Shown here one piece after another: positions 1 through 33,187 of a stretch of DNA of 33,187 bases (within the stretch, counting starts at the first letter, position 1; every line of letters begins with the position of its first letter). Both the position numbers and the translations under genes were made by a program. The notes under the pieces are model-generated. The model worked only from the letters and a program-made list of their open reading frames with translations, did not search any database and was not told the origin of the DNA. Source of the DNA: Methanoculleus sp. (GTDB lineage Archaea > Halobacteriota > Methanomicrobia > Methanomicrobiales > Methanoculleaceae); the NCBI RefSeq assembly GCF_020696975.1, contig NZ_JAJGBK010000025.1, forward strand, positions 1 to 33,187, written 5' to 3'.

Positions 1-324
<324 letters not shown>

Positions 325-409
325 TTCATCCCGGCAGATGTTAAACAGAATTGGTTTACCTGGCGCTCCTGAATCGAGTAGACGCCCGATAAGAGGGCTC
401 TGATTGGAT

Positions 410-1495
410 TCAGGACCCTTTACGCGGGATAAGGTGGACCGCCTTCGCCTGGAGGGAGACCCAGACCTCCATGCCGATATCGAGGCCGAGGGTCTCCGCT
501 CTCCTTGCGGTCACGAGCGCAGAGAGATCGCACCCACAGTGGACCATCACGCTCACGAACGGCGCTGTGGGCTCGATGCCGGTAACCGTGGCGGGGAAGA
601 GGTTCTCCGCCTCCTCGTAGCCGGGTTTCCTCCGGTGCAGGGAGATGTCTTCCCCGCGGATGACCATCTCCACTTCGCTCGCGGGCGGCGGGGTCGCCGA
701 GAGGATCTCCTTTCCCTGCGCCTCCACGACGGTGAGATCGCCGCGCCGGGAGACGACCCGACCGGGAAGGATGTTCTGGACACCCACGAACCGGGCGATC
801 CGTCGGTTCTTCGGTTCACGGAATATCTCGCGGGAAGGCCCCGTCTGGGCGATCGTGCCGTCGATCATCACGGCGACCCGGTGGGCGAGACGCTGCCCTT
901 GCAGAAGGTCGTGCGTGCTCATGAGAACGGTCATCCCGGTCTCACGGTTCAGTTCTGCCACGATCGCCTCGATGGTGGCGGTCGAGCCCGGGTCCAGGTT
1001 CGCCGTAGGCTCGTCCAGGAAGAGGATCGCAGGATCGGTCACGAGCACCCTCGATAGCGCCACCCGTTGCTGCTCGCCGCCGGAGAGATCGGTCGCACGG
1101 CTCTGTATGTAGCGAGAAAGCCCGACGGCCTCGAGAGCATCCTTCACCTTTCGGTCGACCTTGTCGTTGGGGGCACGCCGGTACCGGAGCCCCATCGCGA
1201 CATTGTCGTAGACGGAGGCGTTGAAGACTACCGGTCTCTGAAAGAGCATTCCCATCCGGCGGCGGAGATCGAGCCAGCGGCCACGCTCGCTGACCACATC
1301 GATACCGAAGATCGAGAGTTCTCCTCCGTTCGCGGGCTCGATCAGGTCGAGGATCCGGAGAAGCGTGCTCTTCCCGGAGCCGCTCGGACCGATCAGCCCG
1401 ATGATCTCCCCTTCCTGGACCGAGATGTTGACATCGTGCAGAACCTCAAGACCGCCGTAGAGCTTCGTGATGTTGCGCGCTTCAATGATTGTCAT
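410..1495 (-). CDS. tupC: Tungstate ABC transporter, ATP-binding protein TupC
   Basis: This is the ATPase subunit powering oxyanion import. The 361-residue protein has a complete ABC nucleotide-binding domain: Walker A GPSGSGKST at residues 36-44, the signature LSGGEQQR near 138, and Walker B ILFLDEPT followed by a switch His (STHD). After about residue 235 comes a TOBE-like regulatory domain with short beta segments, which in molybdate/tungstate ATPases can bind the oxyanion. The ATG at 1495 lies 4 nt past the tupB stop and is preceded by GGTGAT, a good archaeal ribosome-binding site, so translation is probably coupled to tupB. The assignment to tungstate rests on the adjacent TupA-type binding protein; molybdate cannot be excluded from sequence. 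Confidence 0.9.
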   Translation of the reverse strand: MTIIEARNITKLYGGLEVLHDVNISVQEGEIIGLIGPSGSGKSTLLRILDLIEPANGGELSIFGIDVVSERGRWLDLRRRMGMLFQRPVVFNASVYDNVAMGLRYRRAPNDKVDRKVKDALEAVGLSRYIQSRATDLSGGEQQRVALSRVLVTDPAILFLDEPTANLDPGSTATIEAIVAELNRETGMTVLMSTHDLLQGQRLAHRVAVMIDGTIAQTGPSREIFREPKNRRIARFVGVQNILPGRVVSRRGDLTVVEAQGKEILSATPPPASEVEMVIRGEDISLHRRKPGYEEAENLFPATVTGIEPTAPFVSVMVHCGCDLSALVTARRAETLGLDIGMEVWVSLQAKAVHLIPRKGS

Positions 1496-1499
1496 CGTA

Positions 1500-2195
1500 T
1501 CACCGCCGTTGTACGAGAGAGAGTGTGATATTCACCCCGAGCGCCACCGCGAGGAGGATGATCCCGAGCGCAATCGAGAGGGAGTAGTTTGCCATCGATG
1601 TGTTGAGCGCGATCGCCGTGGTGAGGACGCGGGTGGCGCCCCGGATGTTGCCGCCGACGATCATCACCGTCCCCACCTCGGCGATCGCCCGCCCGAAGCC
1701 GAGGAGGACGCCGGCCATGACCGCGAACCGTGCCTCCGCGATGATCGTCATGACCGTCTGGAGCCTGCTCGCGCCGAGGGCGGTGATCGTGTAGCGCTTG
1801 TCCCGGTCGATCCCCGAGAGCGCCGAGACCGTCAGCCCCATGAGAAGCGGTATGATGAGGACGGTCTGGGTGACGATCATGCCGCCGGGGGTGTAGAGGA
1901 GGCGAAGGAACCCGAAGGGGCCGATGTTGGAGAGCATCAGGAACATGAGCAGGCCCACGATGACCGTAGGGAGTGCGTACAGCGTCTGGAGCGTGGAGAC
2001 GACCGCGTGCTTGCCCCGGAACTCGTAGAAGTAGATGAGCGCGCCGAGCGGCAGGGCAATCAGCGCCGCAAGGGCGGTGGCGGTGAGGGAGACGTAGAGC
2101 GAGCGGATGGTGATCTCAACCACCTGCGGGTCGAGGGTGACGATGAGCTCGATGGCCTCGATGAACCCCTCGATGATCGGGTTCCCGTTCACCAT
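1500..2195 (-). CDS. tupB: Tungstate ABC transporter, permease TupB
   Basis: This 231-residue integral membrane protein forms the transport channel. About five hydrophobic segments are visible (starting near residues 38, 68, 103, 150 and 205). The EAA-type cytoplasmic loop that docks on the ATPase is seen as ALGASRLQTVMTIIAEAR, followed by GFGRAIAEVG. Length and motif match TupB/WtpB-type permeases. It follows tupA by 62 nt and precedes tupC by 4 nt, making a three-gene operon. Translation starts at the ATG at 2195. The EAA loop and the C-terminal GNIRGATRVLTTAIAL block are typical of the tungstate-specific branch in my reading. Confidence 0.9.
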   Translation of the reverse strand: MVNGNPIIEGFIEAIELIVTLDPQVVEITIRSLYVSLTATALAALIALPLGALIYFYEFRGKHAVVSTLQTLYALPTVIVGLLMFLMLSNIGPFGFLRLLYTPGGMIVTQTVLIIPLLMGLTVSALSGIDRDKRYTITALGASRLQTVMTIIAEARFAVMAGVLLGFGRAIAEVGTVMIVGGNIRGATRVLTTAIALNTSMANYSLSIALGIILLAVALGVNITLSLVQRR

Positions 2196-2257
2196 GCGGA
2201 CTCACTCTCCGTCACCCTGCCAATCACCTCGTTCACATCTCCCCTATCGTTCCTGGT

Positions 2258-3235
2258 TTACGTGGGTGTCGGCACCGGCTCCGCACAGGTGCAGTTGAAC
2301 GGCGGCTCCGTGCACTCGGGAGCGTAGAGCGGCGTAAAGAGCGGCTTGCCGAACTCTGCAGCACCGAACTCACCGATCATCTGCTTCGTCTCGTTCGTGG
2401 TGAGCCAGTTGATGAAGTTCGCGGCACCCTGTGCGTTCACGCCCGGATGCTCTGCGGGGTTGACGGCGATTGCGCTGTAGCGGTTCAGGAGTTCGGCTCC
2501 CTCGGCGATGACCGGGACCAGGGTGAGCCTGTCCGCGAACGAAAGGTAGGTCCCCTCATCGGAGAGCGTGTATCCCTGCTGCTCGTTCGCAAGGATCAGG
2601 GTATCGCCCATGCCCCTGCCGGCCTCGACATACCAGGCCCCGGAGTCAACGATCTCGGTCTCGTAATTGTAGCCCGCCTGCTCCCAGAGGACCTTCTCCT
2701 GGTTGTGGGTCCCTGAGTTGTCGCCGCGGGAGACAAACATGACACCGGGGGTGTTGTTCGTGCCGGCGGCATAGATCGTCCGGAACGCCTCCACCGGGGT
2801 CATGTTCGCGATCCCTGCCGGGTCGGACTCCGGCCCGACGATGATGAAGTAGTTGTAGGCGATGCACCGCGGGTTGATGCCGAAGCCGTCGTCGATGAAC
2901 TGCTGCTCAAGGTCCGGGGCGTGGACGAGGACGAGATCGACGTCGCCGCGCCTGCCGGAGTCGATCGACTGCCCGGTGCCCTGAGCGATGAACTGGAGAT
3001 CCATACCGGTCTCGCCCTCGTAGACTCGTTCGAGTTCTGCGAGCAGCCCGGTGTTCTCAAGGCTCGTCGTGGTGGCTATCCGCAGGAGGCCACCCCCGCC
3101 GGCGGGAGCGGTCGTCGCCGTGCCGGCCGGTGTCTCGTTTCCGCCAGGCGCCGGGGCGGTGCATCCCGCAACGAGAGCGAGGATGAACAGGATCGCAATG
3201 ATACCTGCCGCCAGAAGAGTCGTATTCGTTTTCAT
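2258..3235 (-). CDS. tupA: Tungstate-binding lipoprotein TupA
   Basis: First gene of the tup operon: an extracytoplasmic substrate-binding protein of 325 residues. Residues 1-25 are a lipoprotein signal ending in LVAGC (Cys25 lipidated), then a Gly/Ala/Thr/Pro linker. The mature domain opens with RIATTTSLENTGLL, the TTTS oxyanion-binding loop typical of TupA/YvcA-like proteins, and contains GDVDLVLVHAP and SRGDNSGTH, both characteristic of TupA and important for anion contact. The C-terminal end is Cys-containing (ECTEPPFNCTCAEP), which is not usual in the family and might be disulfide-bonded outside the cell. A strong TATA box with an inverted repeat lies just upstream. The operon context with a permease and an ATPase supports the role. 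Confidence 0.92.
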   Translation of the reverse strand: MKTNTTLLAAGIIAILFILALVAGCTAPAPGGNETPAGTATTAPAGGGGLLRIATTTSLENTGLLAELERVYEGETGMDLQFIAQGTGQSIDSGRRGDVDLVLVHAPDLEQQFIDDGFGINPRCIAYNYFIIVGPESDPAGIANMTPVEAFRTIYAAGTNNTPGVMFVSRGDNSGTHNQEKVLWEQAGYNYETEIVDSGAWYVEAGRGMGDTLILANEQQGYTLSDEGTYLSFADRLTLVPVIAEGAELLNRYSAIAVNPAEHPGVNAQGAANFINWLTTNETKQMIGEFGAAEFGKPLFTPLYAPECTEPPFNCTCAEPVPTPT

Positions 3236-3238
3236 AGC

Positions 3239-3272
3239 AGCGCGTTCAGACGCGCTCTGGAAATATATACTT
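3239..3272 (-). promoter_or_regulatory. tup operon promoter with 7-bp palindrome (candidate operator)
   Basis: On the minus strand AAGTATATATTT (3261-3272) is a strong TATA box about 30 nt before the tupA ATG, implying a start of transcription almost at the ATG. Between the two, 3239-3256 is a perfect inverted repeat AGCGCGT-TCAG-ACGCGCT. Its position, directly downstream of the TATA box and over the expected start, is where an archaeal repressor would block initiation. It could also act as an RNA hairpin at the extreme 5' end. Confidence 0.6.
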
Positions 3273-3374
3273 ATCCTGACTACAGAGTTAATTAAACTGG
3301 GTTGATTTGGTAAGGATCGCCGGTTGATGATGGGGTCGAAACCTTAACGCTCCCGCCCGCCGACCCTGTTCCTC

Positions 3375-4625
3375 ATGTGGCAGGCGCTGGATATCGAGAC
3401 CTGGATTGCCGGACGGCGGTCGGACATCGACCGGGTGAAGGGTCCGGTCTCGGAGATCATTGCCCGGGTGCGGGCGGAGGGCGATCTGGCCCTCATCGAC
3501 CTGACAAAGAGGTTTGATGGGATCGATCTCGCGGAGATCGCCGTCTCCGATGAGGAGCGGGAGGCGGCCTACGATCAGGTGGACGCACGCCTGGTCGAGA
3601 GCCTTGTGGAGGCGGAGGCGCGGATCAGCCAGTTCCACGAACTGCAGCGCGGACGCGACCTCTGGCTGCAGGAGATGGAGCCCGGGATCACCCTCGGGGT
3701 CAAGACGACCCCCCTCTCCCGGGTGGGGGCCTATGTTCCCGGCGGGCGGGCGGCATACCCCTCGACGGCGCTGATGTGCACGATCCCGGCAAAGGTCGCG
3801 GGGGTCCGGGAGATCTGCTGCTGCACCCCGCCGCCGGCGAGCCCGATCACGCTCGTCGCGCTTGATATCGCCGGGGTCGACGAGATCTACCGGGTCGGTG
3901 GTGCCCAGGCGATTGCGGCGATGGCGCTCGGGACCGAGACGGTCCCGCGGGTCGAGAAGATCGTCGGCCCGGGGAACGTCTACGTCACCGCCGCGAAGAT
4001 GCTTCTCCGGGACGAGGCCGAGATCGACTTCCCGGCGGGGCCGAGCGAGATAGCGATCCTCGCGGACGGCACGGCAAACCCGACCTTCATCGCGGCCGAC
4101 ATCCTCGCCCAGGCCGAGCACGACCCAAACGCCGCCTGTGTTCTGGTGACGACCGACGCGGCCCTCGCCGGGAAGGTCGGCGAAGAGGTGAAGCGGATGG
4201 CCGGGGAGGCGAAGCGCCGCGAGATCGTCGCAAAAGCGCTCGACCACTCCGGCTACATCGTCGCCGGCGACCTTGACGAGGGTGTAGAGACCGTCGATGG
4301 GATCGCCCCCGAGCACCTCTCGGTCCAGGTGGCCGACCCGCTCGCCGTCATCAACCGGATCCGGAGCGCCGGGTCGATCTTCGTCGGCCCCTACGCGGCG
4401 GTGGCCTGCGGCGACTACGCCTCCGGAACAAACCATGTCCTCCCGACAGCGGGCTACGCCCGCCTCTACTCCGGCCTCGACGTGAACCACTTCTGCCGGC
4501 GCTCGACGGTCCAGATGATCACGCGGGAGGGGCTTGAAGCGATCGGCGACGTGGTGGAGACGATCGCCGATGCGGAAGGGCTCCACGCCCACGCGGAGTC
4601 GGTGCGGGTGCGAAGAAGGGGATAA
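3375..4625 (+). CDS. hisD: Histidinol dehydrogenase
   Basis: Catalyses the last two steps of histidine biosynthesis, the NAD-dependent oxidation of L-histidinol to L-histidine, in the cytoplasm. At 416 residues it matches the family. Visible hallmarks are VPGGRAAYPST, VGGAQAIAAMA, KIVGPGN and the zinc ligands Gln246 and His249 (AQAEHDP), Asp347 (CGDYASG) and His406 (LHAHAES). The catalytic pair Glu313-His314 lies in APEHLS. No other his genes are nearby, so it is a stand-alone gene here, as often in archaea. The ATG at 3375 has no clear ribosome-binding site; a weak AT-rich patch about 30 nt upstream (AACCTTAACG) would fit a leaderless message. Confidence 0.97.
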   Translation: MWQALDIETWIAGRRSDIDRVKGPVSEIIARVRAEGDLALIDLTKRFDGIDLAEIAVSDEEREAAYDQVDARLVESLVEAEARISQFHELQRGRDLWLQEMEPGITLGVKTTPLSRVGAYVPGGRAAYPSTALMCTIPAKVAGVREICCCTPPPASPITLVALDIAGVDEIYRVGGAQAIAAMALGTETVPRVEKIVGPGNVYVTAAKMLLRDEAEIDFPAGPSEIAILADGTANPTFIAADILAQAEHDPNAACVLVTTDAALAGKVGEEVKRMAGEAKRREIVAKALDHSGYIVAGDLDEGVETVDGIAPEHLSVQVADPLAVINRIRSAGSIFVGPYAAVACGDYASGTNHVLPTAGYARLYSGLDVNHFCRRSTVQMITREGLEAIGDVVETIADAEGLHAHAESVRVRRRG

Positions 4626-4646
4626 GGAGTTACTCTTTTTTACTCC
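4626..4646 (+). terminator. Poly-T terminator after hisD
   Basis: Directly after the hisD stop codon GGAGT...ACTCC brackets a T6 run (4636-4641). Archaeal RNA polymerase typically terminates at such T-runs, with or without a hairpin. Confidence 0.55.
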
Positions 4647-4835
4647 GTTCTCCCGGAACGGGGCTTGAACATCGTAAGATGCGCATCTTGACCGGGGAGC
4701 GATGGTCGGCACCACCCGGCCGGCCTTGCCCTGTACGGCGCACCTTCTCGTTTCTGAGGGGCGAGAGGAGATCGAGGGCCGGGAACCCGCAGTCCGGTTT
4801 GGTTCGGTCGCATAAGGTTGTTAGAAGGACAGCAA
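4647..4835. other. Intergenic spacer with 14-bp perfect palindrome
   Basis: Non-coding stretch between the convergent ends of hisD and the ABC-class ATPase gene. It contains AAGATGCGCATCTT (4676-4689), a perfect 14-bp palindrome, and further short inverted repeats, for example CCGTT/AACGG just after 4645. No convincing ORF, tRNA or known small RNA could be recognised. Confidence 0.4.
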
Positions 4836-6221
4836 CTAAGCCTCGCGTGAAGGACGTGAAGCGGCCAGGTGCTCCCGTACCTCGGCAAGGTGCGCATCAA
4901 GCCACCGCCGGAACTCCGGAGGGTCGAGCGCCCGCGCCTCGTGGCCGGAGAGGTGCAGGATACGGTCGGCCTGCGCTATGAGGATATCGAGCGACGATGC
5001 GGCGAAGAGGAGCGCCGTCTCCCCGAGCGTCTCGCGCCGGGTGGCAATCAGGGTCGAGAGGGGTGTCACCTCGCCGCTCTGGAGGCAGCCCGGCACCAGC
5101 AGGTTGGTCGCGGAGCGGTCCTCGTCGAGGATGAGGAGGGGCGCCGCAGCCTTGAGTGCGGTCTGGATCTCGTGCGCCATCACGAGCGACCCGCTCCCCT
5201 GGCCGGATACCGCCCCCGGATCGCCCCTGAGCCCGGGCGGAAGGCGGCGAAAGAAGAGGCTGACGTCTGCTCCCGCGAGGTAGCGCTCGCCCGCCTCCGC
5301 CCGGGCGATCCCGTTGAGGCTGACAAGGTACTCCCGCCCGTCCCCTGCGGCGTGATCGTCCTGTCCGGCGATGACCGCATGAAGGAGAGTGCTCTTCCCT
5401 TCGGCATTCGAGCCTGCGATAGCAAAGGCCTCCCGCCGCCGGAGCGCGAGGCCCGTCACGACCCTACCGCTCCCGGCGACCTCCACCTCGACCGGGTCGA
5501 GGTCCTGCGGGCAGCAGAAGGGGACATGGACCCCCTCCTTTGGCCCCGCAATACGGTGGTGGCACCGGAGTGGGGTGAGATTGCGGGCCGGGCGTGTGCC
5601 GTCGGCGATGAACGCGACAAGCCCCATGCCGGGCAGGGCGCGCCGGAGCGCCTTCTGGTCGACGGAGAGGTCGCACGCCGCAGTCAGGACTCTCTCCGGC
5701 ACCTGGCGCACGACACGGTCGAGAGCTTCGGCGAGCGCCGAGAACCGTTCGAGAACCTCCCCGATCGCGCCCGGTGCGGGCGGGCCGGGGTAGGGGAGAG
5801 CACCCCTGACGACCAGGTGGAGCCCGTCGGCGTCAATCCGGTTCTCGTCGTCCGGCCGCCAGAGATCGGTCCCGATGGCACTTCTTGACGCCATCAGCGT
5901 GACCGGCTCAATGTTCGGCAGGCAGTGGCGGGGATGCTCCGTCCCGACGCCGGCGATCGGGCCGAGGTCCCGCTCCGTGGGGACCGCCGCCTTGATCGCC
6001 TCGATGATCACCCCGGCAGCCCCGTCGGCACCGGGACCGGGATCCCGCGCCGGGATGAGGAGGGGCAGGCTGAACCGGAGCGCCGTCGTATCGAGCGACC
6101 GGACGAGGTAGGTGTTGACGAGGTCACGCACCGCCCCCCGGTTGATGCGTGCCCGGCCGTCTTCAAGACCCGCGACGATCCGGTGAATCTGCCCCTGCCA
6201 GGTCTCCTCCGTTCCGGCCAT
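4836..6221 (-). CDS. ABC-class ATPase of unknown role (PF09818-like)
   Basis: A soluble protein of 461 residues resembling the 'predicted ATPase of the ABC class' family, which has no established function. Seen in order: an N-terminal domain with RINRGAVRDLVNTYLVRSL; a middle block LVAFIADGTRPAR, where this family usually has FVADGS; a Walker A variant GSNAEGKSTLL near residue 275; HAAGDGREYLVS; a signature-like SGQGSGS; and Walker B PLLILDEDRSATNLL, in which ILDED-SATN is diagnostic for the family. It lacks membrane segments and a transporter partner, so transport is unlikely. Known family members are usually longer (about 550 residues), so this copy is compact. It is divergent from the MBL-fold gene, with 96 bp between the start codons. 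The ATG at 6221 lacks a strong ribosome-binding site. Confidence 0.8.
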   Translation of the reverse strand: MAGTEETWQGQIHRIVAGLEDGRARINRGAVRDLVNTYLVRSLDTTALRFSLPLLIPARDPGPGADGAAGVIIEAIKAAVPTERDLGPIAGVGTEHPRHCLPNIEPVTLMASRSAIGTDLWRPDDENRIDADGLHLVVRGALPYPGPPAPGAIGEVLERFSALAEALDRVVRQVPERVLTAACDLSVDQKALRRALPGMGLVAFIADGTRPARNLTPLRCHHRIAGPKEGVHVPFCCPQDLDPVEVEVAGSGRVVTGLALRRREAFAIAGSNAEGKSTLLHAVIAGQDDHAAGDGREYLVSLNGIARAEAGERYLAGADVSLFFRRLPPGLRGDPGAVSGQGSGSLVMAHEIQTALKAAAPLLILDEDRSATNLLVPGCLQSGEVTPLSTLIATRRETLGETALLFAASSLDILIAQADRILHLSGHEARALDPPEFRRWLDAHLAEVREHLAASRPSREA

Positions 6222-6287
6222 GCCCTCTCATCAGGTAATGGCACCCTGGATCCCAAGGCTCTTTCCGCGCGGTCTCTCGCCACGCCC

Positions 6288-6296
6288 TTAAATATC
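6288..6296 (+). promoter_or_regulatory. TATA box, MBL-fold gene
   Basis: TTAAATATC is centred about 26 nt before the ATG at 6318, the spacing expected for a leaderless archaeal transcript. The motif is near-palindromic and could also serve the divergent ATPase gene, but its ATG is about 70 nt away. Confidence 0.55.
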
Positions 6297-6317
6297 CACA
6301 CGGCCCACTATTCTATA

Positions 6318-7100
6318 ATGGAACTGACAGTCCTTGCGAGCGGGAGCAAAGGAAACTGCACCTACCTGCGAGGGGAGCGAGGTGCGCTGCTCATCGACGC
6401 GGGGCTCTCAGCGCGTGAGACCCTCAACCGCCTCTCGGACGCCGGCGGGGACGCATCGCTCGTCGAAGGGATTCTCGTCACACATGAGCATATCGACCAC
6501 ATCCGGGGCGTCGACGTCCTGGCAAGACGGCTCGGCGTACCGGTCTACGCGACCGGCGGCACACTGGCGGCGCTCTCCGGGAAATGCAGGCAGTCGACGG
6601 AACTGCGGCGGTGCAGGTGCGGCGAGCCGTTCACTCTCGGCGATTTCTCGGTAGAGCCCTTCGCCGCCTCCCACGACGCCCGGGAGCCCTGCGGGTTCGC
6701 CGTCACCGAGAGCGACCTCCGCATCGGGTGCTGCACCGATACGGGCACCATCACCCCGACAATGTTTGACCGGCTCGCCTCCTGCGACGCCGTCCTCCTG
6801 GAGAGCAACCACTGCCCCGATATGCTTGAGAACGGTCCGTATCCCGCTTATTTAAAGAGCCGGATCCGGTCAAAACAGGGGCATCTCTCAAACCCGGATG
6901 CCGCCCGCTGCCTGCAACGGCTCGCCGACCATATCCACATGGCGGTGCTTGCCCACTTGAGCGAGATCAACAACACGCATGAGAAGGCGCTCCTCTCCGC
7001 GTTCGAGGGGCTCGGGTTCTACTCCGATCAGGTTGCCGTCACCGTGGCGCCCCAGAACCCGGGTCCCCTGCACCCGGAGTTCTGCGGTTTCCGGCTCTGA
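6318..7100 (+). CDS. MBL-fold metallo-hydrolase (YycJ/WalJ-like)
   Basis: A 260-residue metallo-beta-lactamase-fold protein. It begins with MELTVLASGSKGNC, the start motif of the YycJ-like branch, and carries the metal-binding THEHIDH (His56, His58, Asp60, His61), a later His in AASHDA, CCTDTG, LLESNHC and a C-terminal LAHLSEINN. Bacterial relatives act on DNA ends or are linked to mismatch repair; the substrate here cannot be read from sequence. The start was chosen at 6318 because the TATA box sits 26 nt upstream and the family begins at this Met, although the frame is open further upstream. It ends 2 nt before the convergent PAS gene. Confidence 0.88.
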   Translation: MELTVLASGSKGNCTYLRGERGALLIDAGLSARETLNRLSDAGGDASLVEGILVTHEHIDHIRGVDVLARRLGVPVYATGGTLAALSGKCRQSTELRRCRCGEPFTLGDFSVEPFAASHDAREPCGFAVTESDLRIGCCTDTGTITPTMFDRLASCDAVLLESNHCPDMLENGPYPAYLKSRIRSKQGHLSNPDAARCLQRLADHIHMAVLAHLSEINNTHEKALLSAFEGLGFYSDQVAVTVAPQNPGPLHPEFCGFRL

Positions 7101-7102
7101 CC

Positions 7103-8398
7103 TCACATCTTTTTGAACGTGCAGATCATGCCGATCACGGCGCCCGCGGCATCGATGATCGGGTCGGCGGATATGCGGGCCCACTGGTTCAGCCCGTCGT
7201 CTCGTACGAGCATTGCCCCTTCTATGCACTCTCCAGGCCTGCCCTGGCTGAGGACCTCCGTGGAGAGAACCTCGCGGGTGTCATCGCCCGCAAGGAAAGG
7301 CCATATCGGTCTCCCAACCAGTTCTTCCGCGGTGCAGCCGATCAGGTGCCCGGCCGCCCGGTTGGCGAAGACGACCGCCCCGGCGGCATCGGTGGTGATC
7401 CGTGCCACCTCATCTCCGGCCGCCTCCAGGGTGCCCTGCTCGATAGATGCGTCCAGCCACTCTTCTGCGGCCCTCCGCTCGGTCTTCTCGATGATGTAGA
7501 GGAGGTGTTCGAGCTGCCGGTTTGCGTGCTCGAGCTCGGCAGTCCGCTCGGCGACGAGGTCTTCCAGGTGCTCACGGTGGCGACGGAGTTCCTCCCTTGC
7601 CTGTTTCAACTCCGTGATCTCCCTGACGATGGCCATCACGTGCGTCTCGTGCAGCGGCACAACACGAGCCTCGTAGTGTCGCACCTCCCCCTGCTCCGTG
7701 TGGCTGAACTCCAGGGGTGCGGCAGGGGCATCGGCCCGGACGGTCTGCTGGATCGCACCAAGGAGCGCGTCTCCGGTCTTTGCAGGGAATAGGTCCTGTA
7801 TTCGCCGTCCGAGCAGTGTCCGGGGCACAACCGGCACTTCCGCCAGCCTGCCTGCCCGGGAGTCGATGATCGTGCCGTCGGCGTTCAACCGGAGGAAGAG
7901 ATCGGGAAAGGCCTCGATCACCGCTGTCAGTTCGGACGTGGTCTGCCCGAGACGTTCCTCGATCAGGACCTGATCGGTGACGTCCCGGACGGTCAGCAGG
8001 CTGCAACAGTTCTCAAGCGGTGACCGCCGGATCTCGATATCACGCAGTTTCCCGTCTCCGCAGACCACGCTCGAAACCAGGGTGCTCCGGTCGCCCTGGA
8101 GCAGTCCCTCCCACATATCCTGTATCTTCTGGCGGTATGCCGGGTTCGGATGGGCGTGTTCGAGCCAGGCGGTGATGGTCGGGAGATCCTCCCGGGTATA
8201 CCCGGTGATCCTGGTGAACGCCCGGTTCAGGTACCGGCATCTCTCCTCACCGTCAACCAGGACAAACCCATCCGGCGCCTCGTAAAGGATCGAGCGGTAG
8301 AACTCCTCTTCAGGGTGCGGTTGGTCGCGAGGCTCCTCGACACCACCGGTCCTGGATACTTCTCTCTCGATGCTTTGAACTGTGTTATCTTCCTTCAT
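7103..8398 (-). CDS. Multi-PAS sensor protein without an output domain
   Basis: A soluble 431-residue protein made almost entirely of PAS modules. PAS1 spans about 33-145 (ILYEAPDGFVLVDGEERCRYLNRAF, ITGYTRED, then VRDVTDQ); PAS2 about 155-268 (IEAFPDLFLRLNADGTIID, VREITELK). A charged, heptad-like coiled coil (about 268-320, REELRRHREHLEDL) leads to PAS3 about 325-431 (ITTDAAGAVVFANRAAGHLIG, ending MICTFKKM). There is no histidine-kinase, GGDEF or helix-turn-helix domain and no membrane segment. It probably senses a ligand or redox state and passes the signal to a partner protein, as is common for PAS-only proteins in Methanomicrobiales (inference). GGGGAGAAC precedes the ATG at 8398. Confidence 0.88.
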   Translation of the reverse strand: MKEDNTVQSIEREVSRTGGVEEPRDQPHPEEEFYRSILYEAPDGFVLVDGEERCRYLNRAFTRITGYTREDLPTITAWLEHAHPNPAYRQKIQDMWEGLLQGDRSTLVSSVVCGDGKLRDIEIRRSPLENCCSLLTVRDVTDQVLIEERLGQTTSELTAVIEAFPDLFLRLNADGTIIDSRAGRLAEVPVVPRTLLGRRIQDLFPAKTGDALLGAIQQTVRADAPAAPLEFSHTEQGEVRHYEARVVPLHETHVMAIVREITELKQAREELRRHREHLEDLVAERTAELEHANRQLEHLLYIIEKTERRAAEEWLDASIEQGTLEAAGDEVARITTDAAGAVVFANRAAGHLIGCTAEELVGRPIWPFLAGDDTREVLSTEVLSQGRPGECIEGAMLVRDDGLNQWARISADPIIDAAGAVIGMICTFKKM

Positions 8399-8651
8399 CG
8401 TGGTTCTCCCCGATCTCTTCGCATCTTCCGGCCCGCAAGCGTCGTTCCTAGAGTGCTTTACCTGAAGGGGTTGATAAGTCTATCGTTCTGTGTTCTCTGC
8501 AAATTTCAGAGATTGGTTCTTTTTAGTGGATCTTTATGGAAATGTTGTGGATCCCGCTTAAATGTGGGTTCTCTGCTGTATCCCGGAACACGGGTGGTGA
8601 CGGACGAAGGAGGGGGGTAATCCCGCTGCTGCAACGTCGAGGGTGAGAGTC

Positions 8652-9836
8652 TCACTCCCGGTATTCGCCGATCTTCAGGACGTGCATGCAGTAGCGGTTG
8701 ACACTGGTGAAGAAGGTAGATCTTGCCCGCTTCCGTCTCTCTTCATCCCCTCCCGTGCAGTCTCTGAGGATGTACTCCAGGGCAGTGATGTAGTGGGTCT
8801 GCCCGGGCGAGGCCTTCTTTGCTGCTTCAAAAGAGAGATAATTCCCGGCCCTCTGGTTGCACATAACCGCGAGCGCGGTATCGAGCATGAGAAGCAGGTG
8901 TTGGGGGAACCGTTTTAAGAGTGCCAGTTTCCGGAAACTGGCGTATGACTCCGGCTGCGCCCCGAGGATTGCAAGTTTCATGCCGAAGTAGAGCGGCTCA
9001 TGGTCGTCGGGATACCGCTGCATCATCTGCCTGACTGTCGCAGCGGCACCGCTCCCGTTGTGCAGTTCTATGCAGGTCTCAAACGCTTCCCCGAGGAAGT
9101 ACTTGTTCTCCGGGAACCGCTCCGTTGCGCGGGCGATGAGGCGCTGGCGGCGCTTGATGTCGTTTTCGTATCTCGCCCGCAGGATCCCGAGTCGGTAGAA
9201 CGCGGGTTCACCGGGGAACCAGGTGAATCCCAGATCAAGCATTGACCAGAAGATCCGGTTCAGCCGGGCGTCTCCGTGGTCGAAAACCTCAAGACGGTTG
9301 AGCGGGGCACGTGACCGGGCGAGATTCAGCATCTCCTCACGGGCGCAAAGTTCCATATCGGTCGGGTGAAGACCCTGCTTCCTGTTCGCTGCCCGGGACA
9401 GGGTATAGTAACTGTAGGCAATCGCGGCGCTGACCCGCCCGTCGTAGTTCCTGTAACGCGCCAGGCGCTCGACTGCCGGAGGATAGTTGCCGGTATCGAT
9501 CAGTTTGAGGGCCACGAGCACATCGAGGGTTGTCCGCTCCCTCCTCCGCCGCTTGTTCCCCATGGCATATCGCAGGATCTTCTCGAAATATTCGGCTGTG
9601 GCGGCCTCGTGTGCGGTGTTGAGAATCGTGCTGGTGATCGTGTCGATGAAGTCATCGTAAGCCCTGTCGTCCAGGTCGGGAAAGGTCTTATTGAGCGTGG
9701 CGGCAACGTGCCCGAAGAAGACCGGCAGGTTTGCCTCCACCCGGGTGATGTTCTTCTCGATATAATGGTTCATGGTAGCCCGCAGCTGGTCAAGTCTCCT
9801 GTCCCTGGACGTCTCCGGCTGCCATGCGCCTTCCAT
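8652..9836 (-). CDS. Unrecognised helical-repeat protein
   Basis: I do not recognise this 394-residue protein. It appears soluble and mostly alpha-helical, with regularly spaced aromatic and Leu/Ala residues suggesting TPR-like or HEAT-like pairs from about residue 110 onward (for example YPPAVERLARYRNYDGRVSA, FPENKYFLGEAFETCIELHN). A strongly basic patch, NKRRRRER, near residue 94 could contact nucleic acid or acidic lipids. No signal peptide or transmembrane segment is seen. A TATA-like ATATAACA (plus-strand 9872-9879) lies about 40 nt before the ATG at 9836, which has no ribosome-binding site; a second in-frame Met is at 9773. It is a single gene, divergent from the ligase. It is probably an order-specific protein, and no function is assigned. 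Confidence 0.75.
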   Translation of the reverse strand: MEGAWQPETSRDRRLDQLRATMNHYIEKNITRVEANLPVFFGHVAATLNKTFPDLDDRAYDDFIDTITSTILNTAHEAATAEYFEKILRYAMGNKRRRRERTTLDVLVALKLIDTGNYPPAVERLARYRNYDGRVSAAIAYSYYTLSRAANRKQGLHPTDMELCAREEMLNLARSRAPLNRLEVFDHGDARLNRIFWSMLDLGFTWFPGEPAFYRLGILRARYENDIKRRQRLIARATERFPENKYFLGEAFETCIELHNGSGAAATVRQMMQRYPDDHEPLYFGMKLAILGAQPESYASFRKLALLKRFPQHLLLMLDTALAVMCNQRAGNYLSFEAAKKASPGQTHYITALEYILRDCTGGDEERRKRARSTFFTSVNRYCMHVLKIGEYRE

Positions 9837-10012
9837 GTATCTTAGAAGTGTTTAGGGTATGGATATGTGTTGTTATATGATTCCGCCTGATTTTTTCAAG
9901 CGGATGGACTAGAGGAGGGGCGCCGGAAGCACCGGGCCGGAGACCCGGCACCATGCCCCAACGACAGAAGCATTGATTCTTCCCGCCGGGAAATACTTCG
10001 GGAGATATGGGT

Positions 10013-11665
10013 ATGCAGTTTCTGGAGTTCGCCCAAATCTGCGAACACCTGGAAGGGATCTCCGGGCGCCTGGAGATGATCGAGGAGGTCGCCGCCGTCC
10101 TGCCCCGGCTCGACGACGAAGACCTCCCGGTCTTCGTCCGGTTCATCATGGGGAGGGTCTTTCCCGACTGGAGTTCCAAAACCCTCGGCGTGGGCCCGAA
10201 CCTCCTCTACGACGCCGTAGCCTACGTCGTCGGCACGAAGAGGGAGACGGTTCGGGAGGCGATCAACGCGACCGGCGACGCAGGCCTCGCTGTCGAGCAC
10301 CTTCTTGCAAAGAAGGAGCAGACGTCCTTCTTCATCCAGGAACTGGACCTCGTCGAGGTCTACCGGGAGTTCGAGCGGATGGCGGCGACAGGTGGCCAGC
10401 GGTCGCAACGGGAGAAACTCCGTGTGGCGCAGGGCCTCTTCGGGAACGCCCGGCCGCTTGAGGGGCGGTATCTCGCGCGGCTGATGCTTGAGGAACTCCG
10501 GATCGGCATGGGCGAGGGGAACGTCCGCGACGCCGTCGCGAAGGCGTTCGAGGTCGACGTCCGTCTGGTCGAGCATGCCCACCAGGCGATGAACGATCTC
10601 GGGGAGGTCGCCGTCCTTGCCCGGCGCAAGCCGGCAGAACTCTCCCGCGTGACGATTGAACCCTTCCGGCCGGTGAAGATGATGCTCGCCCAGGCGGGGA
10701 CGATCGCCGGCCAGCTTGCCGACCACGGCGAGGTGGCGGTCGAGTACAAGTTCGATGGGAGCCGGTTCCAGTTCCACAAAGTAGGTGACGTCTCGCGGAT
10801 CTACTCGCGGAGACTGGAGGAGGTCACGGACAGCCTCCCTGACATCGCGAAGCACCTTATGGCGGCAACCGACCACGACGTCATCCTCGATGGCGAGGCG
10901 GTCGCCGTCCGGGACGGGAGGCCCATGCCGTTCCAGTTCGTCATCCGGCGGTTCCGCCGCAAGCATGGGGTGGACTCGATGATGGAGAAGATCGAGCTCG
11001 TCCCGAGGGTCTTTGACATTCTCTATCTGGACGGCGAGGCGCTGATGGACCGCCCCCTCGCGGAGCGGCGAAAGATCCTCGAAGAGACGCTCGGCGCAGA
11101 CGTCGCGGAGCAGTTCCGGGTCACCGATGCAGCCGCGGCGGAGGCGATCTACACCGAAGCGCTCGGTCTCGGGCACGAGGGCGTGATGGTGAAGGCCCTC
11201 GACTCTCCCTACACCCCCGGCGTCCGGGGCCGGCTCTGGGTGAAGGTCAAACCCGGCGTCGAGACCCTCGACCTTGCGGTTGTCGGGGCCGAGTGGGGCG
11301 AAGGCCGGCGGGCGAAGATGTTCGGCTCGTTCCTGCTCGCGGTCCAGGACCAGGGTCGGCTCCTTCCGGTGGGGAAGGTGGCGACCGGGATCACCGACGA
11401 GGTCCTCGCGGAACTCTACACCCTCTTCAAGGACAGCGTCATTGCCCGCTCGGGAAAAGAGGTGACGCTTGAGCCGGAGGTGGTCTTTGAGGTCGGCTAC
11501 TCCGAGATCCAGACGAGCCCGAACTACGCGAGCGGCTACGCGCTCCGGTTCCCGCGGTTCGTCCGGGTGCGCGAGGACAAGAGCGTCGACGAGGTAGAGA
11601 GCCTCGATACGCTTGCCGGGCGCTACCGGCAGCAGAAGAACGGGCAGGGGTCGCTCTCCGACTAA
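10013..11665 (+). CDS. lig: ATP-dependent DNA ligase (replicative, PCNA-binding)
   Basis: Seals nicks in DNA during lagging-strand synthesis and repair. This 550-residue protein has the archaeal DNA ligase I layout: an N-terminal DNA-binding domain (1-220), an adenylation domain and an OB fold. Motif I is EYKFDGSR with the adenylated Lys246; motif III is FDILYLDG, motif IV EGVMVK and motif V WVKVKP. QTSFF at residues 103-107 matches the position and form of the PCNA-interaction motif (QKSFF) described in the Pyrococcus ligase. The ATG at 10013 is preferred to that at 10007 because GGGAGAT (9999-10005) then has normal spacing and the N-terminus aligns with the family. Its TAA overlaps the stop of the convergent nre gene. 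Confidence 0.96.
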
Positions 11666-12810
11666 AAATCGAAAAGTGTCTTCTGCGTCGCAATCTCCGG
11701 GATGAGTCTGCTGTGCGGCCGCCAGTGGGTGAACCCGATGAGCCGGGATGCAAGGTCGATCCCCTCATCGAGGCCCGCGCATTGGGTCTTTTGCCCCTGC
11801 ATGGCGTTTCGTGTCGCCTCCCGGACGACCCAGGTGCCGAGCGGCGCCCAGTAATCGCCGGTGACGTTCCGGAGCACGAGCACCCGTGCCGAGCGGCGCA
11901 CGCTCTCCAGGTACTCCGTGACCGCGAGGCGTGCCGAGTAGTAGGCCCCCGCGATCGGCGAGTAGCCGGATTTGGTGAGCCCCTCTCCGTCCACGCAGAT
12001 CGTCTCGCTCCCGCCGCCCCAGAGCGACTGCTTCCCCCAGACCTCGATCATCTCGAACTTCCAGTCGCCGGGGACGAGGAGGCAGACGATGTGGTTGCCG
12101 TAGAGCGCCGCAGAGAAGACTTCTATGCCGCCGAGCGGGGGGTAGCGGGCGATCTTCTTCTTGAGCTGCTTTGAGACCGTGTCGTCGACCGCCGTGATCG
12201 CCCACCGGGTGGGGACGACCCGCCGCTTCTTCTCGCTCCCGAGGAGGCCGGCGGTGAGGAGCTGGGTGATCCGGTAGACGTCGATGCCGGAGGAATTGAG
12301 GATATCACAGGCATCGGTCGCGGTCAGATCGGTGTCCGATGTCGCCCGGTCGACCGCCCGGTCCACCCGGGCGTTCTCGAGGACGTCCATCCTTCGGATG
12401 GCGCCGGTGAGCCCGACGGGCGCGATCGTCCCGTCGAACCGGAGGTCGAAGGAGACGGGTTTCACGAACCGGACCTCCACATCGAGCGGCTGGCTTGAGA
12501 GCGCGATCTCCTGGATACTCCCCGAGAGCCCCTTCGCCTCGCCGGCGCCGCGGATCGTCCGGGCCCGGAGCCCCACGATATCCTCGATCCCGAGGCCCTG
12601 TGCCACCCAGTCCGGCGGGTGGTCGGCGTCGTCGATCATCAGCGGTCCCCCCGCAACCTTCGGGTAGCCGTAACTCCCCACAAAGACCGACGGGGCGGCG
12701 CCCTGGTAGTGGTCGCTCTGCCGGACCGGGAGCCGGGCGTAGAACCGACTCATGATCGGGCAGCGTTCAAGCCCGCAGAACCCTCTTCCTTTGCACTCGG
12801 CGCACTGCAT
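11662..12810 (-). CDS. nreA: Nre-family DNA repair protein with C-terminal PIP box
   Basis: A 382-residue member of the archaeal Nre family, implicated in repair of mitomycin-type DNA damage in Haloferax (established for that relative). Visible features are an N-terminal zinc-ribbon-like cluster (Cys3, Cys6, Cys12, Cys17), then [15 protein letters not shown], and [14 protein letters not shown] conserved late block spans WEAPLGTW-like residues (here [19 protein letters not shown]). The extreme C-terminus, QKTLFDF, is a PCNA-interacting peptide, as known in this family. Whether it is NreA or NreB cannot be settled by eye. The start ATG (12810) is 3 nt past the DUF2117 stop, so the two are probably one operon. 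Its TAG overlaps the ligase stop, and the ligase partner also binds PCNA. Confidence 0.9.
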
Positions 12811-12813
12811 TCT

Positions 12814-13848
12814 TTACTCCTCACGAAGATCGAGGACGACCCGCACCCTCCCTGTGAGGATGCGGAGCGTCTCCTCAACCCACTCTTCCCAGCAGGCCGC
12901 TTCAAGGTCGCGGACGGCCGCAACCTCCCGGCCGATATCGTCGTCCCGGCCATCCAGGACCTCGACCACCACCGAGCCCGGGGCATACCCCGGCTCGACG
13001 ATGGCGTCGGCGTCCCCGTCAATGACCCCGAAGACGGGGATCCCGGCGTGGGAGCAGATGTGGCCGCAGACGGCGGTTGTATCGTCCCCGATGGCGAGGA
13101 CGCCGGAGACCCCCTCCCCGATCTCGCGGTAGAGGGTGTGGCCGCAGTGGTCGATGACCGCGATCCTGCCCGGGCGGGAGGTGCGCTCGCCCTGCCGGGG
13201 AGGAACTCTCCGCACCGGACCGCTCTTGCACCAGGCGGCACCGGGGTCCGGGCAGCCCGCCCGGAGGAGTTTCTCAAACCCGTGGGGTTTTGGGTCGAGG
13301 CCGGAGACAGCCCGCATGGTGCCGTCTTCGCTTGCGAGGACGACCGTCTCTTCCGTCGCGGTCCCGATGACGATCCCGTTCACAAAGACCGCTTCCCCGG
13401 GTATGCACCCCCGGATCTCCCGCACGCCCTCCCACCGGGCGCGGGTGCTTGCCGCGGGGACGAGGGCGTAGCCTGTCCGCTGCGCGATCCCGGCCGCGAG
13501 TTCTGCATCGGCGCGGTCCCAGCAGTAGACGGTCCCGCTTGACGTCTCGACATGGACGAGCCCTTCGAGCCGGCCGGCGACGAGTTCGCCGAAGATCCGC
13601 CCTGACTCCGGGGTCTTTCCGCGGTTGACCAGGCAGCCCGGCCCGGCGAGCGCGGCGAGCACCGTGCTCGGCCGCTCGTCCGTGCAGGTGACCGAAAGCC
13701 CGGACTCCTCCGCGGCGGTCCGGGCCATCACCCCTGCGACAAGGACCTGCCGGGGGGAGAGCAGATCGATCAGCCGCCCGACGTCCCCGGCATCGAACGC
13801 CTCGGGCCCGTGCACCACCATGACGAGGTCTGCCGTCGGGGAGTTCAT
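12814..13848 (-). CDS. DUF2117-type archaeal protein
   Basis: A 344-residue soluble protein resembling the archaeal DUF2117 family, whose function is unknown. The start VMVVHGPEAFDAGDVGRLI and the following LVAGVMARTAAEESGL are the family-typical part, together with GCLVNRGKTPESGRIFGE. The second half has CGHTLYREIGEGVSGVLAIGDDTTAVCGHICSHAGIPVFGV, which looks like a ligand-binding or phosphatase-like Rossmann segment with conserved His/Cys/Asp residues. It lies between aim24-like and nre, with 31 nt and 3 nt gaps, so co-transcription with the repair gene is likely. An enzyme acting on a small metabolite or a nucleotide is possible but is not shown by the sequence. Confidence 0.78.
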   Translation of the reverse strand: MNSPTADLVMVVHGPEAFDAGDVGRLIDLLSPRQVLVAGVMARTAAEESGLSVTCTDERPSTVLAALAGPGCLVNRGKTPESGRIFGELVAGRLEGLVHVETSSGTVYCWDRADAELAAGIAQRTGYALVPAASTRARWEGVREIRGCIPGEAVFVNGIVIGTATEETVVLASEDGTMRAVSGLDPKPHGFEKLLRAGCPDPGAAWCKSGPVRRVPPRQGERTSRPGRIAVIDHCGHTLYREIGEGVSGVLAIGDDTTAVCGHICSHAGIPVFGVIDGDADAIVEPGYAPGSVVVEVLDGRDDDIGREVAAVRDLEAACWEEWVEETLRILTGRVRVVLDLREE

Positions 13849-13879
13849 GCCGTAACTTTGGGTTTTGTGGACTATCAGG

Positions 13880-14572
13880 TTACCGTCCAGACGAGTTCTG
13901 CTGGAGGGGGAGGTAGGGTATCAGGGAACTCGCGAGTTTTGCGATGTCCATCGACTGCAGAACGACCTTCCCCGGCCCGGTCAGCGTCGTCAGGAAGAGC
14001 CCTTCGCCGCCGAAGAGGACGGTCTTCACGCCGCCGGCAAGCTGGATGCTGTAATCGACGGTGCTCTCGAACCCGACGACGAGCCCCGTCTCGACCCTGA
14101 CGACCTCGCCGGGCGCAAGCGTCATCTCTTTGATGTCGCCGCAGCAGTGAAGAAACGCCGTCCCCGAGCCCGAGAGCCGCTGGAGGATGAACCCCTCGCC
14201 GCCGAAGGCACCCGACCGGAGGCGCTTCGTGAACGCGATATCGAGGTCGATGCCCTGTTCGGAGCAGAGGAACGCATCCTTCTGGGCAATGAACTCATTC
14301 CCGGCAAGATTGAGGGTGAAGATCTTTCCGGGGATATTTCCGGCAAACGAGACGAAGCCCTCGTTCCCGGTCGGGGTGAACTCGGTCATGAAGAGCCCTT
14401 CGCCCGTCATCATCCGTTTGAGTCCCTTAAAGAGCCCGCCCTTCATGTTGGTGGTCATCTGCATGTTCCCGCTCATGTTGACCATGGCACCGGCCTCGGC
14501 GCAGATGCTCTCGCCGGGGACGAGGCGGAGGGTCACCATCTGCAGGTTGTCTCCGGTAATTTCGTATTGCAT
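13880..14572 (-). CDS. AIM24 / TIGR00266 family protein
   Basis: A 230-residue protein of the AIM24 family, found in bacteria, archaea and mitochondria, with no firm biochemical function. The pattern of repeated beta segments rich in Gly is clear: PGESICAEAGAMVNMSGN near residue 20, a GGLFKGLKRMMTGEGLFM block near 45-60, FAGNIPGKIFTLNL, GEVVRVETGLVVGF and GGEGLFLTTLTGPGKV. This is the family's double-stranded beta-helix-like fold. No signal peptide or membrane segment is present. The ATG at 14572 lies about 30 nt from AAAAACCTATT (14597-14608 region), a TATA-like element that would give a leaderless message. It is likely the first gene of the string running to nre. Confidence 0.88.
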   Translation of the reverse strand: MQYEITGDNLQMVTLRLVPGESICAEAGAMVNMSGNMQMTTNMKGGLFKGLKRMMTGEGLFMTEFTPTGNEGFVSFAGNIPGKIFTLNLAGNEFIAQKDAFLCSEQGIDLDIAFTKRLRSGAFGGEGFILQRLSGSGTAFLHCCGDIKEMTLAPGEVVRVETGLVVGFESTVDYSIQLAGGVKTVLFGGEGLFLTTLTGPGKVVLQSMDIAKLASSLIPYLPLQQNSSGR

Positions 14573-14660
14573 GGAGGATCTCTCGTGGTTTTGAGTAATA
14601 GGTTTTTTCTACTGCCTGTACACCTGTAGCCGATTCTGCCGGATTCGGTTGGTCCAAAGG

Positions 14661-14670
14661 TTTATTAACC
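14661..14670 (+). promoter_or_regulatory. TATA box, small HNH-like gene
   Basis: TTTATTAACC is centred about 32 nt before the ATG at 14697. It decides between that start and an earlier in-frame ATG at 14649, which lies upstream of the box. Confidence 0.5.
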
Positions 14671-14696
14671 GGAGCAGGTATCCACTCATCGCGATC

Positions 14697-14978
14697 ATGG
14701 AGCGCGGAGGACAGACGGGGGTGTGCTGCGACGATGCGCTTACCCCGGGAGCATATCTCACGGACGAAGTCATACAGGCCGTCCTCGAGCGGCAGTGCCA
14801 CCGGTGTGCCGGGTGCAACGCTCCGCTCGCTCCCGGCTCGACGCATTTTGACCTCCGGCAGCCGGTGATCTGCGGCGGTTCTCCTGTGACGGAGAACTTT
14901 ACGGCCCTCTGTCCCTTCTGCCACCGGAACCTCATGCGCCGGATACGAGAGCGGTTCGCCGGCCATAGGAATAAGTAG
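14697..14978 (+). CDS. Small HNH-nuclease-like zinc protein
   Basis: A 93-residue protein with a treble-clef/HNH look. CHRCAGC supplies one Cys pair; then HFDLRQP (the place of the usual Asp-His), a Gly-Gly turn, ENFTALCPFCHRNL (the Asn and the second Cys pair plus His). In true HNH enzymes the first motif is DH or HH and provides the catalytic His; here it is His-Phe-Asp, so the active site is altered or the protein only binds DNA. GC-rich archaea often carry such small proteins. The start at 14697 was chosen because a TATA box sits 32 nt upstream. It is divergent from the AIM24 gene and has no obvious partner. Confidence 0.7.
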   Translation: MERGGQTGVCCDDALTPGAYLTDEVIQAVLERQCHRCAGCNAPLAPGSTHFDLRQPVICGGSPVTENFTALCPFCHRNLMRRIRERFAGHRNK

Positions 14979-15000
14979 TGACCGGGTTACACCCCGGGCT

Positions 15001-15324
15001 ATGACCTGCAGACGGAGTGTATCGGAAGTGCGCGAGTGGCGGTCGACGGCGATGAACGCGGCGAGCGACCTTGCGGGGAGGTTCGCGTTCTCCTCGCCGC
15101 CCTCTTCCGGTGGATGGCGGTCCTGCGTGATGCAGACGCTTGAGGCCGCCGTCACCCCGGGGACGACCGCCTACCTCGCGGCCTCACTCGCGGTGACGAC
15201 CCTCGTCCTCCCCCGGATCCCGAACCGTTTTATCGCTGCGGCCGCCGGGTTTGTCGTGGGCTCGGTCCTCCGCGGGGAACCCTGCCCCGCGCCGGAACAA
15301 GACATCTCCACGCGTTCCCGATGA
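15001..15324 (+). CDS. Doubtful small hydrophobic ORF
   Basis: This open frame of 107 codons occupies the gap between the HNH-like gene and the 3' end of the radical SAM gene, overlapping the latter by 95 nt on the opposite strand. Its second half (after Met44, 15130) is hydrophobic, with AYLAASLAVTTLVL and FIAAAAGFVVGSVL suggesting one or two membrane segments. AT-rich ATAAGTA about 25-30 nt upstream could be a weak TATA box. The first 43 residues look like random GC-rich translation. It may be a real tiny membrane protein, a decayed gene, or chance. Confidence 0.25.
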   Translation: MTCRRSVSEVREWRSTAMNAASDLAGRFAFSSPPSSGGWRSCVMQTLEAAVTPGTTAYLAASLAVTTLVLPRIPNRFIAAAAGFVVGSVLRGEPCPAPEQDISTRSR

Positions 15325-17071
15325 GGTCCTCCCTCCCGGCCGCACGGAGCCCTTCGCAGACGAGCCCGTAATTCTTCGGGTCCCGGTAGTGCATGAGGGC
15401 CCGCTGGACCCTTTTCTCCCGGCCCTTCGGGACGTAGACCTCCTCAAGGGTGAAGGGATTGAGCCCGGTATGGTAGATGGTCGTCGAGATGCTCATCGGC
15501 GTCGGCGTGAAGTCCTGGACCTGCTCGGTGTAAAGACCGGTATCCCGGACGTACTCGGCAAGTTCGACCATATCGGCGATCCGGCATCCGGGGTGGCCGG
15601 ACATGAGGTAGGGGACGAGATACTGCCGCTTCTTCTTTCCTCCCTGGAGGGTCTCGAACCGTTCCCGAAAGGCATCGAAGACAGCGCGGGAGGGTTTTCC
15701 CATGCAGGTGGAGACCCGGTCCGAGATGTGTTCGGGGGCGACCTTGAGGTGGCCGGAGACGTGGTGCTCGCAGACCTCTGCGAGGTACTCCCCGTCCTCC
15801 GGACCGATCAGGTCGTAGCGGATGCCTGAGGCGATGAAGACTCGTTTCACTCCCGGTATCTCCCGGAGGCGCCGGAGCAGGCGGAGTTGCTCCTTGTGGC
15901 TGCGGTCGAGCGCGGTGCAGTCGATACAGCGCCGGTCGGGGCATGTCCCGGCGGTCTCCCATTGGCCGCAGTGGATGGCGTACATATTCGCTGTCGGCCC
16001 GCCGACGTCCTGGACAACGCCCGTGAACTCCGGCATCGCCGCCATCCGCTCGACCTCGCGGACGATCGAGTCCACGCTCCGGCTCTGGATGATCCGCCCC
16101 TGGTGGTGGGTGAGGGCGCAGAATGAGCAGGAGCCGAAACACCCCCGGTGGGTGACGACCGAGAACCTGACCGGTTCAAGCGCGGGGATGGGTTCGGTGT
16201 AGGAGGGGTGGGCCCTTCGCGCGTAGGGGAGTTCGTAGATCCGGTCGAGTTCGCTGCCCGCAAGCGGTATCGCCGGCGGGTTCTGGACGACGACGGTCTT
16301 GGGGTGCGGCTGAGCCACAGGACGGCCTCTGAAGGGGTCCTGCTCATTGTAGTGGAGGGCAAACGCCCTTGCGTAGGCATACCGGTCCTCTTTGACTTCC
16401 GGGTATCCGGGAAGGACAACGTAGCCGGACTGGTCCATGCTCCGCCAGGCCTTCTTCTCGACCCGGTAGGCGGTGCCGGGGATGTCGGTGAGGGAGCCGA
16501 CCGCCTTCCCGGCAGCGAGCCTCCTTGCGATCGCGACCACCTGCTGCTCGCCCATCCCGAAGACGAGGAGGTCGGCGGGGGCATCGGCGAGGATGGACTG
16601 CCGGACTGAATCGGACCAGTAGTCATAGTGGGCGAACCGCCGGAGGCTCGCCTCGATCCCGCCGATGACGATGGGGGTTCCCGGGAAGAGGGCGTGGACC
16701 CGGTCGGTGTAGACAAGGGTCGCCCGATCGGGTCGGAGGAGTCTTCCCCCGGGGGAGTAGACGTCCGAACTCCGGCGCTTCAGGTTCGGGGTAAAGGCGT
16801 TCACCAGTGAGTCGACGTTCCCGGCCGAGACTGAGAAGAAGAGCCGGGGCTCGCCGAGGCGCCTGAAATCAGCGTCGCCTTTCCAGTCCGGCTGGGCGAT
16901 GACGCCGACCGAGTAGCCGGCATCCCAGAGCACCCGGCCGAGGAGCGCGGTCCCGAAGGAGGGGTGGTCGACGTAGGCGTCCCCGGAGATGAGGATGATA
17001 TCGAACCGGTCGATGCCGAGGCTTTCCGCCTCCGCAACCGTCATGGGGAGGAACCCGGGTTCGCCGGTCAT
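15230..17071 (-). CDS. YgiQ-type radical SAM protein
   Basis: A 613-residue radical S-adenosylmethionine protein of the YgiQ/UPF0313 family, whose substrate is unknown. An N-terminal cobalamin-binding-like domain (1-190) includes IILISGDAYVDHPSFGTALLG and VIGGIEASLRRFAHYDYW. The Fe-S cluster motif is Cys311-X3-Cys315-X2-Cys318 (RGCFGSCSFC). Further family blocks are DVGGPTANMY, HLKVAPEHISD, YLVPYLMSGHPGC and QVQDFTPTPMSISTTIYHTG. The length is near the family norm, but the last 20 residues are low-complexity basic sequence and may be unstructured. Its ATG at 17071 overlaps the stop of the PPC-domain gene by 4 nt (ATGA), so the two are translationally coupled. Confidence 0.93.
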   Translation of the reverse strand: MTGEPGFLPMTVAEAESLGIDRFDIILISGDAYVDHPSFGTALLGRVLWDAGYSVGVIAQPDWKGDADFRRLGEPRLFFSVSAGNVDSLVNAFTPNLKRRSSDVYSPGGRLLRPDRATLVYTDRVHALFPGTPIVIGGIEASLRRFAHYDYWSDSVRQSILADAPADLLVFGMGEQQVVAIARRLAAGKAVGSLTDIPGTAYRVEKKAWRSMDQSGYVVLPGYPEVKEDRYAYARAFALHYNEQDPFRGRPVAQPHPKTVVVQNPPAIPLAGSELDRIYELPYARRAHPSYTEPIPALEPVRFSVVTHRGCFGSCSFCALTHHQGRIIQSRSVDSIVREVERMAAMPEFTGVVQDVGGPTANMYAIHCGQWETAGTCPDRRCIDCTALDRSHKEQLRLLRRLREIPGVKRVFIASGIRYDLIGPEDGEYLAEVCEHHVSGHLKVAPEHISDRVSTCMGKPSRAVFDAFRERFETLQGGKKKRQYLVPYLMSGHPGCRIADMVELAEYVRDTGLYTEQVQDFTPTPMSISTTIYHTGLNPFTLEEVYVPKGREKRVQRALMHYRDPKNYGLVCEGLRAAGREDLIGNAWRCLVPARGRVPRGGPSPRQTRRPQR

Positions 17072-17517
17072 GGGAGTACCCGGTCAAAAACCGGCAGATC
17101 GACGCCGATCTCCTCGTCCGGGAGCCGTCGTGCAGAGATGCCGAGGAACTCCATGATGACCGCTTCGACGACCACGTAGACCTCTGCCTTCTCCCGGAGG
17201 CACCCGGCGAGCGACCGTATCCCTTTCCCCGCCGCCGTATGCATGTGGATGGACGGGCCCTCCTCGCCCGGGTAGATGGTGCCGACCCCGAGGAGCTCCC
17301 AGCCCCCGAAGATCTCCTCGCCCCGTGGTGACGGCGGGATGACCGGCTCCTTTGGCCCCGTCACAATCTTTGCGGATCTCACGGCGCCGAGGAAGTGTAT
17401 CATGCCGCTCTGGATGTTCATCGCCGCGACGAACCGCTCGATCTCCCTGATGAAGTCTTCTCCGTCGTCGATCCGGACGGAAAAGACCCTGCCGACCTGT
17501 CCTTCAGAGTACTGCAT
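17068..17517 (-). CDS. PPC/DUF296-domain protein
   Basis: A 149-residue single-domain protein of the PPC (DUF296) family, also found in plant AT-hook proteins; archaeal and bacterial members form trimers and some bind metal. Seen: EDFIREIERFVAAMNIQSGMIHFLGAVRSAKI, then EEIFGGWELLGVGTI, and SIHMHTAAGKG, where the two His residues are typical metal ligands. It is the first gene of a two-gene operon with the radical SAM protein. The ATG at 17517 was preferred to an in-frame TTG at 17532 because it fits the family start and the TATA box at 17549-17560 then gives a short leader of about 10 nt. Its role is unknown; it may bind a small ligand or DNA. Confidence 0.87.
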   Translation of the reverse strand: MQYSEGQVGRVFSVRIDDGEDFIREIERFVAAMNIQSGMIHFLGAVRSAKIVTGPKEPVIPPSPRGEEIFGGWELLGVGTIYPGEEGPSIHMHTAAGKGIRSLAGCLREKAEVYVVVEAVIMEFLGISARRLPDEEIGVDLPVFDRVLP

Positions 17518-17548
17518 GGACTCAACTCTCAAGATAGATGGTCTCTTT

Positions 17549-17560
17549 TGGTATTATAGT
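17549..17560 (-). promoter_or_regulatory. TATA box of PPC-radical SAM operon
   Basis: On the minus strand CACTATAATACC lies about 38 nt before the ATG at 17517, giving an expected transcription start near 17527. Confidence 0.5.
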
Positions 17561-17642
17561 GCTTGACCGGTGGCCGGTGCAGGGGTTCATATATGCGGGC
17601 CATCAACGCTTTATGCCCACCGGCGGGCAAGGAGTGTGACTT

Positions 17643-18776
17643 TTGGCGGTCTGGTTCCGGGAGGTCGAGTACATGCGGGGGTTCGCCGCCCTCGCCGTGA
17701 TCGCCGTCCACATATCGATGAACTACACCCGGATCCCCGGCGTGAACCTGCTTGCCCTCCTCGACGTCTTCATCTACATCGCCGCCCACTTCGCGGTGCC
17801 GGTCTTCATCTTTATATCCGGGTGGGTGCTTGCGGCGCGGTATGCCGGTGATTACCCGATCCGGGAGTTCTATCGCCGCCGGGCAAAGACGATCCTCATC
17901 CCCTATCTCTTCTTCACGGCCCTCTATCTTATGGTGAACGTGGAGGGGGCGATCGGGTTTGCCGGCGTGCCCACGCCCGATGCGGTGGCAGAAGCCCTTC
18001 TCCTCGGGACCGCCGCCTACCATCTCTGGTTCTTCGCGCTGATCATCCAGCTCTACCTCCTCTACCCGCTGATCGCCCGTGGCTACGACCGGCTCGACCG
18101 TGTCGGGGCGGGGCTCTTCCTCCTCTTCTCGCTCCTCATCATCCAGGTCCTCTGGAACGCGGGTGCCCATCTGGCGGGGGCGTTTGCCGGCACTGAATGG
18201 TACACGGTGCTGATCCGTCTCTTTCCCTCGCACCTCTTCTATTTCGTCCTCGGGATCCACGTCGCCCGGCATACCGACCGATCCCGGTCGATGCTCCGGT
18301 CCTTACCGGGAGCCGGGGTTCTTGCTGCGGCCAGCGGAGGGGCTCTTCTCCTCGGGGGGATCTGGATGGCGAGCGTCATCATCTCCGGGAGCCTCACCAG
18401 CACAACGCTCGCGGTCTTCTGCATCTACCGTCTCCTCGAACCCCTTTACTACGTCCCGGTAATCGCCGCGCTCGTCCTCGCGGCCTGGCGTCTGGAGGAG
18501 ACCGTCGGCCGGCCTGCGGCCCTCTCCCGGTCGTTTGGCGAGCACTCCTACGGGATCTACCTCATCCACCCGCTCATCATCGCCGCCGGCGCGAGTATCT
18601 GGGCCTCCCTCACCGGGTTGTCATGGGCGGACTGGCTGACCTACCCGGTGCTCTTTCTCGGGACGGCGGTGGTGAGTTACGGGGTGGTGCGGGGGGTGTC
18701 GGGGGTCCCCTACGCCGGATACCTGTTCGGGGAGTCACGGGTGCGGCGGGGGCCGGGGCAATCCGGCGGTGTGTGA
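17643..18776 (+). CDS. Membrane acyltransferase 3 family protein
   Basis: A 377-residue polytopic protein of the acyltransferase 3 (OafA/YrhL) family, which transfers acetyl or other acyl groups to surface glycans or lipids. About ten hydrophobic segments are visible. The N-terminal REVEYMRGFAALAVIAVH matches the family start, with the catalytic His at its end, and RRRAKTILIPYLFFT is the typical Arg-containing block; EHSYGIYLIHPLII is the closing motif. The start is a TTG at 17643, supported by AAGGAGTGTGAC just upstream; an internal ATG at 17673 would cut the conserved N-terminus. It may modify the sugars of the cell-surface proteins encoded just downstream (inference from location only). 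Confidence 0.9.
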   Translation: MAVWFREVEYMRGFAALAVIAVHISMNYTRIPGVNLLALLDVFIYIAAHFAVPVFIFISGWVLAARYAGDYPIREFYRRRAKTILIPYLFFTALYLMVNVEGAIGFAGVPTPDAVAEALLLGTAAYHLWFFALIIQLYLLYPLIARGYDRLDRVGAGLFLLFSLLIIQVLWNAGAHLAGAFAGTEWYTVLIRLFPSHLFYFVLGIHVARHTDRSRSMLRSLPGAGVLAAASGGALLLGGIWMASVIISGSLTSTTLAVFCIYRLLEPLYYVPVIAALVLAAWRLEETVGRPAALSRSFGEHSYGIYLIHPLIIAAGASIWASLTGLSWADWLTYPVLFLGTAVVSYGVVRGVSGVPYAGYLFGESRVRRGPGQSGGV

Positions 18777-19070
18777 CTTCACCCGGATACCTCTATATCA
18801 AAAAGGTTATGTTTTTAAATAATGGTGAATGCTCCCCCGTTTTAAAATCAGCACTTTCGACAAACCCTGTGAGTCAGGATATCTGGACAATACTGCCCCC
18901 TGAATTCTCTACCCTGTTACACCGCCAAATCCCACTTATTCTTCGAGAACTCGTCTAAATGGGTGATCTTTATTTTTATGATTCTATCCATATACTCTGG
19001 CTCTCCAGAACCGACCATTACCGCCGCAAGCCATCCTTAACACTCCTCCGTATATCTGAATGTGGGATAA
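18777..19070. other. AT-rich intergenic spacer
   Basis: After the acyltransferase stop the sequence turns AT-rich. GGTTATGTTTTTAAATAA near 18806 holds a T5 run that could end transcription of the acyltransferase. Short inverted repeats (CGAG-AA-CTCG at 18944-18953; TCTGG-CTCT-CCAGA near 18995) are seen. No convincing gene was found on either strand. The lower GC content sets this stretch apart from its flanks. Confidence 0.45.
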
Positions 19071-19080
19071 CTATATATAT
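19071..19080 (+). promoter_or_regulatory. Strong TATA box of the surface-protein cluster
   Basis: CTATATATAT, preceded by GGATAA, is one of the best TATA boxes in the window. With the usual archaeal spacing transcription would begin near 19100-19104, leaving a leader of about 165 nt before the ATG at 19270. Confidence 0.65.
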
Positions 19081-19101
19081 GATAATAGGTATCTCTAGGT
19101 C

Positions 19102-19263
19102 ACGGTAGTTGCCAAGGCCAGCCGGGTGGGGAAGAGAACAGAATGCCGATGGGCACCCGGCCGGCCGATGAGGCAAGGCCATCCTGGTCCCCGGGAAAGA
19201 GCCGCACTACTGTGCCAGGTGGCCCGTCTCGCAAACCACCGCCTGGAAGCCTAACTACGGAGG
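19102..19263 (+). promoter_or_regulatory. Long structured 5' leader (candidate cis-regulatory RNA)
   Basis: The leader can be folded by eye. A closing stem GTAGTT (19105-19110) pairs with AACTAC (19253-19258). Inside, stem I runs TTGCC (19109-19113) with GGCAA (19172-19176), then GGCC-A-GCCGGGTG (19116-19128) with CACCCGGC-C-GGCC (19154-19166), one mismatch in 13. Stem II starts at the next base: GGCCA-T-CCTGG (19177-19187) with CCAGG-TGGCC (19215-19224), ten pairs and one bulge. The 3' arm CCAGGTGG (19215-19222) can alternatively pair with CCACCGCCTGG (19236-19246). The ribosome-binding site GGAGG (19259-19263) follows the closing stem at once. It matches no riboswitch class that I know; the pairing was not tested by covariation. 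Confidence 0.55.
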
Positions 19264-19269
19264 AATGAC

Positions 19270-20310
19270 ATGAACTTTCGAGCACCGTTAGGTATCGTTA
19301 CCGCGGTTATGATGATACTGGCAGTCATGGTTCTGCCGGTATCGGCGGCAGTTTCGCCGCAGGATGTTGACACGAAGGCTAAGATTGCGACGGGGGGAGG
19401 GTGCGCTCCCATTGTGCTCGCAAAATGGGAGGCCGACACAACTGGCTGCCTGGAAGACGGCGATCCGACACACGCTATCAATGGAAGTCAGTTCCTGCCC
19501 CCAGTAACATATGACGGTAAGAAGACTATTAAGTATTACTCTATCGTCTACGATGAGGAAGAGAACGGCAACGTGAATGTCGTTTCCTGGGATATCTTCC
19601 AGCCGAACAACTGCTGGGGCAACGGTGCATTTGTGTACCAGGTGATGGGCGAGAAGATCACCAACAAGGCTGAGGCTGTTGCTCTCTTCCAGGCGGCTGT
19701 GGACGCCAATCTCGTGGAGTTCGATGACGAGTACGACGCAAACCTCATCCTCACCGAGTACCTCGAGAAGGGCACTGCCGCTCTCTGGGTTGGCCAGTCA
19801 GATCTTTGCTACTGTTCTCCTGCCGGTGACTACCGCGTCGAGGCGTTCGCCGTCGACCACAACAACAACTGGGCCTGCGCGCTGGAGAACACCTTCTGCT
19901 ACGTGCCCGTCACTGCCTTTGACATCGACTTCTGCACGGTCAACTACGGGTCCGTGAACATCAACGAGCCCAAGTGGATTGCAGGCAACACCATCTTCTC
20001 TGAGAACGATGGCAGGCCGACCGTCCGGAACATCGGCAACACCTACATGCAGGTCACCGTCGAGCAGGACGACATGCAGCTCGGGGAGAGCCTGAACGGC
20101 TGGAACGTCAAGTGGGGAGCCCGTATGGGCAACGATGACGCCAACGCGGTCTACTACGACCCCGAAGGATGCGCTACCCTGCCCAACTACCTCGGCCTCT
20201 GCGGCCAGGATGAGCTTGACTTCTCCATCGAGGTCTACAAGGGAACCACCGGTGAGAAGTGCGGCACGATGACCCTCGGTGCCGAGATCTGGGAGTGCTG
20301 CCCCGCGTAA
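19270..20310 (+). CDS. Secreted Cys-containing surface protein (paralogue A)
   Basis: A 346-residue exported protein that I do not recognise by name. Residues 1-27 are a signal peptide (hydrophobic core, cleavage near PVSA-AVS). The mature protein is acidic, rich in Asn, Asp and aromatic residues, and has about 14 Cys, including CYCS near 180 and ECCPA at the C-terminus, suggesting disulfides or metal binding outside the cell. It has no C-terminal anchor. It aligns along its full length with the last 280 residues of the protein at 21682-23250: both have GSQFLPP, a DLCYC/DLSFC site before GDY, F-IDF--VNYG, PTVRN-GN and QDDM. GGAGG lies 6 nt before the ATG at 19270. It may be an abundant envelope or sheath component (inference from the promoter and leader). 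Confidence 0.85.
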   Translation: MNFRAPLGIVTAVMMILAVMVLPVSAAVSPQDVDTKAKIATGGGCAPIVLAKWEADTTGCLEDGDPTHAINGSQFLPPVTYDGKKTIKYYSIVYDEEENGNVNVVSWDIFQPNNCWGNGAFVYQVMGEKITNKAEAVALFQAAVDANLVEFDDEYDANLILTEYLEKGTAALWVGQSDLCYCSPAGDYRVEAFAVDHNNNWACALENTFCYVPVTAFDIDFCTVNYGSVNINEPKWIAGNTIFSENDGRPTVRNIGNTYMQVTVEQDDMQLGESLNGWNVKWGARMGNDDANAVYYDPEGCATLPNYLGLCGQDELDFSIEVYKGTTGEKCGTMTLGAEIWECCPA

Positions 20311-20352
20311 GTCGTCGGGCATCTAGTGTAGGTTGTGACTATTTGCCGGTTA

Positions 20353-20371
20353 TGCGCCGATCCCCGGCGCA
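20353..20371 (+). other. Hairpin in spacer between first and second surface genes
   Basis: TGCGCCG-ATCCC-CGGCGCA is a perfect 7-bp stem in the 120-nt spacer, followed by GACCGGTTTTATG with a short T4. It could partly terminate transcription after the first gene or protect its 3' end, giving more of the first product than of the next two. Confidence 0.45.
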
Positions 20372-20430
20372 ACGACCGGTTTTATGACTGCGATACGCAG
20401 CCAGAGATTACAGAGGAAAAAGGAGAGGCG

Positions 20431-21624
20431 ATGAATCTGAGAAGAAGGGTGGCGATGGTTGCCGTCATCGTAATGGTGGCGGTGATCATCTGCCAGCCCG
20501 TGAGTGCTGCAGGCATAGCCGTCGGACCATCCAGCCAGACGATCGAGAACGCGCTGCGCGGAGGGTCCTTTGAACGGTCGCTGACCGCCTTCAACCCGTC
20601 TGACACGGGCTTTGAAGTGGCTTTTAAGACCGAAGGTTCCGCAGGGGACTGGATCCGGTTCTCCACCCTCGCGAGCGAGAAGGAGATCCAGCAGGTCTAC
20701 GTCCCGAAGAAAGGCCAGACTCCTGTCCTGATGCGGGTGACGGTCCCCGACGATGCGGCGAACGGCCGTTATACGGCAACCATCATCGTTGAGACGCTTC
20801 CCGGTGAAGAAGTGCCGGGCTCGGTGGGGATGATCCTGCGTGCGACATCCACACTGGAGATCACAGTAACCGATGTCGAGAAGGCCTCGGGTGCAGTCAC
20901 GAGCATCGTGGTGAGGGATACCGAGGTGGATGTCCCGGCGGCCATTGAGGTCGGTTTCAAGAACACCGGGAATGTCGTCGTAACCCCTGAGATCACCGCC
21001 GTCATATCACGTGACGGATCGGTCCTTGACACTGTGACCTGGACCGAGACGCCGGTTCGGCCGGGGATTACGGAATCGATAGTGGTCCATTGGCCTAACG
21101 AGGGATTTGCTGCCGGGGCCTGTCAGGCGAACGTGACGGTTTCGCTCCGTGGTGAGGTGCTGGTGGACGAGGGTCGTACCTTCAATATCCTGCCGCTAGG
21201 GTCCCTGACCCGACAGGGTGAACTGACCGAACTCACGTATGACGGAGCGCTCGTTGTCGGCCAGCCGATCAAGGTCACAGGGGTCTTCAAGAACTCGGGA
21301 TCTATCGCGACAAGAGCCAAGTTATCCGGTGAGGTTTACCGGGGAGGCAGCCTTATCGATGTGGTATCCAGCGATGAAATGACCGTTCTGGTCTTCTCCG
21401 AGGACCTTCTGACGGCGTACTACACTCCGAAGGAGCCGGGAGACTACACGATGAAGACCCGTGCTGTCTTTGAGGGTAAGACGACCGATTCAAAGGATAT
21501 AGCCTTTAGCGTCCAGCCCGATTCGTCAGGTCTGAGTCTGCCGCTCTCCCCGGTCCCGGTTGCTGCAGCGCTCGCGTTCATCTACCTCTTCGCAATGGGA
21601 AGCCGTGATCGCAAGAAACGGTGA
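20431..21624 (+). CDS. Membrane-anchored beta-sandwich surface protein
   Basis: A 397-residue exported protein. Residues 1-27 form a signal peptide ending PVSAAG. The mature part begins IAVGPSSQTIENALRGGSFERSLTAFNPSD, which looks like a NEW3/DUF916-type immunoglobulin-like domain (about 28-150), followed by two CARDB-like beta domains (about 155-260 and 265-365; VGFKNTGNVVVTPEITAV, VTGVFKNSGSIATRAKL). A C-terminal hydrophobic segment near 372-390 and the ending RDRKKR anchor it in the membrane with the basic tail inside. GGAGAGG precedes the ATG at 20431; the earlier in-frame start would not give a signal peptide at the N-terminus. It lies between two paralogous secreted proteins and probably holds them at the surface (inference). 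Confidence 0.83.
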   Translation: MNLRRRVAMVAVIVMVAVIICQPVSAAGIAVGPSSQTIENALRGGSFERSLTAFNPSDTGFEVAFKTEGSAGDWIRFSTLASEKEIQQVYVPKKGQTPVLMRVTVPDDAANGRYTATIIVETLPGEEVPGSVGMILRATSTLEITVTDVEKASGAVTSIVVRDTEVDVPAAIEVGFKNTGNVVVTPEITAVISRDGSVLDTVTWTETPVRPGITESIVVHWPNEGFAAGACQANVTVSLRGEVLVDEGRTFNILPLGSLTRQGELTELTYDGALVVGQPIKVTGVFKNSGSIATRAKLSGEVYRGGSLIDVVSSDEMTVLVFSEDLLTAYYTPKEPGDYTMKTRAVFEGKTTDSKDIAFSVQPDSSGLSLPLSPVPVAAALAFIYLFAMGSRDRKKR

Positions 21625-21632
21625 CCGACAGC

Positions 21633-21649
21633 CCGTGCGTTTTGCACGG
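21633..21649 (+). other. Hairpin in spacer between second and third surface genes
   Basis: CCGTGC-GTTTT-GCACGG is a perfect 6-bp stem in the 57-nt spacer, ending about 30 nt before the next start codon. The spacer before it also carries a hairpin. Confidence 0.4.
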
Positions 21650-21681
21650 ATGCGGTCCCCTTTACAGAAAAGAGGCAATTG

Positions 21682-23250
21682 ATGACGAGGATTATAAAAG
21701 GGATCGCGATATTCCTCGCGATCTTCCTGATTTCAGTCTCCATCGTGCCGGTATTTGCAGGTTCGCCTGTGAATATCTCTGAGGATCCCCTTACCGAGGA
21801 TACCCCGGGAACTGAGACCGGTGCCGGAGAAACCGGCAACAGCAATCTGCTGCCGGATGGGCCTCTTGTGGAACCGACTACCTCCGGTGAGGATTCGTCT
21901 GATCCGGATGAAGACTCTTTGAATTCTGATGGTTCGTCCGATGATGAGATGGACGATACGTCTTTAGAGGGCGACCAACCCGGGGAGACACCTGCCCCGG
22001 AAGCAGACGTGACCCCGACATCCACGTATCAGCCTGAAGAGACGACGATGCCTGTCGATCCGACTCCGTCAGTAACCACAGAGCCAACTCCTGCGGTGAC
22101 TGTGGACCCGACCCCGACAGCAACTGTTGATCCGACTCCTACGACGACCGTCGATCCGACCCCATCAGCAACCCTGGATCCGACTCCTACGGTGACTGTG
22201 GATCCGACATCAACGACGACCGCCGGGCCGGATTCAGGCAACGAGACGTCCGGGAACACTACGGTGCTCAATGAATCGACACCGGTCCCGACGAACTCCA
22301 CCGACCCGTTCCCTCTACTCAACGCCACGCCGGGTCCCGGAATCGCCGAGAATGAGTCCACGGGCTCGTCGCCCGGGGACAGTACTCTCGGGGAGGTCCC
22401 CTCTCGTATGACCGTGCTCTGCATCTGGGAGCAACTTGATCCCGCTGCTGGTTCGCTCGACGATGACCCGGTCCAGCCGGGAAGTCAGTTCTTGCCTCCC
22501 TGTGCCTACGGGGCTACAGAGACCGTGCAGATCCGCGCGGTTATTGCCGGGGGCGGTGCGGCACCCTACCCGGTCGTGGCTGAGGTAACGTTGCCCGATG
22601 GTTCAGCCTTCTCTCAGATCAACCTGACTTCTCAGGACTCCCCGGTGGGTGCACTCGAGGCGGCTTCGACCGCCGGGCTGATCACCTACGCTCAGCACAC
22701 GAGCCTCAATGACGTTGTACGCGCCCTGGAGGAGGACAGTGCCACGGTCTATGCAGGCGAGGTTGACCTCTCGTTTTGCGAGGCGCCCGGCGACTACCAC
22801 GTCGTGGTGCGGGTCCTGTCTGATGAGGAAGACCCGGCCGAGCAGTCGCTTGCAAGCATCTTTACGTACGTGCCGACAGCATCGTTTGAGATCGACTTTG
22901 CCGCGGTGAACTACGGAACCGTTGAACAGGGGATCGATGCCTGGGTCCGGGGTGACACCGTGTTCGGGACGGCACAGTACCCGACGGTGAGAAACACCGG
23001 CAACGTGCCGGTGAGTATCATCATCACCCAGGATGACATGGGGCTTGACGATTCTGTCGTCTATACGGCAAAACTTGGTAACGACGGCACTCTCGTCACC
23101 TTCGGGCCGATGGAGGAGGTAACGCTTCCCGGCGCCGTGCCGGTGAATGAAGCAACACCGCTCTCGCTCGCCCTCAAGATTTCCAGCGGCGAGGGCACAC
23201 CGTATGGCAAACTCCGGGTCAGTTGCACCCCCGTAACGGGGGAGAACTGA
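21682..23250 (+). CDS. Secreted stalk-plus-head surface protein (paralogue B)
   Basis: A 522-residue exported protein with three parts. Residues 1-24 are a signal peptide (MTRIIKGIAIFLAIFLI...VPVFAG). Residues about 25-240 are a low-complexity stalk, first Ser/Asp/Glu-rich, then Thr-Pro repeats of the form PTxTVDPT, then Asn/Thr/Ser-rich with several N-glycosylation sites. Residues about 242-522 are a beta-rich head homologous to the protein at 19270-20310 (GSQFLPP, DLSFCEAPGDYHV, FEIDFAAVNYGTV, PTVRNTGNVPVSI, QDDMGL) but with fewer Cys. It has no C-terminal anchor. The ATG at 21682 was preferred to the TTG before it. The long stalk fits projection from the cell surface. Confidence 0.83.
   Translation: MTRIIKGIAIFLAIFLISVSIVPVFAGSPVNISEDPLTEDTPGTETGAGETGNSNLLPDGPLVEPTTSGEDSSDPDEDSLNSDGSSDDEMDDTSLEGDQPGETPAPEADVTPTSTYQPEETTMPVDPTPSVTTEPTPAVTVDPTPTATVDPTPTTTVDPTPSATLDPTPTVTVDPTSTTTAGPDSGNETSGNTTVLNESTPVPTNSTDPFPLLNATPGPGIAENESTGSSPGDSTLGEVPSRMTVLCIWEQLDPAAGSLDDDPVQPGSQFLPPCAYGATETVQIRAVIAGGGAAPYPVVAEVTLPDGSAFSQINLTSQDSPVGALEAASTAGLITYAQHTSLNDVVRALEEDSATVYAGEVDLSFCEAPGDYHVVVRVLSDEEDPAEQSLASIFTYVPTASFEIDFAAVNYGTVEQGIDAWVRGDTVFGTAQYPTVRNTGNVPVSIIITQDDMGLDDSVVYTAKLGNDGTLVTFGPMEEVTLPGAVPVNEATPLSLALKISSGEGTPYGKLRVSCTPVTGEN
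22053..22224 (+). repeat. 24-nt tandem repeats encoding Thr-Pro stalk
   Basis: About seven imperfect copies of a 24-nt unit encode the octapeptide PTxTVDPT (variants include PSATLDPT and PAVTVDPT). The protein sequence is better conserved than the DNA, as third positions differ between copies. Such minisatellites can change copy number and so stalk length. Confidence 0.75.
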
Positions 23251-23267
23251 TCCGGTGCCCTCTTTTT
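23228..23267 (+). terminator. Terminator of the surface-protein cluster
   Basis: CCCCCG-TAA-CGGGGG (23228-23242) is a 6-bp G/C stem overlapping the last codons of the stalk gene. A T5 run (23263-23267) follows about 20 nt later. The T-run is probably what stops the polymerase. Confidence 0.5.
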
Positions 23268-23278
23268 GGGATTCGCTT

Positions 23279-23299
23279 CGTCCGGCAGGTTGCCGGACG
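23279..23299. terminator. 9-bp perfect hairpin between convergent genes
   Basis: CGTCCGGCA-GGT-TGCCGGACG is a perfect 9-bp inverted repeat lying between the ends of two convergent genes (23250 and 23317). It would fold in transcripts from either side, so it may act as a bidirectional end or a 3' stabiliser. Confidence 0.5.
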
Positions 23300-23316
23300 A
23301 CGCCTCTCCAGGCAGT

Positions 23317-23976
23317 TCAGAGCACTGCTTCTTTGAACTTATCGAAACCGACCCGCTCGATCGTCGCTCCCAGGCGTTCGGGGGCCTGCCCGTTCTCCCG
23401 GTAGAACGCGATGACCTTCCTTGCCAGCGCCACAGCCTGATCCTCCGTCAGCCCCTGGGCGAGCTCCTGACCTATCTTTGCCGTCCCGCCGCCTTTGCCG
23501 CCAACGACCGCCATGAATCCGTCATCGGTGCCGACGAACCCGAGGTCTCTCATCCAGGGGTCGCTGCAGCAATTGGAACAGCCTGAGACGGCCATCTTGA
23601 ACTTGGCGGGCGCCAGTTTGCCATAGAACTCTTTGTCGAGGGCAAATCCAAGTCCCGGGCTGTCCTGTTTGGCGCGCTTGCACGATCGAGTCCCGGGGCA
23701 CATCTGGATGCTCCGTATGGTCAGGCCGATGGCCCTGGAACTGTCGGCGAATTCAGCCCATGCTGCATCAAGATCCTCTTCCTGTATGCCGACGATGATC
23801 ATCCTCTGGGTGCCCGTGAGTTTCACGAACTTCGCACCGTACTTCTCCGCCACATCGGCGATCTTTCTTAAGAATGCAGGTTCGACGAAGCCTCCGGGGA
23901 TATGAGGCGCGATCGAGAACGTCTCAAGGTCTCTCTGGACAATCGCTCCTTTTGCAGGAATGTTTACTTTTGCCAT
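23317..23976 (-). CDS. Stand-alone sulfite-reductase-like siroheme/Fe-S protein
   Basis: A 219-residue protein of the small dissimilatory-sulfite-reductase-like group found in methanogens (Dsr-LP group). It has an N-terminal half with VQRDLETFSIAPHIPGGFV and LTGTQRMIIVGI, followed by the cluster ligands Cys93-X5-Cys99 (MCPGTRSC) and Cys133-X3-Cys137 (GCSNCC), the paired motif that binds the coupled siroheme-[4Fe-4S] centre in sulfite and nitrite reductases. The F420H2-oxidase half of Fsr and any extra ferredoxin domain are absent, so a partner must supply electrons. The real substrate in methanogens is not established. The ATG at 23976 was chosen over an upstream in-frame TTG. CACTATAACTAG (about 24020-24030) may be its TATA box. 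Confidence 0.88.
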   Translation of the reverse strand: MAKVNIPAKGAIVQRDLETFSIAPHIPGGFVEPAFLRKIADVAEKYGAKFVKLTGTQRMIIVGIQEEDLDAAWAEFADSSRAIGLTIRSIQMCPGTRSCKRAKQDSPGLGFALDKEFYGKLAPAKFKMAVSGCSNCCSDPWMRDLGFVGTDDGFMAVVGGKGGGTAKIGQELAQGLTEDQAVALARKVIAFYRENGQAPERLGATIERVGFDKFKEAVL

Positions 23977-24202
23977 GGTTTTAACCAACCTTCCAATATT
24001 CTACAATCATCATTACGTCTAGTTATAGTGTGTGAATTGTGTCCGGGGTTACTCCCTGACGCTCTTTGAGTTCGCCGTTTGATATCGCCCGGAACAAAGC
24101 CGCCATCCTCTTACCGAGTCATTCCTGCGGCGGCTCTGCAGCACGGCGGGTAACCTATAACACAGATGAAGTCAGTGAGAGGGGCGAAAGGAGATGGATA
24201 GA

Positions 24203-24733
24203 ATGGCAGAGCAATCACGAAGAAGTGGCGAGCAGGCCTTAAAAGAGAGGAACCCCACCCGGATCACTGCAGAACCCGGGAAACAGGAACTGGTCGTCGT
24301 CCGGGAGTTCGACGCCCCGCGAGAACTCGTCTTCCGGGCCCACACCGACCCGAAACTCTATGAGCAGTGGATCGGCCCGCGGGGTTATAGCACGAGGATA
24401 GAGACGTTTGAGGCCCGGAGCGGGGGCAGCTGGCGGTATATCCAGACGGACAAGGAGGGGAACGAGTACGGGTTCCACGGGGTGAACCATGATGTGACGC
24501 CGCCCGAGCGGATCATCCAGACCTTCGAGTTCGAGGGGCTCCCGGAGTCCGGCCATGTCATCCTCGAGGAAGGGAAGTTCGACGAACTGCCCGGCAACCG
24601 GACGCGATTCACCGGCCGGTCGGTCTTCCTCTCGGTGGAGGACCGCGACGGGATGATGCAGTCCGGTATGGAGGAGGGCATGAAGGACTCCTACTCACGG
24701 CTCGACGAGCTCCTGGAGAAATTGCAGAAGTAG
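24203..24733 (+). CDS. SRPBCC/AHSA1-domain protein
   Basis: A 176-residue soluble protein of the START/SRPBCC superfamily, of the type annotated as activator of Hsp90 ATPase homologue 1-like. Characteristic features are [31 protein letters not shown] near residue 30, GGSWRY, then a helix and the C-terminal [20 protein letters not shown]. Such proteins have a hydrophobic ligand cavity; their substrate is rarely known. The start at 24203 was preferred to 24194 because GAAAGGAG (24186-24193) then has a spacing of 9 nt. It is a monocistronic gene, divergent from the sulfite-reductase-like gene. The family is frequent in bacteria, so gene transfer is possible, but codon use looks native. Confidence 0.88.
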
Positions 24734-24831
24734 GGGCCGTCGGTGCGTATCCCGGTGCCCCGTGGTGGGTGGCGGTCACGGCGTCGATGGACTTCGCCTG
24801 CTCTGCCGGCATGTCGCCGTTACCCGGGCCC

Positions 24832-26985
24832 TCAACTCCCAAACAGCCTCGTGGATAACCGGGTATCACCTGTCAATACCGGATCCGTGGCAGATCTCCC
24901 GACCGCCACCCGGTGTGTTCCTTCTGCAATGCGCCACCTGCCGGTCTCGCCGTCGAACCGTGCAAGCAGGCGGGGATCGGCCTCGATCGTCACCTGCTGT
25001 CTCTCACCCGGCCCGAGCAGGACGCGCTGGAATCCGATAAGCCGCATCCGCCTCTCACCCGCTGCCTCCGTCAGGTACACCTGCGGCACGTCCGCACCCT
25101 CGCGTTCGCCGGTGTTCGTCACGGTGAACCTCGCCGTGATCGTCTCGCCGCCGCCGACCGCAAGATCGCTGTAGGCAAACGTCGTGTAACTCAACCCGTG
25201 GCCGAAGGGGAAGAGCGGCGTAGTACCCGTCTTTGCGAACCAGCGGTAGCCGACCTCCGCGCCTTCATCGTAACGGACGGTGATCGGTGTACCCCAGGGC
25301 GTGCCGAGGCCGGGCAGATCCGGCCTCGGAGTCCGGGCGAGGTCGGCCGGGAAGGTGATCGGGAGACGGCCGGAGGGGTTCACCGTCCCGGTGAGCACCT
25401 CGGCGATCGCCTGCCCGCCGGCCTGTCCTGGATACCACGCCTGGACGACTGCCTTCACCTTATCCAGCCACGGCATCGCGACCGGGTTGCCGGTCTCCAG
25501 CACCACGACGGTCTTCGGGTTGGCGGACGCCACGGCCTCGATGACGGCGTCCTGGCCCCAGGGCAGCGAGAGATCGGCGAGGTCGAAGCCTTCGCCCTCG
25601 ACGCGGATCCCGAAGACGATGACGACGTCCGAGCGTCGTGCGAGCAGGGCCGCCTCCGCCGGCGTCTGTCCGGGGTCGAACTCGATCTCCGCCGAGGGCA
25701 GGAGGCTCTTCAGCTCCTCAAGAGGCGACGACGGGAGAAGGTAGAGGTTCCGTGCGCGCCCCAGCGGCCCCGGGCCGCCGATCTTGACGATACCCGCATA
25801 CCCACCCACCGGGAGCACCGCACCCGATCCGGTGCCGCTGGGGACACCGAGCTGCGCGTAGCCGCCGATCACAGCGATCTTGAGCGGTCTCTCGGTCGCG
25901 AGCGGCAGGATGCTGTCGTTCTTCAAGAGCACGATACCCTGCCGGGCGGTATCGAGGGCGATCTCGTTGTGCGCCTCCATGTTGACCTCGGGCGCCGGCC
26001 CCCACGAGTCGACCCCGACCGCGTAGAGCGAGCGCAGGATGCGGCGCACCATATCGGAGAGGCGCTCCTTTGGAAACCTGCCTTCGGCGTAGGCCTTCCG
26101 GAGCGGGTCCGTGAAGGGCTCCGTCTTCCAGAAGACTGTGTCTGCCTGCACGCCGGACTCCTGGTCGAGTCCGGCGAGAGCGAACTCCCACGAGGGCGTC
26201 GCGCCCCAGTCGGACATCACCCAGCCCTTATACCCCCAGGCGCCCTTGAGCACCTCGCCTAAGAGATGGCGGTTCCCGCCGGCATACTCGCCGTTGATCT
26301 TGTTGTAGCCGCTCATGATCGCGCCGGGCTGCGAACGCTCGATCGCGATCTGGAACGCGAGCAGGTCGGACTCGCGGTGCGCCGAAGGATCGATGATCGC
26401 ATCCAGCCAGTGCCGGTTGGTCTCGTTGCAGTTGAGCGAGTAGTGCTTGAGCGTCGATATGACACCCTGGCTCTGGATGCCGCTTACCGCCCCGGCGCCG
26501 AGGACGGCGGTGAGGAGCGGGTCCTCGGAGTAGTACTCGAAGTTGCGGCCGTTGCGCGGGTCGCGGGCGAGGTTGATCCCGCCGGCCAGCACGATGTTGA
26601 ACCCCCGGATCCGGGCCTCGCGGCCGAGCAGCACGCCGCCGGCGCGGGCGAGGTCCGGGTTGAAACTCGACCCGACGACGATGGAAGCCGGCAGCGCGGT
26701 TGCGCCCGTATCGTCGGGGCGGTACCCGGGGTTGGTGATGCCCATGCTGGCATCGCTCGATCGCAACGCCGGGACGCCGAGCCGCGGCACGCCGGGCGTG
26801 TAACCGGCGCTCATGGCCACATCCTCCGGGATGCGCTCATCCCGGACTTTAATGATGCCGCCGGTGGCGCCCATGATGCTGATGATCATTGAGAACCGCT
26901 CGTCGTCGGTCATCCTCTGTTCGGTCTCGGCCGCCCGGGAATCGGCCGTCTTTTGCCCGGGCTCAAGCACCTGCGCGGTGGTCAC
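24832..26985 (-). CDS. Glycoside hydrolase family 3 (beta-glucosidase-like)
   Basis: A GH3 enzyme of 717 residues that would remove terminal beta-linked sugars from glycosides. Seen in order: SDASMGI, DPRNGRNFEYYSEDP, KHYSLNCNETNRHW, then VMSDWGA with the nucleophile Asp259; a second alpha/beta domain (LPLATERPLKIAVIGGYAQ, ETGNPVAMPWLDKVKAVVQAWYPGQAGG); and a C-terminal fibronectin-like domain (FPFGHGLSYTTF ... VTNTGEREGADVPQVYL). No signal peptide is seen, so it is probably cytoplasmic. The GTG at 26985 has GGAGGGGG at good spacing; an ATG at 27006 is the alternative. The frame continues open to 27330, but that part does not look like protein. GH3 is uncommon in hydrogenotrophic methanogens, so bacterial origin is likely (inference). 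Confidence 0.92.
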   Translation of the reverse strand: MTTAQVLEPGQKTADSRAAETEQRMTDDERFSMIISIMGATGGIIKVRDERIPEDVAMSAGYTPGVPRLGVPALRSSDASMGITNPGYRPDDTGATALPASIVVGSSFNPDLARAGGVLLGREARIRGFNIVLAGGINLARDPRNGRNFEYYSEDPLLTAVLGAGAVSGIQSQGVISTLKHYSLNCNETNRHWLDAIIDPSAHRESDLLAFQIAIERSQPGAIMSGYNKINGEYAGGNRHLLGEVLKGAWGYKGWVMSDWGATPSWEFALAGLDQESGVQADTVFWKTEPFTDPLRKAYAEGRFPKERLSDMVRRILRSLYAVGVDSWGPAPEVNMEAHNEIALDTARQGIVLLKNDSILPLATERPLKIAVIGGYAQLGVPSGTGSGAVLPVGGYAGIVKIGGPGPLGRARNLYLLPSSPLEELKSLLPSAEIEFDPGQTPAEAALLARRSDVVIVFGIRVEGEGFDLADLSLPWGQDAVIEAVASANPKTVVVLETGNPVAMPWLDKVKAVVQAWYPGQAGGQAIAEVLTGTVNPSGRLPITFPADLARTPRPDLPGLGTPWGTPITVRYDEGAEVGYRWFAKTGTTPLFPFGHGLSYTTFAYSDLAVGGGETITARFTVTNTGEREGADVPQVYLTEAAGERRMRLIGFQRVLLGPGERQQVTIEADPRLLARFDGETGRWRIAEGTHRVAVGRSATDPVLTGDTRLSTRLFGS

Positions 26986-27055
26986 CTCTTCTCCCCCTCC
27001 CGGCATTCCCCCGTCCGTCAAGCGGGGAACCGTGCCGCGGTGAGGGACGACGCTG

Positions 27056-27065
27056 GTGATAAATG
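27056..27065 (-). promoter_or_regulatory. TATA-like box, GH3 gene
   Basis: On the minus strand CATTTATCAC would place a transcription start near 27034, shortly before both candidate start codons (27006, 26985). It argues against a start at 27330. Confidence 0.4.
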
Positions 27066-27376
27066 TTCGTGTGAGACAGGGATCCGATCTCGACGTCAGT
27101 GGTGAGCGGTCGCGGCGGGACTGTCGGGTGACTGCACGCCCCATCATCCGGCTCCTGGCCGGAGCATGGCACGGAGTGAGTAAAAACTGCGGGAAAAACT
27201 GCGCGTGGACAGCCGGCAAAAAACCCGGTGGGATGCGGGGGCCGCGGATCATGCTCCGGGGAAGGCACAATCGTCCATGTGGCGAGAGGCATGAAAATAC
27301 TGGATTTATCAGCCCTTTCCAGGGATGCATCTCCGGGGAAAGGACTTCAAGAAATCAATCGTTTCAAAAACGGTGA
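27066..27376. other. Spacer between GH3 gene and tRNA gene
   Basis: Apart from the GH3 promoter and a T5 run on the minus strand (27366-27370) just beyond the tRNA 3' end, which likely terminates the tRNA transcript, I see no gene. The open frame that continues upstream of the GH3 start is Arg/Pro/Ser-rich and looks like chance. Confidence 0.5.
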
Positions 27377-27450
27377 TGGGCTCGCTGAGATTCGAACTCA
27401 GGACCTCCGCCATGTCAAGGCGACGTCATAACCAGCTAGACCACGAGCCC
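27377..27450 (-). tRNA. tRNA-Val (anticodon GAC)
   Basis: On the minus strand the full cloverleaf can be drawn: acceptor GGGCTCG with CGAGCCC and discriminator A, D arm with GTC/GAC and the GG of the loop, anticodon arm TCGCC-TTGACAT-GGCGG with anticodon GAC, and T arm CTGAG-TTCGAAT-CTCAG. No intron is present and the 3' CCA is not encoded. GAC reads GUC and GUU codons for valine. Confidence 0.95.
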
Positions 27451-27487
27451 GTGTCTGCCCGACGATCAATAAGGTTGGTGTCGCGGG

Positions 27488-27500
27488 TATAAATATATTT
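27488..27500 (-). promoter_or_regulatory. TATA box of the tRNA-Val gene
   Basis: On the minus strand AAATATATTTATA is an A/T island about 40 nt before the tRNA 5' end, so a short 5' leader removed by RNase P is expected. Confidence 0.55.
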
Positions 27501-27521
27501 CCTGTCCGTGTAAGGCCGGTT

Positions 27522-27554
27522 CGTGCCGGCTCCTCCTCATCGGGGGCCGGCACG
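27522..27554 (-). terminator. 9-bp inverted repeat downstream of serA
   Basis: CGTGCCGGC (27522-27530) and GCCGGCACG (27546-27554) are perfect complements separated by 15 nt. The repeat begins 27 nt past the serA stop and lies upstream of the tRNA promoter on the same strand, so it may insulate the two. No strong T-run follows. Confidence 0.45.
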
Positions 27555-27581
27555 CGGCATAAAGTGGGGGTGATTGACCGA

Positions 27582-29165
27582 TCAGATCTCGGCGTGCTTC
27601 GCCGTGTGGATCCCGTCGATCTTCTTGATCTCTTCCATTGCGTCGGCCGGCACCGCGGAGTCGACCGTGAGGACCATCAGCGCCTCTTCGCCGGGCTTGT
27701 GCCGCCCGACCTGCATCCCCGCGATGTTCACGTTCACCTGACCAAGGATCGTCGCGGCCTTGCCGATGACGCCCGGTTTGTCGGTGTGGCGGGAGATGAC
27801 CACGTGGCCGGTCGGGGTCAGGTCGGTCAGGTAGCCGCCGATGCTCACGATCCGCGCGTGGTCCGGGGCCGAGACGCTGCCGCTCACCGATTCGGCCATC
27901 TTATCGGTCTTTGCGGTGATGCTGATCATGTTCTTGAAGCCGTGCGCCTCTTCGGTGGTGGTCTCGCTCAGCCGGATGCCGCGCTCCTTTGCGACGAACT
28001 CCGCGTTCACGAAGTTGACCGGCGCCTGCAGGATCGGGTCGAGCATACCCTTCAGGATGACCCGGGTGATGAACTTCGTGTTCGGCAGAGCCGCCGCTTC
28101 GCCCCCGTAGGTGATCTTGATCGACTCAAGCCTTCCCTCGATGAGCTGGATGAGGAGGCTGCCCATCTTCTGCGCGAGTGCCGCGTAGGGCTCGACCAGT
28201 GCCTGCTGCTCGGCGGGGATCATCGGCGCGTTCACGACGTACTTCGCCGCCCCGCCCGATAGAACGCTGATGCACTGGTTCGCAACCGATATCGCGACGT
28301 TCTTCTGCGCCTCGACCGTGCTTGCCCCGAGGTGCGGGGTGACGATCACCCTGTCGAGGCCGAGGATGGGCGAGTCCGTCGGCGGCTCGTTCTCAAAGAC
28401 ATCGAGCGCCGCACCGGCGACCTTGCCGCTCGCGATCGCGTCCGCAAGCGCCTGCTCATCGATGATCCCGCCGCGGGCGCAGTTGATCAGCCGGACGCCG
28501 TCCTTCATCGTGGCGATCGTCTCTGCGTTGATGACGTGGCGGGTCTCCTTGATCAGGGGCGTGTGGACCGTGATCACGTCCGCCCTCCGGAAGAGTTCAT
28601 CGAGCGGAACCATCTCAACGCCGAGGGTTGCGGCACGCTCCTTTGTGATGAAGGGGTCGTAGGCGATGCATTTCATCTCCAGCGCCTGCGCACGCTTCGC
28701 CACCTCGCGCCCGATTCGCCCAAATCCCATGATGCCGAGGATCTTGTCGTTCAACTCGACTCCCATGAACTTCGAGCGCTTCCACTCGCCCTTCTTCAGC
28801 GATGCCGTCGCCTGGGGGATATTGCGTGCGAGGGAGAGCATCATCGCCATCGTGTGTTCCGTGGCCGCGAGCGTGTTTCCTTCAGGTGCGTTCGCGACGA
28901 CGATACCCCTGCGTGTCGCCGCTTCCGTATCGATATTGTCGACCCCGGCGCCGGCACGGCCGATGAACTTGAGTTTCTCTCCCGCATCGATGACCCGTGC
29001 AGTAACCTCGGTCCCCGAGCGCACCAGCAGGGCATCGTAGTTTTTGATAATAGCAACGAGTTGATCCTCGGTTAGCCCGGTGTTGACATCCACGTCGCTG
29101 AATTCTTTCAGGATGTCAATCCCTTCCTCTGCCAGCGGGTCGCTGACCAGCACTCTATATTTCAC
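27582..29165 (-). CDS. serA: D-3-phosphoglycerate dehydrogenase
   Basis: First enzyme of serine biosynthesis, oxidising 3-phosphoglycerate with NAD. The 527-residue protein is of the long type with an intervening domain and a C-terminal ACT domain. The start KYRVLVSDPLAEEGIDIL is typical; the substrate domain holds LLVRSGTEVT and GRAGAGVDNID; the NAD fold has GIMGFGRIGREVA near 145; the catalytic Arg is in NCARGGIID and the catalytic His in TPHLGAST near 280. The ACT domain (about 450-527, KPGVIGKAATILGQVNVNIAGMQVGR) is expected to bind serine as feedback inhibitor. Translation starts at GTG (29165) without a ribosome-binding site. It diverges from ppsA across fewer than 100 bp, so the promoters may share control. 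Confidence 0.97.
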   Translation of the reverse strand: MKYRVLVSDPLAEEGIDILKEFSDVDVNTGLTEDQLVAIIKNYDALLVRSGTEVTARVIDAGEKLKFIGRAGAGVDNIDTEAATRRGIVVANAPEGNTLAATEHTMAMMLSLARNIPQATASLKKGEWKRSKFMGVELNDKILGIMGFGRIGREVAKRAQALEMKCIAYDPFITKERAATLGVEMVPLDELFRRADVITVHTPLIKETRHVINAETIATMKDGVRLINCARGGIIDEQALADAIASGKVAGAALDVFENEPPTDSPILGLDRVIVTPHLGASTVEAQKNVAISVANQCISVLSGGAAKYVVNAPMIPAEQQALVEPYAALAQKMGSLLIQLIEGRLESIKITYGGEAAALPNTKFITRVILKGMLDPILQAPVNFVNAEFVAKERGIRLSETTTEEAHGFKNMISITAKTDKMAESVSGSVSAPDHARIVSIGGYLTDLTPTGHVVISRHTDKPGVIGKAATILGQVNVNIAGMQVGRHKPGEEALMVLTVDSAVPADAMEEIKKIDGIHTAKHAEI

Positions 29166-29260
29166 AGTTCAACCCATATTTGATACGACATCATGTGTAT
29201 TGATGCTTTTTCCTCCCAAATCTTATTAGTAATGGTGAGAAGTATATGTGTGGTGCGAGC

Positions 29261-31549
29261 ATGAAGGAAATGCCCAATGTTCTGTGGCTCGAAGAAATAA
29301 AAAAAGAAGATATTCCCTCGGTAGGTGGAAAGGGGGCCTCTCTTGGAGAAATGACTTCGATCGGTCTCCCCGTGCCGAAAGCGTTTGTGGTGACCGCTCA
29401 GGCATTCCGCAGGTTTCTTGTAGAGACCGGGATCGAAGATACACTCTTTCGCAGACTGGAGCGCCTCGATGTCGATGACAATGGAGCGCTGGAATCCGTC
29501 TCCAGAGAGGTGCAGGACCTTGTTCTGAGTGTTGGCATTCCCGATCAGATCCACGAGGAGATCACCGACGCATACACCCGGATGGGGGCAAACGGAACGG
29601 TCGTCGCCGTCCGTTCGAGTGCCACCGCCGAAGACCTGCCGGAGGCCAGCTTTGCCGGCCAGCAGGAGACGTTTCTCAATATCCTCGGTGAAAAAGACCT
29701 CATTGACGCCGTCCAGCGGTGCTGGGCCTCGCTGTATGGCGCGCGGGCCATCTACTACCGGGCAAAGCAGGGGTTCGACGACCGGAGCGTGAACATCGCC
29801 GTCGTCGTGCAGGAACTCATTCAGTCGGAGAAGTCCGGCGTTATGTTCACCTCCCACCCCGTCACCGGCGAGCCCCTGACGATCGTGGAAGGATCCTGGG
29901 GTCTCGGGGAAGCCGTCGTCTCGGGCAGTGTCTCCCCCGACAACTACGTCTTTGACCTGCGCTCCGGGCGCGTGGTCGACCGCCTGATCGCCGAGAAGGA
30001 GATCATGATCGTGCCGGAGGGCAGGCACGGGACGAAGATCGTCGAACTCTCAAGCGAGCAGCGGGTCGCTCCCGTCCTCTCCGAAGCCGAAGTGGCGCGC
30101 CTCGCAACCCTCGGCAAGATCGCCGAGGACCACTACGGGATTCCGCAGGACATCGAGTGGGCGATCGTCGGGGACGAAGTCTTCATCCTCCAGTCCCGGC
30201 CCATCACGACGATCAAGCGGCCGGAGATCCCCCGACCCGGGGCTGCCGGAAAGCAGAAAACCGCACAGGGCGTGGTCCTCCTGGAAGGCCAGGGAGCCTC
30301 CCCCGGTGTCGCGAGCGGCCGGGTCGTGATCGTGCGGGACGTCAAGGATACGAGCGCCGTCAAGGACGGCGATATCCTGGTCACGAAGATGACCAACCCT
30401 GATATGGTACCGGCGATGCGGCGGGTCAGCGCCATCGTCACCGACGAAGGCGGGATGACCTGCCACGCGGCCATCGTGAGCCGGGAACTCGGCACCCCTG
30501 CAGTCGTCGGGAGCAAGAAAGCGACAAAGGTCTTAAAAGATGGGCAGATGATCACCGTCGACGGGGAGAAGGGGATCATCTACGATGGAACGATCGAGAC
30601 CGCGGCGGTCGCCGCTCCGGCACCTGTTGCAGCAGTGGCAGCGGCCGCCCCGGTCATCACCGGCACGCTTGTCAAGGTGAACGTCTCTCTCCCTGAGGCT
30701 GCACAGCGGGCCGCCGCCACGGGTGCGGACGGTGTCGGCCTTCTGCGGATCGAGCACCTCATCCTTGGCCTTGCGAAGACCCCCGGCTGGTATATCGAGC
30801 ACGGAGCGGAAGAGGAGTTCATCGGTGAGCTCTACGGCGGCATCAAGACGGTGCTCGATGCCTTCCCGGGAAAGCCCGTCTGGGTCCGGACCCTGGATGC
30901 CCCGACCGACGAGTTCAGGAACATGGAAGGCGGCGAGAACGAACCGGCCGAACACAACCCGATGCTCGGCTGGCGCGGTATCCGCCGGGACCTCAGGAGC
31001 CCCGACCAGTTCAGGATGCAGATTGAGGCCTTCAGAAGGCTCTGGGCCGCGGGCTACGACAACCTCGGTCTTATGTTCCCGCTCGTCAACCACCCGAACG
31101 AGTTCGTCCAGGCCCGGGCGATGATGGAGGAATGGGGGGTCGACGTCGAGAAGGTGACCCTCGGTGTCATGGTCGAGATCCCGAGCAGCGCCATACTGAT
31201 CGAGGATTTCATCAAGGCCGGGATCCGGTTCGCTTCGTTCGGGACGAACGACCTCATCCAGTATACGCTTGCCATCGACCGGAACAACGAGAACGTCGCC
31301 GATATGTACGAGCCCGAGCACCCCGCCGTGCTCAGATTGATCGACTACGCGATCAAAGCCTGCCGCGAACACGGTGTCGAGTGTTCCATCTGCGGTCAGG
31401 CCGGATCCGATCCCAGGATGGTGGCCTGGCTTGTCGAGCACGGGATCACCAGCGTCTCCGCAAACATCGATGCCGTCCCGCGCATCCGCGAGGCCGTAGC
31501 GCGGAAAGAGCGACAGATCCTTCTTGATGCGGCGAGAAGAAATGCGTGA
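29261..31549 (+). CDS. ppsA: Phosphoenolpyruvate synthase
   Basis: Makes phosphoenolpyruvate from pyruvate and ATP, giving AMP and phosphate; it is a key anabolic step in methanogens. The 762-residue protein has an ATP-grasp domain (VGGKGASLGEM, VRSSATAEDLPEASFAGQQ, VMFTSHPVTGE), the mobile phosphohistidine domain (DEGGMTCHAAIVSRELG, His402) and the TIM-barrel pyruvate domain (LLRIEHLIL, SFGTNDLIQYTLAIDR, CSICGQAGSDP with acid/base Cys711). An Ala/Pro linker of about 20 residues lies between the last two. The ATG at 29261 fits the family N-terminus; an in-frame ATG at 29246 with GGTGAG upstream is a good alternative. It is the first gene of ppsA-mfnA-hpt. Confidence 0.96.
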   Translation: MKEMPNVLWLEEIKKEDIPSVGGKGASLGEMTSIGLPVPKAFVVTAQAFRRFLVETGIEDTLFRRLERLDVDDNGALESVSREVQDLVLSVGIPDQIHEEITDAYTRMGANGTVVAVRSSATAEDLPEASFAGQQETFLNILGEKDLIDAVQRCWASLYGARAIYYRAKQGFDDRSVNIAVVVQELIQSEKSGVMFTSHPVTGEPLTIVEGSWGLGEAVVSGSVSPDNYVFDLRSGRVVDRLIAEKEIMIVPEGRHGTKIVELSSEQRVAPVLSEAEVARLATLGKIAEDHYGIPQDIEWAIVGDEVFILQSRPITTIKRPEIPRPGAAGKQKTAQGVVLLEGQGASPGVASGRVVIVRDVKDTSAVKDGDILVTKMTNPDMVPAMRRVSAIVTDEGGMTCHAAIVSRELGTPAVVGSKKATKVLKDGQMITVDGEKGIIYDGTIETAAVAAPAPVAAVAAAAPVITGTLVKVNVSLPEAAQRAAATGADGVGLLRIEHLILGLAKTPGWYIEHGAEEEFIGELYGGIKTVLDAFPGKPVWVRTLDAPTDEFRNMEGGENEPAEHNPMLGWRGIRRDLRSPDQFRMQIEAFRRLWAAGYDNLGLMFPLVNHPNEFVQARAMMEEWGVDVEKVTLGVMVEIPSSAILIEDFIKAGIRFASFGTNDLIQYTLAIDRNNENVADMYEPEHPAVLRLIDYAIKACREHGVECSICGQAGSDPRMVAWLVEHGITSVSANIDAVPRIREAVARKERQILLDAARRNA

Positions 31550-32639
31550 GCACGGGTGCCCTGAGGAAGACCTCTTCTCCTTCCTCCTGTCGAAGCGGCA
31601 GGAGGACCTTGGCTACCGGAACATCTTAAGTTCGATGTGCACGCCGCCTCACCCGGTCGCAGCGCGGGCGCACGCGATCTTCCTTGAGACCAATCTCGGC
31701 GACCCCGGACTCTTCCCCGGGACGGTCGCACTTGAGGAACTCCTTGTCCGGAGGCTCGGCACCCTGATGCACCATCCCGGCGCGGGGGGTTACGCAACGA
31801 GCGGCGGGACGGAGTCCAATATCCAGGCGTTACGGATCGCAAAGAAACTAAAACCGGTCGGGTCGCCGAACGTTGTGGTCCCGGCATCGGCCCACTTCTC
31901 GTTCCTGAAGGCCTGCGATATTCTGGGGCTTGATATGCGGGTGGCACCGCTTGATGCCGATTTCAGGATGGATGCGGAGGCGGCGGCCGGCCTTATCGAT
32001 AAAAACACGGTCGCTCTCGTCAGTGTCGTCGGGACGACGGAGTATGGTATGGTCGACCCCATCGCCGCTCTCTCCGACGTGGCGCTCGACCGGGACACCT
32101 TCCTCCACATCGACGCCGCCTTCGGGGGGATGGTCGTCCCGTTCCTCGACAACCCGGTCCCGTTCGACTTCAGTCTCCCCGGCGTCTCCTCGATCTCCGT
32201 CGACCCCCACAAGATGGGGATGAGCACCATCCCGGCGGGCTGCCTCCTCACCCGCGACCCGAACTACTTCGCGTGCCTCAACGTCGAGACGCCCTACCTG
32301 ACGGTGAAGCGGGAGTGCACCCTTGCCGGCACCCGGCCCGGCGCCTCGGTCGCGGCGGCCGTCGCCGTCCTCGAGTACCTCGGGATGGAGGGCATGCGGG
32401 CGGTCGTCACCGGGTGCATGGAGAATGCGCGAAGGCTGATCGAGGGGATGGAGACGCTCGGCTGCCCGAGAGCCGTGACCCCGGACGTCAACGTGGCGAC
32501 GTTCTCCTGCGACCGCGCGCCCGCCGGCTGGCGGGTATCGAGGACCCGGGCTGGGCACATGCGGATCGTCTGCATGCCCCACGTCACCCGGGACGTGATC
32601 GAGAAGTTCCTGAAAGATATGAGTGATATGCATGCTTGA
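31542..32639 (+). CDS. mfnA: L-tyrosine/L-aspartate decarboxylase
   Basis: A PLP-dependent decarboxylase that makes tyramine for methanofuran and, in some archaea, beta-alanine for coenzyme A. This 365-residue protein has the fold-type I signature: YATSGGTESNIQAL, the His stacking on PLP (ASAHFSF), HIDAAFGGM and SVDPHKMGM with the Schiff-base Lys224. The tail AGHMRIVCMPHVTRDVIEKFL is typical. The start at 31542 (MREHG) fits the family better than upstream codons. It overlaps the ppsA stop by 8 nt, so translation is coupled. Substrate preference, Tyr or Asp, cannot be decided by eye. Confidence 0.94.
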   Translation: MREHGCPEEDLFSFLLSKRQEDLGYRNILSSMCTPPHPVAARAHAIFLETNLGDPGLFPGTVALEELLVRRLGTLMHHPGAGGYATSGGTESNIQALRIAKKLKPVGSPNVVVPASAHFSFLKACDILGLDMRVAPLDADFRMDAEAAAGLIDKNTVALVSVVGTTEYGMVDPIAALSDVALDRDTFLHIDAAFGGMVVPFLDNPVPFDFSLPGVSSISVDPHKMGMSTIPAGCLLTRDPNYFACLNVETPYLTVKRECTLAGTRPGASVAAAVAVLEYLGMEGMRAVVTGCMENARRLIEGMETLGCPRAVTPDVNVATFSCDRAPAGWRVSRTRAGHMRIVCMPHVTRDVIEKFLKDMSDMHA

Positions 32640-33183
32640 ACGCCTTATTCAGTCGCTGGAAGCCTCCCCGGTCATGAAGCGGGGAGAGTACAACTACTTC
32701 ATCAACCCGATCACCGACGGGGTGCCGCTCCTTGAACCCGCCATCCTCCGCGAGATCGGGTGCGCCATGGTGCGCTGCCTCAACCTTACGGGCGTCGATA
32801 AGATCGTCGTCTGCGAGGCGATGGGCATCCACATCGGCGTCGCCCTCTCGATGATGACCGATATCCCGCTGGTTGTCGTCCGGAAACGTCCCTACTGCCT
32901 CCAGGGGGAGGTCGCGGTGCATCAGACGACGGGCTACTCGAAGGGAGAACTCTACTTAAACGGCGTTGACGCGGGCGACCGGGTCGTGATCATCGACGAC
33001 GTCTGCAGCACCGGGGGGACGCTCAGCGCCCTCATCTGCGCTATCGAGAGCACTGGCGCCGAGATCGCCGATATCTGCGTCGTCATCGGCCGGGGCGATG
33101 CTGATATCTGCCGGCCGCTCAAGACCCTGGTCAAGATCGAGGTCTCCGAGGACCGGGTGCGTGTCGTTGATACCTGTTTCTGA
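32632..33183 (+). CDS. hpt: Hypoxanthine phosphoribosyltransferase (archaeal type)
   Basis: Salvages hypoxanthine (and probably guanine) to IMP/GMP with PRPP. The 183-residue protein matches archaeal Hpt, which is closer to APRT than to bacterial HPRT: it starts MLERLIQSLEASPVMKRGEYNYFINPITDGVPLLEP and has the PRPP loop VVIIDDVCSTGGT at residues 118-130, preceded by the hydrophobic/acidic pattern of type I transferases. The ATG at 32632 overlaps the mfnA stop by 8 nt (ATGCTTGA), mirroring the ppsA-mfnA junction, and GTGAT just upstream may serve as ribosome-binding site. It ends 4 nt before the window edge, so any further operon members are not visible. Confidence 0.95.
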   Translation: MLERLIQSLEASPVMKRGEYNYFINPITDGVPLLEPAILREIGCAMVRCLNLTGVDKIVVCEAMGIHIGVALSMMTDIPLVVVRKRPYCLQGEVAVHQTTGYSKGELYLNGVDAGDRVVIIDDVCSTGGTLSALICAIESTGAEIADICVVIGRGDADICRPLKTLVKIEVSEDRVRVVDTCF

Positions 33184-33187
33184 TCTT

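Follow-up and report, generated by a model that had tools for sequence, protein, structure and literature searches.

Directly upstream of gene A, which encodes a secreted protein, the analysed window (the whole 33,187-nucleotide Methanoculleus sp. stretch) carries a folded region (19098–19269) that is a new archaeal leader RNA of narrow distribution and very probably a functional, cis-acting one. Ten genomes (seven of Methanoculleus, one of Methanofollis (G105), and two of Methanocalculus) together hold twelve such leaders, each preceding an orthologue of this one protein, and gene A would be the gene that the leader regulates. Comparison of the leaders shows support for four predicted helices (P1, P2, P3, and P4), a kink-turn sequence, a putative helix between the loops of P2 and P4 (L2–L4), and the linkage to gene A. 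The best explanation, to which we give an even chance, is that the kink-turn and L2–L4 docking beside the Shine-Dalgarno (SD) sequence set translation of the secreted protein. Structure counts and the RNAalifold consensus refer throughout to A7, the alignment of the seven alignable leaders, and R1 denotes a covariance model of the Methanoculleus and Methanofollis leaders. The leader and its surroundings are arranged as follows.

19070–19080, forward strand: TATA box of the promoter, ACTATATATAT
19098–19246, forward strand: structured leader RNA, P1 to P4 (R1 match, alignment A7, RNAalifold consensus)
19259–19263, forward strand: ribosome-binding site GGAGG (from the sequence; a GGAG-type motif in relatives)
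19270–20310 including the stop codon, forward strand: gene A, secreted protein with two Ig-like β-sandwich domains (predicted model)

R1 matches the leader of the window with 172.6 bits. The TATA box, already recognized in the initial annotation, is present in all 11 leaders measured, and in each of these the last TATATA begins 30–34 nt before GGTAG. Because this distance is near-constant and corresponds to the usual archaeal spacing from TATA box to start, we infer that the transcript begins at the foot of P1, at its 5' strand. The SD sequence GGAGG begins 12 nt below P4, and the interval between leader and gene A is without a U-run, which makes transcription attenuation less likely.

Taken singly, the leader is unremarkable: its minimum free energy of −73.5 kcal/mol compares with −70.9 ± 4.7 kcal/mol for shuffled sequences (z = −0.55), a stability no greater than a GC-rich leader would give, and the case for structure therefore rests on comparison. 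The following helices were delineated among the seven leaders.

19101–19108, forward strand: P1 5' strand, CACGGTAG, pairing with 19207–19214
19207–19214, forward strand: P1 3' strand, CTACYGTG; CTACCGTGCC is also found in three of the four Methanocalculus leaders
19110–19175, forward strand: P2 arm, comprising P2a (19110–19113/19172–19175), P2b (19116–19119/19163–19166), and P2c (19121–19128/19154–19161)
19177–19203, forward strand: P3 hairpin of variable length, outer pairs 19177–19179/19201–19203 and inner pairs 19182–19187/19191–19196
19215–19246, forward strand: P4 hairpin, stem 19215–19220/19241–19246, abutting P1

P1, P2, and P3 meet in a three-way junction that P1 closes, and P4 lies outside P1, the boundary between the two (19214/19215) being without a spare base. 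RNAalifold, run on the seven leaders with no constraint, returned the same architecture as the structure built by hand, with P1 at 19101–19109/19206–19214, P2 interrupted by an asymmetric AA/GATGA loop, P3 at 19177–19203, and P4 at 19215–19222/19239–19246; six pairs of its consensus change on both sides in a compensatory manner. In the hand-built structure 97.1% of cells are paired across the seven leaders, as against 28–44% when the strands are slid by one to three columns. The pairing amounts to 55 of 56 cells in P1 (three pairs vary on one side), 92.9% in P2a, 95.2% in P2b and P2c together (two P2 pairs carry two-sided changes), and 100% in P4 (one two-sided change), and P3 contains one covarying pair, seen as G-C, A-U, and G-U. 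Shuffles reached the observed number of pairs with two-sided change in 12 of 500 cases, and the covariation power afforded by seven alignable sequences is limited. An exhaustive scan for helices of at least six pairs kept in all seven leaders recovered only P1, the L2–L4 helix, and P4; a shuffled alignment held a mean of 0.145 conserved 6-bp helices versus four observed. Forcing P1 and P4 to form raises the free energy above the unconstrained minimum by 0–4 kcal/mol in six of the seven leaders and by 11.8 kcal/mol in G004.

These comparisons bear on the view that the pairing is a chance product of GC-rich sequence, with sequence conservation reflecting recent ancestry or promoter constraint only. 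Such an explanation is favored by the single-sequence z-score and by the number of alignable sequences, only seven, but P1, P4, and L2–L4 stay paired through sequence changes, the slid and shuffled controls fall far lower, and the DNA upstream of the TATA box has diverged (53% identity within Methanoculleus, versus 78% for the leader and 79% for the coding sequence, CDS). It is already disfavored, and we regard it as highly improbable. The covariation among homologous leaders that the initial annotation had proposed to look for is thus present, and its reading of the region as a cis-acting structured leader is borne out by the compensatory changes, by a constraint close to that of the CDS, and by strict linkage to one gene. 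A conserved 5' UTR structure with compensatory changes is a feature that the leader shares with riboswitches as a kind.

The fold first drawn for this leader proved to be half right. All of its pairings are present in the window, yet only some are kept among relatives. Its stem I (5 pairs and 12 of 13 pairs around AA/GATGA) is P2, retained in the seven leaders with few mismatches, and the "alternative pairing" near the ribosome-binding site is P4, fully kept in all seven. Its closing stem, GTAGTT/AACTAC, pairs at six of six positions in the window, but relatives keep between two and five of the six; its stem II pairs at ten of ten positions with one bulge here, but relatives keep six to nine, with an unpaired C/A in most. 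Conservation of stems in close relatives holds for P1, P2, P3, and P4, and the closing stem and stem II of the first fold, tested on the seven leaders, were rejected as conserved pairings. Lacking from that first fold were P1 and the L2–L4 helix; on the comparative evidence, the predicted true closing stem is P1, CACGGTAG/CTACYGTG.

The asymmetric loop in P2 and the loops of P2 and P4 contain the sequences on which a tertiary fold would depend.

19114–19115, forward strand: kink-turn non-bulged strand (2n-1n), AA here and GA in four relatives (A7)
19167–19171, forward strand: kink-turn bulged strand, a GAU bulge followed by GA (1b-2b), with four of five positions invariant
19148–19153, forward strand: docking strand in the P2 loop, GAYGGG, pairing with 19223–19228 in all seven leaders
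19223–19228, forward strand: docking strand in the P4 loop, CCCRUC, partner of 19148–19153

By its sequence the asymmetric loop in P2 has the makeup of a standard kink-turn (two helices separated by a bulge of three nt and tandem G.A and A.G pairs), with [G/A]A opposite GAU-GA between GCC/GGC and GGCC/GGCC, located four pairs above the junction and about 90 nt upstream of the SD sequence; in G004 the bulged strand reads GGTGA. In the nomenclature and folding rules of PMC6298567, the 2b.2n pair is A.A in three of the seven leaders and G.A in four, most leaders have a Watson-Crick G:C pair at 3b:3n, and −1b:−1n is C:G. A Watson-Crick 3b:3n pair is reported to prevent kink-turn folding by metal ions alone, C:G at −1b:−1n favors ion-induced folding, and all kink-turns analysed fold with L7Ae (PMC6298567). 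A kink-turn with A.A at 2b.2n is unstable in isolation and folds within SAM-I given tertiary contacts, and one natural A.A kink-turn folds with L7Ae (PMC3651934). Because 3b:3n is Watson-Crick and 2b.2n is often A.A, the kink-turn of the leader, and with it docking, is probably conditional, helped by docking, L7Ae, or both; the genome encodes an L7Ae-family protein on another contig (C7).

The six complementary bases of the P2 and P4 loops vary together at the 19150/19226 pair, which is U.G in five leaders and U-A and C-G in one leader each, and the probability of at least 6 bp forming between column-shuffled loops is 0.001. As judged from the alignment, the secondary structure of the leader is well-supported, and the argument for one tertiary contact, L2–L4, is a good one.

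In the proposed mechanism, the RNA would start at the 5' end of the transcript and fold into the three-way junction followed by the 3' hairpin P4, with the abutting P1 and P4 able to stack. The kink-turn would bend P2 back along P1 and bring the P2 loop onto the P4 loop, and docking would then lock P1 and P4, so that P4 is held 12 nt above the SD sequence and P1 at the 5' end. Docking would be conditional, the kink-turn probably needing L7Ae and/or the loop–loop contact, and its likeliest consequence would be a change in how readily the ribosome reaches the SD sequence and hence in translation, of either sign. The unpaired probability of the SD sequence in the predicted fold ranges from 0.26 to 0.99 across leaders, and no conserved pairing that hides it was found among them. 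Whether the leader controls translation through docking is in our judgment evenly balanced.

The same features can be read as those of a 5'-end stabilizer, a compact constitutive cap against 5' decay or a device for a fixed translation level, with neither switching nor ligand. In all leaders measured the P1 5' strand begins where the transcript is predicted to start, the element is confined to a single gene, with which it was duplicated in Methanocalculus, and the sequence of the three-way junction is not conserved (invariant positions: none of three in J3/1 and none of one in J2/3), so that there is no obvious ligand pocket. We also count in its favor that in another methanogen 24% of mRNAs have a 5' UTR longer than 150 nt (PMC5378194). 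A stabilizer, however, needs only stems, not a kink-turn and a conserved loop–loop docking helix, and L4 is conserved beyond that helix as well (7 of 12 positions). We hold this reading to be a tentative possibility, somewhat on the unlikely side.

Alternative pairings raise the question of a switch. The P1 5' strand (19103–19109) can form 7 bp with codons 10–12 of gene A (19297–19303), kept in all seven leaders through sequence changes (P ≈ 0.1 versus shuffles), and both this leader–CDS helix and stem II are candidates for the alternative state of a switch. A new class of archaeal riboswitch, in which a ligand or L7Ae controls docking and the freed P1 5' strand pairs with the start of the CDS, appears unlikely. 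Binding of a small metabolite at the docked L2–L4/P1–P4 interface, which would switch the RNA, appears decidedly so. A kink-turn and a loop–loop contact to a hairpin before the SD sequence do follow a known riboswitch plan (PMC3651934), and stem II versus P1/P4 and the leader–CDS helix offer mutually exclusive pairings. Against metabolite binding stand the restriction to one gene family, a secreted Ig-like β-sandwich protein that is not visibly metabolic or transport-related, the variable junction, which speaks against an aptamer of the ordinary junction-binding type, the weak support for the competing helices, the leader–CDS helix included, and the lack of an Rfam match.

Docking of L2 onto L4 beside the SD sequence remains our preferred reading, and the distribution of the leader is narrow. 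Leaders were located by DNA search and by a protein-profile search of 232 Methanomicrobiales genomes; the former detected it in the representatives of six more Methanoculleus species (76–82% identity), and the latter added Methanofollis G105 and both Methanocalculus genomes. R1 scored 137–173 bits in exactly the eight Methanoculleus/Methanofollis genomes that hold gene A and found no other convincing match in the 232 Methanomicrobiales genomes or in 393 genomes of the phylum. A single marginal R1 hit in a genome from a different order (G302, E = 0.004) was dismissed as chance, lying inside a CDS on the opposite strand. The leader is absent upstream of gene A orthologues in G042 and G125 and at distant gene A relatives in Patescibacteria and a Chloroflexi bin; the plasmids searched gave no match to it, and the viral contigs searched held no relative of the gene A protein.

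Each of the two Methanocalculus genomes has two tandem gene A paralogues with one leader apiece. These leaders have P1, the TATA spacing, and a 3' hairpin in common with the Methanoculleus-type leaders; their P2/P3 domain does not align, R1 does not recognize them, and a separate covariance model built from them (R2) convincingly found only its own four leaders among the 232 genomes. Both Methanocalculus "a" leaders (L038 and L061) show GGGUG/CACCC complementarity in corresponding places, which is no more than suggestive. The same two leaders contain a 10-bp helix, GGGUGAUUUC/GAARUCRCCU, that overlaps the start of the P1 3' strand; this helix would compete with P1, a possible switch in Methanocalculus.

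The relatives also speak to control by a leader peptide or upstream open reading frame (39–44 codons, stopping close to the start codon). In the window, a 39-codon frame begins with the ATG at 19149, and its TGA (19266–19268) adjoins the start of gene A, but this ATG is missing in G004, the frame, sequence, and stop position are not conserved, indels whose lengths are not multiples of three occur, and no conserved leader peptide was found. This candidate was rejected, its probability being close to negligible.

The gene A product is a protein of 346 aa whose start resembles a signal peptide and which belongs to no Pfam or NCBIfam family. A structure model from twenty sequences (mean pLDDT of 84) shows two β-sandwich domains, and its PDB matches are generic Ig-like, surface or adhesin-type sandwiches with middling scores; the named relatives found with the protein belong to Methanoculleus, Methanofollis, and Methanocalculus. 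Genes A, B, and C (19270–23250) form a cassette of secreted or anchored proteins, C being a distant paralogue of A. Methanoculleus and Methanofollis have kept this cassette, Methanocalculus has kept part of it, and the order A then B is seen in Patescibacteria (L112 and L114) too. Between A and B (20345–20385) a G+C-rich hairpin is followed by TTTTAT, and Methanofollis (L058) has a hairpin of different sequence at the same place; it looks like a terminator or attenuator that could yield more A than B. Elsewhere in the window, a tRNA gene (27377–27450, reverse strand) is the sole Rfam match at the gathering threshold.

An Rfam search with cmscan, run both at the gathering thresholds and with a limit of E ≤ 10, returned nothing relevant for the leader, in agreement with the initial statement that it resembles no known class; SAM-I (RF00162), lysine (RF00168), and cobalamin (RF00174) in particular gave no covariance-model match up to E = 10. 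The literature searched contained no report of it, and neither there nor in Rfam was a structured leader RNA of Methanomicrobiales found. To our knowledge, archaea have so far yielded few structured leader RNAs. In the cobalamin riboswitch, a loop of the receptor domain kisses the loop of a downstream hairpin close to the SD sequence, much as a hairpin beside the SD sequence is kissed in the predicted leader fold; the junction is of another kind, and gene A is not a cobalamin gene. The lysine riboswitch, whose fold is reportedly organized by a kink-turn and a loop–loop interaction (Blouin and Lafontaine 2007, as cited in PMC3651934), likewise shares both elements, but has a five-way junction where the leader has a three-way one, and gene A is not a lysine gene. 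The kink-turn of SAM-I has the same orientation as that of the leader, the 3' strand carrying GAUGA close to the junction. As predicted for the leader, the P2 of SAM-I carries a standard kink-turn that enables a long-range contact of the terminal loop (PMC3651934). SAM-I differs in its four-way junction; the leader has a three-way junction with P4 outside P1, the loop partner sits in that outer hairpin beside the ribosome-binding site, and no SAM-related gene is involved.

Archaeal leaders autoregulated by L7Ae have a 5' UTR kink-turn with a GAU bulge and neither 3b = C nor 3n = G (PMC5539422, PMC6298567), and in these respects the leader kink-turn is the same. Theirs, however, lies at the SD sequence of l7ae, whereas here it would be embedded in a large tertiary fold far upstream, and C:G at −1b:−1n in the leader favors ion-induced folding. 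An L7Ae autoregulatory leader was rejected, given a secreted-protein gene, an l7ae-family gene elsewhere, and a kink-turn far from the SD sequence. Set among these systems, the leader presents a defined, testable tertiary fold, a predicted kink-turn with loop–loop docking, at a single surface-protein gene, and thus a concrete system in which to ask whether L7Ae- or ligand-assisted docking of a leader RNA controls archaeal translation.
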